NCBI GenBank assembly: GCA_020845635.1
Contig: JADLFI010000004.1
Location: 62,001-126,000, forward strand
Direction: 5' to 3'
DNA from: Bacteroidia bacterium
Lineage (GTDB): Bacteria; Bacteroidota; Bacteroidia; UBA4408
Length of the DNA stretch: 64,000 nt
Below the pieces are notes generated by a model. It did no database searches. It worked only from the letters and a program-made list of their open reading frames with translations, and was not told where the DNA came from. Shown in pieces: positions 1 to 64,000 of this stretch. A program made the position numbers and the translations under genes. The first letter of the stretch is position 1; the number at the start of each line of letters is the position of its first letter.

Positions 1-2
1 CA

Positions 3-3000
3 AATCTTGCTGTAGGTTTATACAATATTGTTGTTTCAAACAGTAATGGTTGTACATCATCAGCCACTAACAACCCATACGAAATAGTGGCATTTAACTG
101 TCCGCCAATAGCAGTAAACGATACGTATTCGGTAAATCAGAATACTGTGTTGAACGGCACTTCTGTTTTAGATAACGATGATGCCACTGATGGCCCTGCC
201 TTGAATATTCAAACTACAACCATCTCCGGACCTAACCACGGAGTATTGATAATTAACAGTGATGGTACATTTGTCTATACACCTGATAATAACTTTTTCG
301 GAATCGATCAGTTTCAATATTTAATTTGTGATGGTGCTATTCCTGCTTTGTGTGATACCGCTTTGGTGGTAATTAATGTTATTCAAGTAAATCAGACCCC
401 TACAGTTTTGAACGAATATATAAGCACTTTTGTGAATGTAACAGCCAATGGTAATGTATTAAATAATGATTCAGACCCGGATGGAACTTTAAGTGTTAAC
501 ACCACACCTGTTCTAAATGCTGCTAATGGTACATTCTCCATTGATGCTTTGGGTAACTTTAGTTATATTCCTAACGTTAATTATATAGGTAATGATACGG
601 TTATAGTTTTAGTATGCGATAACGGAGGAATATGTATTGATGACACGCTTTTTATTACTGTACTTCCAAACAACCCGCCAATAGTAGTCAACGAAATAAT
701 AGTCATTAACGAAGATCAAAATACTTCAGGAAATATTTTAGATAATGATTCGGATGCTGATGGCACTTTAAGTGTTAATACCACACCATTACTTAATGCT
801 TTGCATGGTGTTTTTATAACCGATGCCAATGGAAATTTTACCTATACTCCTAATCAGGATTACTTTGGTAATGATACTGTAGTAGTTGCAGTTTGCGACA
901 ATTTTGGGGCTTGTGTAAACGATACTTTATTCATAACTATATTACCTGTTAACGATTTACCTATTGTTCAAAATGAGAACATAAGTGTGATAGCTAATAC
1001 ATCATATACAGGAAATATTCTTGCAAACGATTATGATGTAGATGGCACATTAAGTATAAATCCTACACCTCTTTTTTATCCTTTAAATGGTACTGTTACA
1101 GCACAAGCCAACGGTGATTTTACCTACACCCCTTTAGCCGGTTTTATAGGAGTGGACATAATGTGGTTTGAAGTTTGTGATAATGATGGAGGCTGCGTAA
1201 ACGACACGGTGTTTATAAATGTTACGCCTCCTGCCAACCAACCTCCTTTAATACTAAACGATTATTACACTCTGAATGAAAATACCAGTATAAGTTCAAA
1301 TTTTCTAACTAACGATTCAGATCCTGACGGAACATTGATAGTAAATTTAATTCCCTTCATAAATGTTTCTAACGGTACATTATTATATAACAGCAACGGG
1401 GCTTTTTCATACATCCCAAATAATGGATTTTTTGGGCTGGACACAGCTGTAATAATTATTTGTGATGATGGGGGTATATGTTTAAATGATACCTTGTTCT
1501 TCAATGTGTTGCAGGTAGCCCTTCCAAACGTAAATAACGATTATTATACTTTAAACGAAGACAACAATATTACTGCAAACCTGCTTGATAATGATAATTC
1601 AAATTTAGGAAGTTTAACAGCTTCCCTGATAGTACTACCTCAATTTGGACAAATTACTGGATTCAATAATGGGGAATTTACTTATACTCCAAACCCTAAC
1701 TATAATGGTACAGATTATGCAGTTGCCTTAGTTTGTGATATCAATAATAACTGTATAAATGATACGCTGTTCTTTAACATTCTTCCTGTAGCCGACCCTA
1801 TAATAGTTAATAATGAGAGCTACACTGTAGTGTTTAATACCCCAATTAGCGATAATATATTAAATAATGACATTGATGTTGATGGAACACTGAGTGTTAG
1901 TATTCCCCAATTATTTGGCCCCGGACAAGGTACGGTAGTATTAAACCCGAATGGGAATTTTACCTATACTCCAAACAATGGATATTTTGGTGCTGATACC
2001 ATGATAGTACAGGTTTGTAGCAGCACAGGGCCATGTGCTAATGATACTGTTTTCTTTAATGTATTAATAGCTAATAACCCACCAGTTGTACAAAACGATA
2101 CTTTTTATATTTTCCAAGATCAGGCATTTGTGGGGAATATTCTGCTAAACGATTATGATGCTGAAGGTCCAGTATTTGCTAATACTACACCAATTGTTTC
2201 AACAGCAAACGGGACTATTTCTATTACTGTAAACGGGGCATTTACTTATGTCCCTTATTCCGGATTCTTAGGCTTAGATTATGCTGTTTTCAGTGTTTGC
2301 GATATGGACGGTGTATGTGTTAATGACACATTATTCCTTATTGTAGAGCCTATGGTAAATATCCCTCCGGTAGTAGTCAACGACTTTTATACCGTATTTC
2401 AAAATAGTAGTATAAATGATAACTTTTTACTAAATGATTATGACCCGGATGGAACAATTACCCTATTCAGTACTTTTCCGGTGGGACATCCTAATCACGG
2501 CACTTTTGTATTTACTTATAATGGCGATTTTACTTATACACCTTATTATAATTATTTAGGGAACGATACTGCTATTGTGGTGGTGTGCGATAATTTAGGA
2601 GAGTGTGCAAATGATACATTAGTCTTTAGTGTTGTTCTTCCACCCAACAATTCACCTGTTGTTGTAAATGACACTATTACTTCTCTTGAAGACAGTGTAG
2701 CCCAAGGTAATATCTTATTGAATGATTTTGATGCTGACGGAACGTTAATGGTTTCGCCTAATTTAATTCTACCTCCGTCACATGGTATGGTAACTTTTGA
2801 TTCGTTGGGTAATTACACCTATACCCCTGATGCAGATTATTATGGAAATGATACAATAATATTTTTGGTTTGCGATAGTTCCAACTACTGTGTCAATGAT
2901 ACCTTGTTTATTACTATTAATCCTGTAAACGACCCAATAGTGATAAGCAACGAACATTATACCATTAATGAAAGCACACCTTTAAACGGAAATATTATTT

Positions 3001-5090
3001 CTAATGATAGTGATGCTGATGGAACTACTATCAATGTTGATACAACACCTATACAAATACCTAATAACGGAAGTATTATTATTCATCCTAACGGAACTTT
3101 TGACTATTTTCCAAATTATGGTTTTGTTGGTGTTGACACAGTAGTAGTTTGGGTTTGTGATAGTGGATGGCCACTTCCTTCAAGCTGTGGAAACGATACA
3201 ATTTTTATTACAGTTATTAAAGTTAATCAGCCTCCGGTAATTTATAACGAAATTTTAACTACTAATGAAGATTTAAGTATTAGCGGTACTGTTTTAACCA
3301 ATGATTATGACCCTGACGGAACAACACTTGATGTAAACACTATTCCTGTTTTTGGGCCTCAAAATGGAAATATTGTAATTTATGCCAACGGTAATTTTAC
3401 CTACACTCCCAATGCCGATTATTATGGAACAGATACCATAGTTGTTCAGATTTGTGATAATGGTATTCCGCTTCCTGCAGCCTGTGTTAATGATACAATT
3501 ATTATTCATGTAGATCCTATTAATGACGCACCGGTCATTGTTAATGATATTAACTCTATTTACAGCAATCAAACAGCTACAGGAAATATATTATTGAATG
3601 ATATTGATATTGAAAACACTACACTTACTGCTGATGTAAACAACATTACAGGCCCTGCACATGGTACTTTTGCGATTACGCCTACCGGTTACTACACCTA
3701 TATTCCTAATACAGGATATTATGGTCAAGACACAATACTTATCCCGGTTTGTGATAGTGGTTATCCATTACCTGCTGTTTGTGTTACAGATACACTTATA
3801 ATAACTATTGCACCGGTAGCATCTGTGGCAAATGCCGGAGCGGATCTTACAATTTGTGAAAACAGTGCGGTTAGCTTAAGTGGAAACAGTACTCCTGTTG
3901 GAGATGGTTTATGGACAATAGTTTCAGGCACAGCAATATTTGCCGACAGCAGCTTGTTTAATACCGGTGCTTGGGGTTTCTCCCTCGGGTTAAATCAATT
4001 GGTTTGGAGTATTACTTGGGCAGGAAATACTACTTCAGATACGGTAAATATTACCGTGTTAGCGCCACCTGATTTACCTAATGCAGGTATTGATAAAACT
4101 ATATGTTCCTACACTGATACTCTCCAAGCCTTAGATCCTATAAACGCAAGTGGTCAATGGTCATTGATAAGCGGATCGGGTGTTATCGCATTGCCTAATG
4201 CCGCACAAACTACCGTAAGTAGTTTAGGTAATGGAAATAATATTTTTGTTTGGACAGTAAGTAATGGTGTGTGTCCATCTGTAAGCGACACCGTTGTTAT
4301 ATCAGTTACACCTATGCCAAGCGTTGCTTTTGCCGGCAATGATATGGAAATTTGCAACAGCACTCTGATGTTAAATGCCAGTTCACCAATAATAGGAAGT
4401 GGCCATTGGGAAAATATTACCCAAAATCGCACAGTTATTGCCGATAGTTTAGATGCACAGAGTAACGCCTATAATTTGTTGATTGGTTTAAATAGGTTTG
4501 TTTGGGTTGTTGAAAATGGAGTATGTCCTTCAAGTACCGATACACTTAATATTTTTACTTACCAAATGCCACAAAAACCTTTTGCCGGAACAGATACTAC
4601 TATATGTCAAGCACAATATACTTTAAATGCACAGGCTGCCAACTTTGGTTATGGTGAGTGGAGTATAGTTAGCAGTTCGGGCATAGTTGAAAATTACTAT
4701 CAAGATAGTACTTTGGTAACCGCATTGAATGAAGGCGAAAATATTTTTGTTTGGACTGTATCAAACGGAGTTTGCGAACAACAAAGAGATACCATAATTA
4801 TACAATACGAAATTTGTCCTGATACGGTATTGTTTGTCCCTGAAGGTTTCTCGCCCAATGGTGATGGAGTAAATGATGTATTTGTAATTTCCGGAGCCAA
4901 CGGCAAAAAAGTTGGCGTTCAAATATTTAATCGCTGGGGTTCAAAAGTGTACGAAAGCAATAATTACCAGAACGACTGGGGCGGAACCAATGATGATAAA
5001 AAAGAATTATTAGATGCTACCTATTATTACATTATTACAGTTGAAGGTGAGGCTAAGGCACGCACCGGATATCTTACTTTATGGCGTTAA
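3..5090 (+). CDS. Giant cell-surface adhesin with cadherin-like repeats and T9SS type B sorting domain (5' end outside window)
   Basis: The reading frame is open to the left edge, so the start lies outside; 1695 residues are visible. A GTG at 87 is an internal codon, because the residues before it (GLYNIVVSNSNGCT) look like the end of a further Ig/PKD-like module. Residues are numbered from that GTG. Thirteen tandem cadherin-like/Big_9-type repeats of about 95 residues fill 1-1245; each contains a YTPN..Y.G.D strand and ends in a CD....C.NDT motif. Four PKD-like repeats (AG.D.TIC ... FVWTVSNGVC) follow to about 1580. The last 85 residues form a gliding-motility-associated C-terminal domain (FSPNGDGVND, IFNRWGSKVYES, W.GT), the type B T9SS signal. 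The protein is expected to be exported by the T9SS and displayed on the surface as an adhesin. The ligand is unknown. The next gene encodes its likely PorP/SprF partner. Confidence 0.9.
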   Translation, partial: NLAVGLYNIVVSNSNGCTSSATNNPYEIVAFNCPPIAVNDTYSVNQNTVLNGTSVLDNDDATDGPALNIQTTTISGPNHGVLIINSDGTFVYTPDNNFFGIDQFQYLICDGAIPALCDTALVVINVIQVNQTPTVLNEYISTFVNVTANGNVLNNDSDPDGTLSVNTTPVLNAANGTFSIDALGNFSYIPNVNYIGNDTVIVLVCDNGGICIDDTLFITVLPNNPPIVVNEIIVINEDQNTSGNILDNDSDADGTLSVNTTPLLNALHGVFITDANGNFTYTPNQDYFGNDTVVVAVCDNFGACVNDTLFITILPVNDLPIVQNENISVIANTSYTGNILANDYDVDGTLSINPTPLFYPLNGTVTAQANGDFTYTPLAGFIGVDIMWFEVCDNDGGCVNDTVFINVTPPANQPPLILNDYYTLNENTSISSNFLTNDSDPDGTLIVNLIPFINVSNGTLLYNSNGAFSYIPNNGFFGLDTAVIIICDDGGICLNDTLFFNVLQVALPNVNNDYYTLNEDNNITANLLDNDNSNLGSLTASLIVLPQFGQITGFNNGEFTYTPNPNYNGTDYAVALVCDINNNCINDTLFFNILPVADPIIVNNESYTVVFNTPISDNILNNDIDVDGTLSVSIPQLFGPGQGTVVLNPNGNFTYTPNNGYFGADTMIVQVCSSTGPCANDTVFFNVLIANNPPVVQNDTFYIFQDQAFVGNILLNDYDAEGPVFANTTPIVSTANGTISITVNGAFTYVPYSGFLGLDYAVFSVCDMDGVCVNDTLFLIVEPMVNIPPVVVNDFYTVFQNSSINDNFLLNDYDPDGTITLFSTFPVGHPNHGTFVFTYNGDFTYTPYYNYLGNDTAIVVVCDNLGECANDTLVFSVVLPPNNSPVVVNDTITSLEDSVAQGNILLNDFDADGTLMVSPNLILPPSHGMVTFDSLGNYTYTPDADYYGNDTIIFLVCDSSNYCVNDTLFITINPVNDPIVISNEHYTINESTPLNGNIISNDSDADGTTINVDTTPIQIPNNGSIIIHPNGTFDYFPNYGFVGVDTVVVWVCDSGWPLPSSCGNDTIFITVIKVNQPPVIYNEILTTNEDLSISGTVLTNDYDPDGTTLDVNTIPVFGPQNGNIVIYANGNFTYTPNADYYGTDTIVVQICDNGIPLPAACVNDTIIIHVDPINDAPVIVNDINSIYSNQTATGNILLNDIDIENTTLTADVNNITGPAHGTFAITPTGYYTYIPNTGYYGQDTILIPVCDSGYPLPAVCVTDTLIITIAPVASVANAGADLTICENSAVSLSGNSTPVGDGLWTIVSGTAIFADSSLFNTGAWGFSLGLNQLVWSITWAGNTTSDTVNITVLAPPDLPNAGIDKTICSYTDTLQALDPINASGQWSLISGSGVIALPNAAQTTVSSLGNGNNIFVWTVSNGVCPSVSDTVVISVTPMPSVAFAGNDMEICNSTLMLNASSPIIGSGHWENITQNRTVIADSLDAQSNAYNLLIGLNRFVWVVENGVCPSSTDTLNIFTYQMPQKPFAGTDTTICQAQYTLNAQAANFGYGEWSIVSSSGIVENYYQDSTLVTALNEGENIFVWTVSNGVCEQQRDTIIIQYEICPDTVLFVPEGFSPNGDGVNDVFVISGANGKKVGVQIFNRWGSKVYESNNYQNDWGGTNDDKKELLDATYYYIITVEGEAKARTGYLTLWR
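100..3810 (+). repeat. Thirteen tandem cadherin-like coding repeats
   Basis: About 285-300 bp per unit. Units begin near PP.V.ND/NE and end at NDTLFI.V.P. Every one of the 13 carries a Cys pair in the CDxxxxxC hairpin. The first repeat (7-residue spacing) and the last three (9-residue spacing, with a PLP..C segment) have longer loops than the middle nine. The copies are diverged at the DNA level, so this is a protein-domain array and not a recent duplication. Confidence 0.85.
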
Positions 5091-5117
5091 TTAGTAAATA
5101 TAATAAATTTATATACA

Positions 5118-6068
5118 ATGAAAAATTCATTTACCATAGAAAAGAAGTTTTTTGGTTTGTTTACCTCACTTCTGCTGTTGCTTTCTGTTGAGGTAACTGC
5201 ACAACAAGCACCTCGATATTCTATGTATATGTTCAATACCATGAATTATAACCCTGCTTATGCCGGATACTCAGACGAAGTTGTAAGTACTTTGTTGTAC
5301 CGCAAGCAATGGCTTAACTTTCCGGGGGCTCCTCAAACCGGAAGCTTTAATATTCATACCCCCATCCGTCAAGATAATATGGGAGTAGGTTTAAGTTTTA
5401 TAAATGATAAAGCCGGAGCGGTTATGCAAAATAGTTTAAACATGGCCTACAGCTACCATTTGAAATTTAAAACCAGCCGTTTGGCCTTTGGGTTACAGGC
5501 TGTAGTTCAGAATTACAGCGTGGCTTTAAGTAAAGTAAAAACCAATCCTTTGGGTGAAGCCGATAATGCTTTTAATACTGGAGATATAAATGCCTATTCT
5601 TTAAACTTTGGTACCGGAGCTTATTATTTCAGCAATAACTATTATGTTGGGCTAAGCGCTCCTTTCTTATTAAACAATAAAATTGGGACAAAAATACCCG
5701 GAAGTAACTCCGTGGCCAAACAAGGAACGCATGCTTATTTAACCGGAGGTTATGTTTTTTCAATTAATCCAATTGTAAAACTTAAACCTTCGGCATTGCT
5801 AAAATATGCCGCGCACAGCCCGCTACAAGCCGATATTAATTTAATGGGTTATTTCTATGATATTATAGGTTTTGGAACTACTTACCGTACCAGCGATTCA
5901 TTTAATGCTATGGCCGAAATTATTTTACCTAAAGGCTTCCGATTGGCTTATGCTTATGATTACACCATTAGCCCCGTAAAAAGTTTTCAGGCAGGAAGTC
6001 ATGAAATTATCTTACAGTATCGTTTCGGTTTCAGTAAAGACAAGTTAAGTTCTCCACGATTCTTTTAA
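5118..6068 (+). CDS. PorP/SprF family T9SS outer-membrane protein
   Basis: This 316-residue protein has a signal peptide (hydrophobic stretch about 12-28, ending VTAQQ). It then shows the family hallmark YSMYMFN....NPAYAGY and the R.QW..FPGAPQT segment, followed by alternating beta strands of an outer-membrane barrel, ending in an aromatic residue (PRFF). Proteins of this family (Porphyromonas PorP, Flavobacterium SprF) are needed for secretion or surface attachment of T9SS cargo with type B C-terminal domains. The gene lies 27 bp after an adhesin with exactly that domain and 21 bp before a PorE-like gene, so a dedicated partner role is likely. Such paralogues are often numerous in one genome, so it need not be the core PorP. 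Confidence 0.92.
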   Translation: MKNSFTIEKKFFGLFTSLLLLLSVEVTAQQAPRYSMYMFNTMNYNPAYAGYSDEVVSTLLYRKQWLNFPGAPQTGSFNIHTPIRQDNMGVGLSFINDKAGAVMQNSLNMAYSYHLKFKTSRLAFGLQAVVQNYSVALSKVKTNPLGEADNAFNTGDINAYSLNFGTGAYYFSNNYYVGLSAPFLLNNKIGTKIPGSNSVAKQGTHAYLTGGYVFSINPIVKLKPSALLKYAAHSPLQADINLMGYFYDIIGFGTTYRTSDSFNAMAEIILPKGFRLAYAYDYTISPVKSFQAGSHEIILQYRFGFSKDKLSSPRFF

Positions 6069-6089
6069 AAACTAATAGCTTTTAAAATC

Positions 6090-8315
6090 ATGAAATTGAT
6101 AAAAATAAAACTACTCCTCCTACTTATAATTTGTGGCCATTATATAGTTAGTGCAGACAACGGCATCTCACTTACCATGCACAGAGCCAATAAACTATAT
6201 AAAGAATATGCGTATAAAAATGCCGCAGCATTGTATGAGGTTGTGTTAAAGAAAAAACCTCGCAACTATCAAGCACAATTAAATATTGCCAACTGCTATC
6301 GCAAAATGAATGATATGGCTGCTGCCGAAAAATGGTATAGTAAAGTAGTTGAAAACGAAAATACCGAAGCCGAGAACTACTTATTCTATGCTCAAGCCCT
6401 TGAATTTAATGGCAAATTGAACGAGGCAAAAGTTTATTATAGAAAATTTACCGCATCTGCAAATATGGATAAAAGGGGAGAAAGGAAGTTGAAAAGCATT
6501 GAAAACAGAGCAGCATTTTATACTGATTCTTCCTACTATATTATTAATAATGTTTCTTTTAATACTAAAGGAAACGATTACGGAATTACTTTCAGCAACG
6601 ATGGCTTTTCTTTTGTGTCTGACGGTATTCAAAATGGTTATACTTCATCTGAATTCTTATGGAATAATCGTCCGTTTAGCGATATCTTTAAGATAAGATC
6701 TTTTGATGAGCGCGATAGCGTTTTTACCTCTTCGGTTTATTTGAGTAAATATGTTAACAGTAAGTACAACGAAGGCCCTATGAGTTATGATAAAGATGGT
6801 AAAATTCTGGCTTTCTCTCGTAATGCTTTTTATAAAGGCAAGGTTATAAGAGGTAATCAAAATATTAATCATCAACAAATATATATTGCCAGCGATAGAG
6901 CACATCAATGGAAAAATATTAAACCATTTCCACGGAATAACCCTTCCTACTCGGCATGTCACCCTACCTTTAGCAATGACGGTAAAACTATGTATTTTGT
7001 GAGTGATATGCCCGGAGGTTATGGCGGAACAGACATTTACATGAGTAAAAACGAAAACGGAAAATGGACAGAGCCAACTAATATGGGAATAATGATAAAT
7101 ACCGAAGGTGATGAACTTTTTCCTTGGGTGCTAAATGATAGTATTTTATATTTTGCGAGTAATGGACATGGCGGATTGGGTGGATTAGATATATATACCG
7201 CATCTATCTATAAGGGCGAAATTAAAGAAGCTGCAAATATGGGGTATCCAATAAATACTACTTATGATGATTTCGGGTTAATTTATAATAAGAGTAAAAA
7301 GATAGGATTCTTTTCATCAAACAGACCTGGCGGAAAAGGAAACGATGATATTTATCGCTTTGTAAATATCAAACCCGACTTAAAAATGAAAATTATAGTA
7401 AACGACATTGATACTAAAGAAAAGATTAAGAAAGCAAAGGTTAATTTGTATGATGCCAATAATAAATTAATAGGAGAGTATTTGACAAACGATGATGGGG
7501 AGTTTGCTTATCCTGTTATTAAAGAAACCACTTACCACGTAATGATTAGTTATGATAAGTATTTTGACCAAGCCCTAACCTTTGATACAAAAAATATGGA
7601 AGGTTTTGAGAAACTCGTTGAAATACCCATATATAAAGATTTAGGCTTTAATCTTGTGGGTAAAATATTTGAAAGCAACGGACAAACAGGCATTGAGGAA
7701 GTTAATATTACCATCAAAGATGTAAAAACAGGGGCTACGGTGTTTGAAGGTAAGACCAATGCCCAAGGCGAATTTCAAAAGAACCTGAGTAATTACAGTA
7801 TCAATCAAACCATTAGCTACGAAGTAAGAATTGAGAAACAAGGCTATATTGCAAAAACCATTTACTACAGTCGCCAATTAACCAGAAGCGGTAATATTAG
7901 TCTTAATGAAGATATTGATTTAAAAATTTCAAAGCTAAAAGTGGGTACTGATATAGGACGTGTTTTTAATTTGAATCCTATTTATTTTGACTCCGGAAAA
8001 TGGGATATCAGAGATGATGCCAAAATAGAGTTAGACAAGATAGTGAAAGCACTAATAGATAATCCTTCTATTTCTATTGAGATAGGCAGTCATACAGATA
8101 GCAGAGGAGCTGCAAAATCTAACACAAGTTTAAGCGATAAAAGAGCAAAATCAACGGTTGAATATATAATTAGTAAAGGAATTGATAAAGCAAGAATTAC
8201 CGGTAAAGGATATGGTGAGTCGCAGCTAGTCAATAAATGTAAAGACGGTGTTAAATGTAGCGAAGAAGAGCATCAGCAAAATAGAAGAACCGAATTTAAA
8301 ATTACTAAAACTTAG
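6090..8315 (+). CDS. PorE-like OmpA family protein (TPR, PD40 propeller, carboxypeptidase-regulatory-like, OmpA)
   Basis: The 741-residue product has a signal peptide (about 1-23) and TPR-like helices at about 30-140. A WD40-like PD40 beta-propeller covers about 155-430, with repeated FSNDGKTMYFVSD..GG.GG.DIY blades. Carboxypeptidase-regulatory-like beta-sandwich segments follow at about 435-610. The C-terminal OmpA peptidoglycan-binding domain spans about 625-741, with HTDSRG, SDKRA and NRRTEF and the conserved Asp and Arg. This order matches P. gingivalis PorE, which links the T9SS to peptidoglycan. It sits in a probable operon with the adhesin and the PorP/SprF gene (gaps of 27 and 21 bp). 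Inference: it anchors the adhesin or its export complex to the cell wall. Many Bacteroidota carry several paralogues, so the paralogue identity is open. Confidence 0.88.
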   Translation: MKLIKIKLLLLLIICGHYIVSADNGISLTMHRANKLYKEYAYKNAAALYEVVLKKKPRNYQAQLNIANCYRKMNDMAAAEKWYSKVVENENTEAENYLFYAQALEFNGKLNEAKVYYRKFTASANMDKRGERKLKSIENRAAFYTDSSYYIINNVSFNTKGNDYGITFSNDGFSFVSDGIQNGYTSSEFLWNNRPFSDIFKIRSFDERDSVFTSSVYLSKYVNSKYNEGPMSYDKDGKILAFSRNAFYKGKVIRGNQNINHQQIYIASDRAHQWKNIKPFPRNNPSYSACHPTFSNDGKTMYFVSDMPGGYGGTDIYMSKNENGKWTEPTNMGIMINTEGDELFPWVLNDSILYFASNGHGGLGGLDIYTASIYKGEIKEAANMGYPINTTYDDFGLIYNKSKKIGFFSSNRPGGKGNDDIYRFVNIKPDLKMKIIVNDIDTKEKIKKAKVNLYDANNKLIGEYLTNDDGEFAYPVIKETTYHVMISYDKYFDQALTFDTKNMEGFEKLVEIPIYKDLGFNLVGKIFESNGQTGIEEVNITIKDVKTGATVFEGKTNAQGEFQKNLSNYSINQTISYEVRIEKQGYIAKTIYYSRQLTRSGNISLNEDIDLKISKLKVGTDIGRVFNLNPIYFDSGKWDIRDDAKIELDKIVKALIDNPSISIEIGSHTDSRGAAKSNTSLSDKRAKSTVEYIISKGIDKARITGKGYGESQLVNKCKDGVKCSEEEHQQNRRTEFKITKT

Positions 8316-8323
8316 TTTTCCTG

Positions 8324-9208
8324 TTGAGAAAGTATAAAAACTTTTTTCTGCTTCATTTAACTGTTTTTATTTTCGGTTTTACCGGAATACTTGGAAAACT
8401 TATAACTATACCTGCACAGGATTTGGTTTGGTATCGCTTACTGATTGCCGTGACGGTTTTGTTTCTTTTTATACGATTTTGGCTTAAACAGTCTTTGCAG
8501 TGTACATTTAAACAATTGTTTATGTATGGTGTTACCGGATTGATTATAGCCTTACATTGGGTATTTTTTTATTCGAGTATTAAAGTTGCTCCTGTAAGTG
8601 TAGCAGTAGTTTGTCTCTCCTCATCAACATTTTTTGCCGCATTTATTGAACCACTTTTTTATCGCAGAAAAATTGTTTGGTACGAAATAGTTTTGGGATT
8701 AATTGTTATACTTAGTTTATACATGATTTTCAGAATCAATGATGAATATAAATTAGGTATGATTTATGGCTTGATATCAGCTTTCTTGGCTTCTGTCTTT
8801 CCTGTTTTGAATGGTGTGATGATGAAGAATAACCACAATTCATATTCGCTTACTTTTTATGAACTTAGCGGGGGGTTTTTGCTGCTTACTTTATATTTTT
8901 TCTTCAAGGGTAGTTTTTCTGCTCAGTTTTTTTCAGTTTCAATGAACAATATTTTATGGTTGTTATTTTTAGGGATAGTATGTACTGCTTTTACTTTTGT
9001 TGTTAGTGTTGAAATTATGCGTGAAATAAAGCCTTATACGGTTGTGCTAAGTATTAATTTGGAGCCTATTTATACTATTATTTTAGCCGCTCTAATATTT
9101 AACGAGTACAATCATTTGAATACACAATTTTATATTGGTGCAATATTTATAATAAGCACCATTTTTATTAATGCTATATTGAAAAAAAGGTTCTCTCTGC
9201 AAAATTGA
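8324..9208 (+). CDS. EamA/DMT family permease
   Basis: The 294-residue, very hydrophobic protein has about ten predicted membrane helices arranged as two EamA repeats. Recognisable DMT features include F.F.GILGKL near the N terminus, the ALHWVFFYSSIK.APVS segment, and the second-half ...LEPIYTIILA.L.F.E motif near the C terminus. The start is a TTG at 8324, eight bases after the stop of the preceding gene, because no better ATG precedes the first helix. Members export amino acids, metabolites or drugs across the inner membrane; the substrate cannot be read from sequence. It may be read through from the upstream operon. Confidence 0.85.
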   Translation: MRKYKNFFLLHLTVFIFGFTGILGKLITIPAQDLVWYRLLIAVTVLFLFIRFWLKQSLQCTFKQLFMYGVTGLIIALHWVFFYSSIKVAPVSVAVVCLSSSTFFAAFIEPLFYRRKIVWYEIVLGLIVILSLYMIFRINDEYKLGMIYGLISAFLASVFPVLNGVMMKNNHNSYSLTFYELSGGFLLLTLYFFFKGSFSAQFFSVSMNNILWLLFLGIVCTAFTFVVSVEIMREIKPYTVVLSINLEPIYTIILAALIFNEYNHLNTQFYIGAIFIISTIFINAILKKRFSLQN

Positions 9209-9565
9209 TATTTAATTGCAGGAGTGTTGGGGCAGAATGAATAATTTAAGTTAATTAGAAGTTTATCATATATAGCCCTAAAGTATTATAATATCCTTTG
9301 TAAAAAAGTTTGATAATGCTTAGCCATAGCCAGATAAAATATGCTTGTATGTTAGTTTTTTGGCTATATTGATTGCTTTAAAGTGGACAAGTCAGGAAAA
9401 AGAATAATTAGCCTTAGTTAAAGAGGTAAATGGCCTTCATTTTGTCAGGCTGTTAATTTGGAATATGAATCAAATTTTTTATTAACTAATTGAATGTTAA
9501 TTATGATAATCATTTGAAACTAAATTATTATCTTTACCCTTTTACAATATGTACAATTAATATTT
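9209..9565. other. Intergenic region of 357 bp, no gene seen
   Basis: AT-rich, with only very short reading frames. It holds one exact 7-bp inverted repeat, ATAGCCA at 9326-9332 and TGGCTAT at 9361-9367. A near-match to the -7 box (TATCTTTA) at 9529-9536 could serve the following gene. No RNA gene was recognised. Confidence 0.6.
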
Positions 9566-12500
9566 ATGAGATTTCTTCTTACAACCATATTATTGATATC
9601 ATTTATTTTTTCGCAGGCACAAATAACCGAAAACTTTGATGATGGAAATTTTACTTCTAATCCGCAATGGACGGGAGACGATTCGGTATTTGTAGTTTCA
9701 CCTGTTTTGGGGAATAATCAATTGCAATCAAATAAAACTATAGCAAACAGTACCTTTTATTTATCCACCCCAAACACCTTGTTTAATGATTGTCAGTGGG
9801 AGTTTTTTGTCAATCTGCAGTTTAATACTTCGGGGGCAAACTATGTTGATGTATATTTAACCTCAGATAATGCTAGTCTTACAGCAGCAGGAATTAATGG
9901 CTATTACGTGCGTATAGGGAGTACACAGGACGATATTTGTTTATATAAAAAAGTTTCCGGAACAGCTTCTAAGATTATTGATGGTACCGATGGTATTACC
10001 AATTTCAGTAACAACAGTATGAAAATAAAAGTTGTTCGTACAGCTTCCAATGATTGGACTTTGTATCGCGACATGGGGGGCTCCGGAAATAACTATTTTT
10101 TAGAAGGAACGGTTAACGATGCCTCTGTTTTAACTAGCGATTATTTTGGATTTTCCATTACCCAGTCAACCGCTACATTTTTTCAAAAACATTTTTTTGA
10201 TGATATAGTTGTAGGCGCTATTGTAGCCGATGTAATACCACCAACTATAGTAAGTTGCACAGCTATAAGCCCAAGTAGTGTTGATGTTTTGTTCAGTGAG
10301 GCAGTGAGTCTTTCAACCTCCGAAAATGTGGGTAATTACGGAATCAACAACGGAATAAATATCTCAACGGCCATACGTGATGCAATCAATCCTGCTTTGG
10401 TTCATCTTACATTTAGCAATACACTTACCGCTAACATTCCTTATGTTCTAACGGTTAATAATGTTACCGATTTGGCTAATAATATTATTGCTTCTAACTC
10501 CACCATTAATTTCAGTTATATTGTTGCATCAAGCGCACAGTACAGAGATATTGTGATTAATGAGCTCTATCCTGATCAAACTCCTCTTGTTGGGTTACCT
10601 AATGCTGAATTTGTTGAAATTTATAACAGAAGCAATAGTGCTTTAAATATTAGTGGCTGGAAGTTGTGCGACCCGGGAACCAATGGAACTATTGGAAATT
10701 ATACTATGTTGCCCGGGCAGTATTTAATTTTATGTCCAAATGCTGACACCGCTTTGTACTCTGCCTTTGGGGCTGTTGTTGGTGTAAGCTCTTGGCCTTC
10801 ACTAAACAACGCCTCCGACCAAATATTTTTAAAAACAGATAACGGTGTTCTTATTGATAGTGTAAGCTATTCCGATACATGGTATCAGGATGCCGTAAAA
10901 GCTGCCGGTGGTTGGACATTAGAGATGATAAACCCTTCTATTCCGAGTGATTGTGCCGGCAGTGCTAATTGGCTTGCCAGCAACAACCCTTCCGGGGGAA
11001 CCCCTGGTCAGGTAAACTCTGTTTATAACGCTGCTCCTGATATTACTGCCCCTTATATTACCGGTATCGAAACTCCTACTACTACTTCACTCAATCTTTG
11101 CTTTAACGAGCCAATACATCCACAAATGCTTATCCTATCCAATTTTTCTATCAATAACGGAATAGGTAACCCCTTATCTATAAGCATTAACAACAGTTGT
11201 GTTAGCCTAACATTGGCTAACCCTTTACAGTTAAACACCAATTATACCATCACTTGCAACAACCTTAGCGATTGTTCGGGAAACAATATGACAAACAATA
11301 CTTATAACTTTTTGTATTTTATGCCATCTCAGTTTGATGTGGTTATTAATGAAATTATGGCCGACCCTTCACCACAAATAGGATTGCCCGATGCAGAGTA
11401 TTTTGAGTTGTATAACCGCACTAATTATAACATCAGTACTAATGGCTGGACTTTTCAATATGGGAATACTATGAAGAACTTTCCTAATGCTGTTATCCCT
11501 GCCGATAGCTTTTTGGTGGTTACAACCTCCTCTGCTTTGCCGGATTTAAGCATGTACGGGAATGTTGTTGCCATGAGCGGTTTAAGCAGCACAGCTCTTA
11601 CCAATTCAGGAACAACTTTATCTATAAAAGACAATAACGGACAGTTAATACATAGTGTTACCTATAGCGATCAATGGTATAATGATGCTTCCAAAGCTGG
11701 CGGTGGCTGGTCGCTCGAAATGATTGACCCTTCCAATCCTTGTGCAGGCGCAGCTAACTGGAGTGCCTCAAACAATCCCGATGGCGGAACGCCCGGAAAA
11801 AGAAATTCTATTTTGGGTTCAAACCCCGATAATATTGCTCCAAATATTGGGAGTGTACGCATTCTTAACAGCAATCAAATAGAAGTAGAATTCTCTGAAC
11901 CGGTTATGAATTTCTCTTTTGTTAACGCTTCAGATTATCAAGTAAACAATGGTATTGGAAATGCCTCATCGGTTAATTACAATACCAATCCTGCCACCAA
12001 GGCTACACTTTATTTTATGACGCCTTTTCAACCCAACACTATTTATACCCTAGCACTAAATGCTCCTTTAACCGATTGTTCGGGCAATAGTAGTCAGGTT
12101 GGAATGAGTGCTGAGTTTTCAAGCTACATAGCCAAAGCATTTGATATAGTTATCAATGAAATTATGGCCGACCCGGATCCCGTGGTTGGTTTGCCTAACT
12201 ATGAATATGTTGAGTTGTATAACAGAACAAGCTATCCAATCAATATAGCCCACTGGCGTTTTATGTATGGAAGTTCATATAAGAGTTTACCCTCGGCCAC
12301 TTTAAATCCTAACGAATATGTTATTTTATGCGCCTCCGATGCTTATCAAAGTTTAAAAAATTACGGTAAAACTATTGTTGTTCCCGGATTGTCAACAGGT
12401 GCTTTAACCAATAGTGGTGCAACTTTAGCTATTACCGACACTTTAGGGCGAATTATTCATGCCATAAATTATAGTGATGCGTGGTATGGAAGTTCAGATA

Positions 12501-14593
12501 AGGCCAACGGAGGTTATAGTTTAGAACAAATTGATTATGCTAATGTGTGTGAAGGAAAAAACAATTGGACTTCTTCGGTAAGCCCTTTAGGGGGTACTCC
12601 GGGGGCTGTAAATAGCGTTATTGCCAATAATCCGGATAATAAAGCTCCTCTGATCAAAGCAGTATGTGTTGAGTCGCCTAGTACTTTACGAATCAAGTTT
12701 AACGAACCACAAGACAGTTCTTCGATTGCCGCCCCATCTACCTTTATCATTGATAATTCTATTGGAACACCTAGCAATGTGAAAATTTTTGCTCCTTTTT
12801 ATAATGAAGTTTTGTTAAGCTTTAACTCTAATTTTGCCGATGATGTTATTTACAAACTCAGCATTAGCGGTACTATAAAAGACTGCATAGGGAATAGTAT
12901 GGCAGCCAATACCACTTACAATTTTTCCCAATATCAACCACAACCATACGAAATCGTTATTAACGAAATTATGGCACACGAAACGCCAGCCGTTGGACTT
13001 CCACCAACCGAGTATGTTGAATTATTCAACAAAAGTGCTTATCCAATAAGTTTATTAAACTACAACATAAAAACAGGAAGCTCCAATACTATGTTTTCCT
13101 GTGCAAGTATTGCTGCCGGAGATTATCTTACGGTGCTGCAAAAATCGGGCAACCCTGATGAAAATATTTATGGGAATAACTATGTGGCCGAATCTTTCAG
13201 CAGTCTTACCAATGCAGGAGCAGAAATAACATTAAGCAGCAATACCGGGAAAATACTTTCAACCGTAAATTATTCCGAACAATGGTATAATAACACTTTA
13301 AAAGCTGCAGGTGGCTGGAGTTTAGAGCAAAAAGACCCAAATAATCCTTGTGGTGGAAAAGACAATTGGAGTGCAAGTACTGACGCCAAAGGGGGAACAC
13401 CAGGTAAAGTAAATAGTGTAAACTCGGCTAATCCTGACACCAAAGCACCTGAAATTATTCGTATTGCTTTTCTAAGTAATACCAATATAGTGGTGTATTT
13501 CTCCGAACCGCTCAATATGACTAGTATTGTAAATGTACATAGCTATGATATTGATAATGGTATTGGAAATCCTTTAGCCGTTGTTCCTTATTTACCTGAA
13601 GTAAAAAAAGTAGGATTAATATTTTCGACTCCAATACAGCCTAATACTATATATACTTTAAGTATTAATGGGAATATTACAGACTGTGTTGGAAATTTAA
13701 TCAATACTCTTATTTCTGGAAAATTTTCTATTCCGCAGGCAGTAGCCCCTGGAGATATAATTTTAAACGAATTACTGTTTAACCCCAACACCGGAGGATA
13801 CGATTTTGCCGAGTTTTACAATAAAAGCAATAAAGTGCTAAGTCTTAATAGCATCAAGATAGCCAATGTTGATACTATGGTTAATCAAATTTCCAATCTT
13901 AAATTTATTGATTCATTAGGGTATTTAATATTTCCTTCAGAGTATTATGTAGTAAGTCAGAATATAGATGCTGTTCAAATGCAATACAAAACACAAAACC
14001 CCAATAATTTTATTAATGTAGTATCTATGCCTTCTATGAATGTTGGAAACGGAAGTTTTGGTTTAATCCTAAATAACGATACTGTTATTGATGCCTTGAT
14101 GTATGATGAAAACATGCACTACCCATTAATACGTAATAAAAAAGGAGTGTCATTAGAACGCATAAGCTTTAACCGCAGCAGCAGTGATTTGAGCAACTGG
14201 CATTCGGCCTCCGAGCAGGTTGGTTTTGCCACACCGGGTTATCAAAATTCACAATTTATGGACGATACGCAAGCAACCGATGTCATTAGTTTTGCCACTG
14301 AAATTTTTTCGCCAGATAATGATGGATTTAATGATGTTTTAATTATTAACTATGCCTTATCTGAGCCGGGCTTTGTAGCCTCGGCAACAGTGTATGATGC
14401 ACGTGGTCGTTATATCAACAAGCTAATAGATAATCAGTTATTGGGCACTTCAGGTTCGTTTAGCTGGGATGGTATTACCGAAAGCCGCGAAAAAGGAAAT
14501 ATTGGTATTTATACGCTGTTTTTTGAGTATTTTGATACCAAAGGGAATAGTTACAAAATAAGAAAAAGTTTTGTTTTGGGTGGTAAGTTATAA
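9566..14593 (+). CDS. Giant secreted protein with five lamin-tail domains and C-terminal T9SS-type sorting domain
   Basis: The 1675-residue product starts with a clear signal peptide (to about residue 19, SQAQ). A laminin-G/concanavalin-like N-terminal domain (about 20-215) follows. Five lamin-tail domains then begin near residues 327, 589, 859, 1127 and 1394, each opening with the motif D.VINEIM.DP....GLP..E..EL.N. Ig-like domains of the Big_5 type (sequence V.FSEPV ... N.IYTL....DCSGN) precede or separate them, giving a unit of about 265 residues. The last 90 residues (FSPDNDGFNDVL, Y.A.GR, F.WDG) form a gliding-motility/CHU_C-like or FlgD-like C-terminal domain. Lamin-tail domains occur in bacterial surface or nuclease-linked proteins; no catalytic domain is seen here. 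A structural or adhesive surface role is inferred. Confidence 0.88.
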   Translation: MRFLLTTILLISFIFSQAQITENFDDGNFTSNPQWTGDDSVFVVSPVLGNNQLQSNKTIANSTFYLSTPNTLFNDCQWEFFVNLQFNTSGANYVDVYLTSDNASLTAAGINGYYVRIGSTQDDICLYKKVSGTASKIIDGTDGITNFSNNSMKIKVVRTASNDWTLYRDMGGSGNNYFLEGTVNDASVLTSDYFGFSITQSTATFFQKHFFDDIVVGAIVADVIPPTIVSCTAISPSSVDVLFSEAVSLSTSENVGNYGINNGINISTAIRDAINPALVHLTFSNTLTANIPYVLTVNNVTDLANNIIASNSTINFSYIVASSAQYRDIVINELYPDQTPLVGLPNAEFVEIYNRSNSALNISGWKLCDPGTNGTIGNYTMLPGQYLILCPNADTALYSAFGAVVGVSSWPSLNNASDQIFLKTDNGVLIDSVSYSDTWYQDAVKAAGGWTLEMINPSIPSDCAGSANWLASNNPSGGTPGQVNSVYNAAPDITAPYITGIETPTTTSLNLCFNEPIHPQMLILSNFSINNGIGNPLSISINNSCVSLTLANPLQLNTNYTITCNNLSDCSGNNMTNNTYNFLYFMPSQFDVVINEIMADPSPQIGLPDAEYFELYNRTNYNISTNGWTFQYGNTMKNFPNAVIPADSFLVVTTSSALPDLSMYGNVVAMSGLSSTALTNSGTTLSIKDNNGQLIHSVTYSDQWYNDASKAGGGWSLEMIDPSNPCAGAANWSASNNPDGGTPGKRNSILGSNPDNIAPNIGSVRILNSNQIEVEFSEPVMNFSFVNASDYQVNNGIGNASSVNYNTNPATKATLYFMTPFQPNTIYTLALNAPLTDCSGNSSQVGMSAEFSSYIAKAFDIVINEIMADPDPVVGLPNYEYVELYNRTSYPINIAHWRFMYGSSYKSLPSATLNPNEYVILCASDAYQSLKNYGKTIVVPGLSTGALTNSGATLAITDTLGRIIHAINYSDAWYGSSDKANGGYSLEQIDYANVCEGKNNWTSSVSPLGGTPGAVNSVIANNPDNKAPLIKAVCVESPSTLRIKFNEPQDSSSIAAPSTFIIDNSIGTPSNVKIFAPFYNEVLLSFNSNFADDVIYKLSISGTIKDCIGNSMAANTTYNFSQYQPQPYEIVINEIMAHETPAVGLPPTEYVELFNKSAYPISLLNYNIKTGSSNTMFSCASIAAGDYLTVLQKSGNPDENIYGNNYVAESFSSLTNAGAEITLSSNTGKILSTVNYSEQWYNNTLKAAGGWSLEQKDPNNPCGGKDNWSASTDAKGGTPGKVNSVNSANPDTKAPEIIRIAFLSNTNIVVYFSEPLNMTSIVNVHSYDIDNGIGNPLAVVPYLPEVKKVGLIFSTPIQPNTIYTLSINGNITDCVGNLINTLISGKFSIPQAVAPGDIILNELLFNPNTGGYDFAEFYNKSNKVLSLNSIKIANVDTMVNQISNLKFIDSLGYLIFPSEYYVVSQNIDAVQMQYKTQNPNNFINVVSMPSMNVGNGSFGLILNNDTVIDALMYDENMHYPLIRNKKGVSLERISFNRSSSDLSNWHSASEQVGFATPGYQNSQFMDDTQATDVISFATEIFSPDNDGFNDVLIINYALSEPGFVASATVYDARGRYINKLIDNQLLGTSGSFSWDGITESREKGNIGIYTLFFEYFDTKGNSYKIRKSFVLGGKL
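10540..14000 (+). repeat. Five lamin-tail modules, four alternating with Ig-like modules
   Basis: Module starts lie at about 10547, 11332, 12143, 12946 and 13749, a period of 785-811 bp. The first four end in a common segment (W.L..IDP..PC.G..NW.AS....GGTPG..NS), while the fifth is shorter and more diverged. Confidence 0.8.
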
Positions 14594-14667
14594 CAATGAA
14601 AAAATATTTATAACGTTAATACATAATGAGATAATTAGGGCTTAAATTATTAGAGAAATAAAAACTC

Positions 14668-17352
14668 ATGAAAGCTGTATATAAAATATTTATCCTTTGT
14701 TTGTTGCTGATTAATACACAGTCATGGGCAACTCATAATCGTGCAGGTGAAATTACCTATACTCAGGTAGGAAGCAGCCCGTACACTTTAGAGTTTACCT
14801 TAACCACCTATACCAATATTGGGCCGCAAATACAAGCCGATAGATGCACAATGACTTTTTATTTTGGCGATGGCGATAGTTGTGTTGCTAACCGAATTAA
14901 CGGACCAAGTGGAACCTGCCAGCCACCTGCCACCATGGGTCATGTTATTGTAGGAGCCTCCGGAGGTCAGGGGGGAATCAAAGAAAACATATATAAGTGC
15001 GTACACACATTTGCGGGAGCAGGTGTTTATACTGTATCGGTTAGCGACCCAAATCGTAATGATGGAATTCTTAATATTCCGGGTTCTGTAAATATTCCTT
15101 TTTATATCGAAACCGTTGTTACTCTAAATCCATTTTTGGGACCAAACAGTGGTGTGGTATTATATAATCCGCCTATTGATTATGCTTGTGTGTGTAAACG
15201 CTTTATTCACAATCCCAATGCTATTGACCCGGATAACGATAGCCTTTCATACAGTTTAGGCATTTGTAAAGGAGCAAATGGTAATAATATTGTTGGATAC
15301 TCAATTCCTCCCGGGGTTAACCTAAACCCTATTACCGGTGATTTTGTTTGGGATTGCCCCACACCTCAGGGCGAATTTAATTTTGTGATTTTAATTATCA
15401 GTTGGCGTAAGGGTATAGCTATAGATACGGTAACTCGAGATATGCAAATTACAGTTGATGGAAGTTGTTCCAATAATCCGCCTGTGCTTGATGTGCCTGA
15501 TATTTGTGTAGATGCAGGAACTTTGGTAAATCTCCCTGTAACTGCCACCGACCCTGATAATCATGATATTTTCCTAACCGCCACCGGAGCAGTTTTTAAT
15601 TTGGTAAACAATCCTGCCAGTTTCCCTCAAAATATTAGCGGAGCTTCACCACTAACAGCCAATTTTACTTGGCAAACAAGCTGTTCAGATGTGCGTAAAG
15701 CACCATATCAGGTTTCTTTTAAAGCTATGGATATTCCTACTAATGTAAACGATCAACCTCTGGTTGATATTAAAACCATTCAAATAACTGTTGTATCACC
15801 GCCACCATTAAACTTAACAGCCACACCACAAGGAACTTCTATCAAATTAAATTGGGTGCCTACTGTTTGTACACAAGCTTTGGGATATAAAATTTATAGG
15901 AGAAACGGTCCTTCCGGATTTGTTCCTTCACAATGTATTACGGGGGTGCCTCCTTCAACGGGCTATACTTTGCTGAGCACTGTATTAGGAAGCAATATTG
16001 TAGATTTTATTGACGATAACAACGGACAGGGATTAATTCACGGCACCGACTATTGTTATATGATTTGTGCTTATTTTGCCGATGGTGCCGAAAGCTATGC
16101 CTCCAATGAAGCTTGTGCCACTTTAAGAAAAGATGTACCCATAATTACTCATGTTACGGTTGATTCTACTGATGTTCATGGGAGAAACACCATTATTTGG
16201 TCACCACCGGACAGGACAGAAATAGATACTGTTGAATTTCCGGGACCATACAAGTACGTTATATACAGAAGTGATGGAGCTGATTGTAGCAACATTACTG
16301 CTATTGATTCTATTGCTGGTGTGAACCTCCCGGGTACAAGCAACGATACTATTTACCAGCATATTGATGTGGACACCTACAACAACTCTAACAGTTACCG
16401 ATTAGGTTTCTATAACGAAAATCCTAGGAAATTTATAGGAATATCACATTGTGCTTCATCGGTATATTTAGATATTACCCCGGGCGATGAAACTTTGATA
16501 CTTGACTGGACTTCAAACGTGCCCTGGACAAAAGACACTTTTACCGTTTATCGTCAAAACCCTAATACCTTGGATTTTGAGCGTATTGGTGTTTCAAATA
16601 CTGCTATATACATTGATGGAAATCTTAATAATGGCACTAATTACTGCTATAAAATTAGAGCTTCGGGCTATTACACCGAACCTGGTATTGTTAAACCATT
16701 GCTCAATTTTTCGCAAATAGCATGCGGTGTTCCATACGATAATGTTGCACCTTGTGCCCCTCATTTAGATATTGATGCTAATTGTGATTCTATTATCAAT
16801 ACATTAAGTTGGAACAATCCTAATTTAACCTGTGCTGATGATGTGGTACAGTATAAATTATATTACAGTACCAATGATAGTGCAAACTTTAATTTAATTG
16901 CCACAGTCAATAATGACGGAACTCTTACCTTTACTCATAACAACAACAATATTTCTATTGCTGGTTGTTATTATATTACAGCCCTTGATAGTAATGCAAA
17001 CGAAAGCATTCCAAGCGATACAGTTTGTGCCGATAATTGCCCCGTATATTTGTTGCCGAATGTTTTTACTCCAAATAATGACGGTTTTAACGACTTCTTC
17101 AGACCTTTCCCATATATGTATATCAAAAGCGTAGATATGCAAATTTACAACCGATGGGGCAATTTGGTGTTTACTACCAATAGCCCTGATATTCTATGGG
17201 ATGGAACCAATCAACAAAGCAAACAACCATGTTCTGATGGTGTGTATTATTATGTAGGTAGTTATACAGCCATTACTTTAAAAGGAGATGTAACCGAAAA
17301 ACTACACGGCTTTGTGCAGCTTGTAAAAACAAGAACTAACGAATCGCGATAA
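14668..17352 (+). CDS. Secreted protein with PKD-like and fibronectin III-like domains and T9SS type B sorting domain
   Basis: The 894-residue product has a signal peptide to about residue 21 (SWATHNRAGEITY). Its N-terminal 270 residues resemble the conserved head of Bacteroidota gliding-motility-associated proteins, with a cysteine-rich stretch (YACVCKRFIHNP.AIDPDNDSL.Y). About 275-375 is a cadherin/PKD-like module, and from about 380 there are several fibronectin III-like units (LTATPQGTSIKLNW, YKIYRR). The C-terminal type B domain starts near 798 (LPNVFTPNNDGFNDFF, IYNRWGNLVF, WDGT). It is expected to reach the surface by the T9SS. The next gene, 16 bp away, encodes a predicted barrel and may be its partner. 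The binding target is unknown. Confidence 0.85.
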   Translation: MKAVYKIFILCLLLINTQSWATHNRAGEITYTQVGSSPYTLEFTLTTYTNIGPQIQADRCTMTFYFGDGDSCVANRINGPSGTCQPPATMGHVIVGASGGQGGIKENIYKCVHTFAGAGVYTVSVSDPNRNDGILNIPGSVNIPFYIETVVTLNPFLGPNSGVVLYNPPIDYACVCKRFIHNPNAIDPDNDSLSYSLGICKGANGNNIVGYSIPPGVNLNPITGDFVWDCPTPQGEFNFVILIISWRKGIAIDTVTRDMQITVDGSCSNNPPVLDVPDICVDAGTLVNLPVTATDPDNHDIFLTATGAVFNLVNNPASFPQNISGASPLTANFTWQTSCSDVRKAPYQVSFKAMDIPTNVNDQPLVDIKTIQITVVSPPPLNLTATPQGTSIKLNWVPTVCTQALGYKIYRRNGPSGFVPSQCITGVPPSTGYTLLSTVLGSNIVDFIDDNNGQGLIHGTDYCYMICAYFADGAESYASNEACATLRKDVPIITHVTVDSTDVHGRNTIIWSPPDRTEIDTVEFPGPYKYVIYRSDGADCSNITAIDSIAGVNLPGTSNDTIYQHIDVDTYNNSNSYRLGFYNENPRKFIGISHCASSVYLDITPGDETLILDWTSNVPWTKDTFTVYRQNPNTLDFERIGVSNTAIYIDGNLNNGTNYCYKIRASGYYTEPGIVKPLLNFSQIACGVPYDNVAPCAPHLDIDANCDSIINTLSWNNPNLTCADDVVQYKLYYSTNDSANFNLIATVNNDGTLTFTHNNNNISIAGCYYITALDSNANESIPSDTVCADNCPVYLLPNVFTPNNDGFNDFFRPFPYMYIKSVDMQIYNRWGNLVFTTNSPDILWDGTNQQSKQPCSDGVYYYVGSYTAITLKGDVTEKLHGFVQLVKTRTNESR

Positions 17353-17368
17353 TTCTCAATTAATATCA

Positions 17369-18019
17369 ATGCTAAAAGTTAAATATCGAGAATCTGTTTA
17401 TGTTCTTTTTATCGCCTTAATTCTTCTAAGTATTCAGGCTAAGGCTCAGTTCTTTCAAGGAATTGGCATTATGGCAGGTTTAAATATGAATAACCAACGC
17501 TGGCAGATAGACACCTTGCCTTATAACAAAAACCAAAAATTCACTTTCAGACCCAACGCTTCGCTCTTTGTTGAGTATCTAAATCACGAGTATATACGTG
17601 TTGTTACCGAGTTTCAATACTCTATGGAAGGCAGTAAGAGCCGATTAACAAACAAGTCTATAAATTTAAACTACGCAGGGTTCAACAATTATTTAAAATT
17701 ACGTCAAGAACTTTATGACGTAACACCATATTTCCTTATTGGTCCTAAAGCCAAATATCTAATCAGTCAATCCGGTACTGCCGATTCATTTCGTCCTATT
17801 CATTTTAGCATGTATGCTGCTGTTGGCATTGAACTGTTATATTATCGCCCTTGGCTAATCCTTACCGAAATCGGCTACGACCACGATATTAATCGAGCTT
17901 TAAATAATACATTTTTTAAAGCCACCAATAAAACTATTGCTGTAAGAGTAGGGCTAAAGTACCAAATCGAGAAAAAAGCGAAAGGCTGTTTGCGAGGACC
18001 TTCCATACCTATTCAATAG
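17369..18019 (+). CDS. Outer-membrane beta-barrel protein (PF13568-like)
   Basis: The 216-residue product has a signal peptide ending around residue 26 (KAQFF) and a pattern of short amphipathic strands typical of small eight-stranded barrels (GIMAGLN, VTEFQYSMEG, LKLRQELY, YFLIGPKAKYL, AVGIELLY). PorT-like proteins fall in this fold group, but the similarity visible here is only to the fold. It follows a T9SS cargo gene by 16 bp, suggesting co-transcription. The C terminus (KGCLRGPSIPIQ) extends past the last strand. It ends four bases from the stop of the convergent gene at 18024. Confidence 0.7.
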   Translation: MLKVKYRESVYVLFIALILLSIQAKAQFFQGIGIMAGLNMNNQRWQIDTLPYNKNQKFTFRPNASLFVEYLNHEYIRVVTEFQYSMEGSKSRLTNKSINLNYAGFNNYLKLRQELYDVTPYFLIGPKAKYLISQSGTADSFRPIHFSMYAAVGIELLYYRPWLILTEIGYDHDINRALNNTFFKATNKTIAVRVGLKYQIEKKAKGCLRGPSIPIQ

Positions 18020-18023
18020 CTTA

Positions 18024-18713
18024 TTATTTAAATACTAAGTTTACTCCCAACATCACATTATGAAAATAATGGTTGGCCGGGGCATAATACATGCGTTCAT
18101 TTCGCAGTATTACTCCGCTTAGCAATAAATGTATTTTAAATTGCTCATGTTGGTAAACCCTTAAGCCATAAAAGTCGCGAAAAAAATATTGGTTGTAGAA
18201 AGTATTGCTGCCGCTAAATGGTTTTTCCACTTTTACAGGAAAAATATTACTGTTGGTAAAATAGGCACTCTTAAACAAATAGCGTTCTATACCGGCTCCT
18301 ACAATAAATTCAAACTCCTTACCTTTACTATTCTTTACACGTATTTCTTTACTGATTCCGGCACCTGCCGAACAATAGTTTATAAAGTGAATTCCTTTGT
18401 GCGTTTGTACCGGTAAATGAGTTGAAACACTCGGAAAATACTTACCATAAACCCAAAAATATTCATAATTAATATCGGCAAATACCTTAAAGCCCTTGTA
18501 GGTTAGGGGAGCAAAACTTAAACACCAGGCTTTATTTAATATTGAAAACACACTACTTCCCTTGTAGTAATTCCCCAGGTACTGATAGTGATTACTCCTG
18601 CTTATACTTATCTTTTCGCTTATCCACTTTTTCTTCTCATCATTTCCCCAATGCCCACGTACATGGAGTGAAACAAAACAGAATATCAATAGGAAAACAA
18701 ATCTTATTTTCAT
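18024..18713 (-). CDS. Uncharacterised secreted protein, probable outer-membrane barrel
   Basis: The 229-residue product has a signal peptide (RFVFLLIFCFVSLHVRG). The rest is rich in aromatic residues with alternating strands (FADINYEYFWVYG, EFIVGAGIERYLF, GLRVYQHEQF.IHLLLSG), ending in LGVNLVFK, as barrels often do. The family is not recognised. It starts five bases after the queA stop, so it is the last gene of the DUF2851-PspC-queA run. Confidence 0.6.
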   Translation of the reverse strand: MKIRFVFLLIFCFVSLHVRGHWGNDEKKKWISEKISISRSNHYQYLGNYYKGSSVFSILNKAWCLSFAPLTYKGFKVFADINYEYFWVYGKYFPSVSTHLPVQTHKGIHFINYCSAGAGISKEIRVKNSKGKEFEFIVGAGIERYLFKSAYFTNSNIFPVKVEKPFSGSNTFYNQYFFRDFYGLRVYQHEQFKIHLLLSGVILRNERMYYAPANHYFHNVMLGVNLVFK

Positions 18714-18718
18714 ACTGC

Positions 18719-19930
18719 TTATTTACACTTCATCAACAATGAGCTATCGCCATAACTTAAAAATCGATAATTATTTTTTAGTGCGACCTCATATATTTCT
18801 TTCCACTGTTCGCCTGCAATAGCCGCAACAATAAGCAATAGCGTACTTTTAGGTTGATGAAAATTAGTTATTATTCCTTCTGCAACTTTAAGGGAGTAAT
18901 GAGGTGTAATCATAATTCCCGTTTTCAAAATAAGTTTGTTTATTGCATTCTCTCTTGCCCACTGTTTAAGACCTCCCAATGCCTCTTTTGCACCTGTATT
19001 TTGTGGCAGTTGATAGGCCTCCCATTGGCCTAAGTGCATCTCTTTTATACTGATTTGCTTATTAAGAATAATTTTAACCCCTATCCAATACAAGCTTTCA
19101 ATAACGCGCAACGAGGTTGTTCCTACAGCAATTATTTTCCCTAGGTTTTGAAAAAGAAATTCCAAATTGTCTATACTTACTTCAATCAGCTCTTCGTGCA
19201 TTATATGCTCGGTATAGAGGTCAGTCTTTATAGGTTTAAAAGTTCCTGCCCCTACATGCAAGGTTATATAATCAGTTTTAATCTGTTTCTCTTTAAAACT
19301 TTCAAAAACTTCATTGGTAAAGTGCAAACCTGCTGTTGGCGCAGCCACTGAACCTTGCTCTTTGGCATATATGGTTTGATAGCGTGCGTTGTCATTTTTC
19401 TCTTCTTTGCGGTTTAAATAGGGTGGGAGAGGCAGCTCACCTGCGTTTTCCAGAATATCCGAAAAATGAATATTGTTATTGTCCCAACTAAACTCTATTT
19501 CAAACAAGTCATCTCTGCGATTAATTATATGGGCATTTACTATTATTTCTTGTCCTTTTACAGTAAAAGCACATGTTGCGACACCTCTTTTCCATTTGCG
19601 TACACCACCTACCATACAAATCCATTTTACTTCAGATGTTGCTGCCAGCGCCATACTTGGTTCATAATGTTGTGCAGGCTCTAAGCAAAATATTTCAATC
19701 TTAGCCCCGGAAATGGTGTAAAAATACATGCGAGCTCTGATAACCTTGGTGTTGTTAAACACCAAACAAGCACCTGACGGCAGATAATTACTTAAATGAA
19801 TAAAAGTGTCATGACTTATCTGTTTGTTTTTGTATATCAGTATTTTTGATTGATGTCGTACAGTCAAAGGAAATAAGGCAATCTTTTCATCAGGCAAAAT
19901 ATAGTCTAAAGTTTGCTCATCAAACTTCAT
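18719..19930 (-). CDS. queA: S-adenosylmethionine:tRNA ribosyltransferase-isomerase
   Basis: QueA transfers and rearranges the ribose of S-adenosylmethionine onto 7-aminomethyl-7-deazaguanine in tRNA, making epoxyqueuosine. The 403-residue product shows the family landmarks: an N-terminal DYILPDEKIALFP, the V.NNTKVI.AR segment, EGSVAAPTAGLHFT in the middle, LHVGAGTFKPIK, VGTTSLRV.ES, and a C-terminal FHQPKSTLL with the Y....L.YGD ending. The length is within the range of Bacteroidota members, longer than E. coli QueA. It lies 34 bp after the PspC-like gene and five bases before an unrelated barrel gene. No other queuosine gene is in the window. Confidence 0.96.
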   Translation of the reverse strand: MKFDEQTLDYILPDEKIALFPLTVRHQSKILIYKNKQISHDTFIHLSNYLPSGACLVFNNTKVIRARMYFYTISGAKIEIFCLEPAQHYEPSMALAATSEVKWICMVGGVRKWKRGVATCAFTVKGQEIIVNAHIINRRDDLFEIEFSWDNNNIHFSDILENAGELPLPPYLNRKEEKNDNARYQTIYAKEQGSVAAPTAGLHFTNEVFESFKEKQIKTDYITLHVGAGTFKPIKTDLYTEHIMHEELIEVSIDNLEFLFQNLGKIIAVGTTSLRVIESLYWIGVKIILNKQISIKEMHLGQWEAYQLPQNTGAKEALGGLKQWARENAINKLILKTGIMITPHYSLKVAEGIITNFHQPKSTLLLIVAAIAGEQWKEIYEVALKNNYRFLSYGDSSLLMKCK

Positions 19931-19964
19931 AGGGCGTTTATATAATAAGTTTAATGTAATGGGT

Positions 19965-20195
19965 TTAAATTTCCCAAATGCTGCTTCTTTTTACAGGTTT
20001 AATTTTGAAGTATTCTTTATGTTCCAAAATAAAAGCCATAATAAGATATATAATAACCGGAGAACCGGCAGTAAAAAAACTCAAATAAATAAAATACAGT
20101 CTGATGGTGGTGGTTTTTATACCTAGCTTATTGCCCCACCAAGAGCAAACACCAAAAGCATGTTGCTCAAACCATAATGTAATTCTTTGAATCAT
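19965..20195 (-). CDS. PspC domain protein
   Basis: The 76-residue product matches the PspC fold: a short N-terminal GVCSWWG.KLGI..T.IRL segment, then one or two hydrophobic stretches (LYFIYLSFFTAGSPVIIYLIMAFIL) and a short charged tail. In proteobacteria PspC is part of the phage-shock membrane-stress response. In Bacteroidota such stand-alone forms are common and their role is unknown. No pspA or pspB lies nearby. It sits between DUF2851 and queA with gaps of 27 and 34 bp. Confidence 0.8.
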   Translation of the reverse strand: MIQRITLWFEQHAFGVCSWWGNKLGIKTTTIRLYFIYLSFFTAGSPVIIYLIMAFILEHKEYFKIKPVKRSSIWEI

Positions 20196-20222
20196 TTTTC
20201 TTTTATTTTAAACATTACAAAT

Positions 20223-21509
20223 TTATTGATTTTTTAAAATATAATAACCAATACTACAAGCTAAACACTTTTTTTTGAGACAATAATTATTTTTTAGCTC
20301 AATTAAAGCCTGCGATTCTAGAGCATTTTCAGACTTAACACCTATTGCTTTCCACATCTCAATAATACTATTTTTTTCAGGGGGTATTTTTTCAAGTAAG
20401 TCAAGAGCCAACTGACTCATATCCTCATTCTTGTATTGTTTTCCGTAAACAAAAATAAAAGGAACTACAGTATTTATTATAATGTTTTGAATTGAAGATA
20501 AGCCCAAAACTTTCTCGGTTTTCTTACTTTGAGAGTTAAGCGTGTAATGATTATCCCAAAATGATGAAGCAGATATCTGAAACAATTTCAGCATTTCTTG
20601 AGGGCTTTGTGTTTGTATAATTTTTGAAAACAAATGCGATGAGTTGTGTATAAGTGCCGCAAACTGTGCTAATCGAACTTCCGGAAAATTTACAGGGCGC
20701 AGGCGCGATAACTTCCACAAATGAGGGGCAATAAAATTAAGTTGATATTTCCTCTTCAAATATTCATACTCATTTTGCAAATTCTTAGCATAAGAACTAA
20801 ACAAAGTTTGGTCTAAAAAACCGGCCTGTCCAAGAAGCAAAGCCTCTAGTTGCAATAAATTATTTTTATGCTTTGCCAGAATATTTAAAGAAGTGTTACG
20901 TGCCACCATTTCAAACGGAATGCTGTTTACCTTAAAACCAAAGTTAGAAGCCAGTTGCAAATAAAAACTTTGTTCCCAGTTATTATTATTTTCGGCTAAT
21001 AGCCTTTCAATACTTTTAGTTTTGTTTTCCAAGCGTTGCACAATTACACCCTGCAATTGGGTGTTAATAATACTCTTGGCGATTGTTCCAATACTTTTTG
21101 CACAAGGTATTACATCTTCATTTTTTTTTAATTCTTCATAATTTTCAATCAATGTATTGTCAATATAGTTTTTAAGCTCAAGAGTTTTTATACTTTGTCC
21201 TTGATTATTGAAAATCTCTTTATCATGTTGGTAAACTACATGTAAAATAATATTTTGGTACGAAGCATCATGCTGATGTTGATGTAAAAGCCAGTCAGAT
21301 GATTTAATGTGCAGCTCAACATTTCCGGCCCAAAGCGTATTGTTTATGTTAATACGGGCATCAAAGAAATCAGGACCACCATTAATATTTTGCAAACCTA
21401 CTTTCTTGATTTCTATTTCTTCTCCATCGGTTGTAATAAGCCCCTGTTGGTTAAACAACCTCATTTTCCATAAATATTGAAATAAATCTTCAGTCATTGT
21501 TTGTGGCAA
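20223..21509 (-). CDS. DUF2851 family protein
   Basis: The 428-residue product has no signal peptide. Its N terminus (TEDLFQYLWKM.LFN, GGPDFFDARI.I.....AGNVELHIKSSDW, Y.NIILHVVYQHD) matches the Bacteroidota family DUF2851, whose function is unknown. The conserved GPDF.....V..H...DW pattern is reminiscent of a nuclease-type active site, but this is speculation. An ATG four codons in (21497) may be the true start, since relatives begin close to MTE. The C terminus carries a Cys cluster (CLKKKCLACSIG) that could bind a metal. It is the first gene of a run leading to queA. Confidence 0.85.
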   Translation of the reverse strand: MPQTMTEDLFQYLWKMRLFNQQGLITTDGEEIEIKKVGLQNINGGPDFFDARININNTLWAGNVELHIKSSDWLLHQHQHDASYQNIILHVVYQHDKEIFNNQGQSIKTLELKNYIDNTLIENYEELKKNEDVIPCAKSIGTIAKSIINTQLQGVIVQRLENKTKSIERLLAENNNNWEQSFYLQLASNFGFKVNSIPFEMVARNTSLNILAKHKNNLLQLEALLLGQAGFLDQTLFSSYAKNLQNEYEYLKRKYQLNFIAPHLWKLSRLRPVNFPEVRLAQFAALIHNSSHLFSKIIQTQSPQEMLKLFQISASSFWDNHYTLNSQSKKTEKVLGLSSIQNIIINTVVPFIFVYGKQYKNEDMSQLALDLLEKIPPEKNSIIEMWKAIGVKSENALESQALIELKNNYCLKKKCLACSIGYYILKNQ

Positions 21510-21530
21510 AAAATATTATTTACTTCTTAA

Positions 21531-21560
21531 CAAATATACTGCAAAATAACATTTAGCCAA
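21531..21560 (-). promoter_or_regulatory. Promoter for the DUF2851-queA run
   Basis: On the minus strand, TTG (21558-21560), 19 bp, then TATATTTG (21531-21538), an exact TAnnTTTG box. The predicted transcript start is near 21526, about 17-29 bases before the two possible start codons. Confidence 0.6.
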
Positions 21561-21606
21561 TGATTCAGGCATATTTATATTGTGAAAAACTTAGTTTTAC
21601 GGTTAC

Positions 21607-21636
21607 TTTGATAAAAAGTTTTATTTTTTAGATTTG
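21607..21636 (+). promoter_or_regulatory. Promoter for the gene at 21663
   Basis: TTTG at 21607-21610, 18 bp spacing, then TAGATTTG at 21629-21636, an exact Bacteroidota -7 box. The predicted start of transcription is near 21641. Confidence 0.6.
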
Positions 21637-21662
21637 TAACAATTAATAAAAAATACTGCATC

Positions 21663-22535
21663 ATGAGATATATCATAAGTACTTTAATATTAAGTTGTTT
21701 TGCCTTAGTTAGTTTTGCCGATAATGAAGTGCCAACCATTTATAAAATGTGGAGCAGACAAGAAGGAATTAAAAATTTTGTTTTTGACTTTTCTAAAGAC
21801 AGTGCATCTATAAATTTTTCTGAAAAAGATAAATGGTCAGCCAGTAACATTCAATTTTTTAGCTTAAACAAAATAATAAACAAAGGAAATTTTCAAAGAA
21901 TAATTTTACTCAAAGACAGTGCCGAGTTTCAGATTTACCGTACTATTGATATTTTTAATCTTACCCTAGATTCCTTACGTATATTTTTACATGCACAGTA
22001 TTTTGCCGATTTGAATAGTGCCGAGAATGTTAACTCTGTAAAGATTAGCGATACCCAGCTTTTTTTTACTACCGAGTTTTTGTATCTAAAAAAAGTAGAA
22101 GAAAAAGCTCCGGCCCTAAAGAAAACCGAATATATTAATTTCTTAAAAGATGCACAGGCCGAAGCTAAAAAGCGTGCTACTGCCAAAACACTTAATCTTG
22201 ACCCAAAGCGACCAATTGATAAAAGAGTTGAAGATTTCTTATTTGATTTCTCCAAAGAAAAGCAATATCGAGGAAAAATCTTCAATTCAAACTTGCAAAA
22301 GGCCATGAAAAATTTTGAAAAAGACGAAACTGTAAAGAAACTATATGGTGCTTTAAAATTAAATTTTGTAGTAAAGAAAAATCCAAATGCAGCTAGTACT
22401 GAAACAGCCCCCAACAATTCAAAAGCTAGTGGAAACACCAATATTAAAACATCTGACAAAAAAGAAAATTCCAAAAATGAATTAATCATTTCAACAGATG
22501 GCCAAAATAATACAACCAAACTGAAAGTTAAATAA
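21663..22535 (+). CDS. Uncharacterised secreted protein
   Basis: The family is not recognised. The 290-residue product has a signal peptide (IISTLILSCFALVSFADN). Residues 25-150 look like a globular alpha/beta domain, with repeated FDFSKDSASINFS and FNLTLDSLRIFLH elements. About 155-240 is lysine-rich and helical, and includes a second FDFSKE motif. From about 245 to the end it is a low-complexity Asn/Ser/Thr/Lys tail. It probably resides in the periplasm. The gene stands alone with its own good promoter, and its neighbours give no clue. Confidence 0.6.
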   Translation: MRYIISTLILSCFALVSFADNEVPTIYKMWSRQEGIKNFVFDFSKDSASINFSEKDKWSASNIQFFSLNKIINKGNFQRIILLKDSAEFQIYRTIDIFNLTLDSLRIFLHAQYFADLNSAENVNSVKISDTQLFFTTEFLYLKKVEEKAPALKKTEYINFLKDAQAEAKKRATAKTLNLDPKRPIDKRVEDFLFDFSKEKQYRGKIFNSNLQKAMKNFEKDETVKKLYGALKLNFVVKKNPNAASTETAPNNSKASGNTNIKTSDKKENSKNELIISTDGQNNTTKLKVK

Positions 22536-22749
22536 ATTAGGCAACCTGCAAACTTGTAAGATTCTGCTTAGATAAATCGGTCATAATTTCCTGCTTTATT
22601 TGTATTTTCTTTGTAAAGTCAAATCTGTCTATTATTCAATTCATTGTTTTGTTATAAAATTTGATTTTTTTTAACGCAGTAGCATCCTCATTTTTAGATT
22701 TTTAATAATACATAATTATCCTTTAGGCTTTTTTTACTACTAAAGAAGG

Positions 22750-22757
22750 TAATTTTG
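22750..22757 (+). promoter_or_regulatory. -7 promoter box very close to a start codon
   Basis: TAATTTTG is an exact TAnnTTTG box only four bases before the ATG at 22762, so the transcript would begin at or next to the start codon. A short inverted repeat, CTTTAG (22721-22726) and CTAAAG (22740-22745), lies just upstream. Confidence 0.5.
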
Positions 22758-22761
22758 CACC

Positions 22762-23283
22762 ATGTTAAAAAAGACCGGATATATATTAATACTGTTGGTT
22801 TTTGGATTAAGTTCTGTTGCCTTAGCTTTGGATGATAAAATATTGCCACCCGAAAATGAGGATGCAAAGAATAAAGTTATAGAATTTATTAATAACCATC
22901 AAATCGAATCCGACTCGTGTTATTATGATTTATACTCTACAGTATATAAGTGGATTGGCACTAAGTACAGATATAGTGGAACCGGTGGAAAAAATGGATT
23001 TGATTGTAGCGGTTTTGCCAAAATGGTTTATAAAACGGTTTTTAATCAGGAATTAAACGGAAGCTCAGCTGAGATTTTCCGTAATACCAAGGCGCTTGAC
23101 GCAAATCAATTAGAAATTGGAGATTTGGTTTTCTTTAAAATAAGAGGCGGAAAAATTTCACATGTTGGCATTTATTTGGGTAATAATAAGTTTGCCCATG
23201 CAGCCGTAAAAGGCGGTGTGCGCATTGATAGTTTAGACTTTCCATACTACAAAAGAACATTCTATAAGGGCGGTCGTTTATAA
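22762..23283 (+). CDS. NlpC/P60 family cell-wall peptidase
   Basis: These enzymes cut peptide bonds in peptidoglycan stems. The 173-residue product has a signal peptide (about 1-22) and one NlpC/P60 domain from about 55 to the end. The catalytic triad is visible: Cys82 in FDCSGF, His134 in ISHVGIY and His146 in FAHA. The substrate side shows YRYSGTGGKNG. There is no LysM, SH3 or other binding domain, so it is a minimal secreted or periplasmic hydrolase. It is monocistronic; a -7 box lies almost on the start codon. Confidence 0.9.
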   Translation: MLKKTGYILILLVFGLSSVALALDDKILPPENEDAKNKVIEFINNHQIESDSCYYDLYSTVYKWIGTKYRYSGTGGKNGFDCSGFAKMVYKTVFNQELNGSSAEIFRNTKALDANQLEIGDLVFFKIRGGKISHVGIYLGNNKFAHAAVKGGVRIDSLDFPYYKRTFYKGGRL

Positions 23284-23323
23284 CTTTTATTTTTCAATAC
23301 TTTATTTAGCATAATTATATTTT

Positions 23324-23331
23324 TACTTTTG
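23324..23331 (+). promoter_or_regulatory. -7 promoter box for the phosphoribosyltransferase gene
   Basis: TACTTTTG is an exact -7 box, 17 bases before the ATG at 23349. A weak TTTA lies 19 bp upstream in the -33 position. Confidence 0.45.
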
Positions 23332-23348
23332 GGTTAAAATATTCAATT

Positions 23349-23849
23349 ATGGAGTCAACTTTGTTATTAAATCATACACAAATACAACAAATAATTAACC
23401 GTATGGCTTATCAATTGTATGAGAACCATTATGCTGAAGATGAAATTGTATTAGCCGGTATTCAACAAAGAGGATATATTTTTGCCCAAAAAATTGTAGA
23501 AACCTTTGCTCGTTTTTCTAATCAAAAAATTAAGCTATTGCCACTCGAAGTTGAAAAAGATACACCCTATGATTCGGTGCATCAAGCCATGATTGATAAA
23601 AGTTTATTTGAAAACAAAGTAGTTGTGATAGTTGACGATGTATTATACTCGGGCAAGACTTTAACCTATGCTATGAGTCGTTTTTTACATGCCCCGGTAA
23701 AAAAACTTTCAACCATGGTATTAGTTGACCGAAATCATAAAAACTATCCTGTAAATGCTGATTATGTGGGGTTTTCTTTGGCTACTACTTTAAAGCAGCA
23801 TATTAAAGTTATGTTTAATAACAATGAAAATAAAGTATTATTGGAATAG
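23349..23849 (+). CDS. PyrR-like phosphoribosyltransferase
   Basis: The 166-residue product is a type I phosphoribosyltransferase: the PRPP-binding motif VVIVDDVLYSGKTL lies at about 92-105, and the N-terminal part has GIQQRGYIFA, like PyrR and Hpt. The L.LDRNHK.YPV-type segment near the C terminus (VLVDRNHKNYPVNADYVG) also resembles PyrR. PyrR homologues can regulate pyrimidine genes and have weak uracil phosphoribosyltransferase activity. No pyr gene is adjacent, so a regulatory role is not supported by context. Confidence 0.85.
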   Translation: MESTLLLNHTQIQQIINRMAYQLYENHYAEDEIVLAGIQQRGYIFAQKIVETFARFSNQKIKLLPLEVEKDTPYDSVHQAMIDKSLFENKVVVIVDDVLYSGKTLTYAMSRFLHAPVKKLSTMVLVDRNHKNYPVNADYVGFSLATTLKQHIKVMFNNNENKVLLE

Positions 23850-23864
23850 CCTATTCTTTATTTG

Positions 23865-24290
23865 TTATTTGCGTTCATAAAGCAAGGTATTGAGATTATC
23901 AATATTCAAAATCATTTTTTCATGCTTAAAATTTTGTAAGCGCGAAATATCAAATATTAATTCTTTCTTTACTTTATCATGGCACTTGTCGTTGTTGCTG
24001 TCTTGCACTAAAAATAAGTTTGTTATTGGAGGATTACCTTCCTTAAAAGTACTATCAGCTATTAGCCTGAAAGTGTGAGGTTGACAACCCCCCTCGTAAA
24101 CTATATTCATAATCAAATAGTTATTTTCCACTTTTGCAGATTCAACTAGATATCCCAGCATTTTTGAGCCTTGGTAATAACCCAAAACTTCCATTTTCAG
24201 TATGTCCTTTGATTTGTGCGTACCTTTTAGCTTGGGGCTGCACGACCAAGCTAGAAGCATTAATGATATAATAATAAATATGTTTCTCAT
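23865..24290 (-). CDS. Small lipoprotein of unknown function
   Basis: The 141-residue product has a lipobox (LLAWSC, Cys17) after a short hydrophobic signal, so it is probably a periplasm-facing lipoprotein. The mature part is mostly beta strand and ends LNTLLYERK. The family is not recognised. Its ATG overlaps the rimM stop by four bases, so it is translationally coupled to rimM. Confidence 0.65.
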   Translation of the reverse strand: MRNIFIIISLMLLAWSCSPKLKGTHKSKDILKMEVLGYYQGSKMLGYLVESAKVENNYLIMNIVYEGGCQPHTFRLIADSTFKEGNPPITNLFLVQDSNNDKCHDKVKKELIFDISRLQNFKHEKMILNIDNLNTLLYERK

Positions 24291-24814
24291 TTTAGGTATA
24301 AATCAATCAAACCCTCCGGGGCGTTTATTTTAAGTATTTTGTTTGTTCTATCAATTTCTTCTAAAATTTCGCCATGCAAGGGTATTAAAATTTCGGTGTA
24401 GTTATGCATTACCTGCAAAATATTTTGTTGCGGTATTGAGATAACATCTTTCACAATTCCTATATCACCATGAATCTTATCATGTACCCTAAAACCAACT
24501 ATTTCATGAAAATAAAATTTCTTCCCTTCTAAAGGAGGTAATAATTCCAAAGGTAAGTAAACATTCTTTTTCATCAACTCTGTAAGGTCATTGGCTTCAT
24601 TCAGTCCTTCTGCCTTAAACCAAATAGTTGAGTCGTCAATAATTTTTGAAGAAGTAATAAAAAAAGGAGTAAGCGTATCATTAAAGTCAATATAAATTAC
24701 TTTTAATCCTTTGTAAGAATCAATATTATCAGTATCGGCCTTTACAGCAAATTGTCCTTCAAAACCTATAGGTTTTAACACAAAGCCAAAGTAAAAACAA
24801 TGATCAATATTCAA
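24287..24814 (-). CDS. rimM: Ribosome maturation factor RimM
   Basis: RimM assists assembly of the 30S head by binding S19. The 175-residue product has the N-terminal RimM beta-barrel (CFYFGFVLKPIGFEGQFAVK) and a C-terminal PRC barrel (FHEIVGFRVHD...GIVKDV, EILIPLHGEIL). The start is taken as TTG at 24814: the next codons match the family N terminus and no in-frame ATG precedes it. A strong terminator hairpin separates it from rpsP upstream. The 3' end overlaps a lipoprotein gene by four bases. Confidence 0.92.
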   Translation of the reverse strand: MNIDHCFYFGFVLKPIGFEGQFAVKADTDNIDSYKGLKVIYIDFNDTLTPFFITSSKIIDDSTIWFKAEGLNEANDLTELMKKNVYLPLELLPPLEGKKFYFHEIVGFRVHDKIHGDIGIVKDVISIPQQNILQVMHNYTEILIPLHGEILEEIDRTNKILKINAPEGLIDLYLK

Positions 24815-24828
24815 AGCAGTATATGAAT

Positions 24829-24860
24829 AAAAAAGCCGGTTTCAGGATAATGAAACCGGC
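24829..24860 (-). terminator. Intrinsic terminator between rpsP and rimM
   Basis: On the minus strand a perfect 10-bp stem (GCCGGTTTCA with TGAAACCGGC, 24835-24844 and 24851-24860) encloses a six-base loop and is followed by six T. It lies 20 bp past the rpsP stop, so most rpsP transcripts should end before rimM. Confidence 0.85.
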
Positions 24861-24880
24861 AGTATTTAATTAACTTTCTA

Positions 24881-25417
24881 TTATGCTTCTGTTGAGGTTC
24901 CTTCTTCCGGAGTGGCTTCAGCAGTACTTTCCGCAGCGCTCTCAGCACTAGCTTGTTGTGCAGCAAGTTTCTCAGCAATTTTTGCAGCTTTAGCTTCTTT
25001 AACGGCACTTTCTGCTTTTAAAGAGGCACGCTTGTTTTCTTCTTTAGTGTTCTTAATAGAACTTTTCTTAGCTTCAATTTTAGATGTTTTTTCGTTCAGC
25101 CATTTTTCAAACTTAGCATCAGCAGCTTCTTGAGTTAAGGCTCCTTTCAAAACACCTTTGTTAAGGTGATGTTTATAAAGCACTCCTTTGTACGATAATA
25201 TGGCGCGACAGGTATCGGTTGGCTGAGCACCATTGCGAAGCCATTGAATAGCTCCATCAAAATTTAAATCAATAGTTGCAGGATTGGTGTTGGGGTTGTA
25301 GGTGCCTAATTTCTCAATGAATCTTCCATCTCGAGGTGCACGACCATCCGCAATTACAATATGATAAAAAGCACTTGCTTTCTTACCATGGCGTTGTAAT
25401 CTAATCTTTACAGGCAT
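24881..25417 (-). CDS. rpsP: 30S ribosomal protein S16 with long C-terminal extension
   Basis: Residues 1-80 are a standard S16 ([37 protein letters not shown]). S16 is an early 30S assembly protein. The whole product is 178 residues, about twice the usual length. The extra part is a helical Lys/Glu/Ala-rich region (about 105-150) followed by an Ala/Ser/Glu-rich acidic end ([16 protein letters not shown]). Extensions of this kind are known in Bacteroidota S16 and are probably disordered or surface-exposed on the ribosome. The gene has a good promoter at 25463-25493. Confidence 0.95.
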
Positions 25418-25462
25418 TTTTTCTTGTTTTTAATGAATAATTATTATTTTTTTATTGGGCTG

Positions 25463-25493
25463 CAAATGTAGCATCTTTTTTTGAATTATACAA
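25463..25493 (-). promoter_or_regulatory. Promoter of rpsP
   Basis: On the minus strand, TTG (25491-25493), 20 bp, then TACATTTG (25463-25470), an exact -7 box. The predicted leader is about 40 bases. Confidence 0.65.
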
Positions 25494-25671
25494 TAATTAT
25501 GAATAAAAAGCCTACACAACTACTCTTTTTGTTTATTGATGGCGGTATATTTTATTCGATAAAATGATAAGATAGCTTAATATTAGGGCTTATTTTTATT
25601 ATTAGTAGTCTGTTTACTGATTAAATTTCATTATAATTGCACTTTAATTTTAAAGCAATATAATAATAAAT

Positions 25672-26649
25672 ATGAGGAATATTCAATTTCGTGAAGCACT
25701 TAGAGAGGCTCTTAGTGAAGAAATGAGAAAAGATCAATCGGTTTTTTTAATGGGCGAAGAAGTAGCTGAATACAATGGTGCGTATAAGGTTAGTCAAGGT
25801 ATGTTGGATGAATTTGGCCCCAATAGGGTAATTGATACACCAATTGCTGAGCTTGGATTTGCCGGTATTGCTGTTGGTGCTGCCATGAATGGCTTACGCC
25901 CGGTAGTTGAGTTTATGACCTTTAATTTTTCATTAGTAGCTATTGATCAAGTAATTAATTCAGCCGCAAAAATGATGAGCATGAGTGGTGGGCAATTCCC
26001 TGTTCCTATTGTTTTCAGAGGTCCTACTGCTTCTGCCGGTATGCTTAGCTCGCAACACTCCCAAGCTTTTGAGAATTGGTATGCCAACTGCCCCGGGTTA
26101 AAAGTTGTAGTTCCTTCAAACCCTTATGACGCCAAAGGGCTTTTAAAGTCTGCCATACGCGATAATGACCCGGTAATATTTATGGAAAGTGAACAAATGT
26201 ATGGCGATAAGGCTGATGTTCCTGATGAGGAATATTTAATCCCACTGGGGCTGGCCGACATTAAAAGAAGTGGTACTGATGTTACCTTGGTATCTTTTGG
26301 GAAAATAATAAAAAGTTGTTACACCGCTGCCGAAGAATTAGAAAAAGAAGGCATAAGTGCTGAAATTATTGATTTAAGAACCGTTCGACCTATTGATTAT
26401 GAAACGGTAATTAATTCTGTTAAGAAAACCAATCGTTTGGTTGTGGTAGAAGAGGCTTGGCCTTTAGCTTCAATTGCTTCTGAAATTACCTTTAAAGTAC
26501 AAAAAGATGCTTTTGATTATTTAGATGCGCCTATTATACGTGTAACCTCGGCTGACGTCCCTTTGCCTTATGCTCCAACCCTTATTGAGGCTTCATTACC
26601 TAATGCCGAAAGAGTGGTTAAAGCAGTTAAAAGTGTAATGTATAGATAA
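25672..26649 (+). CDS. pdhB: Pyruvate dehydrogenase E1 component, beta subunit
   Basis: With the alpha subunit, it decarboxylates pyruvate using thiamine diphosphate and acetylates the E2 lipoyl domain. The 325-residue product has the pyrimidine-binding transketolase domain (about 1-175: GEEVAEYNGAYKVS.G, E.GFAGIAVGAA, P...RGP...AGMLSSQHSQ) and the C-terminal transketolase domain (about 195-320: VTLVSFGKI, VEEAWPLASIASE, DVPLPYA). The length is normal. The alpha subunit and E2 are not next to it, so the complex is encoded at separate loci. A 2-oxoisovalerate E1 beta is the main alternative, but the SSQHSQ region favours pyruvate. Confidence 0.9.
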   Translation: MRNIQFREALREALSEEMRKDQSVFLMGEEVAEYNGAYKVSQGMLDEFGPNRVIDTPIAELGFAGIAVGAAMNGLRPVVEFMTFNFSLVAIDQVINSAAKMMSMSGGQFPVPIVFRGPTASAGMLSSQHSQAFENWYANCPGLKVVVPSNPYDAKGLLKSAIRDNDPVIFMESEQMYGDKADVPDEEYLIPLGLADIKRSGTDVTLVSFGKIIKSCYTAAEELEKEGISAEIIDLRTVRPIDYETVINSVKKTNRLVVVEEAWPLASIASEITFKVQKDAFDYLDAPIIRVTSADVPLPYAPTLIEASLPNAERVVKAVKSVMYR

Positions 26650-26758
26650 AATTAATATATTTTTTCTGGTGAAGAAAATAATACTGTGATAGTGATTGGT
26701 ATTGAGTATTAGGTTGTTTATTAATTTTTTGCCCGTTGAGGTAGTTTATTAATACTTT

Positions 26759-27517
26759 ATGCAAGGAATATTTAGACCATTTGGGGTATTGTGGAAAGTA
26801 CTGTTTTTGCTACATTTTGTAATTACGTTAATCATATTATATCCATTCTTCTACTTCTTTCTGGCAAAAAAGGATAGATTCCCCTATGCATTTAAATTAA
26901 TGCGTTTTTGGGCTCATTTGCTAATATTTCCGGTTGGTATTTTTTATACGGTTGATAGAAGATTTATTCCTCAGCCCGGCAAAACCTATGTTTTTTGTGC
27001 TAATCATACTTCATATATTGATATAATACTTAGCTACTGTGTAATAAACCAGTACTTCGTTTTTATGGGAAAACAAGAGTTAGAGAAAGTTCCTTTGTTT
27101 AATATTTTTTTTAAGGAAATGAATATTCTAGTGGACAGAAAAAGTATTACTGCTTCATACCATTCTTTTCAAAGAGCTGCTGATGAGTTAAGAAATAATC
27201 ATAACGTTATTCTATTTCCTGAAGGAACTATCTCTAAAAGAGCACCTATTTTGAAAGATTTTAAAAGTGGAGCCTTTAAATTGGCCATTACCGAAAAAGT
27301 AGAAATAGTGCCAATTACTTTTGAGAACAATTGGAAATTCTTACAAGACAGAGCCTTTTTACAAGGCAATATGCGACCTGGAATAGCTAGAATTGTAGTG
27401 CATCAACCTATTTCAACCAAAAATTTAGAGGAGTCTGATACAGACAAACTAAAGGAACAAGTTAAGTTAGTGATAGAAGAACCTCTTAGAAAATATAAAG
27501 AGTTCCAAAATATCTAA
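26759..27517 (+). CDS. 1-acyl-sn-glycerol-3-phosphate acyltransferase (PlsC family)
   Basis: The 252-residue product has an N-terminal membrane helix (FLLHFVITLIILYPFFYFF) and a PlsC domain. It shows the catalytic NHTSYID (H....D) near residue 83, the FFKEMNILVDRKS substrate segment, FPEGTIS near 153 and VPITF further on. It acylates lysophosphatidic acid, or possibly ornithine-lipid precursors, at the inner membrane during phospholipid synthesis. It stands alone, 109 bp after pdhB, and is followed by a good terminator. Confidence 0.9.
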   Translation: MQGIFRPFGVLWKVLFLLHFVITLIILYPFFYFFLAKKDRFPYAFKLMRFWAHLLIFPVGIFYTVDRRFIPQPGKTYVFCANHTSYIDIILSYCVINQYFVFMGKQELEKVPLFNIFFKEMNILVDRKSITASYHSFQRAADELRNNHNVILFPEGTISKRAPILKDFKSGAFKLAITEKVEIVPITFENNWKFLQDRAFLQGNMRPGIARIVVHQPISTKNLEESDTDKLKEQVKLVIEEPLRKYKEFQNI

Positions 27518-27520
27518 ACA

Positions 27521-27561
27521 AAAAAGAGATTATTACTTTGCTGTAACAATCTCTTCTTTTT
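27521..27561. terminator. Bidirectional terminator
   Basis: The A-rich arm AAAAAGAGATTATTAC and its near-complement GTAACAATCTCTT form a long stem around a six-base loop, followed by T-rich sequence on both strands. It serves the acyltransferase gene on plus and the secreted-protein gene on minus. Confidence 0.75.
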
Positions 27562-27579
27562 AAAAAAAAGCTAATTTAA

Positions 27580-28020
27580 TTATTGTTTAAAACCAACCAA
27601 AACAGCAGCACAACCTACTTTGCTTATCCCATTTGAAGCTTTAGGACCTTGAGGTATAATTACAACAATTTTCATCTTTTGAGTACTGCTTACTTCAAAC
27701 TCCCACGATTTTGCAAAGTCATGATCTTTATTATCATATACAATTTTATTTTTACTGTCATAAACCTGAAACTGTGCTTTACCTATTACTTCTTGAGCAC
27801 AAACCAATAATTTATAGCTCATTCCGGAGTAAAAAGGTATTTCTAATTCTGCCTCTTCTCCGGGCGACATTTGAACAATGTTTAACTGCCCGTTATGAGT
27901 AAATGGGTTTAACTCAGGCATGCAGTTTCTTTTGGCGTATTGATTACATTGTGCTTGAACACTATTAATCGTTAAAATAAATATGGAAGAAAGTAGTAAT
28001 ACTTTATAAATACTTTTCAT
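27580..28020 (-). CDS. Small secreted protein of unknown function
   Basis: The 146-residue product has a signal peptide (VLLLSSIFILTINSVQAQ). The mature part is beta-rich (EEAELEIPFYSGMSYKLLVC, FQVYDSKNKIVYDN, SSTQKMKIVVIIP), a pattern like PPC-type jelly-roll domains, with four Cys that could form disulfides. The family is not named. It lies 28 bp after the lipoprotein gene at 28049-28936 and is probably co-transcribed, suggesting a shared role in the envelope. Confidence 0.65.
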   Translation of the reverse strand: MKSIYKVLLLSSIFILTINSVQAQCNQYAKRNCMPELNPFTHNGQLNIVQMSPGEEAELEIPFYSGMSYKLLVCAQEVIGKAQFQVYDSKNKIVYDNKDHDFAKSWEFEVSSTQKMKIVVIIPQGPKASNGISKVGCAAVLVGFKQ

Positions 28021-28048
28021 AGGAACTAATTTATTGACAATTTAAATA

Positions 28049-28936
28049 TTAATTTACAATCTTATTTCTAATGGCTGTAATTCTAGTTGAGATGTCTTTT
28101 AACTGCTCAGGGCTAAGGCTTAATTCTCCATTTGAGCCAATAACGGTTTTCTTATTTACGGTATCGGTTTTTACCTCAGCTTCAGGAACCTCAGTCATTT
28201 TTATGTTGTCAAAAACACCCTTCAAAGCTTTTAAATCAGTCATAATTTCAGGAATATTTTCATCAGCTTCATTGCTTTCAAGTAAACCTATCAGATTCTC
28301 TAAAATTAATTTTTGCTCCGCAATACGTTTAATAATAGCTTCATTCTTGGCGTTTTGTTCAGCTATAGAGGTTGAAATATAAAGACCTTCAATCCAGCCA
28401 CCGGCTACAACCAACGCTGAAACGCCAGCGCGGTCATTATTCTTTAAATACACATCAGTTTCTAAATAGGTATCAGAAATAATGGAAAGTAAAGAGTCTT
28501 TATTATTCAAATTTTTCTCCATACGCTTAACCGTATTTTCATTAATTGCTCCGGTTATACCCAGTCCATCGGCTAATTTTTTACAAACACCCATATAAGC
28601 CATAGCCTCCTGAGTTTGATCAAAAGTACTTGTATAGCTAAGATCAGCACCATATACTCCTAAATTCATAGACATTTGAATAATTGAAGTGTATTTTGAT
28701 TGGTTTGCCGGAGGGTTTAATATGCTTTTATTAAAATTAGCACCTGTGGCTTTTATAATTGCTGACAATTCGCTTGGCGAAGGAATAGCGTAAAATACTT
28801 TGGCCGCCTTGCTTTGATTTTCAACAGCAGTAGGATCTACCTCATCTGTGTCAGATTTTGAATTGCCTTTGCAGGAAAATAGCAAGCTCGAAACAGCTAC
28901 TGCTATAATTAAATTTAGTTTAAAACTTAATTTCAT
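28049..28936 (-). CDS. Lipoprotein of unknown function
   Basis: The 295-residue product has a lipobox (SSLLFSC, Cys22). An acidic linker is followed by an almost entirely helical domain (about 45-290), with segments such as YAIPSPSELSAIIKATGA, AYMGVCKKLADGLGI and a C-terminal LSPEQLKDISTRITAIRNKIV. It resembles Bacteroidota-wide periplasmic lipoproteins of unknown function. It is the first gene of a two-gene unit with the secreted protein at 27580 and has the best promoter in the window. Confidence 0.7.
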   Translation of the reverse strand: MKLSFKLNLIIAVAVSSLLFSCKGNSKSDTDEVDPTAVENQSKAAKVFYAIPSPSELSAIIKATGANFNKSILNPPANQSKYTSIIQMSMNLGVYGADLSYTSTFDQTQEAMAYMGVCKKLADGLGITGAINENTVKRMEKNLNNKDSLLSIISDTYLETDVYLKNNDRAGVSALVVAGGWIEGLYISTSIAEQNAKNEAIIKRIAEQKLILENLIGLLESNEADENIPEIMTDLKALKGVFDNIKMTEVPEAEVKTDTVNKKTVIGSNGELSLSPEQLKDISTRITAIRNKIVN

Positions 28937-28976
28937 ATTAAGTGGTTTTATAGTTTATTTCAGAGAAAATTACCCA

Positions 28977-29007
28977 CAAACCTACAACTTTTAAAGATAA
29001 AAACAAA
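28977..29007 (-). promoter_or_regulatory. Consensus Bacteroidota promoter
   Basis: On the minus strand, TTTG (29004-29007), exactly 19 bp, then TAGGTTTG (28977-28984). Both elements and the spacing match the phylum consensus. The predicted leader of the lipoprotein mRNA is about 36 bases. Confidence 0.7.
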
Positions 29008-29091
29008 TCATTTTTTTATTTCTTTTTTTAAAACCACTGAAATACATGTACTTTATATTGTTAATTTGCGGAATATTTTCATGTATAATTT

Positions 29092-30594
29092 ATGACCTAC
29101 ATCATACCTGCAATTATAACTGTTGTTCTGTTACTTGTGGTGCTTAAAAGCAGGTTGTTTGCTAATTTAAAATATACACCTAAAATTTTTGCCGGATTAT
29201 TTTTATTAAAATTATCGTTTGGGATTATTTTTCTCTATATATACTCAAAACATTATACTGATAAAGAAAACAGTGATATATATAAATATTATGATGATGC
29301 AGTAAAAATATATGATTTAACCGGAGAGGATGTTAAAACTTATTGGAGCATACTATCCGGACTGAATAGTTCCGACAAATCAGCCAGAGAGGTTACTCAA
29401 CAATTAAATTATTGGTATCAAGATCAAAGTTCCTCTGTAATCAATGATTCACGTTCGGTAATACGTTTTAATTTGTTATTACTTCCTATTAGCGGTGGTA
29501 ATATATACATACACTTGGTAATAATGGTTTTTTTATCTTTTATAGGCCTTGTTCTGCTATATATTGCACTCGAAAAGTATTTTTACAATAAAGAATTATG
29601 GCTTTTGCTTGCTTGTTTTGGAATAGCCTCTGTTATGTTTTGGTCGTCAGGTATTATAAAAGAAGGATTGGTAATGTTTTATTTGGGCTTATTTTTTTAT
29701 GCAATCAGTAAGCTAAAAAGCAAGAATTTAGTGTTTTGTTTGTTCTTATTAGTGTTGTCCTTTTTAGGAATATTCTTTGCTAAGTTTTATATAGCCTTGT
29801 CTCTTATTCCGTCTATCTTGTTTTGGGGTTTCACTTATCTTCTTCCAAACAAAAATAGTTTAATAGTGTTAGGTTATACAGTGCTTACTATTGCTTTATC
29901 AGGCTTTGTTTTAAATATGTTTTTAAATAATGTTCCGCTCGAAAAACTGGCAAAAAAGCAAAACGATTTTATTAACCGTTCAGTAGGTGGTGTATATTTA
30001 AAAAACACCAACTCGCCTTTCGATACCATCTATACTTTAAGTCCTCAATCCTTATCCGATTCAAATGCTTCGGAAAAACAAATAGTACAATTAAAAGACG
30101 GCACCATATATCACCATTGGGTAAACCCATTTTATACCGATACTTTAATAGCCTCAAATAATAATAACCGGTACGAAATACTGGCCATTTTTAAGCCTAC
30201 GGGTAGCGCGGTGCCTCTAAAACATTTAAGTGCCAATTACACCAGTGTAATTCAACTTTTGCCGCAGGCCTTAATTAACGCATTCTTTCGCCCTTTTATT
30301 TTTGATATTAATAATGCCTTGTCATTATTGGCTTGCGTTGAAAACGTGTTGTTGGTTTTACTCATCGTATTTGCCTTTGTGTTTTTTCAGAGTCCTAACA
30401 ATGAGCAGCTTAGGCTAATTATTTTTTCTTTGCTTTTTGTTTTCACACTTTATGCTTTAGTAGGAATTACCACCCCTGTTTTAGGGGCTATTGTGCGCTA
30501 CAAAATGCCGGGCTTACCTTTACTGGTGGCGAGCTTAGCTTTATTTATTGATAAAGCAAAATTATATAATATTTTTTGTAAAAAACTAACCTAG
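29092..30594 (+). CDS. Polytopic membrane protein, possibly glycan-related
   Basis: The 500-residue product has about ten or more hydrophobic segments. A soluble loop at about 60-130 carries many acidic and aromatic residues (ENSDIYKYYDDAVKIYDLTGED), and a second loop lies at about 285-390. This layout recalls GT-C glycosyltransferases or O-antigen polymerases, but the catalytic motifs of neither are clear. The short motif FWSSGIIKEGLVMF in the middle is like a conserved element of EpsG-like polymerases, which is weak evidence. The gene stands alone. Other polysaccharide genes are not adjacent. Confidence 0.6.
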   Translation: MTYIIPAIITVVLLLVVLKSRLFANLKYTPKIFAGLFLLKLSFGIIFLYIYSKHYTDKENSDIYKYYDDAVKIYDLTGEDVKTYWSILSGLNSSDKSAREVTQQLNYWYQDQSSSVINDSRSVIRFNLLLLPISGGNIYIHLVIMVFLSFIGLVLLYIALEKYFYNKELWLLLACFGIASVMFWSSGIIKEGLVMFYLGLFFYAISKLKSKNLVFCLFLLVLSFLGIFFAKFYIALSLIPSILFWGFTYLLPNKNSLIVLGYTVLTIALSGFVLNMFLNNVPLEKLAKKQNDFINRSVGGVYLKNTNSPFDTIYTLSPQSLSDSNASEKQIVQLKDGTIYHHWVNPFYTDTLIASNNNNRYEILAIFKPTGSAVPLKHLSANYTSVIQLLPQALINAFFRPFIFDINNALSLLACVENVLLVLLIVFAFVFFQSPNNEQLRLIIFSLLFVFTLYALVGITTPVLGAIVRYKMPGLPLLVASLALFIDKAKLYNIFCKKLT

Positions 30595-30723
30595 TTTGCC
30601 TTAATGGCTTTACTATTAGGTTTTCTCGAAGTAAAGTATTCTCATACTTTTTACAAAATTTATTAGCCTATAATTTCCAAAAATAAATACTACATAAACT
30701 CTGGTAAATCACAAAGCAAATAT

Positions 30724-30731
30724 TAAATTTG
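30724..30731 (+). promoter_or_regulatory. -7 promoter box of ribF
   Basis: TAAATTTG is an exact -7 box, 18 bases before the GTG start at 30750. A degenerate TCTG lies 20 bp upstream. Confidence 0.45.
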
Positions 30732-30749
30732 CACCTTTATTGAACAAGC

Positions 30750-31688
30750 GTGAAAATACACTATAGTTTAGATTCAATTTCTGATTTACATCAAACTGCG
30801 GTTACCACCGGAACCTTTGATGGCGTTCATTTAGGACATAAAGTAATATTAGATAGATTAAATCGGGCAGCACATAGTATTAGCGGTGAGTCGGTTTTGC
30901 TTACCTTTAATCCGCACCCTAGAATGATACTCTTTCCTGATGATAATAATATTAAGCTATTGAATACTGCTGTAGAAAAAGAAGAGTTGCTAAATAAATG
31001 TGGTATTCATCATTTAGTGGTATTGCCATTTACTAAAGAGTTTTCACGAATGTCGTCTCTTGACTATGTAAGAAATATATTGGTAAAAAAACTTAAAGCA
31101 AAACGTTTGGTCATTGGATATGACCACCATTTTGGGCGCAATCGTGAGGGGTCATTTTTGCATTTGCAAGAGTATGGTCCTCTGTATGGGTTTGATGTTG
31201 AGGAAATACCCGCTCATGATATCAATCATGTAGCCATTAGCTCCTCAAAAATCCGTCAGGCATTAGAAACAGGAGATTTAGACACTGCCAATACCTATTT
31301 GGGATATCACTATCAGCTATCAGGAGAGGTTGTACACGGTAGCCGATTGGGGCATACTTTAGGTTTTCCAACGGCTAATATTAAAGTTAACGATAAATAT
31401 AAACTAATACCTGCCTTTGGAATTTATGCAGCTAAAGTAAAAATTAAGAGCAATTTTTATAAAGGCATTTTAAGCATAGGAAAAAATCCTACCGTAACTT
31501 CAAGTAATGACGTTAAAATTGAAGTTTACATACTGGATTTTAAGGAAGATATTTATGGTGAAAACATTGATGTGTTTTTATGGAAACGGCTTAGGGAGGA
31601 AATAAAATTCAATTCGGTAAATGAATTAATTGAGCAAATGAAAATTGATAAACAGGAAACAATAAGTTTTTTTAATAATCATGAATAA
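30750..31688 (+). CDS. ribF: Bifunctional riboflavin kinase / FAD synthetase
   Basis: RibF phosphorylates riboflavin to FMN and adenylylates FMN to FAD. The 312-residue product has an N-terminal nucleotidyltransferase domain (TGTFDGVHLGH at about 20-30, TFNPHP, VIGYDHHFGRNREG, ISSSKIR) and a C-terminal flavokinase domain (G.VVHGSRLGHTLGFPTAN, GI.SIGKNPT, IEVYILDF.EDIYG). The start is GTG, chosen because the following residues begin the domain and no ATG fits. No FMN riboswitch was seen upstream. It overlaps the next gene by eight bases. Confidence 0.95.
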   Translation: MKIHYSLDSISDLHQTAVTTGTFDGVHLGHKVILDRLNRAAHSISGESVLLTFNPHPRMILFPDDNNIKLLNTAVEKEELLNKCGIHHLVVLPFTKEFSRMSSLDYVRNILVKKLKAKRLVIGYDHHFGRNREGSFLHLQEYGPLYGFDVEEIPAHDINHVAISSSKIRQALETGDLDTANTYLGYHYQLSGEVVHGSRLGHTLGFPTANIKVNDKYKLIPAFGIYAAKVKIKSNFYKGILSIGKNPTVTSSNDVKIEVYILDFKEDIYGENIDVFLWKRLREEIKFNSVNELIEQMKIDKQETISFFNNHE

Positions 31689-32292
31689 GCAAAGCATTAT
31701 AGGATATTTCTTATGCCTGTTATTATGCCTTGGCAACTGGTGTTATGGCCAACGTCTTAATAAGGAGCTGTCCGAGAACAATTATACGGTATATACAAGT
31801 ATTGAACAAGCCTTGAAAAATCCCGATGAGGTAAAATATTTAAGCTTAAAGAAGGGGAAATTAAGAAAAATACCTTCGCAAATTTATATGTTCAAAAATC
31901 TTGAAGTATTAGATTTAAGCAAAAACAAACTTACAGAAATACCCGATTCTATTGGATACCTCACCAATCTTGTTGAAATTAGTCTGGCTAATAATCAATT
32001 AACCACATTGCCTGTGCAAATTGGACACTTGAAGAATTTGAAAAAACTTATTGCATGCCAAAACGAGATTGTACTCTTGCCCTCCTCTGTGGGTAATTTG
32101 CAAAACTTGGAATTGTTGGATTTGTGGAGTAATGAAATAGTTGAACTACCTGAAGAAATTAGCCAACTTAAGCAACTTAAATTTTTAGACATGCGAGGCA
32201 TAAACTTAAGTAATACCCAAAAAGAAAATATTAAACAATTGCTACCCAAAACAGAAATTGAATTTTCGCACGGATGTAATTGTTTAAAATAA
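31681..32292 (+). CDS. Secreted leucine-rich-repeat protein
   Basis: The 203-residue product has a signal peptide (about 1-23, GNWCYGQ). Five or six leucine-rich repeats of 23 residues follow between about 55 and 190 (L..LP.QIG.LKNLKKL, L..LP.SVGNLQNLELLDLWSN), of the bacterial type often found in host- or self-binding proteins. It overlaps the end of ribF by eight bases, so it is probably translated from the ribF transcript, although the functions seem unrelated. It ends with a CNC near the C terminus. There is no sorting domain, so a periplasmic location is as likely as the surface. Confidence 0.8.
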   Translation: MNKQSIIGYFLCLLLCLGNWCYGQRLNKELSENNYTVYTSIEQALKNPDEVKYLSLKKGKLRKIPSQIYMFKNLEVLDLSKNKLTEIPDSIGYLTNLVEISLANNQLTTLPVQIGHLKNLKKLIACQNEIVLLPSSVGNLQNLELLDLWSNEIVELPEEISQLKQLKFLDMRGINLSNTQKENIKQLLPKTEIEFSHGCNCLK

Positions 32293-32351
32293 ATAGTATA
32301 AGAAAAGCTAAAAATTACGATATTCGCAAACCCAATCAAAAATAATGTAGC

Positions 32352-33377
32352 ATGGAATATAAGAAAATGGTTACAACACTTGGTCAGTTTATTATTGAAC
32401 GTCAAGCAGAATTTCCGTATTCAAAAGGTGAGCTGTCACGTTTATTAAGAGATATAGGAATTGCAGCAAAAATTGTAAATAGAGAGGTTAATAAAGCCGG
32501 ATTGGTAGATATTTTGGGCGAAGCCGGAGAAACAAATGTTCAGGGCGAAAGTGTGAAAAAGTTAGACAATTTTGCCAATGAACAATTTATTACCGCTTTA
32601 AGCTCCGGGGGCGAGTGCTGTGCCATTGCCTCTGAAGAAAACGAACAATTTATTCCTATTGATAACTCAGTTTCAAAAAATGCCAAATATGTGGTGTGCA
32701 TTGATCCTTTAGATGGTTCATCAAATATTGATGTTAATGTTTCTATTGGTACCATTTTTTCTATCTATAGAAGAAAATCAAAGGCCGAAGGTCCCGGAAC
32801 CATAGAAGACTTTCTACAAAAAGGAACTGATCAGGTGGCAGCCGGGTACGTTATTTATGGCTCTTCAACCATGCTGGTTTATACTACCGGAAATGGTGTA
32901 AATGGCTTTACGCTTGATCCTTCAATTGGCGAGTTTTGCCTATCGCACCCCGATATGAAAGCCCCTGTTGATGGTGATATATACTCTATTAATCAAGGAA
33001 ACTTTGTGCACTTTCCAAACGGTGTAAAAGAATACATTAAATATTGTCAGGAGCTTGACAAAGACAGTCAAAGACCATATACATTACGCTACATAGGCTC
33101 CTTAGTGGCCGATTTTCATCGAAATTTAATTAAGGGTGGTATTTACATTTATCCGCCAACCTATAAGTCGCCAAAAGGAAAGTTGCGTTTATTATATGAG
33201 TGCAATCCCTTGGCGTTTATTGCCGAACAAGCCGGATGTAAAGCTACCGATGGGTTTAAACGTATTTTAGAAATTGAACCAACAGATATTCACCAACGAG
33301 TTCCTTTATTTATTGGCTCGCTAAATATGGTTAATAAGGCCGAAGAATTTATGGCTAAACAACCTGAATTGGCATAA
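32352..33377 (+). CDS. fbp: Class I fructose-1,6-bisphosphatase
   Basis: The enzyme removes the 1-phosphate of fructose-1,6-bisphosphate in gluconeogenesis. The 341-residue product shows the metal-binding signature [10 protein letters not shown] near residue 118, AIASEENE upstream, the [13 protein letters not shown] region near 245, and [20 protein letters not shown] near the C terminus. An alternative start five codons in ([11 protein letters not shown]) fits the family N terminus equally well. The tmRNA gene lies downstream on the same strand, 87 bp away. Confidence 0.95.
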
Positions 33378-33431
33378 TAATGGTACAATTTTTGTTGCCT
33401 TCTCATCATAGAGATTTATCTCAAATGGTTC

Positions 33432-33460
33432 TTTGATATAATTTTTTTTCAATACATATT
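33432..33460 (+). promoter_or_regulatory. Promoter of the tmRNA gene
   Basis: TTTG at 33432-33435 and TACATATT at 33453-33460, a 17-bp spacing, place the -7 box immediately before the predicted RNA 5' end at 33465. Confidence 0.55.
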
Positions 33461-33464
33461 CTTC

Positions 33465-33830
33465 GGGGCCGACAGGTTTTGACAGCAAAATGTAGTTGAA
33501 TCGTAAGCATGTCGTGTGTTGTGAATATAGCACGTTAAATCTAACTCTCAACCTTTTTAAATGGCGAGTATAACTACGCCCTTGCAGCTTAATACAAGGT
33601 ATTAAAATGCAATGCCGGACAAAAAGCCCCGCTCATTGGCGTTTTGTTTCAGGCATCATAAATAGTGAGCTGCTTAAACAAAGCTTCGGTGTTTAATAAG
33701 ACTATAGAAGCTTAGGCAACTTGGTGGTATGCTTTTAAACCTAAATTTGCTGAATTAAAATTATTAGCTAAACATGTAGAAAGCTTTTTGACTCTTTGTT
33801 TGGACAGGGGTTCGAATCCCCTCGGCTCCA
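33465..33830 (+). ncRNA. ssrA: Transfer-messenger RNA (tmRNA)
   Basis: tmRNA rescues stalled ribosomes and marks the truncated protein for degradation. The 5' end GGGGCCGACAGG.TTT.GACAGC and the 3' end GTTCGAATCCCCTCGGCTCCA are the tRNA-like domain. The arms GGGGCCG and CGGCTCC pair over seven positions with one G-U. The internal reading frame at 33563-33592 encodes the tag GEYNYALAA followed by TAA; the resume codon is probably GGC. The length of 366 nt is normal. The 3' CCA is not encoded (ACTA follows), so it must be added enzymatically. The 3' end lies 26 bp before the convergent porG-like gene. Confidence 0.97.
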
Positions 33831-33855
33831 CTAATTGAAAAAATTATAGTAGTTT

Positions 33856-34731
33856 TTAATAACTTGGGCATCGCCCACGGTTGTCATCTATACGCCATAC
33901 TAGGGTAATTCCTGCAAAACTATACCAGTCTTTGGTTCGAGTATTGCCTCGCTGTCGATTAAGATTGGCGTATGGCATATCTTCAATGTAATGGTTGTTC
34001 AAACTTCGGTCAGACAGTTGGGCGGCTTCTAACCCTCTTTCATTAATCAGCACCATAGGGTGAACATAGGTTTTGCTAACATCATCTAAATAATCGGTAT
34101 AAAGTTTTCTTAAACCCCATTCCACACCTATACCAACTTTTTTATTTAGCGAAGCCTTTATTCCAATACCAAATGGAATTGAAAACTGAACAGCAGCAGC
34201 ACGCTTTTTTTGATACACCGAGGTGCCTTGTCCTTCAGTATCCATTTGGCGTAGGTTATAATATGTACCGTTAAGTTCGGCTTTAGGTACAAAATAATAA
34301 AAAGCACCTCCGGCAAATAGGTATGGCGTAAAAGGAAATTCAAAACCCGGTGTAATTCCACCTATTTCGTATGGTAAAAAGTTAAATACAATCTGCGAAG
34401 ATACTTCAGCTACAAATGTTCTAACCGATAGATTGCGGCTTTGTAAATAGGCGTCTTTTGAATATTTGTCAGCAGCCCTAAAACGTCCGGCACTAATGCT
34501 GTTCCTCCAACCCCAACGGGTATTTATAGAGTTTCTTTGAGCTGATAATGTTGCTCCAAAGCCCAAATTATTTGGGATGTTAAAACGTTGATTTAAATCA
34601 CCGGCATAATGAATAATACCAATTGAGCCTCCAACCTCGGTATGTTTATAAAACTTTGATTGCCCAAAAACATTTTGACCTAAAGGGAGTAGCGCAAATA
34701 AAAAAATTAATATGCCTCTAATTATATTCAA
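33856..34731 (-). CDS. DUF6089 outer-membrane protein, PorG-like T9SS component
   Basis: The 291-residue product has a signal peptide (about 1-23, NVFGQ) followed by a barrel-like sequence opening E.GGSIGIIHYAGDLN, as in the DUF6089/PorG family. The middle shows TPYLFAGGAFYYFVP, and the C terminus ends in an arginine- and cysteine-containing RGRCPSY, near the usual PorG ending. In P. gingivalis PorG is an outer-membrane protein that associates with the PorK-PorN ring of the T9SS. It is the last gene of a run with the TPR and PstS-like genes, 30 bp from the TPR gene. Confidence 0.78.
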   Translation of the reverse strand: MNIIRGILIFLFALLPLGQNVFGQSKFYKHTEVGGSIGIIHYAGDLNQRFNIPNNLGFGATLSAQRNSINTRWGWRNSISAGRFRAADKYSKDAYLQSRNLSVRTFVAEVSSQIVFNFLPYEIGGITPGFEFPFTPYLFAGGAFYYFVPKAELNGTYYNLRQMDTEGQGTSVYQKKRAAAVQFSIPFGIGIKASLNKKVGIGVEWGLRKLYTDYLDDVSKTYVHPMVLINERGLEAAQLSDRSLNNHYIEDMPYANLNRQRGNTRTKDWYSFAGITLVWRIDDNRGRCPSY

Positions 34732-34761
34732 ATCATATTTATATAATCTGGCAAGGCCTTT

Positions 34762-36363
34762 CTATTTTAAATTCTTCAAAGCCTCTTGTGCCTTAATATT
34801 ACTTGGATCTATTTCTTTTAATTTGGTCCAGGTTTCCTTTGCCATAGCATTATCTTTATTAAGCATATAATAATACCCAAGATACTCGTATGCTTCTGTC
34901 ACTTCTTTCTGAAATTTCTTAGTGTCAGTTGTAAGTTCAATGTATTTCTCGTAATATGGTTTAGCCAAACCCATTTTACTGTCGGGGTCTAACTGAACAC
35001 AAGCCTTGGCTCTCCATAAATATCCAATAGGCAGGGCATTTTGTAGTCTTATTACAGAACCAAAACATGTATCTGCATTCACAAAGTCTTTGTTAAAATA
35101 ATAAGCTCTTCCCATAGTAAAATAATCGTTGGCATTCAACTTTTGTGTGGCAGTTTGTTTCCGCTCAAATGATTTAACGGCATTGTTGTAATCTTTTAAG
35201 CGCATATATATGAGTCCTAATTCACTAAGTAAATCAGTTTTGGTGGAGTCCAACTTGTAGGCTTCTTCAATGTCTATAATAGCCAAGGAGTCTTTACCTA
35301 ATTTTGAATTTATCTTTCCACGATACTCATAGTCAGAAGGAAGAATTTTTGTTTTCTCGGCAGGTGCTCGGTTAAAAAACAAATTAATTGATTGCAAACC
35401 TTTCTGATAATCGCCAACTTCATAATATGAATAAGCCATTAAACGATTTACAAAGTTTTTAGAAGTGTCTATTGCTTGTAGCTCATTAAATAGGGCTAAG
35501 CTTTCTTTATAATCTTTATTTAAAAACAAGAAGGAAGCATAACGTTGGCGTGCACTAAAGTTATTGCCCGATAATTCAATGTATCGTTTATATCTGCTTT
35601 TGGCTTTGTCATATTGCTTGGCCATATAATACAGTTCTCCCTGCTCACGATAGGCTGGAGCAAAGGTTGAATCTATCTTTGCGGCATCCTGATATTTATC
35701 GAGTGCTAGATTGTAATTTTTGGCACGACCGTAAAGTTGACCAACGCGTAAAATGGCTTTTACTGATTTTTTGTCTAAATCCTGTGCTCTTTTATAGCTA
35801 CTAATGGCATTATTTCCATCGGCCTTTTCTAAATAAAGGTCACCTTGCAAAATATACACTTCCGGATTTTTGGGTTCAAGTTTTACGGCACTTTCTATTA
35901 GTTTACCTGCCCAATCTAGGTTTTTCTTGGGTGCTTTAATTAAAGCTTCTGATATTTTAAGGAGTATGGTTACGTTTTTACTTCCTGTCATGGCTAATGA
36001 CTTATCAAAAAGTTCTTGTGCCGGTTTTTCTTTTCCTTCATATTGTAATAACTGCCCTAATCCTACAAAACATAACGCATTTTGCGGGGCCACTTCATTT
36101 CCTTTAGTAAAATAATATGAGGCACTATCCAAATCATCATTCTTGAAATAATTATCGCCCATGTAGTAATATAAATCGCCATTACTTGGCTGAGCTTTCA
36201 ATAGGTTCTTTAGCACTCTTGTGGCTGACTCAAATTGCTCGTTTTCGGTGTATTTTATAGCTTCATTTAATGTTTGAGCTTTTAACGGAAAGAACATTAA
36301 TATACCTAAACTGAAAAATATTAATGAGGCATTAATTAATCTTTTATTTTTAAAACTATTCAT
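34762..36363 (-). CDS. Periplasmic TPR protein
   Basis: The 533-residue product has a signal peptide (about 1-30, PLKAQ). Ten or more TPR units run from about 35 to the end (for example AIKYTENEQFESATRVLKNLL, YYYMGDNYFKNDDLDSASYYFTKG, YLGYYYMLNKDNAMAKETW). TPR arrays bind other proteins; the partner is not known. It lies 15 bp after the PstS-like gene and 30 bp before the PorG-like gene. In other Bacteroidota a PstS-like gene beside a TPR gene is often found near exbB/exbD/tonB, which are not present here. Confidence 0.8.
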   Translation of the reverse strand: MNSFKNKRLINASLIFFSLGILMFFPLKAQTLNEAIKYTENEQFESATRVLKNLLKAQPSNGDLYYYMGDNYFKNDDLDSASYYFTKGNEVAPQNALCFVGLGQLLQYEGKEKPAQELFDKSLAMTGSKNVTILLKISEALIKAPKKNLDWAGKLIESAVKLEPKNPEVYILQGDLYLEKADGNNAISSYKRAQDLDKKSVKAILRVGQLYGRAKNYNLALDKYQDAAKIDSTFAPAYREQGELYYMAKQYDKAKSRYKRYIELSGNNFSARQRYASFLFLNKDYKESLALFNELQAIDTSKNFVNRLMAYSYYEVGDYQKGLQSINLFFNRAPAEKTKILPSDYEYRGKINSKLGKDSLAIIDIEEAYKLDSTKTDLLSELGLIYMRLKDYNNAVKSFERKQTATQKLNANDYFTMGRAYYFNKDFVNADTCFGSVIRLQNALPIGYLWRAKACVQLDPDSKMGLAKPYYEKYIELTTDTKKFQKEVTEAYEYLGYYYMLNKDNAMAKETWTKLKEIDPSNIKAQEALKNLK

Positions 36364-36378
36364 ATACGTTACTTTATA

Positions 36379-37323
36379 TTAATTAAGTGGTTTGTTGGTT
36401 ATTTGTATTACTCTTGGTTGCATAATAGTAGGTACTAAGCCCGACAGTTTAATTATTCTCTGCCCTTTTTCTCCTGCTACAAACGAAACAAAACCTGTGC
36501 CAAGTCCGGCTCGCGTTTGTCTGTTTATCATATATACGGTTCTATGAAAAGGGTAAGTTTTATCAGCTATAAATGCTTGCTCAGGCTTTTTAAAACGTGT
36601 TGATTCGGATATTTCTTCATCACCGGTTATGGCCACAACTTTTACTTTTTTTAAAATTTCTTGCGAAAGTAAATCATCAGTATCACTTATCCAACTTACA
36701 CTTATTACCCCTAAGGCATTTTCATTTTTACTTACATAATCAATAATCTCCGGATTGTTATTAAGCGCAAATATATTCTTGCCGAATGTATGGTTATTGT
36801 TTAGTTTCTTCAAATAACTATAATTGGCAGAATGAGGATTATCAAAAACAATATTTATTTTTTTATCCTTTTGTGTGGGCCACATAGTATCTATACCTGT
36901 TAAAAAGTTCTTTATTTGTTTAACGCTTAAAGTGGTATCAGTATTGTTATTGTTTATTATAAACGCTAATGCATCATGCGCTATAGGGGTTGTTATGGGG
37001 TAAATATTAGCGTTTTTAAATCTTTGTAGTTCTTCTTCAGTCAACTCCCGATTAATTACCGCAACTTTTGAAGAGTCGTTAAACACATCATTTAAAGCCT
37101 GTTGTTCGGTAACATAATGCGGATAAACCTTTGCATTAGGGTATAAGGCTTCAAAGGTGCTGATTTGGGTCTCAAATAAAAGTGTATATGAATCATCAAT
37201 AGCAATTGACAAATCACCCGAGGTTGGAGTGTCGGTATAATCTTTGCCTACGGGGTTACGATTACAGGAGATAGCCATTAATCCTAATAACACTGAAATT
37301 ATATGTATTGAATTTAATTTCAA
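36379..37323 (-). CDS. PstS-like substrate-binding lipoprotein
   Basis: The 314-residue product has a lipobox (LMAISC, Cys20). A PBP-like domain (about 40-300) follows: SGDLSIAIDDSY opens like phosphate-binding proteins, with VAVINRELTEEE, IAHDALAFIINN and FVAGEKGQRIIKLSGLVP further on. PstS proteins bind phosphate for an ABC importer, but no pstC, pstA or pstB is near. The role may therefore be sensing or structural. It starts 16 bp after the small membrane-protein gene. Confidence 0.8.
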   Translation of the reverse strand: MKLNSIHIISVLLGLMAISCNRNPVGKDYTDTPTSGDLSIAIDDSYTLLFETQISTFEALYPNAKVYPHYVTEQQALNDVFNDSSKVAVINRELTEEELQRFKNANIYPITTPIAHDALAFIINNNNTDTTLSVKQIKNFLTGIDTMWPTQKDKKINIVFDNPHSANYSYLKKLNNNHTFGKNIFALNNNPEIIDYVSKNENALGVISVSWISDTDDLLSQEILKKVKVVAITGDEEISESTRFKKPEQAFIADKTYPFHRTVYMINRQTRAGLGTGFVSFVAGEKGQRIIKLSGLVPTIMQPRVIQITNKPLN

Positions 37324-37339
37324 CTTTTGGCAAAAATTA

Positions 37340-37573
37340 CTAGTTACTATTGTTAGTATTATTTTTTTTTTTATTCAATCGTAAGGCCATATATAATCTA
37401 AATGCGGCATACAACAGAACTATGCAACCATACATTACCCTGTTACGTGGTATAAGCTCAATAAACGCTTGCGTAAATACTAAACTAAAACCTATTGTTA
37501 AATATACGCCTACCATTACTATTCCTAAATAGTATGCTGTTTTCTTGAGCGATTTATTTGATTCTATTTCCAT
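37340..37573 (-). CDS. Small two-helix membrane protein
   Basis: The open frame extends to 37687, but the ATG at 37573 is preferred. An exact -7 box (TATTTTTG, 37578-37585) sits between the two candidate starts, and the upstream residues are not conserved-looking. The 77-residue product has two hydrophobic helices (YYLGIVMVGVYLTIGFSLVF and YGCIVLLYAAFRLYMAL) and a Lys/Asn-rich tail. It is the first gene of the run leading to the PstS-like, TPR and PorG-like genes. The function is unknown. Confidence 0.65.
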   Translation of the reverse strand: MEIESNKSLKKTAYYLGIVMVGVYLTIGFSLVFTQAFIELIPRNRVMYGCIVLLYAAFRLYMALRLNKKKNNTNNSN

Positions 37574-37577
37574 GCTG

Positions 37578-37585
37578 CAAAAATA
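37578..37585 (-). promoter_or_regulatory. -7 box just upstream of the small membrane protein
   Basis: TATTTTTG on the minus strand ends four bases before the ATG at 37573, so a transcript would start nearly at the start codon. No clear -33 element was found. Confidence 0.4.
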
Positions 37586-37801
37586 TGAATACAAATTAAT
37601 GAAAAAGAAGCTAATAAAAGCGTGAATATTCTTTAAAAGATGTAATTTTTCAACCCTTGTTAATGATTTGAAGCTAAGTATAACCAATTTTTCTTTTATC
37701 AGGGAATGAGTATTATAAATATGAGCAAGGATGAATTTCTGATTTTATGGGAGTATTGATACTATAATTACGATGAAATGGCGAAGGTTATTTGCTAAAA
37801 T

Positions 37802-37828
37802 AAAAAAGCCCCAATTTGGGGCTTTTTT
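37802..37828. terminator. Bidirectional intrinsic terminator
   Basis: AAAAAAGCCCC, loop AATTT, GGGGCTTTTTT: a perfect 11-bp stem with A and T runs on both sides. It ends the long minus-strand transcript of the 2569-residue protein (stop at 37851). Confidence 0.85.
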
Positions 37829-37850
37829 ATTTTACATTTTGAAATAATTA

Positions 37851-40800
37851 TTACTTGATAACATTGATTTTTTCGGTAGCTGTTATTTTGCTTCCGCTCA
37901 CTTTTACCAGATAATTTCCATTAGCCAAATGGTTCAAATTAATTTCTTTAGTACCTTTCAAGCTAACATTTTCCTGAACATATACTCTTTTACCAATTAA
38001 ATCAAATATTTCAATGTTTCCGGCATCTTTTATATGATTAAAGTTAATCATAAGCTTTTGCCCATCAGATTTAATACTTATATTTTTATTGGTTACTGAA
38101 GCAATTCCGGTTGTATTAATTACCTCAATGGTTGTTGATTGAGTACTGCTGCACAATCCATTATTTACTGTTAGCATTACCGTATAATTACCCACTTGAT
38201 TATAAGTATGAGATATATTGGCAGAACCATTATTGACAATAGTTCCGTCACCAAAATCCCAGTTATAACTAATAGCTCCTGGCGCTGATGCAATAAAATC
38301 AACAGCTTGGTTATTAGTTAAATCAACACTTGTAATACTTGTAGAAAGTGAAGCATTAATACTGTTTCCGCCATCAATGGTAAAGAAATCGGTTGCATAA
38401 TATAAATCCGGACTAGTACCTAAAGTCATATCTACAACATAATTACCGGCATTTAGGTTATTTACGGTGTAGGAGCCGGAAACTCCATTTACTGTACTTA
38501 TTACCGTATTGTTCTGATCTTTAATTTGCATGTCAAAAGTTCCGGCAGATGGATAATTTACCACAACACTACCATCATTTCCACTACATGTTTCGTCAGA
38601 AGGGGTAAATGAAACAGCAGGTTTAAAGTGCAGTTTAAATCGGGTAGTATAAGTGCCGATTGGTAAAGTAACAGTGTATGAGTTTTGATTACGCAAATTA
38701 ATCATATCACCGGTTTGGGTATCTTCCAAATATATTAATACAGAAGGAGAGAAAGTTGAAGCATCTACCAATCTGATGGTATATGATGTATTTGCTTGAA
38801 TTATTAAGCCTAAATCAACTATTTTATCACTATTAAATGCTCCCATTCTATTGATTGAAAGATTATGGCTATCCACAACTGTAAAAATATGAGGGAAGCC
38901 CGGTATAGGAGACAACATAATGCCGGCATCGGTTGATGAGTCATAACTGTCAGAAGCAGTAGGGTCAAAATATAATGCCATATCATTGGCAAACCCATTT
39001 CCGCTAACATCCATTCTTAATAAGTCAGGTACAACACCATCACTAAAGAAGTTAGCATTTAAATCGCTATAGCTTGTTTTTCTAATAGAATTATTAACGT
39101 TAATAGTTCCGGTAGTTAATGCAGTTACAAGGAAAGCCTGTGATGAAGCAATAACATCAGTTACACCACCTGTTCCTATTGTTCCGTTCCATGAACCATA
39201 ACTACCTGCATAGCCTCCTGAAGTAATAAATGCACGATATCCAACCGATGAAAGTACACTACTATTAATACTTTGAAGCAAGTTCCAACTAATAGGAGAT
39301 GGGTATGGGTTTCCTATTAAGTTTATACCTTCACCAGCGCCTGTTCCGGAGGTACGAGTTAGGTTGTAACCTCCCGGAATGCTTCCATTAATAACCGAGC
39401 CAAATACATCAACTGTGGTGTTGCCTGGTACTATACATGCAAATCCTTTTAATGGTGTAATAGGAGTTGTTGCTCCTGTTGCTCCAATCCATCCGTATTC
39501 CGGGGTAGGATTAATATTTGTTTCATCATATTCCCAAACAGTAGCTAATTGGGTATAGCTAGCACCAGGAATGAATATTTGTCCGTTTAGGGCGGCATTA
39601 ATGGTAAAATCATCGCGCCATCCGGTAGTTGTATTATTAACCATAGCTCCTGTAACAGGTGATGACAAATAGTGATATCCTGATAGTGAACCAACTTTAC
39701 GTTCAACAGAAACATTGCCTGTAATAGTACCTGCCATTGGGTTAACTAACGCTGTTTTACCGGTAACGGAGCGTAGTACTAATTTTCCATCAGAGTCTAA
39801 TTGACCTGCAGTAGTTGTTAAAACTCCTGTTACATTTGTAGTATTAGTTAAGGTTGTGGTACCACTGGTATTGTTAATTGTTAAATTATCAAAGGTTGTT
39901 TTACCACCAATTGTTTGAGCTCCTAAGGTACTGTTAAACTCTACACTTCCCGGTGTTACGCTAGGGTCAACAATACTTACTCTGGCATTGGCCGAGCCGG
40001 CTACTAACCAGTTACCTTTTACGTTTAGTTTATATCCATTGGTATTGATTCCGTTTGCTATAAAGTATGGTGGGGCACTGTTAAAAGTAATATTGCGACA
40101 TGTAGCTTCACAGTTCAACACAATTTGTGCCGCACTAGAAGGAATAATTACATCAATTGAACCATTAGGAATGGTATTACAAGCCCAGTTCCCCGGATCG
40201 CACCAATCGTTAGATATTCCTATCCAGTTTCCATATCCACTACCCAATACATTTAAGGTATATTCTTCAATTTCACCACTATTGTAGCCGGTAGCATCGC
40301 ATGGATCATAACTTGGTGTACCATCTGTAACCATTACTCGCATACGTACAGGGCCGTTAATACCGGTACATGGAATAGTAATGATATGTGAAGAAGTTCC
40401 GACAACCGGACTTTGTGGAATTAATACATTTTCTCCAGCGTCACTAAAATCACCATCACCGTTTAAGTCAATCCAGGCCACACGACCAAGTGAAGCTCCT
40501 CCAAAAGTTTTAATGTTTAACTGGTAAGAGAATCCTTTTTGAACATTTGTGGTAATAGATTGGAAATTTTGATAATTATCTCCGGTGGCGTCATAAGTAG
40601 AGTTATTGTTAATTGTATTGAACTCAACATTAGTAATATAATGATTGATAATAGAAGGGCTATTGGCAATACTTGATGCACAACGTGGTGTAATACTTAC
40701 AACCGGAGTGGTTTGGATTAAACAACCCGGACCATTTTGAACTTTTGCTCTAGCATATAGCGTACCGTTAATTCTATCAATTATCCTAATATCATTATCG

Positions 40801-43800
40801 CCATCGGTTGGTTCAATAGATGAAACGTTCATGAAATTGTTTAAAGAAAATTCCCATGATAAAACGTCACCGGTGTTACCGCTTAGCGATAAGGTGTAGC
40901 TATCATTAACTGTACTGGTTGCAGGTACAGGAGTTACATTTATTGTACCCGCAACGGTTGGTGTTATACAAGGGAAACATTCTAATTTTAACTGAAAAAT
41001 ACCTTGAGCTCCACCGAAACCACCAACTAAGATATAATATTCAACTCCATTAGTGGTTTGCCATGAAACTTGCGATTGCTGACCATTTCCACAGCCACTA
41101 TAATCATCATTAGAAGCTAAGCAAGTTAAGGAAGCACATGAGCCGGTGTAAACAGCTATTTTAGTATTAAAGTTGGTTCCATTACAGGTGCTTAGTCTAA
41201 AGTAATCACCGTTACCTGTAGTTCTGTACCAAATACCGTTAATTCCCGCAACACTCATACCACCGCATACAGCTACAGGGTCACCTAATGAGGTTCCTCC
41301 GTTTGAGTTTTGACCATTGGCAATATTTCCGCAATAAATTGGGATAGCATCATCACAAAGGTCATTCATAGGTACTGGCGGAGGAACTATATTAACCACA
41401 CATATTGAAATGTTGGAATTTAAAGGCACTCCCGAGTCATAATCATAAACACGCAAATAATAGGTTTGTCCAATGGTTAACCCATTTAAAATTAATGTTT
41501 CGGTTTGGCCATCGCCATAATTATTTACACAATCAACTAATACCATAGAAACACAAGTGCCACTATAAGCAGCAATAGCCATATCATAATTTCCTTGGCC
41601 GGTAGCCTGAATAATGGTAGAGGCTTGTGCTGCAGTAAATTTATACCAAACATCGTCATTTAAATCACCACCGCATGAAGGTGTTGATTGAGGTGATAAA
41701 GTTGCTCCTGAAACATCTTGAAGATAAGGTACACAACCATTAGCAGCGATTAAACTAATAGCTCCTCCACAATTATCATTTGCCGGAGGGGCAGGTATTG
41801 TTGGGCTGGTAACACAAATTGTGAATGTTAAGGTTGCCGGTACACCTGCACCTACATCAAAAACGCGAACATAATAGGTGTTACCTACCGTTAACCCGGT
41901 TAGGGTTAATTCTTCGGTACCGCCATTTCCGGTTAAATCCATACAAGCAATTCCTGATGCGCCACAAGCTCCATTAAATGCTTCAATGATAGCATCAAAT
42001 GAGGCAGAACCAACAACAGTTACTTTATGAATGCTTTGAGTGGCTACAAATTTATACCAAACATCATCATTATTAGTACCAAAGCATGTAGTTGGAGGGG
42101 TTGATTGAGTGGCATTTAGTACCGTTCCAGGAGTTGGAGTACCACAAATAGGGCTAGGGCTAGGGGTAAGTGAAATAGCTCCGGCACAATTATCATTTGC
42201 AGGGCCAGGAGTAACCACTCCATTTACTACACATATATCAAAATTACCTTGAGTAGCGTAGCCGGCACCCCTACCATACACTCTTATTCTATAAGTTGTT
42301 CCTATAGTTAAGCCTTGTAAACTTAAGGTTTCAGTACCACCTATTCCGGCTCCGTCAACACATTGAATCAACGCACCGTTGCAAGCAGCAGTTCTAAGTT
42401 CAAGAACGGCATTTAATGGAGCAGTTGGAACAACTATTATATCGTGTGCTGTAGAAGAAGCAACAAAACTATACCATACATCATCATCAGGGTTTCCAAC
42501 AAAACCTCCGCATAAACTACCGGGCAACCCCGAATTGGTAGCACCAACTGTAGTTCCTGCGGTTGGGATACAGGTTGCATTTGAGGTTAATCCTATGGCA
42601 TTACCGCATAAGTCGTTAGCCGGTGGAGGATTTAAAACAACCTGATTTACAACACATATATCAAAATTGCTGTTTGGAGGATATCCTGAACCATAATCAT
42701 ATACTCTTATATAATATGTAGAACCGGCAGTTAAGCCTCCTTGATTAATAACTTCGGTACCTCCTGAACCGGATAAGTTAGCGCAAGCTAAACTATTTAA
42801 TGTGCCGCATGAACCTTCTAATAATTCGAGCACTATATCCATTCCTAAAGCTCCTACTCCTGTTATACTTACAGAGGTTGAGGTTGCCACAAATTTATAC
42901 CAAACATCGTCATTGGCATTACCTCCACAAGCAGTTGCAGGGCTTGATAATGTTGCATTCTCTACTGTACCTGAGGTATTTACACAAGATACACCCGGGG
43001 TTAATGAAAAAGCTCCTAGGCAATTGTCGTTAGCCGGTGGGGGTGGAATATAGGTAACACAAATATTAAATGTTCCATAAATGGCAGTTCCTTTATCAAA
43101 CACTCTTACCCGGTAGGTGTTTCCAACAACCAAAGTATTAAGGTTTAGAACTTCAGTTCCGCCTGCAAAAGTATTATCCACACAGCCTACCTGAGTAGGG
43201 GTTACACAGCTATTATCTTGGTAACATGTCAAAACAATATCAATACCCGAAGTAGCCTGAGCTGTAATGGTTACATTAGTAGATGGAGCGGTAAAGGTGT
43301 ACCAAACATCATCATCGGGGTCGCCTCCACAAGTTGGAGCAGATACTCCGGAAGAAGTTGCATTAACGGTTGTACCGGCTGTATAGCTGCAGGTTAAACC
43401 AGGTGTTAATACCGAACCCGGACAATCATCATTTGGAGGTGGTGCTGCGGTAGTAGTAAAAGGCTCAAAAGGTGAATAAGGGCTAACCGGTCCGCCACAG
43501 TTTGTTCTTACTCTGAAATGGTAATTAGTGGCAGGAGTTAATCCTATTAGATTGGTACTATTACCTGGTATTGCACTTAATAATGTATAAGGTCCCGAAG
43601 GAGCCGGGCCGTACTCTACATCAAAACTGGAGGCACTACAAGCTAATGGATTCCAGTTAAGTGTTGCAGTAGTATATCCTACCGGACCGGCAGTTAATGT
43701 GTTTGGGGTAGGACAAGAGTTTTCGATAGTAATTTGATCAATAGCCATATTAAACCCATTCAATCCAAAAGCTCTTAAGGCTATACGCACATTAGGGTTT

Positions 43801-45560
43801 CCGGCATAAGCAGATAAACAGGCTGAGAAATCTTGCCAAAACATTGTTCCTGCTGATGCGTTATATCTATAACAAGTTGGTGCTCCCGATATTAATGACC
43901 ATGTATTTCCACCATCTGTTGAGGCTTCAAAGCGTATATAATCATTTTTGCCCGGCAGGTTATTGTCTTGTGCCATACTTATAGTTATGGTAGGAGAAGT
44001 TAAGGCTGAAAAGTCCATACACGGTAGGATTAAACGTGCTTGGTTTCCTGCAGGGAATGAATAACTGTTAAAAACGGCAAAACCATTGTTGGCAGTAGCT
44101 AACGAAGGAGGAGCTGCTGAACCCGGAACAAATGTACTACTATATACTATAGCCCAATTATACGAAACATTAGGGGCTATAGTTTGCATAGCATATGCCG
44201 GATTAGGGGAAGCTGAAAACGTTTCGATATAAGGGAAGGTGGTATTTCTGGAAATAACTTTTAATACTGTTGGTATGTCATCATTTGCATTATTAGGATC
44301 TCCAATAGTATTTTGACTGCATAAAAAACTATAAGTACCGTTGGCACTCATATTAATTGTTGGACTGCATATTACATCTTGTGTAGAATTCACTCCCAAA
44401 GTACCTGTATTAATTGTAGCTGTTACCGTTGCAACAATTACTCCGGTTACATCAACAGTAACGGTGGTTGGATTAACAGAGAAATCGTGAATTGCTGTAC
44501 CTTCATTTTTTATTCTTACCGTAACAACTTGTGAGCCATTTCCACAGCTCTCCGAAGGAGTTACTAAAGATACTACACTAATATCAATAGGCGTAGGTGC
44601 TGGTGGTGTCCAAATATAACTTCTACCCGAAGTTGGTGGAGTGGTGGTTAACTGAGTAATGCAATTATGACTATTAGCAGTTCCATCTTCACTTGTATTC
44701 CAATTATTACTGCTTGGAGCTGAGAGCATTACTCTACGGTTATTATAATCTGAGTTGTTGTTTCCTCTTAATCCTACTTGAGGAGCCGGATTAGACGTAG
44801 TTCCGGCAAACGAACATGAACCATAAGTAACCTGAACGGAATTGTCAATTTCATTTAACCTGATTTGAAAATTATACCATTGATTAGGTGCTGATTGACT
44901 TTTAGCGTTTTTCCATTGTACTACCAATGTTCTGGCGGGTGCAGATCCAATAGTTTGGTATCTTATTTCGCCTGTGTACTGTGTGTAATTACCACTTACA
45001 CTTGATGTAGCCGGAGCTGATATAGTAAAGCTGGTGGCCGTTTTTGAAACAACAGTTGCTAAGGCAGGGATACCTGTTCCAAATACACGAGCTCCTATTT
45101 GAATGCCTCCGGTATTTACAGTAGTATTTACCACAGGTGAACCCACAGTGGTGGTGCCTACAATGATATAACTTCCAACTAAGTCTCGTCCAAAACCAGA
45201 AATGACATTGTTTAAGCCTATTGAGTTAGAAATGGGATTACTCGTAACCCCCCCTGATTGATTCCCCATTGAAATATACCCGTCCATATTAATAGAGAAA
45301 TCGGTATAGTTAACTCCATTATATTTAAACGTAAATCCTATAGGTAATCCTGCAGAATATCCAATATCCCAAGGAATTTGAGTACTTTCGTCAGAAAGGG
45401 CAACTACCGTACCTCCCGTAATAGGTGTATAGGTACCGGTATTAGTTGAGAAAGTATAATTTGGCGAAGCAACCTGGGCCTTGCTAATTTTAAGGGCACA
45501 AAAAACAATAACTAGCAAGAACAGACCAAATTTCTGAGATATAAGTATATTTTTATTCAT
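37851..45560 (-). CDS. Giant T9SS-secreted protein with FN3, PPC-like, GEVED and PKD domains
   Basis: The 2569-residue product has a signal peptide (to about residue 29, SKAQ). It has an N-terminal jelly-roll region (about 30-330), a CARDB-like segment (about 325-440), a second beta-sandwich (about 450-610) and a fibronectin III domain (about 615-705). Six PPC-like repeats follow (about 706-1540, consensus ND.C..AI.L....CGG...DDVWY.F...GGTE...L.GL..G.TY..RV.D.G). A GEVED domain lies near 1640-1767 (WIDLNGDGDFSD, SGEIEEYTL). A beta-helical stretch of short Thr/Asn-rich repeats (about 1770-2150) precedes a PKD domain near 2410-2470 (NWDFGDGT). The last 80 residues are a type A T9SS sorting domain (IEIFDLIGKRVY ... 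LANGNYLVKV). No enzyme domain was found. The role is probably surface adhesion or matrix. Confidence 0.88.
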   Translation of the reverse strand: MNKNILISQKFGLFLLVIVFCALKISKAQVASPNYTFSTNTGTYTPITGGTVVALSDESTQIPWDIGYSAGLPIGFTFKYNGVNYTDFSINMDGYISMGNQSGGVTSNPISNSIGLNNVISGFGRDLVGSYIIVGTTTVGSPVVNTTVNTGGIQIGARVFGTGIPALATVVSKTATSFTISAPATSSVSGNYTQYTGEIRYQTIGSAPARTLVVQWKNAKSQSAPNQWYNFQIRLNEIDNSVQVTYGSCSFAGTTSNPAPQVGLRGNNNSDYNNRRVMLSAPSSNNWNTSEDGTANSHNCITQLTTTPPTSGRSYIWTPPAPTPIDISVVSLVTPSESCGNGSQVVTVRIKNEGTAIHDFSVNPTTVTVDVTGVIVATVTATINTGTLGVNSTQDVICSPTINMSANGTYSFLCSQNTIGDPNNANDDIPTVLKVISRNTTFPYIETFSASPNPAYAMQTIAPNVSYNWAIVYSSTFVPGSAAPPSLATANNGFAVFNSYSFPAGNQARLILPCMDFSALTSPTITISMAQDNNLPGKNDYIRFEASTDGGNTWSLISGAPTCYRYNASAGTMFWQDFSACLSAYAGNPNVRIALRAFGLNGFNMAIDQITIENSCPTPNTLTAGPVGYTTATLNWNPLACSASSFDVEYGPAPSGPYTLLSAIPGNSTNLIGLTPATNYHFRVRTNCGGPVSPYSPFEPFTTTAAPPPNDDCPGSVLTPGLTCSYTAGTTVNATSSGVSAPTCGGDPDDDVWYTFTAPSTNVTITAQATSGIDIVLTCYQDNSCVTPTQVGCVDNTFAGGTEVLNLNTLVVGNTYRVRVFDKGTAIYGTFNICVTYIPPPPANDNCLGAFSLTPGVSCVNTSGTVENATLSSPATACGGNANDDVWYKFVATSTSVSITGVGALGMDIVLELLEGSCGTLNSLACANLSGSGGTEVINQGGLTAGSTYYIRVYDYGSGYPPNSNFDICVVNQVVLNPPPANDLCGNAIGLTSNATCIPTAGTTVGATNSGLPGSLCGGFVGNPDDDVWYSFVASSTAHDIIVVPTAPLNAVLELRTAACNGALIQCVDGAGIGGTETLSLQGLTIGTTYRIRVYGRGAGYATQGNFDICVVNGVVTPGPANDNCAGAISLTPSPSPICGTPTPGTVLNATQSTPPTTCFGTNNDDVWYKFVATQSIHKVTVVGSASFDAIIEAFNGACGASGIACMDLTGNGGTEELTLTGLTVGNTYYVRVFDVGAGVPATLTFTICVTSPTIPAPPANDNCGGAISLIAANGCVPYLQDVSGATLSPQSTPSCGGDLNDDVWYKFTAAQASTIIQATGQGNYDMAIAAYSGTCVSMVLVDCVNNYGDGQTETLILNGLTIGQTYYLRVYDYDSGVPLNSNISICVVNIVPPPVPMNDLCDDAIPIYCGNIANGQNSNGGTSLGDPVAVCGGMSVAGINGIWYRTTGNGDYFRLSTCNGTNFNTKIAVYTGSCASLTCLASNDDYSGCGNGQQSQVSWQTTNGVEYYILVGGFGGAQGIFQLKLECFPCITPTVAGTINVTPVPATSTVNDSYTLSLSGNTGDVLSWEFSLNNFMNVSSIEPTDGDNDIRIIDRINGTLYARAKVQNGPGCLIQTTPVVSITPRCASSIANSPSIINHYITNVEFNTINNNSTYDATGDNYQNFQSITTNVQKGFSYQLNIKTFGGASLGRVAWIDLNGDGDFSDAGENVLIPQSPVVGTSSHIITIPCTGINGPVRMRVMVTDGTPSYDPCDATGYNSGEIEEYTLNVLGSGYGNWIGISNDWCDPGNWACNTIPNGSIDVIIPSSAAQIVLNCEATCRNITFNSAPPYFIANGINTNGYKLNVKGNWLVAGSANARVSIVDPSVTPGSVEFNSTLGAQTIGGKTTFDNLTINNTSGTTTLTNTTNVTGVLTTTAGQLDSDGKLVLRSVTGKTALVNPMAGTITGNVSVERKVGSLSGYHYLSSPVTGAMVNNTTTGWRDDFTINAALNGQIFIPGASYTQLATVWEYDETNINPTPEYGWIGATGATTPITPLKGFACIVPGNTTVDVFGSVINGSIPGGYNLTRTSGTGAGEGINLIGNPYPSPISWNLLQSINSSVLSSVGYRAFITSGGYAGSYGSWNGTIGTGGVTDVIASSQAFLVTALTTGTINVNNSIRKTSYSDLNANFFSDGVVPDLLRMDVSGNGFANDMALYFDPTASDSYDSSTDAGIMLSPIPGFPHIFTVVDSHNLSINRMGAFNSDKIVDLGLIIQANTSYTIRLVDASTFSPSVLIYLEDTQTGDMINLRNQNSYTVTLPIGTYTTRFKLHFKPAVSFTPSDETCSGNDGSVVVNYPSAGTFDMQIKDQNNTVISTVNGVSGSYTVNNLNAGNYVVDMTLGTSPDLYYATDFFTIDGGNSINASLSTSITSVDLTNNQAVDFIASAPGAISYNWDFGDGTIVNNGSANISHTYNQVGNYTVMLTVNNGLCSSTQSTTIEVINTTGIASVTNKNISIKSDGQKLMINFNHIKDAGNIEIFDLIGKRVYVQENVSLKGTKEINLNHLANGNYLVKVSGSKITATEKINVIK
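41360..43440 (-). repeat. Six tandem PPC-like coding repeats
   Basis: About 400-420 bp per unit. Copies 1-5 (residues about 706-1395) are closely similar. Copy 6 (about 1395-1540) is diverged, with GIWYRTTGNGDY in place of DDVWYKF. The DNA of copies 1-5 shares short runs only, so the array is old. Confidence 0.8.
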
Positions 45561-45936
45561 ATTTACCTCCTTTTACTTTAGTTGCAGAAACCATTTTGTA
45601 GTGTTCATTATCAACCAATAATTGGGCAAGCTCGTTAAAAGATTTTTTTGCAATTAAATCTTGAACATCTTTGCTTAAACCCTTAATGGTTGATTGATTT
45701 CCGGGAATCCATGCTTCCATTTCGCTGTTAAAAGAGGTGTAATCAATTTCGAAGCCCTTAATAACAACAAATGGGAGCTCTTGGAGCATTTTTTCCTCCG
45801 CGCTAATTTGACCGGGAATTTCGGCCTGGGTTTGGTAGGCAGGAACCGGGACTATTGCCGACTGTGCCTTTGCTGATACTGAGTAAGCTGCCAAAGCAGT
45901 AAATATCAGCACCAAGGTTTTTGATTTTTTTTTCAT
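45553..45936 (-). CDS. Small secreted protein coupled to the giant cargo gene
   Basis: The 127-residue product has a signal peptide (about 1-24, SAKAQS). The mature part has an acidic mid-section (IKGFEIDYTSFNSEMEAW) and helices at the C terminus (SKDVQDLIAKKSFNELAQLLVD). The family is not recognised. It overlaps the start of the 2569-residue cargo gene by eight bases, so the two are translationally coupled and the small protein is made first. A chaperone-like or co-secreted role is possible but untested. Confidence 0.6.
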   Translation of the reverse strand: MKKKSKTLVLIFTALAAYSVSAKAQSAIVPVPAYQTQAEIPGQISAEEKMLQELPFVVIKGFEIDYTSFNSEMEAWIPGNQSTIKGLSKDVQDLIAKKSFNELAQLLVDNEHYKMVSATKVKGGKYE

Positions 45937-46155
45937 TGTTAAGTGTATATTGAGATTAATTTTTTTAGCTTAGTGGTTTTTTGTAGCTCAAAGAGCAATT
46001 TATTTTAACATAATTTTAACAAAAGTTTCCTGTTTCAACGAGCATTTAAAATAAAAGTTACAAAAAAAGATAAAATTTTATAGACATACCTTTGTATTTA
46101 TGGCACGAAAGTATAAAAAATAGGAGATAAAATATTTTTTTTAACATTTAATTTA

Positions 46156-46163
46156 TAGTTTTG
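46156..46163 (+). promoter_or_regulatory. Candidate -7 box for the GT39-like gene
   Basis: TAGTTTTG matches TAnnTTTG exactly, 48 bases before the ATG at 46212. Another exact box, TACCTTTG at 46087-46094, is further upstream. Which is used cannot be decided, and neither has a clear -33 element. Confidence 0.4.
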
Positions 46164-46211
46164 GTTAATTTATAGATTATTTGTTGTGAAAAATTATACC
46201 TTTAAACTTTT

Positions 46212-48209
46212 ATGAATAAGGATAAATTTTCTAATTTTTTACTTGGCTTAATTCTTTTATTCGCCTTATCAACAAGATTTTATCATTATTCTACTTGGTC
46301 GTTAAGCAATGACGAACTAAGTGCATTGTTGGGCTTTAGTTACGGTAGCTTATTTAACAATATTTTTAGGTATGTTGCTACTGATTTTCATCCGGCCGGG
46401 GTGCAAGTGTTAATATGGCTTTGGTGCAATATATTTGGAACTTCGGTGGCAGCCTTGAGGCTTCCTTTTGTACTTATGGGGGTGGCCTCAGTTTATTTAG
46501 TATATATCAATACCAAGCAATGTATTAACAAACCGGCTGCTTTATTAGTATCGGCTACTTTAGCTGTTTCGCAGTTCGCCATATTATATAGTCAAATTGC
46601 TCGCCCGTACAGTAGCGGATTGTTTTTTGTACTGATTACATGGTATGGTTGGAATCAATTTGTTTTCAAAGAAAAGCATGAAACCCCTGGGTTGTTTGCC
46701 TCATTTATATTTGTTTTAGGCTTAGTGCTATGTATGTACAATCATTATTTTAGTTTCTTAATGGCTGCTATTATGGGACTAACCGGACTTTTTGTAATAC
46801 CAAAACACGTCAAGAAAATATATCTAATTTGCGGAATTGTTGCTGTGGTATTGTTTTTACCACATTTAAAAATTTCTATTTCTCAATTTTCGGCCGGAGG
46901 AATTGGTTGGGTATCGGTTCCCGACAAAAGTTTTTTTTGGTCTTTCGCCCTATATATGTTTAATCAATCAAAATGGTATTTGTTCATTTTGCTGTTAATA
47001 GCCCTGGTATCAGCCGTAAAAATTCCAATTCAAATCAGTTCAAATAAATTTCGATGGATTGCCTTACTCTGGTTTTTGTTACTCTTATTTATTGCTTACT
47101 TTTATAGTATTTATGTTAGTCCTGTTTTGCAGTACAGTATTCTTATTTTTTCGTATCCTTTTTTACTTGTATTTCTTTTCTCATATACTCCGGTACAACA
47201 AAAAATAGTTCATTTAACAGTGCCTTTAATTCTTGTTTGCGGAACTATTCAAATATATGCCATTAATAAATTTAGCGGTAGCAATGAGTTTGGCCGTTTT
47301 AAAGAAATAGCGCAACATATTAATGAGGCCGATATTGAGTTTGGAAGTAATCAAATTGAAAGTGGAATCAATGTAACCGACTCGTCATACATTCATTATT
47401 ATCTAAGTAAATTAAACAATCAGCACCATTTCAATTTTTATCATTGTGCCAACGATACACAGTTTAACCAATTGGTAAAACTTACCCAAGGCAGCGAAAA
47501 ACCTTATTTTTTATATTGCTGGTCTAACTCTGATTGTCCACCGGTAATTAACAGTATTATCAGTCAAAAATATCCTTTTTTGATAAAAAGATATTGGTAT
47601 TTTAACTCAGAATTTTATTTATATAGCCGCAAGTCTCAGGATAGTGTAAATAGAATCACAGATTCGGAAAATATTTTTATTCAAAACTACAGTAATACCG
47701 CTGCCTACTTTAACAAACCGGCATACATAGTTAATGATACAACTGACACACTTCATACAAACAATGCAGCAGAGTTTCTGAACAAAGATGTGCTTTACAG
47801 CTCAACCTTTAGGATTGGCTTAAACAAATTGATAAAAAACACCTCAGACATTATTCATGCAAAGGTTTTGATAAAAAATACTTCAATAGATGATGATGCA
47901 CTTATAGTTTTTAGTATAGATCATCAAGGCAAGAATTATTATTGGTCGGGGAAAAGCATTAAACCATATTTGCTGCAACCCGAAAAATGGAATAGGTGTT
48001 TTCACTCTATCAGATTACCTGAGATAAAGAGTGCTGATGACACTATTTCTATTTATATATATAACCAGTTTAACAAAACTATTTTTGTAGATGATTTTAT
48101 AATAGAATCGGAACCCGGCAATGATAATTTATATGGACCACGTAAAGATGCGTATTTGATGGGAGTTAATGCAGCAGCGGAAAAGAACAAAGCCAAAACT
48201 AAACATTAG
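46212..48209 (+). CDS. GT39-like membrane glycosyltransferase with C-terminal carbohydrate-binding-like domain
   Basis: The 665-residue product has about ten membrane helices in residues 1-370. The early loop carries SNDELSALLGFSY, the acidic motif of GT-C enzymes (ArnT/PMT type), followed by FHPAGVQVLIWLW and AALRLPFVLMGVASVYLVY. Such enzymes transfer sugars from a lipid carrier to acceptors on the outer side of the membrane. The C-terminal part (about 375-665) is soluble. Its last 150 residues (AKVLIKNTSIDDDALIVFSI ... IYIYNQFNKTIFVDDF) look like a beta-sandwich carbohydrate-binding domain. Donor and acceptor are unknown. The 3' end overlaps the convergent S4 gene by 11 bases. Confidence 0.8.
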   Translation: MNKDKFSNFLLGLILLFALSTRFYHYSTWSLSNDELSALLGFSYGSLFNNIFRYVATDFHPAGVQVLIWLWCNIFGTSVAALRLPFVLMGVASVYLVYINTKQCINKPAALLVSATLAVSQFAILYSQIARPYSSGLFFVLITWYGWNQFVFKEKHETPGLFASFIFVLGLVLCMYNHYFSFLMAAIMGLTGLFVIPKHVKKIYLICGIVAVVLFLPHLKISISQFSAGGIGWVSVPDKSFFWSFALYMFNQSKWYLFILLLIALVSAVKIPIQISSNKFRWIALLWFLLLLFIAYFYSIYVSPVLQYSILIFSYPFLLVFLFSYTPVQQKIVHLTVPLILVCGTIQIYAINKFSGSNEFGRFKEIAQHINEADIEFGSNQIESGINVTDSSYIHYYLSKLNNQHHFNFYHCANDTQFNQLVKLTQGSEKPYFLYCWSNSDCPPVINSIISQKYPFLIKRYWYFNSEFYLYSRKSQDSVNRITDSENIFIQNYSNTAAYFNKPAYIVNDTTDTLHTNNAAEFLNKDVLYSSTFRIGLNKLIKNTSDIIHAKVLIKNTSIDDDALIVFSIDHQGKNYYWSGKSIKPYLLQPEKWNRCFHSIRLPEIKSADDTISIYIYNQFNKTIFVDDFIIESEPGNDNLYGPRKDAYLMGVNAAAEKNKAKTKH

Positions 48210-48609
48210 AGTCTTTAAACTTTTCCATTAATCTGCGGTCGCGTTTGGTTGGGCGGGCTTGTTTATTACCACGACCACCACCTCCACTTGAAAAATAAAA
48301 TACCGAGTTTAATTTTTTTCTTTCTTTTTCTTCCGGTGGGGTTAGGTCTATATAGCAGGTAAGGGCTATTTCTGATTTAACTCTTTTATCAATTATCTTT
48401 AAGGTTTGTAATCTAACATTACCGGCCTTAGTTTTAATATGATAGTTTTCGTTAGGCTTAACTACTCGCGAGGCCTTCACAACAGTTTCATTATTCAACT
48501 TAACTTTTCCTTCTTTACAAGCTTCGGCAGCTTCTGAGCGGGTTTTAAAAATTCTTATAGCCCATAAGTACTTGTCAATTCTTACTCCTGTTATGGTTGT
48601 GGTTTCCAA
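48199..48609 (-). CDS. S4-domain RNA-binding protein (Hsp15/HslR-like)
   Basis: The 136-residue product has an S4 domain at about 8-55 (RIDKYLWAIRIFKTRSEAAEACKEGKVKLN). Its C-terminal half is basic, with a Gly/Arg-rich patch (SSGGGGRGNKQARPTKRDRR). Hsp15 binds 50S subunits carrying a stranded nascent chain. It lies 34 bp after the SGNH gene, so it is probably the last gene of that operon, although the roles are unrelated. Confidence 0.85.
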   Translation of the reverse strand: METTTITGVRIDKYLWAIRIFKTRSEAAEACKEGKVKLNNETVVKASRVVKPNENYHIKTKAGNVRLQTLKIIDKRVKSEIALTCYIDLTPPEEKERKKLNSVFYFSSGGGGRGNKQARPTKRDRRLMEKFKDSNV

Positions 48610-48643
48610 TTTGAAGTTAATTACTGTATATTCAAGTTATATT

Positions 48644-49900
48644 TTATTTAATATCAACCTTTCCTGTTAACGGAATGTTACTATTAGTGTATTTAATAAT
48701 ATAAACTCCTTTGGGCCATTCCGAAATATTAATTAACTCGTTATTATTATAGTTAGAGTTGTAATACACACTTTGCCCTAGCATATTGAAAATATTAACG
48801 GAGGCATTTTTTACTGATTTCTCATTATTCAAATATAGCCCTTCGGCATTTTTTACAATAGTAATTTCTGAATTGTTTTGTATATTTTCAACCCCGGTTG
48901 CTACTACCGTAATTTCTTTAGATAGACTACTTTCCACACATCCGTCAGAAACTGTTAAGGTTACAGTATATACTCCCGGAGTTTGAAATGTATAGGTTGG
49001 ATTTGCACTAGTTGAAGTGTTCCCATTTCCGAAATCCCACCAATAGCTATGCGCATTATTAGAGTTATCGGTAAACTGAAATTCAAAAGGGTTATTCATA
49101 TTTTGAGTATAACTAAAGTCGGCATGAGCATTATATACATTGATGTTCCAAACACTTAAACTGTCAAACACGGTTTGATAGGCAATTTGCTGAAGAAAGG
49201 CTGCGTTAGAAGCCGACAAACCTCCATTAAAATTTATTCCAACAGGACTTTTTTGAAATATGGTGGCATAAAAAGTACAAGCTGCTAAATAAGTACCCGC
49301 AACGCTGGGGTGGCTATTATCAGAAGTATAAAGATTAATAGTACTGTCGGCCATACGCGAGTATTTAAAAGCCTGACCAACAGGCGATACGATTGCTTCA
49401 TTATCGTTACCCATTTGCAAATAACTCTCCCTCAAACGATTTTGCATCCCTTCAAAAGTACACAAAGGCGGATAAAATGCGCAGTTGGCGGCATCACCAT
49501 ATTTGCGTCCCCAGGTCATATAAAACACTACTTGGCTGCAACTATCATTGGCTAATATTAAATTGCATAACTGAGTAGCATAAGGAAAACAATCGGTTTG
49601 TACTTGAGTAGGAGGGAATGATGGTAGTTGGCTTTGTTCTTGTAAAATTACATAATCCCAAGCTTGAGCACTAATTTTACTCAATGTATTTGAATTGGTG
49701 CAGTGTTGTTGAAAGGTATAACCACCTGGTGCAGAACTATCATAAGTTATGGTATCGCCATTGGCTAAAGCCAAGTTGCGAAACATTAGAGGTAAATCGT
49801 TTACATAAGTATAGCTGTTGCCTATAAATAATACTTTTTTGGGTTGGGCTTGCGAATAAAAAGAAATTAAAGCAAAGGCAAGTAGTACAATATGTTTCAT
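48644..49900 (-). CDS. Secreted SGNH-hydrolase-like protein with PKD domain and T9SS tail
   Basis: The 418-residue product has a signal peptide (about 1-18, FYSQAQ). An SGNH/GDSL fold of the DUF4886 type (about 20-225) carries IGNSYT with the nucleophile Ser near 28 and DNSHPS near 195 (Asp and His). A PKD domain (about 260-330: WWDFGNGNTSTSANPTYTF..PGVYTVTLTV) and a type A T9SS sorting domain (last 75 residues, VNIFNMLGQSVY ... WPKGVYIIK) follow. It is probably an extracellular esterase or acetylhydrolase; the substrate is unknown. It lies 19 bp after the C1 peptidase gene. Confidence 0.85.
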   Translation of the reverse strand: MKHIVLLAFALISFYSQAQPKKVLFIGNSYTYVNDLPLMFRNLALANGDTITYDSSAPGGYTFQQHCTNSNTLSKISAQAWDYVILQEQSQLPSFPPTQVQTDCFPYATQLCNLILANDSCSQVVFYMTWGRKYGDAANCAFYPPLCTFEGMQNRLRESYLQMGNDNEAIVSPVGQAFKYSRMADSTINLYTSDNSHPSVAGTYLAACTFYATIFQKSPVGINFNGGLSASNAAFLQQIAYQTVFDSLSVWNINVYNAHADFSYTQNMNNPFEFQFTDNSNNAHSYWWDFGNGNTSTSANPTYTFQTPGVYTVTLTVSDGCVESSLSKEITVVATGVENIQNNSEITIVKNAEGLYLNNEKSVKNASVNIFNMLGQSVYYNSNYNNNELINISEWPKGVYIIKYTNSNIPLTGKVDIK

Positions 49901-49919
49901 TTCTGCAAAAAATAAATAA

Positions 49920-51086
49920 TTATTGTTTAATATTTAGCTTCTTGGCAATATCAGCAGGAAGGGCTTTTTTGTGTACTAAAATAGAAGTAGTTTTATATTT
50001 AAAGTAGGCTGTTGATACGTAAAATATTCCGCCCAAATCATTATTTTCAGTACCCCATGAATTTTTTACGGTATAATACCTTTTTCCGTTTTGGTCTTTT
50101 GCCGAACCAATAATATGCATTCCATGATCGTCAGTAGTAGATAAATTATCAAATGCTGCCTGACGTAATTCCTGTGTTATATTAAGCTCTTCCATAGGTT
50201 TACTAAATGCAGAGTCTTTTTCAGCCTGTGTCATGTCTGCTTTGTCTTTTACAGGAACAATAGCTACCCCATTCTTAAACGAAAAACCAAACTCGCTAAC
50301 ATCACTTGCCCAAGCTACGGTAAAATTATTATTGATAGCATTATCTGTAATTTTCTGCATCTCATCTAATGGAACATTATATATTTTCCCCCAGCTCCAA
50401 TTATCGCTTACTTCTATAATAAATTGCTCATAAAATGGGTGGTGTGTATATGAGCCAATGGCCACATAATCATCAGCATTTAGCCCCAACTCAGCAGCAA
50501 AAGACTTTGGGGTATATTTTTTTCCGTTATATTCAAAAGAATCGGGTGTTTTTCCGTAGTATGCATCTAACACAGCTTCGAAGGCATCTTTCCAGTTAGG
50601 GCTAAGTTTATCACCATTTGGTCTCTTAATTATTTCATCAAGCATAGCTTTCAATACCTTGTCAGATTCGGTAAGTTCAGGCTTACCCCCATTTTTAATC
50701 GGATAGGCACTTTCAGGAACAACCCCATTGGTGCGCAACACATTTATGGCATCATGAAACTCACTGCCTGCCCCAAAATTAATAGTGCCTTGCATTCTAA
50801 CATACTTTTCTCCTTTCTGACTGTAGGTGTTTCTTACTACAAACATATCACTCAAATCAACCATGGGTTTGCCCATTCTGGCTAATTCTGATTCGAGAAA
50901 GGATTGGGTTGAAAAACTCCAGCAAGTTCCGCTTTTATATTGGTTTTTTACCGGACTATAGCTAATCTCTTTTTCTGGGGTAAAGATAAAACCACCATTT
51001 TTTTTGTTTGTAATGTTTTGAGACTTAACATTCGAAGAGAATAAAATACCAAAACTAATAATGAATGAAAGTAAGTTGTGTTTCAT
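49920..51086 (-). CDS. Secreted C1 peptidase, aminopeptidase C / bleomycin hydrolase family
   Basis: The enzyme is a papain-fold cysteine aminopeptidase. From the preferred ATG at 51086 the product is 388 residues: the signal peptide (about 1-23, SNVKSQ) is followed by a peptidase domain with Cys55 in GTCWSFS, His in DDHGMHI (about 335) and Asn in KNSWG (about 355). The open frame runs to 51116, but a good -7 box at 51104-51111 lies inside that extension, so the shorter start is preferred. A signal peptide is common for Bacteroidota PepC-like proteins. The length is shorter than cytosolic E. coli-type PepC. It heads an operon with the SGNH and S4-domain genes. Confidence 0.88.
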   Translation of the reverse strand: MKHNLLSFIISFGILFSSNVKSQNITNKKNGGFIFTPEKEISYSPVKNQYKSGTCWSFSTQSFLESELARMGKPMVDLSDMFVVRNTYSQKGEKYVRMQGTINFGAGSEFHDAINVLRTNGVVPESAYPIKNGGKPELTESDKVLKAMLDEIIKRPNGDKLSPNWKDAFEAVLDAYYGKTPDSFEYNGKKYTPKSFAAELGLNADDYVAIGSYTHHPFYEQFIIEVSDNWSWGKIYNVPLDEMQKITDNAINNNFTVAWASDVSEFGFSFKNGVAIVPVKDKADMTQAEKDSAFSKPMEELNITQELRQAAFDNLSTTDDHGMHIIGSAKDQNGKRYYTVKNSWGTENNDLGGIFYVSTAYFKYKTTSILVHKKALPADIAKKLNIKQ

Positions 51087-51103
51087 AGTAAAAAAAAATT
51101 TTA

Positions 51104-51111
51104 CAAAAGTA
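51104..51111 (-). promoter_or_regulatory. -7 promoter box of the C1 peptidase operon
   Basis: TACTTTTG is an exact -7 box, with a predicted transcript start near 51099. This is upstream of the ATG at 51086 but downstream of the longer candidate start at 51116, so it decides the start. Confidence 0.5.
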
Positions 51112-51278
51112 ATCATTTTATAGCTAAGGTTTCTTTGGTTTAATAAATGCTATACTTTTTGATAAGAATTTGTTAAATTATTCTTTTTTACACAAAACAT
51201 TTTAACGGTGTTTTTGGCTTGTTTTTTGTTTTAAGATGTATGGTGTGTAATATTGATTATACATAATTATTTTTTCAC

Positions 51279-51286
51279 TATTTTTG
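51279..51286 (+). promoter_or_regulatory. -7 promoter box of serS
   Basis: TATTTTTG is an exact -7 box, 38 bases before the ATG at 51325. No clear -33 element was seen. Confidence 0.4.
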
Positions 51287-51324
51287 AAGTTTTGAATAAA
51301 ATAGAATTTAATTAAAACCAAGTT

Positions 51325-52596
51325 ATGTTATTAACCGGATATTTGAGAGATAATCAGGAAAGTGTTATAGAACGCCTGAAAAAGAAAAACTTTAAACAAA
51401 TAGAGTTGGTAAGTCAAGCTGTTGAAAAGGATAATGAACGAAAAAAAATTCAAAATCAGTTAGATGAATTATTAGCTCAGAACAATAAACTTGCCGAACA
51501 AATAGGAACTTTAATGAAATCGGGTTTGAAAGAAGAAGGGAATGTCTTGAAAGCCGAAACCGTTGCATTAAAAGAAAAATCAAAAGAATTGCAAAGCACA
51601 TTAGATGAATGTGAGAAGGACTTACATGATATTTTAGTTCAAATTCCTAATTTACCTTATGAATTAGTTCCTCATGGCACAACTGCCGAAGAAAATGAGG
51701 TAGTTTTTAGCTCCGGAGCCTTACCCGAACTACCTGCAGAGGCGTTGCCTCATTGGGAGTTATGTGCCAAATATGATATTATTGATTTTGAGTTGGGTGT
51801 AAAGCTTACCGGTGCAGGCTTTCCGGTATATAAAGGAAAAGGAGCCAAGTTGCAAAGGGCTTTGATTAATTTTTTCTTGGAAAAAGCTGCCGAAGCCGGG
51901 TATCTTGAAGTACAACCGCCTATTTTGGTAAATGCCCAATCGGGTTACGGAACAGGCCAATTGCCTGATAAAGAAGGACAAATGTATTACGTAGGGATGG
52001 ATGAATTTTATTTGATACCTACGGCTGAGGTTCCGGTAACCAACATATATCGCGATGTAATTATTAAAGCTGAAGATTTGCCGATTAAGAATACAGCCTA
52101 TACGCCTTGTTTCAGACGTGAAGCAGGCTCTTATGGGAAAGATGTGAGAGGTTTAAACCGATTACATCAGTTTGATAAAGTAGAGATTGTACAGATTCAG
52201 CATCCCGAGAAATCGTATCAAACGCTTGAAGAAATGCGAGAGTATGTTGCAGGTTTATTAAATGAATTGCAATTACCTTATCGTACCTTACGTTTGTGTG
52301 GTGGCGATATGAGTTTTGCATCAGCCATGACTTATGACATGGAAGTATATAGTGCTGCTCAAAAGAAATGGCTTGAGGTAAGTTCTGTTTCTAACTTTGA
52401 AAGCTTTCAGGCAAACCGATTAAAACTTCGTTTTCGTGAAGGAAATAACAAACCGGCACTGGCCCATACACTTAACGGTAGTGCATTGGCTTTGCCAAGA
52501 ATTGTTGCCGCTATACTCGAAAATAATCAAACCCCACAAGGAATTATGATACCCGAAGTATTGGTTAAATACACAGGATTTTCTATAATTAATTAA
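51325..52596 (+). CDS. serS: Seryl-tRNA synthetase
   Basis: The enzyme attaches Ser to tRNA-Ser (and tRNA-Sec where present). The 423-residue product has the N-terminal coiled-coil tRNA-binding arm (about 25-105, rich in Lys, Glu and Gln) and the class II catalytic core. Core motifs are GYGTGQLPDKEGQMYYV, IPTAEVPVTN, FRREAGSYGKDVRGLNRLHQFDKVE (motif 2) and LNGSALALPRIVAAILENNQ (motif 3). The length is normal. It is monocistronic, since the next gene is 135 bp away with AT-rich sequence between. Confidence 0.97.
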   Translation: MLLTGYLRDNQESVIERLKKKNFKQIELVSQAVEKDNERKKIQNQLDELLAQNNKLAEQIGTLMKSGLKEEGNVLKAETVALKEKSKELQSTLDECEKDLHDILVQIPNLPYELVPHGTTAEENEVVFSSGALPELPAEALPHWELCAKYDIIDFELGVKLTGAGFPVYKGKGAKLQRALINFFLEKAAEAGYLEVQPPILVNAQSGYGTGQLPDKEGQMYYVGMDEFYLIPTAEVPVTNIYRDVIIKAEDLPIKNTAYTPCFRREAGSYGKDVRGLNRLHQFDKVEIVQIQHPEKSYQTLEEMREYVAGLLNELQLPYRTLRLCGGDMSFASAMTYDMEVYSAAQKKWLEVSSVSNFESFQANRLKLRFREGNNKPALAHTLNGSALALPRIVAAILENNQTPQGIMIPEVLVKYTGFSIIN

Positions 52597-52731
52597 TTTA
52601 ACAATGAATTGATATTTCTTTGAATTGATTATTATTTCAGAAATAACAATAACATAATTAACCCTTTGTTTGGTTTTAACTTTATGTACATATAATCGCA
52701 GAATACATACTTCTGAAATAAAGCAAATAAA

Positions 52732-54549
52732 ATGTTGGTACGGATACAAGTTTTAATATTATGTTTAGTATGTGCTGCAGCTATAGCACAGCCCAATAGT
52801 GATGAGTTGTTGGCCAAACAGTTTTATGATAATGGGGAGTTTGATAAGGCTGCTTTATTGTATGAAAAATTATACAATACCGTACCATCGCAAGAGTATT
52901 ATGGCTATTACATTGAATGTCTTGTTGCACTAAATGATTATAAAGAAGCAGAGCGTTTTATAAAAAAACAACAAAAGAAAAATCCACAACAAACAAGCTT
53001 ATTAGTTGATTTGGGTTATATATACAAGAAAGAAGGGAATATAAATAAAAGCAATAAAATTTTTAATGAAGCCCTAAGTAAACTTACCCAGGGCAATCAA
53101 GCAGAAATAATTCAACTCAGCCAAGCTTTTTTAAAATATAAAGAGGTAGATTTTGCCATAAAAAGTTTACAAGCCGGACGTAAGCTAATGCAGGGTTTGT
53201 ATCCCTTTAATATGGAGCTTGCCGAAGCCTATAAAGCCAAAGCTGATTACGCCAATATGTATAAAGAGTACTTAGATGCAATAGATTATAACCCTGTTTA
53301 TGCTGCACAAATACAAAGTATTTTACAAAGTTTTATAGGAGATGATTTTGGAAGCAATAAGGCAAACGAACTAAGAATTCAGTTGTTAAAACAAGTACAG
53401 CAGCATCCCGATAAAATTGTTTTCTCAGATTTTTTAGTTTGGTTTCTGATTCAGCAAAGAGATTTTGAATCGGCCTTTATACAAGCCAAAGCAGTTGATA
53501 AAAGAACCAATAACAATGGTGGAAAAATAATAAACTTAGCCTTGATATGCAACTCTAATCAAGAGTATGATGTAGCTATTAAGTGTCTGGAATATGAAAT
53601 TCAAAAAGGTAAAAAGAATCCGTATTATACATACGCCCGCACCGAATTGGTAAATACTTTACAGAAAAAAATAACTTCATCATTTAACTTCACCAAACAA
53701 CAAATAATAGAGCTTGAAGGAATATATAACAATGCCTTAACCGATATGGGATATAATGCCCAAAGTATTTCATTAATACGAGGTTTGGCTCATTTAAAAG
53801 CTTTTTATATGGATGATGCTGCTAAGGCCATTGAGCTGCTGGAAACAGCCTTAAGCTATGCCAATGCAGATCCAACATTATTAGCCGAGTGCAAGTTAGA
53901 ACTTGGCGATATTTATATTTTTACCGGTGAAATGTGGGAGCCTGCTTTACTTTACGGGCAGGTTGAGAAGAGTTTTAAATATGATGCCATTGGGCAGGAA
54001 GCTAAATTCAGAAACGCCCGACTTTCATTCTACAAAGGAGAGTTTGAATGGGCGCAAGCACAATTAGATGTTTTAAAAGGTGCAACCAGTAAATTAATTG
54101 CGAATGACGCACTGGAACTTTCATTATTAATTAGCGATAATTCGGTTGATTCTAACTATGTACCTTTAACCATGTATTCAAGAGCTGATTTACTGTATTA
54201 TCAAAACAAAGACTCTTTGGCGTTGATGGTTCTTGATTCAATTCAAAAAGAATTTCCGGGACATGCCTTATCTGATGATATTTTATTTAAGCAATATAAG
54301 ATATTCTTGAAACTTGGAAATTTTGCGAAAGCTGTTTCTAATCTGGAAAATTTGATATTAAATTATGGTGATGATATTTTGGGAGATGATGCAACATTTA
54401 AATTGGCCGAACTGTATGAAATACAAATGAATAATCCGGAACAGGCGAAGAAGCTTTATCAGGATGTTTTACTGAATTACCCGGGGAGCCTTTTTACGGT
54501 TGAAGCTAGAAAGAGATATCGTAAAATGCGTGGAGATAGTATTAATTAA
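52732..54549 (+). CDS. Secreted TPR protein
   Basis: The 605-residue product has a signal peptide (about 1-20, AIAQ). TPR-type helix pairs follow throughout (for example AKQFYDNGEFDKAALLYEKLY, GYIYKKEGNINKSNKIFNEAL, LYEIQMNNPEQAKKLYQDVLLNYPGS). The C-terminal units resemble those of YbgF/BamD-type TPR proteins. It probably lies in the periplasm and binds a protein partner, which is not known. It precedes the DUF4286 gene by 12 bp and the rsmA gene by two genes, a possible three-gene operon. Confidence 0.8.
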   Translation: MLVRIQVLILCLVCAAAIAQPNSDELLAKQFYDNGEFDKAALLYEKLYNTVPSQEYYGYYIECLVALNDYKEAERFIKKQQKKNPQQTSLLVDLGYIYKKEGNINKSNKIFNEALSKLTQGNQAEIIQLSQAFLKYKEVDFAIKSLQAGRKLMQGLYPFNMELAEAYKAKADYANMYKEYLDAIDYNPVYAAQIQSILQSFIGDDFGSNKANELRIQLLKQVQQHPDKIVFSDFLVWFLIQQRDFESAFIQAKAVDKRTNNNGGKIINLALICNSNQEYDVAIKCLEYEIQKGKKNPYYTYARTELVNTLQKKITSSFNFTKQQIIELEGIYNNALTDMGYNAQSISLIRGLAHLKAFYMDDAAKAIELLETALSYANADPTLLAECKLELGDIYIFTGEMWEPALLYGQVEKSFKYDAIGQEAKFRNARLSFYKGEFEWAQAQLDVLKGATSKLIANDALELSLLISDNSVDSNYVPLTMYSRADLLYYQNKDSLALMVLDSIQKEFPGHALSDDILFKQYKIFLKLGNFAKAVSNLENLILNYGDDILGDDATFKLAELYEIQMNNPEQAKKLYQDVLLNYPGSLFTVEARKRYRKMRGDSIN

Positions 54550-54561
54550 AAGCACAAACTA

Positions 54562-54861
54562 ATGATAATATATAATGTTACTATAAATATTGATAAGGAT
54601 ATCCATGAAGAATGGCTTGATTGGATGCGTAAGGAACATATTCCGGAAGTAATGGATACCGGGCATTTTACAACATTTAAAATTTGCAAAATATTGGGCG
54701 ATGAAGAAACCGGAATAAATTATGCCATTCAATATACTGCATATAATATGGAACAATACGAATTATACAGAGACAATTTTTCGGGAGTTTTACAAAAAAA
54801 AGTAACCGATAAATTTCCGGGCAAATTTGTGGCTTTCCGAACTTTGCTTGAAGTATTATAA
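54562..54861 (+). CDS. DUF4286 family protein
   Basis: The 99-residue cytosolic product matches the Bacteroidota family DUF4286 (IIYNVTINID.DI..EWL.WM...HIPEVM.TG.F....ICKIL), probably a small ferredoxin-like alpha/beta fold. The function is unknown. It lies 12 bp after the TPR gene and 15 bp before rsmA; the pairing of DUF4286 with rsmA is common in the phylum, which hints at a link with ribosome biogenesis. Confidence 0.85.
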   Translation: MIIYNVTINIDKDIHEEWLDWMRKEHIPEVMDTGHFTTFKICKILGDEETGINYAIQYTAYNMEQYELYRDNFSGVLQKKVTDKFPGKFVAFRTLLEVL

Positions 54862-54876
54862 TATTTAAAAAACAAC

Positions 54877-55647
54877 TTGAACAATTACGTAAGAGCTAAG
54901 AAACATTTAGGTCAGCATTTTCTAAAAGATGAGCTTATAGCAGCTAATATTGTGGCTGCTTTGCCAGATTTTTGTACAAATGTAATTGAAGTAGGACCGG
55001 GAATGGGTGTGCTTACCAAGTATCTTATAAATAAATCTGATATTTCTTTAAAAGTTGTTGAGGTAGATTGGGATTCTGTGGCCTATCTAAAAGAAAATTA
55101 CCCATCATTAACTCCTCATATTATTGAAAAGGATTTTTTGAAGATTGATTTAAAATCTGTTTTTAACGGAACGTTAAGTATTATAGGTAATTATCCCTAT
55201 AATATTTCTTCTCAAATTTTATTTAAAGTTTTGGAGAATAGAGATATAGTTACTTGCTGTTTGGGGATGTTTCAGAAGGAAGTTGCGCAACGCATTGCTG
55301 CTCCTAAAGGAAATAAAACGTATGGAATATTAAGCGTATTGTGCCAAGCATTTTATAATGTAGAATACCTGTTTACAGTAGATGAGCACGTATTTGCTCC
55401 ACCTCCAAAGGTGAAATCGGCCGTAATCCGACTAATGAGAAAAGAGAATTACTCAATAGAATGTAATGAAGAATTCTTTTTTAAAGTTGTAAAAACGGCA
55501 TTTAATCAGCGAAGAAAAACCTTACGCAATGCCTTGAAAATATATTTGGCAAAGAATAAGGATATAAACTCCGATATACTTGATAAAAGGGCAGAACAAC
55601 TAGGTGTTGATGACTTTATTAAATTGACCTTACATTTACAAGAATAA
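54877..55647 (+). CDS. rsmA: 16S rRNA dimethyladenosine transferase
   Basis: RsmA (KsgA) dimethylates two adjacent adenosines in helix 45 of 16S rRNA late in 30S assembly. The 256-residue product has the N-terminal KKHLGQHFLKDE, the SAM-binding EVGPGMGVLTKYL, motif IV NYPYNISSQI, and the F.PPPKV.SAV.R segment near 200. The C-terminal helical domain ends normally. The start is TTG at 54877, chosen because it gives the usual short lead before KKHLGQ and no ATG is available. Confidence 0.95.
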   Translation: MNNYVRAKKHLGQHFLKDELIAANIVAALPDFCTNVIEVGPGMGVLTKYLINKSDISLKVVEVDWDSVAYLKENYPSLTPHIIEKDFLKIDLKSVFNGTLSIIGNYPYNISSQILFKVLENRDIVTCCLGMFQKEVAQRIAAPKGNKTYGILSVLCQAFYNVEYLFTVDEHVFAPPPKVKSAVIRLMRKENYSIECNEEFFFKVVKTAFNQRRKTLRNALKIYLAKNKDINSDILDKRAEQLGVDDFIKLTLHLQE

Positions 55648-55658
55648 ATATTTAAAAG

Positions 55659-55682
55659 CCCCTATAACCTTGGCTTATAGGG
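55659..55682. terminator. Terminator between rsmA and infB
   Basis: CCCTATAA and TTATAGGG form an 8-bp stem with a 7-base loop between the convergent rsmA and infB genes. The minus strand continues GGCTTTTAAATA, so it mainly ends the infB transcript. The T run is short. Confidence 0.6.
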
Positions 55683-55698
55683 ATAGTTTAAAAGCAAT

Positions 55699-58668
55699 TT
55701 ATTTTTTTACTTCAACCATTTCGTATCCTTCAATGATATCATCAATTTGAATATCACTAAAGTTATCAATATTTAATCCGCATTCGTAACCGGTACTTAC
55801 CTCTTTAACATCGTCTTTGAATCTCTTTAAAGAGCCTAACTCTCCGGTATGAATAACAATACCGTTTCTAATTACTCGTACTTTGGTATTTCTATTAATT
55901 TTCCCATCAAGAACCATACATCCGGCAATAGTACCAACTTTTGAAATCTTATACACTCCACGAACCTGAAGATTGCACACTACTTTTTCTTCAAAGGTTG
56001 GGGCAAGCATACCTTCCATAGCACTCTTCAATTCATTGATGGCATCATAGATAATAGAGTAAAATCTCATATCTATTTGCTCCTGCTCGGCTAGTTTACG
56101 CGCGTTAATGGACGGTCTAACCTGGAATCCTACAATAATTGCATTTGAAGCAGAGGCTAATAATACATCTGATTCTGTAACTTGTCCTACTGATTTATGG
56201 ATAACTTTGACTTGAATCTTATCGGTAGATAATTTAAGTAATGAATCGGTTAAAGCTTCTATCGAACCATCCACATCACCTTTAATAATAATATTCAGTT
56301 CTTTAAAATCACCTATTGCCAATCGTCTTCCAATTTCATCAAGAGTAATATGCTTTTGGGTTCTATATCCTTGTTCGCGCTGTAATTGCAAACGTTTAGC
56401 AGCTATTTCTCGTGCCTCACGCTCATCGTTCATAACTTTAAATTTATCACCGGCTTGTGGAGCACCTGATAGGCCTAATAACAATGCAGGTGTTGAAGGA
56501 TCGGCTTGTTTAATGTTTGCACCACGTTCGTTGTTTAATGCTTTTACTCTTCCGCTAAAACAACCGGCCAAAACTATATCACCAACCTTTAAGGTGCCTT
56601 TTTCCACTAAAATGGTTGAAACGTATCCTCTCCCTTTATCTAACGAAGATTCAATAACAGTTCCTGAGGCATTTCTATGAGGATTGGCTTTTAGTTCCAA
56701 TAAATCAGCCTCCAAACATACTTTCTCTAAGAGAACATCAATATTGATTCCTTTTTTTGCAGATATTTCTTGGCATTGCACTTTCCCTCCCCATTCTTCT
56801 ACTAGAACGTTAATACCTGCTAATTCTTCTCTAATTTTATCAGGGTTTGCGTTTGGCTTATCAATTTTATTGATAGCTATAATTATAGGAACTCCCGCGG
56901 CTTGCGCATGATTAATGGCTTCTTTGGTTTGAGGCATTACATTATCATCGGCAGCTACAACAATTATTACTATATCGGTAACTTGGGCTCCACGTGCACG
57001 CATGGCAGTAAATGCCTCATGACCCGGTGTATCTAGGAAAGTTATTTTTCTGTTATTCTCCAATTTAACACTGTATGCACCAATATGTTGGGTAATTCCT
57101 CCGGCCTCACCGGCAATAACGTTTGCCTTTCTGATATAGTCAAGCAATGAGGTTTTACCATGGTCAACATGCCCCATTACGGTAACAATAGGTGCTCGAG
57201 GCATTAAATCTTCAGGCTTGTCTTCCTCATCTGCCGTATTTACGGTGGCTTCGGCTGATACAAATTCTAATTTATAACCGTATTCTTCAGCAACAATATT
57301 AATAATTTCGGCACTTAATCGTTGATTTATTGAAACGAACAAACCTAAGCTCATACAAGTACTGATGATGTTGTTTACCGGTACATTCATCATACTGGCC
57401 AACTCGCTTGCAGAAACAAATTCTGTTACTTTTAGTGTTTTCTTTTCAGATTCTAATGCCTCTAAATTTTCTTGATGCTGTTGGTTGATTATATCTCTTT
57501 TCTGCCTTCTATATTTCGAAGCGGTAGATTTTCCGGAACTGCTTAATCGGGCCAGCGTTTCTTTAACTTGTTGATCTATTTCCTCCTGAGTTAACTCAGT
57601 TTTTACAACATGATGATGCTGGTTCTTTTTATGGGCACCTGCTTTCTTGTCTTTAAGTTGTGTAGATTTATGAGTTTGTGATTGAGGAGTACCGATACTC
57701 TCAGAAGGTGTAAAGTTAGTAGGGTCAACGGCTCCTTTTGTAATTCTTTTTCTTTTTTTCTTAGCGTTCTTATCAAAATTAGTACTAGAGGCTACCGGTT
57801 TCTTCTTGTCTTCCTTTACCGGAAGCTCAATTTTTCCTAAAATGGTAGGACCTCCGAGTTTTTCATATTGTGTTACATGAACAGAATCAGTATTTGGAGT
57901 GTCTTTTGGAGATTCCTTTTCAACAGATTCACTTTCTATTATGCTGTTGGCAGGTTCTTCAATTTCATGAATTTCATCGGTTGTTATTTTAATTTCTGAT
58001 TCTACTTTTGAAATTTTAGCCACCTCTTCTTCCGGGTCATCAATCTGGGTTTTTTTACCTGGGCTTTCTTTTTTAGAAGTGCTCTTTTTTTCTTTTTTCT
58101 GTTTAGCCTCTTCTTTTTTCTCAGATGATGTCTTTTTTGCAGGCTTTGTTTTTTGGTTAAGTGAATCAAGGTCAACCTTACCCACAATTTTGGGATTATG
58201 AAGTTCTTCTGTTTTAACCTTTACGATTTCGATATCAGATTCAGATTGCTCCTTAGGCTTAATAGATTCTTCGTTACTAACCTCAGTTTTTGATTCAATA
58301 TTCTTATTAGTGGATGTTTCAGCATCACTTTTCTTTTCTCGGGTTGAGCTTAAAGCAGTGTCTTTTATAAGAATTTCAGGTTGTACATTAGTTTCCTGAT
58401 GAGAACTTGAAACACTTTTTTCTTCAGCTACCTGAGTTTCCTTTTTTTGTTTTCCACTTAAACTAAGTGCAATTGACTCTTCTTTATACGATTTATCACG
58501 CGCAAACTCTTTTTCAAGAATCTCAACTATTTCCCTGCTAAGCTTGGTGTTGGGGTTGTTTTCTATCTGAATGCCTTTTTTTTCGGCTTCTTCAATGATA
58601 GTTCCAATTCCAACGTTCAGCTCACGAGCCAGTTTACTTAATCTTATCAAATCTGTGTTTCCCGACAT
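55699..58668 (-). CDS. infB: Translation initiation factor IF-2
   Basis: IF-2 is the GTPase that places initiator tRNA on the 30S subunit and promotes subunit joining. The 989-residue product has an N-terminal IF2_N domain (about 5-55) and a long Lys/Glu/Ser-rich variable region (about 60-390). A second IF2_N-like domain lies at about 405-465, and the G domain at about 490-660 ([31 protein letters not shown]). Domains II, III and IV run to the C terminus ([14 protein letters not shown] near the end). The G motifs are complete. It is the last gene of the rimP-nusA-infB operon, 120 bp after nusA. Confidence 0.97.
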
Positions 58669-58788
58669 GCTATTATTTATTCTACTTTTATTTTTAATAT
58701 TTTATATTTCTCTAATTACAATAAGACAAGTATTATTGAATATATTTTTAAAGTGATAAATTAGAGCAAAATACATTAAATTTTTAAA

Positions 58789-60039
58789 TTATTCAAATTC
58801 TGCTTTTAAAATATTTTTTACATCTCTAATTGTTTCTTCTTCAAGGTCTGTTCTTTTTACAAGTTCATCTAAGCTAAGTTCAAGTACAGATTTTGCGGTA
58901 TCGCAACCGATAGCTTTAAGTTCATCAATAATCCATTGTTCAATTTCATCTGAGAATTCATCTAAGTTTACGTCTTCTTGGTCTATGTCAGAGTCACGAT
59001 ATACATCAATTTCATAGCCAGTAAGTTTGCCGGCAAGTTTTATGTTATATCCGCCTTTTCCTATGGCTAATGAAACCTGGTCGGGTCTTAAAAATACTTC
59101 GGCTCGTTTATTTTCTTCATCTAATTTAATACTTGTAATTTTAGCAGGGCTTAAAGCTCGTGTTATATAAAGTTGTATATTATTTGTGAAATTTATAACA
59201 TCAATATTTTCGTTACGTAATTCACGAACTATACCATGTATTCTGGAGCCTTTCATTCCAACACATGCGCCAACCGGGTCAATTCTTTCATCATAGCTTT
59301 CAACTGCAACTTTTGAGCGCTCTCCCGGTTCTCTTACAATTTTCTTTATGGTTATTAAACCATCAAATACCTCGGGTACTTCTAATTCAAATAAACGCTC
59401 TAAGAACACCGGGGAGGTTCTGGAAAGAATAATTGAAGGGGTTCCGTTTTTCATTTCTACTTTTTCTACTACTGCTTTTACCATATCTCCCTTTTTATAA
59501 AAATCAGAAGGGATTTGCTCGTTTTTAGGGAGTACTAATTCATTTCCTTCATCATCTAATATCAATATTTCTCTTTTCCATACCTGATATACTTCTCCGG
59601 TAATAATTTCTCCTACTTTTTCTTTATATTTTCTATAAATACCATCTTTTTCAAGCTCCATAATTCGCGATGATAAATTTTGGCGAAGGGCTAATACTAA
59701 CCTTCTTCCAAAATCATTCAAATTTACAGGTTCTGTTATTTCCTCACCTAATTCAAAGTCTTTATCTATTTTATGTGCTTCGGATAAACTTATATGTTGA
59801 TTTTCATTATAATCAAAACTATCTTCGGCAAATTCATCATCAACAATTATTCTATTTCTCCACAACTCTAGGTCGCCTTTATCAATATTAATAATAATAT
59901 CAAAGTTTTCGTCTGAGCCGTATCGTTTAATAATCATAGTGCGGAATATTTCTTCCAAAATATTCATCATGGTAGGCCTGTCAATGTTTTTGAATTCTTT
60001 AAACTCTGAGAATGAGTCAATTAAATTAATCTTATTCAT
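58789..60039 (-). CDS. nusA: Transcription termination/antitermination factor NusA
   Basis: NusA binds RNA polymerase and affects pausing, termination and antitermination. The 416-residue product has the N-terminal RNAP-binding domain (about 1-130), an S1 domain (about 135-205, GEVYQVWKREILILDDEGNELVLP), two KH domains (about 235-345: VGACVGMKGSRIHGIVREL, SLAIGKGGYNIKLAGKLTGYEIDVY) and a C-terminal helix-hairpin-helix segment (about 365-416). The acidic repeat domains of E. coli NusA are absent, as is usual outside gamma-proteobacteria. It starts five bases after rimP. Confidence 0.96.
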   Translation of the reverse strand: MNKINLIDSFSEFKEFKNIDRPTMMNILEEIFRTMIIKRYGSDENFDIIINIDKGDLELWRNRIIVDDEFAEDSFDYNENQHISLSEAHKIDKDFELGEEITEPVNLNDFGRRLVLALRQNLSSRIMELEKDGIYRKYKEKVGEIITGEVYQVWKREILILDDEGNELVLPKNEQIPSDFYKKGDMVKAVVEKVEMKNGTPSIILSRTSPVFLERLFELEVPEVFDGLITIKKIVREPGERSKVAVESYDERIDPVGACVGMKGSRIHGIVRELRNENIDVINFTNNIQLYITRALSPAKITSIKLDEENKRAEVFLRPDQVSLAIGKGGYNIKLAGKLTGYEIDVYRDSDIDQEDVNLDEFSDEIEQWIIDELKAIGCDTAKSVLELSLDELVKRTDLEEETIRDVKNILKAEFE

Positions 60040-60044
60040 TATTT

Positions 60045-60494
60045 TTATTTAAAAGATATTATTACTCTTATTTCTTTAATTTCATTTATGTCAATACAAA
60101 CTGATTTTTCTTTGGGTTCTTTTTTTGATTTCTGATCTAAATTAAGTTCAATGATGTTTTCGTTTAATGTAGCCAAAATACCGGTATAAATTTTACCCTC
60201 TTTTGTAACGGATTTTACTTTTCGACCTATATTTTTTTTATACTGCTGATAAACTTTAAATGGCGAATCAGCACCAGGTGATGAAACAGATAACTCATAA
60301 TCTTCTTTTTCTCTATCTAATTTACTTTCCAAGAACCTGTTTAATGATGCACAATCGCTTATTTTTAATCCGCCAATCCGGTCAATTAAAACCAAAATTC
60401 TATTTCCGGGTTTTACCGCAACATCTACTATAAATACATCAGGGTCTTTAGGCCATAATTCAAATAATTCTTTTATTTTATGAACATCAATCAT
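60045..60494 (-). CDS. rimP: Ribosome maturation factor RimP
   Basis: RimP is needed for 30S subunit assembly. The product is 149 residues from the ATG at 60494. The frame extends to a TTG at 60503, but this lies directly on the T run of a terminator-like hairpin, so the ATG is preferred. The N-terminal domain (VFIVDVAVKPGNRILVLIDR.GGLKISDCASLNRFLESKL, DYELSVSSPGADSPFKVYQQYKKNIGRKVK) is typical. The C-terminal Sm-like barrel ends VIISFK. It heads the operon with nusA five bases downstream. Confidence 0.93.
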   Translation of the reverse strand: MIDVHKIKELFELWPKDPDVFIVDVAVKPGNRILVLIDRIGGLKISDCASLNRFLESKLDREKEDYELSVSSPGADSPFKVYQQYKKNIGRKVKSVTKEGKIYTGILATLNENIIELNLDQKSKKEPKEKSVCIDINEIKEIRVIISFK

Positions 60495-60504
60495 ATCATT
60501 CAAT

Positions 60505-60531
60505 AAAAAAGGGCCTCAAAAATTGGCCCTT
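60505..60531 (-). terminator. Terminator-like hairpin in the leader of rimP
   Basis: On the minus strand AAGGGCC (60525-60531), a nine-base loop AATTTTTGA, then GGCCCTT (60509-60515) followed by four more T (60505-60508). It is a 7-bp GC-rich stem with a T run of six counting the stem end. It lies 10 bases before the ATG at 60494 and downstream of a -7 box, so it could attenuate the operon. Confidence 0.6.
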
Positions 60532-60557
60532 CAAATCCGTAACTTTTATAAAACCCA

Positions 60558-60565
60558 CAAATGTA
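60558..60565 (-). promoter_or_regulatory. -7 promoter box of the rimP operon
   Basis: TACATTTG on the minus strand is an exact -7 box. The predicted transcript start is near 60553, giving a leader of about 58 bases that contains little besides the hairpin at 60505-60531. No clear -33 element. Confidence 0.5.
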
Positions 60566-60704
60566 ATAATTTTTTTTTGAAGAATTTTGGAGGTTGAAAA
60601 ATAAATAATAAAAATTTAACTTTTATTTCGTAAATTCAAATATTATTTATATCTTGCACCCTATAAAATACCAAATAAGGTAGATAAACACTAAATTTAG
60701 TTTT

Positions 60705-61034
60705 ATGACAATTCTTCAAAAACAAAGCATTAGAACTGTAAAATGGACTATTTTAACGGTTCTATTTGGTTTAATTAACCTTAGCCAAAAAGTTTTTGCG
60801 CAGGCTGAAGATCAAGCCGCTGTAGATACTACAGTGAACAAAACCACCCAAAAGGTATTTCAAGAAATTGGTAGGAATCTTGGGTCAAAAGATTCGTTAA
60901 CCAGCATAATCATGATAATTATTGTCTTGATTGTGGTAGCGATAGCGGTATATTTAAGTTTTAGAAGCCCAAGCGGAGAAACCAAACGTAAAAAAGTTCT
61001 TGAAAGACAACGTAAAAGAGGTCATCAAGGATAA
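60705..61034 (+). CDS. Small membrane protein of unknown function
   Basis: The 109-residue product has an N-terminal hydrophobic signal or anchor (about 14-31, ending KVFAQAED). A short acidic/Thr-rich segment follows, then a strong membrane helix (about 66-86, IIMIIIVLIVVAIAVYLSF) and a basic cytosolic tail (TKRKKVLERQRKRGHQG). The family is not recognised. It is divergent from rimP and its promoter is unclear. It may be a periplasm-exposed, two-helix or signal-peptide-cleaved membrane protein. Confidence 0.65.
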   Translation: MTILQKQSIRTVKWTILTVLFGLINLSQKVFAQAEDQAAVDTTVNKTTQKVFQEIGRNLGSKDSLTSIIMIIIVLIVVAIAVYLSFRSPSGETKRKKVLERQRKRGHQG

Positions 61035-61050
61035 TAAATTATCATTTTAC

Positions 61051-61440
61051 TTAATTACAACCACACTCTTCCGATTCTAGTATTTGTTGTAGCACAGCAA
61101 ATTCTTCACATAAACTACACTCTAAAATTTTTGTCTTCCCTATTGGTTTACTTAAGGTAATATAATAGCGGGGGCAAGGTTTTTCTCTTACCTCACTCTT
61201 ACTTAAATCAATTTCGGCTTTGGCCCATTCTTTTCTGAGTAGGGCTGTATCTGTTTCATTGCAGTTTAGTTGGCATAATGCTTTATTGCTTATTTGCAAC
61301 GGAAACCGTGTTAGTTTCTCTTTTATAACTTCTTTGGGTGTTTTATAAATGTTTCTTTCTTTAAGTACATAAAAGTACATAATTACAGAACCTATTACAA
61401 CACCTATTAAAAACAAGCGTAAACGTCTGGAAAATGTCAT
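61051..61440 (-). CDS. Membrane-anchored Cys-rich protein, possibly DUF4258-related
   Basis: The 129-residue product has an N-terminal membrane anchor (FLIGVVIGSVIMYFYVL). It is followed by a soluble domain with seven Cys in short motifs (LCQLNC, CPRYY, CSLCEEF, CGCN). The middle segment (ALLRKEWAKAEIDLSKSEVREKPCPRYY) resembles DUF4258-like domains of Bacteroidota, a weak match. The Cys pattern suggests a bound metal or disulfides. It starts 16 bp after the ald stop and is probably co-transcribed with ald. Confidence 0.6.
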   Translation of the reverse strand: MTFSRRLRLFLIGVVIGSVIMYFYVLKERNIYKTPKEVIKEKLTRFPLQISNKALCQLNCNETDTALLRKEWAKAEIDLSKSEVREKPCPRYYITLSKPIGKTKILECSLCEEFAVLQQILESEECGCN

Positions 61441-61456
61441 AAATATAATATTCGGT

Positions 61457-62680
61457 TTATTTAAAAGCAGCCATTAATAAATCTAAATCCTTATATGGCA
61501 ATTTGAATGTTTCGCCCAAAAATTTATTGGTAAGAATGCCATTGTATATGTAAACCCCGTTTCGAACTCCGTAATTATTTCGTAGCAAATTCTCTATTCC
61601 TCCTTCTTCTCCAATATTTACAAGTATGGGAGTTAAAACGTTGCTTAGTGCATAACTTGCAGTTCTGGATACTCTTGACGGAATGTTGGGTACACAATAA
61701 TGAATTACACCATGTGAACGGAAAACAGGATTGGTGTGATTAGTAACACGTGAGGTTTCAAAACACCCGCCTTGATCAATACTAATATCAATTATTACTG
61801 AGCCGTATTTCATTTCGCTTACCATGGCCTCGGTTACAATACATGGTGTAGGCCCGTTTGATGCTCTTATGGCACCAATGGCTACATCGGCAGTTTTTAG
61901 CTCTTTAGCCAATATATTGGGATGCAATACAGAAGTAAATACTCGGGTGCCTAAATCGCTCTGTAAACGTCTAAGCCTATAAACTGAGCTGTCAAATATT
62001 TTTACTGTGGCACCCAATCCTAATGCAGCGCGTGTAGCAAATTCACCAACGGTACCTGCTCCTATTATCACTACTTCGGTGGGTGGAGTTCCGGTAATTC
62101 CGCCAAACATACTTCCGTTTCCGTTATTAATATTACTTAAATATTCGGCAGCAATCAAAATAGAGGTATTACCTGCAATCTCGCTCATAGAACGAACAAT
62201 GGGAAAAATCCCGTCTTCGTCTTTAATGTAATTAAAGGCAATGGTGGTCAGCTTCTTATCCATAAGCTGTTTAATATAATTATTACCTTGTACGGTTAGT
62301 TGCAATGCTGAAAATAATGTTTGTTTTCTTTGCATCATGGCTATTTCCTCTTCCGAAGGGGGGGCAACTTTTAAAATAATGTCTGCCTCATATACTTCTT
62401 TGGCACTATAAACAATTTTTGCTCCTGCTTCGCTATAGTCTCTGTCATCAAAGTTAGCGGCCTTACCTGAATCTGATTCCAATACAATTCTATGCCCATT
62501 ATTAACCAATAATGCTACCGACTCGGGAACTAAACAAACTCTATTTTCCTGAAAATATGTTTCCTTAGGAATACCTATAAAAAGAGAACCTTTTTTGTGC
62601 GAAACCTCCAGTGTTTCCTCCTGAGGCATTAGTCCGCCTTGCTTTTGCAGAGATAATAGTACGTCTTTTGATGTTTTCAT
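61457..62680 (-). CDS. ald: Alanine dehydrogenase
   Basis: The enzyme interconverts alanine and pyruvate with NAD. The 407-residue product has an N-terminal AlaDh/PNT domain (about 35-170: GIPKET....RVCLVPESV, EADIILKVAPPSEEEI) and a Rossmann NAD domain (about 205-300: VVIIGAGTVGEFATRAALGLGATVKIFD). The C-terminal region has SRTASYALSNVL. The N-terminal extension before GIPKE is about 35 residues longer than in B. subtilis Ald. A proton-translocating transhydrogenase alpha subunit is the other member of the fold, but the C terminus lacks its extra helices. Confidence 0.9.
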   Translation of the reverse strand: MKTSKDVLLSLQKQGGLMPQEETLEVSHKKGSLFIGIPKETYFQENRVCLVPESVALLVNNGHRIVLESDSGKAANFDDRDYSEAGAKIVYSAKEVYEADIILKVAPPSEEEIAMMQRKQTLFSALQLTVQGNNYIKQLMDKKLTTIAFNYIKDEDGIFPIVRSMSEIAGNTSILIAAEYLSNINNGNGSMFGGITGTPPTEVVIIGAGTVGEFATRAALGLGATVKIFDSSVYRLRRLQSDLGTRVFTSVLHPNILAKELKTADVAIGAIRASNGPTPCIVTEAMVSEMKYGSVIIDISIDQGGCFETSRVTNHTNPVFRSHGVIHYCVPNIPSRVSRTASYALSNVLTPILVNIGEEGGIENLLRNNYGVRNGVYIYNGILTNKFLGETFKLPYKDLDLLMAAFK

Positions 62681-62706
62681 GGTTAGGTATTGGGTGTAGT
62701 TTTGTA

Positions 62707-62714
62707 CAAAGTTA
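62707..62714 (-). promoter_or_regulatory. -7 promoter box of ald
   Basis: TAACTTTG on the minus strand is an exact -7 box, 26 bases before the ATG at 62680. Confidence 0.5.
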
Positions 62715-62745
62715 ATTTTTTTATATTCGAATTAAAAGTTAAATA

Positions 62746-63168
62746 TTAAAACAATTCTATTGAATACTGGCGGTGGCCGGATAAGTAGGTAATGTTTATT
62801 AATACATGTTGGTTAGGAACCAAATCAGATATTTTCTCGGCCCACTCTATAAAGCATAAATTTCCTGAGGCAAAATATTCTTCAACACCTATATCTAAAG
62901 CTTCTTCAATGGAGTTTATACGATAAAAGTCAAAATGGTAAATTGTTTTATTCCTATTGGTTTTATACTCATTCACCAAACTAAAAGTAGGACTGCTAAC
63001 TTTATCTATGACACCTAGTTTTTTACACAATTCAACTATCAATGTAGTTTTGCCGCTTCCCATAGAGCCATTAAACAATACTATGTTACTATGAGAAAGA
63101 AAAGGAATAATACTATCGGCAATATCACTTATTTTTTCAATGGGTACATGTCCTAGTTCTTTTTTCAT
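62746..63168 (-). CDS. tsaE: tRNA N6-threonylcarbamoyladenosine biosynthesis ATPase TsaE
   Basis: TsaE is the ATPase that works with TsaB and TsaD to make threonylcarbamoyladenosine at position 37 of tRNAs reading ANN codons. The 140-residue product has the P-loop GSMGSGKTT at 34-42, the SSPTFSLVNEY segment near 79, the HFDFYRI motif near 94 and the FIEWAEKI motif near 126. The length is normal. The neighbours (ald and corA) are unrelated. Confidence 0.95.
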   Translation of the reverse strand: MKKELGHVPIEKISDIADSIIPFLSHSNIVLFNGSMGSGKTTLIVELCKKLGVIDKVSSPTFSLVNEYKTNRNKTIYHFDFYRINSIEEALDIGVEEYFASGNLCFIEWAEKISDLVPNQHVLINITYLSGHRQYSIELF

Positions 63169-63261
63169 TTCTCAAAGATGATAATTATTGTTGAAAATTT
63201 AAAAATGAATAGTTCAAATAATTAACTTTACTGCATGAAGTTTTATTAAGCAGCTTTGTTT

Positions 63262-64000
63262 ATGGCTAAAAGCAAAAAACTCTCTTTTGTAAATAAGCAA
63301 CGAAGTAAGAAGTCATTTTTACCTCCCGGAACAATTGAACCTTCTTCTGACAAACAGCAGGAACAAGCTGTTATTACATGCATAAGATACAATCAAGATT
63401 TTTATGAAGAGAAAATATATCACCAGTTATCGGACATTGAATTTGATAGCCCTGAGCAAACTATTCTTTGGATTCATATTGGTGGAATAAACAACACCCC
63501 AATAATTGAAAGAATAGGTAATGCCTACAATATTCACCCATTAACTTTAGAGGATATTACCAATACCGACCAAAGACCTAAGTTTGAAGATTATGAAAGC
63601 TATATTGTAGCAGTTATGAAAATGCTTAGCTATGATACGGAGTTGCATGGTGAGCAATTGTTTATTATTTTAAAAAATAATATTGTTATATCCTTTTTAG
63701 AGAGTAATGATAGCGATACTCTTACCTTTGTCCGCAAAAGGATTAAAGAAGGACAAGGACGCTTTAGAAAATTGGGAGCAGATTACTTATGTTATGCTAT
63801 AGTTGATAATGTAGTGGACAATTATTTTAATATTCTGGAAAAAATTGGCGACAAGATTGAGTTAATAGATAGCCAGATTATTATTAAACCCATGCCTGAT
63901 ACCCTACTACAGTTACATAGTTTGAAGCGCGAAATGATACATTTGCGAAAGTTAGTATGGCCTATGCGTGATATGGTAAATAGTTTGGAAAGGAGTGATA
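63262..64000 (+). CDS. corA: CorA family magnesium/cobalt transporter (3' end outside window)
   Basis: The frame is open to the right edge; 246 codons are visible. The start is ATG at 63262, with an in-frame stop 15 bases upstream. The soluble N-terminal CorA domain is recognisable: TILWIHIGGI, HPLTLEDITNTDQRPKFEDYESYIVAVMKML (about 90-120), IVISFLES, and the helical FRKLGADYLCYAIVDNVVDNYF and LHSLKREMIHLRKLVWPMRDM. The pore helices and the GMN motif lie beyond the edge, so the membrane part cannot be checked. CorA forms a pentameric inner-membrane channel for Mg2+ or Co2+. Confidence 0.92.
   Translation, partial: MAKSKKLSFVNKQRSKKSFLPPGTIEPSSDKQQEQAVITCIRYNQDFYEEKIYHQLSDIEFDSPEQTILWIHIGGINNTPIIERIGNAYNIHPLTLEDITNTDQRPKFEDYESYIVAVMKMLSYDTELHGEQLFIILKNNIVISFLESNDSDTLTFVRKRIKEGQGRFRKLGADYLCYAIVDNVVDNYFNILEKIGDKIELIDSQIIIKPMPDTLLQLHSLKREMIHLRKLVWPMRDMVNSLERSD

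Follow-up and report, generated by a model that had tools for sequence, protein, structure and literature searches.

The rimP-nusA-infB operon of this Bacteroidia bacterium encodes a ribosome-assembly factor (rimP), a transcription-termination factor (nusA) and a translation factor (infB), and a terminator-like hairpin lies between its promoter box and its first gene. This raises the question whether the operon is attenuated in its own leader and, if so, which factor would set the fraction of transcripts that pass. The locus was analysed within a window of 64,000 nucleotides, the whole stretch of DNA under study, and consists of the following features.

60558-60565, minus strand: -7 promoter box TACATTTG, read from the sequence (Bacteroidota consensus TAnnTTTG).
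60533-60552, minus strand: predicted transcript 5' end, then an unstructured spacer of about 19 nt leading up to the hairpin, deduced from the box.
60508-60532, minus strand: hairpin of 8 pairs, GAAGGGCC / GGCCCTTT, with a 9-nt loop, supported by folds, model R1 and covariation.
60505-60510, minus strand: six T in a row (U tract) behind the GC stem; of these, the first three are paired in the fold.
60045-60494, minus strand: rimP, which opens the operon (NF002531 ribosome assembly cofactor RimP, 130 bits with a cut-off of 123; PF02576, PF17384).
58789-60039, minus strand: nusA, second gene (TIGR01953, 382 bits; NusA_N, S1 and KH domains), the proposed sensor and target.
55699-58668, minus strand: infB (IF-2), third gene (TIGR00487, 795 bits).

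Read on the minus strand, the order is TACATTTG (60565-60558), 25 bases, GAAGGGCC-AATTTTTGA-GGCCCTTTTTT (60532-60505), ATTGAATGAT and the rimP ATG at 60494. The 5' arm covers 60532-60525 (GAAGGGCC), the loop 60524-60516 and the 3' arm 60515-60508 (GGCCCTTT), and the whole element GAAGGGCC-AATTTTTGA-GGCCCTTT (60532-60505) ends with six T at 10 bases from the ATG. An earlier sequence-only reading had described a -7 box followed by a leader of about 58 bases, as well as a single GC-rich hairpin with a T run ending 10 bases before the ATG, and both descriptions were confirmed. The start site was set about 7 nt past the TACATTTG box by inference and not by mapping, which gives a leader of about 58 nt. 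A -33 element was looked for upstream of the box and no clear one was seen. Only 5 bases separate the rimP stop codon from the nusA start, and nusA lies downstream in the same predicted transcription unit.

In order to assess whether the hairpin exceeds chance, its folding energy and its position were examined. The hairpin alone folds with -12.3 kcal/mol (z -2.4) and the whole leader with -12.7 kcal/mol (z -1.7); since 12 of 200 shuffled leaders folded equally well, folding energy alone is weak evidence and suggestive at most. Counting both strands, the 64-kb window has 108 TAnnTTTG boxes, and the TACATTTG box alone was followed by a terminator-like hairpin at no more than 35 nt. Two copies of the exact pattern GGGC-N3..16-GCCCTTTT were found in the 3.05-Mb genome, the second copy being located within a reading frame. 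These two counts, together with the conservation in relatives described below, confirm that the rimP-leader hairpin is real and beyond chance. A consensus terminator scan, which allows loops of at most 8, missed this hairpin with its loop of 9. Rfam was searched with the whole window at curated cut-offs and with positions 60400-60700 at an E-value of up to 10, and neither search gave a meaningful match at the hairpin; the sole match at curated cut-offs was a tmRNA gene (33465-33833, plus strand). Two further structures were observed in the window. At 37796-37834 (both strands) the symmetric AAAAAAGCCCCAATTTGGGGCTTTTTT forms a palindrome resembling a bidirectional terminator, and at 24835-24860 (both strands) a perfect 10-bp inverted repeat GCCGGTTTCA...TGAAACCGGC has a T run behind it on the minus strand.

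The proposal depended on the hairpin being conserved in relatives, and this check did not refute it. A set of 186 rimP leaders was compiled from 23 named contigs (Bacteroidales and other Bacteroidetes) and from genomes sharing the window's genus, family, class or phylum. Of these 186 leaders from Bacteroidota and related classes, 165 have a terminator-like hairpin in the 150 nt preceding rimP, compared with 5-13 (about 8.5) for shuffled leaders and 8/183 for the next 150 nt upstream. Several undetected leaders show the hairpin by eye and were missed by the strict detector (e.g., L018, L100, L187). Within Bacteroidia the hairpin was detected in 117 of 123 leaders, 114 of which carry a G-rich 5' arm, typically in the form GAGGGGAC-n4-GTCCCCTC-TTTT.

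In Bacteroidia the surroundings of the hairpin are conserved as well. A TAnnTTTG box precedes the stem by 6-29 nt (median 23) in 106 of 112 leaders (7.4 expected), four leaders (L017, L106, L111, L136) having been excluded because of a doubtful start or because another hairpin was possibly chosen. The predicted leader has a median length of 57.5 nt, nearly equal to that of the window. This frequency of promoter boxes places the hairpin within the leader of the transcript that carries the operon, and it makes it very improbable that the hairpin is the terminator of an upstream transcription unit, an insulator standing before rimP by chance. Such a role would be in line with similar stems that act as 3' terminators elsewhere, and with three leaders (L011, L016, L019) in which the end of a tRNA-Gln gene is at most about 60 nt away from rimP, right before the hairpin. 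However, the box stands between the upstream gene and the hairpin, and in the window the next upstream reading frame (60705-61034) is on the opposite strand. This frame (plus strand) and the adjacent 61051-61440 (minus strand) are both small and without Pfam or NCBIfam match. The tRNA-Gln(TTG) genes are located at L011:1884-1955, L016:1884-1955 and L019:1872-1943, an order similar to that of metY-rimP in E. coli, where a tRNA opens the operon.

The stem ends at a median of 17 nt (range 7-78 nt) before the ATG in Bacteroidia. Bacteroidota do not rely on Shine-Dalgarno pairing, and this, like the closeness to the ATG, could favour a 5' hairpin with a role in messenger protection or in the control of translation start rather than in termination. 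We regard such a function as highly unlikely, given that the distance to the ATG is variable and that the stem is followed by a T run, which is unnecessary for protection; in relatives, the 9 nt past the final C of the stem hold 6.9 T on average.

Base pairing of the stem was assessed by covariation in 61 distinct Bacteroidia hairpins (alignment A1) with 500 partner shuffles and a slid-helix control; the slide control removes the effect of relatedness, whereas the shuffle control does not. Standard pairs occupied 93.9% of pair cells, compared with 86.0% after shuffling and 42-72% for the slid helix. Double-sided changes were found in 36 cells (9.4 expected), and none of the 500 shuffles reached any of the observed values. 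One such double-sided change, from GGGGAC/GTCCCC to GGGGCC/GGCCCC, is present in the window's own genus. Model R1, built from the 61 Bacteroidia leaders including that of the window, matched 60537-60497 with 23.9 bits; as scores reach up to 45 bits, the window hairpin is a weak fit to the Bacteroidia consensus.

Outside Bacteroidia the stem is often wholly different while the hairpin and the T run are kept. Among 48 detected non-Bacteroidia hairpins the 5' arm was C-rich in 22 and G-rich in 22, and stems such as GTGGGG/CCCCAC, TCGCCC/GGGCGA, GTGAGCG/..CACTCAC and AGTCCCGC/GCGGGACT are followed by T runs with rimP nearby. Inverted arms (TCGCCC...GGGCGATTTTT), in which the G- and C-rich sides are swapped relative to Bacteroidia, were observed in L061, L070, L074, L079, L081, L082, L084, L151, L152, L157, L168 and L176. 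Four leaders of other classes (L155, L160, L164, L172) carry tandem terminator-like hairpins before rimP, the first G-rich and the second C-rich, which is the opposite order to that of the gamma-proteobacterial tandem. Sequence-specific binding of NusA to the GGGG/CCCC arms was weighed and set aside, because the arms of other classes are C-rich or unrelated.

Comparison with known systems identified the element as one of an established kind. In the description of Naville and Gautheret (2010; PMC2965389) the rimP-leader is the most ubiquitous attenuator, located in the 5' UTR of rimP-nusA-infB, with a GGGc(...)gCCC stem, a U stretch and no antiterminator in its general form. The window matches it by gene order, gene families and promoter box, by its stem (GGGCC-loop-GGCCC followed by TTTTTT, 60530-60505) and by its spacing: the described range is 4-130 nt before the gene, the window has 10 nt between T run and ATG, and all 117 of the 117 detected Bacteroidia hairpins lie within the range. 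The two also agree in having neither a larger conserved element nor an antiterminator. They differ in sequence: the Bacteroidia stem is mostly GAGGGGAC/GTCCCCTC, and in other classes the arms can be inverted (C-rich 5' arm), so that the published signature is not phylum-wide. The stem was also said to be specific to rimP leaders, which agrees in part with what was seen here: the exact motif has a single further copy in the window's genome, within a reading frame, but similar G-rich stems end other genes in Bacteroidia. "Bacteroid-" does not occur in the main text of that paper.

In the gamma-proteobacterial rimP leader (Rfam RF01770) the last hairpin, GGGCTTTAGGCCCTTTTTTTATG in E. coli, nearly equals the GGCCCTTTTTTAT end of the window, but RF01770 has a second, upstream CCCCG/CGGGG hairpin and the window leader has one hairpin only. 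Neither the window nor 12 relatives reached the RF01770 covariance threshold of 47 bits (E. coli control, 102 bits). The statement of the sequence-only reading that rimP leader terminators are known in gamma-proteobacteria was correct; it knew of none described for Bacteroidota, but a structured and expressed 5' element before rimP, kept in Flavobacteriaceae genera and without Rfam match, was noted in Flavobacterium psychrophilum in 2021 (PMC9723704). It concerns the same gene and phylum, and the main text of that report gives it one sentence, with structure and mechanism undescribed there. The main texts of two Bacteroides thetaiotaomicron transcriptome papers mention neither rimP nor nusA.

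As a genome-wide detector, model R1 was dropped as non-specific, because ordinary 3' terminators match as well; in the window's genome the generic terminator G000:C16:18941 scores 36.5 bits, above the rimP leader. Nineteen other R1 matches were inspected: two are rimP leaders of other genomes (L218, L227), most of the remainder lie at gene ends, many of them between convergent genes, and no second regulated gene was evident among them. The presence of similar G-rich stems at gene 3' ends means that the stem sequence alone is no proof of a specific recognition site.

An antiterminator was sought across the Bacteroidia leaders and none was found, pairing between spacer and 5' arm being lower than in shuffled sequences (1.34 vs 1.99); the leader offers little room for one and holds no complementary sequence. 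An elongation factor, and not an RNA switch, therefore probably determines how much transcription reads through. We consider it probable that hairpin and U tract act as an intrinsic terminator in the rimP-nusA-infB leader and form an attenuator of minimal type, lacking an antiterminator and set by NusA. RNA polymerase would start about 58 nt before rimP, the hairpin would be made within the first 45 nt or so of the transcript, and the polymerase would either stop there or read through into the operon. NusA is the most likely factor to set this choice: when plentiful, it would promote hairpin formation and termination and thereby lower nusA-infB expression, and when scarce, the polymerase would pass the terminator. 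NusA-set termination may in this way balance the operon.

Such a role is in agreement with what is known from other bacteria. NusA stimulates intrinsic termination, and the distal U tracts of NusA-dependent terminators in Bacillus subtilis are often interrupted (PMC8060035), as are those of many Bacteroidia members (TTTC, TTTA). In E. coli, NusA regulates the operon that encodes it, where two terminators precede rimP (PMC6511841), and NusA-stimulated termination in its own leader was reported for B. subtilis (Mondal 2016, as cited in PMC12288461). The B. subtilis nusA leader, as presented there, resembles the one studied here in that an intrinsic terminator lies in the leader of a nusA-bearing gene or operon. 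It differs in being longer (180 nt according to PMC2965389) and tested by experiment, whereas the Bacteroidota element is known from sequence alone. The attenuator could also be set by a different input, for example by NusG, RimP or IF-2, by nucleotide levels or by ribosome loading at the start codon nearby, or it could be a fixed damper without feedback. This alternative is possible but doubtful. NusG, too, stimulates intrinsic termination in B. subtilis (PMC8060035), and the hairpin ends close to the start codon; the autoregulation of NusA reported in B. subtilis speaks against it, and for RimP as the sensor the genomes that have lost rimP are informative. Naville and Gautheret had proposed NusA as the regulator and held RimP to be possible but less likely (PMC2965389).

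Fifteen genomes of the class or phylum lacked rimP by protein search or above the Pfam cut-off. The genomes G022, G030, G049, G062, G085, G095, G113, G123, G134, G149, G159, G172 and G285, mostly complete, and the reduced genome G031 have no rimP above this cut-off. In rimP-less Bacteroidota genomes nusA and infB remain together. The nusA locus was read in 11 of the 15 (L190-L200), leaving out three members of one genus and one genome without nusA match. A hairpin precedes nusA in 9 of these 11 loci. Model R1 finds it on the sense strand in seven (L190, L194-L199), with weak scores for L194 (E 0.35), L195 (E 0.05) and L197 (E 0.01-0.1), L192 and L193 have a weaker hairpin, and L191 and L200 have none. 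The automatic detector alone, with its own choice of start codon, found 6 of 11. Most of these nusA hairpins are preceded by a promoter box. In rimP-bearing loci no hairpin was found within 150 nt before nusA (0/84); nusA directly follows rimP in 84 of 86 such loci, the other two being incomplete. On the NusA tree the absence of rimP corresponds to six changes, at least four of them forced by well-supported branches, which indicates that rimP was lost several times. The presence of the hairpin before nusA in 9/11 rimP-less but 0/84 rimP-bearing loci shows that the element tracks nusA(-infB) and not rimP. This retention makes feedback by RimP unlikely, and for termination stimulated by NusA it is indirect support. 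Since infB likewise lies behind nusA where rimP is missing, the decisive factor may instead be IF-2, or nusA and infB as one unit. The attenuation of the operon with feedback by NusA, as originally suggested, is partly supported: it fits the comparative evidence (conservation and retention before nusA), while termination in vivo, NusA dependence and a physiological feedback in Bacteroidota are inferred.

The element is real, well conserved and ordinary in kind, and it had already been proposed in principle as the rimP-leader attenuator. New are the phylum-wide survey, the finding that stem sequences turn over from class to class, and the natural experiment provided by rimP loss. The rimP-loss comparison bears on the choice between RimP and NusA that was left open in 2010, in a phylum in which the control of termination is little studied. 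A broader interpretation, for and against which we find the balance even, is a small phylum-wide autogenous element (promoter, about 17 nt, hairpin, U tract, gene) that would belong to nusA and not to rimP, because after independent losses of rimP the hairpin was retained in front of nusA, and that would sense hairpin-dependent termination and not an RNA sequence, as the stem sequence is replaced between classes. Selection seems to keep the hairpin and its position rather than the sequence of its stem, which would argue for the sensing of termination itself.
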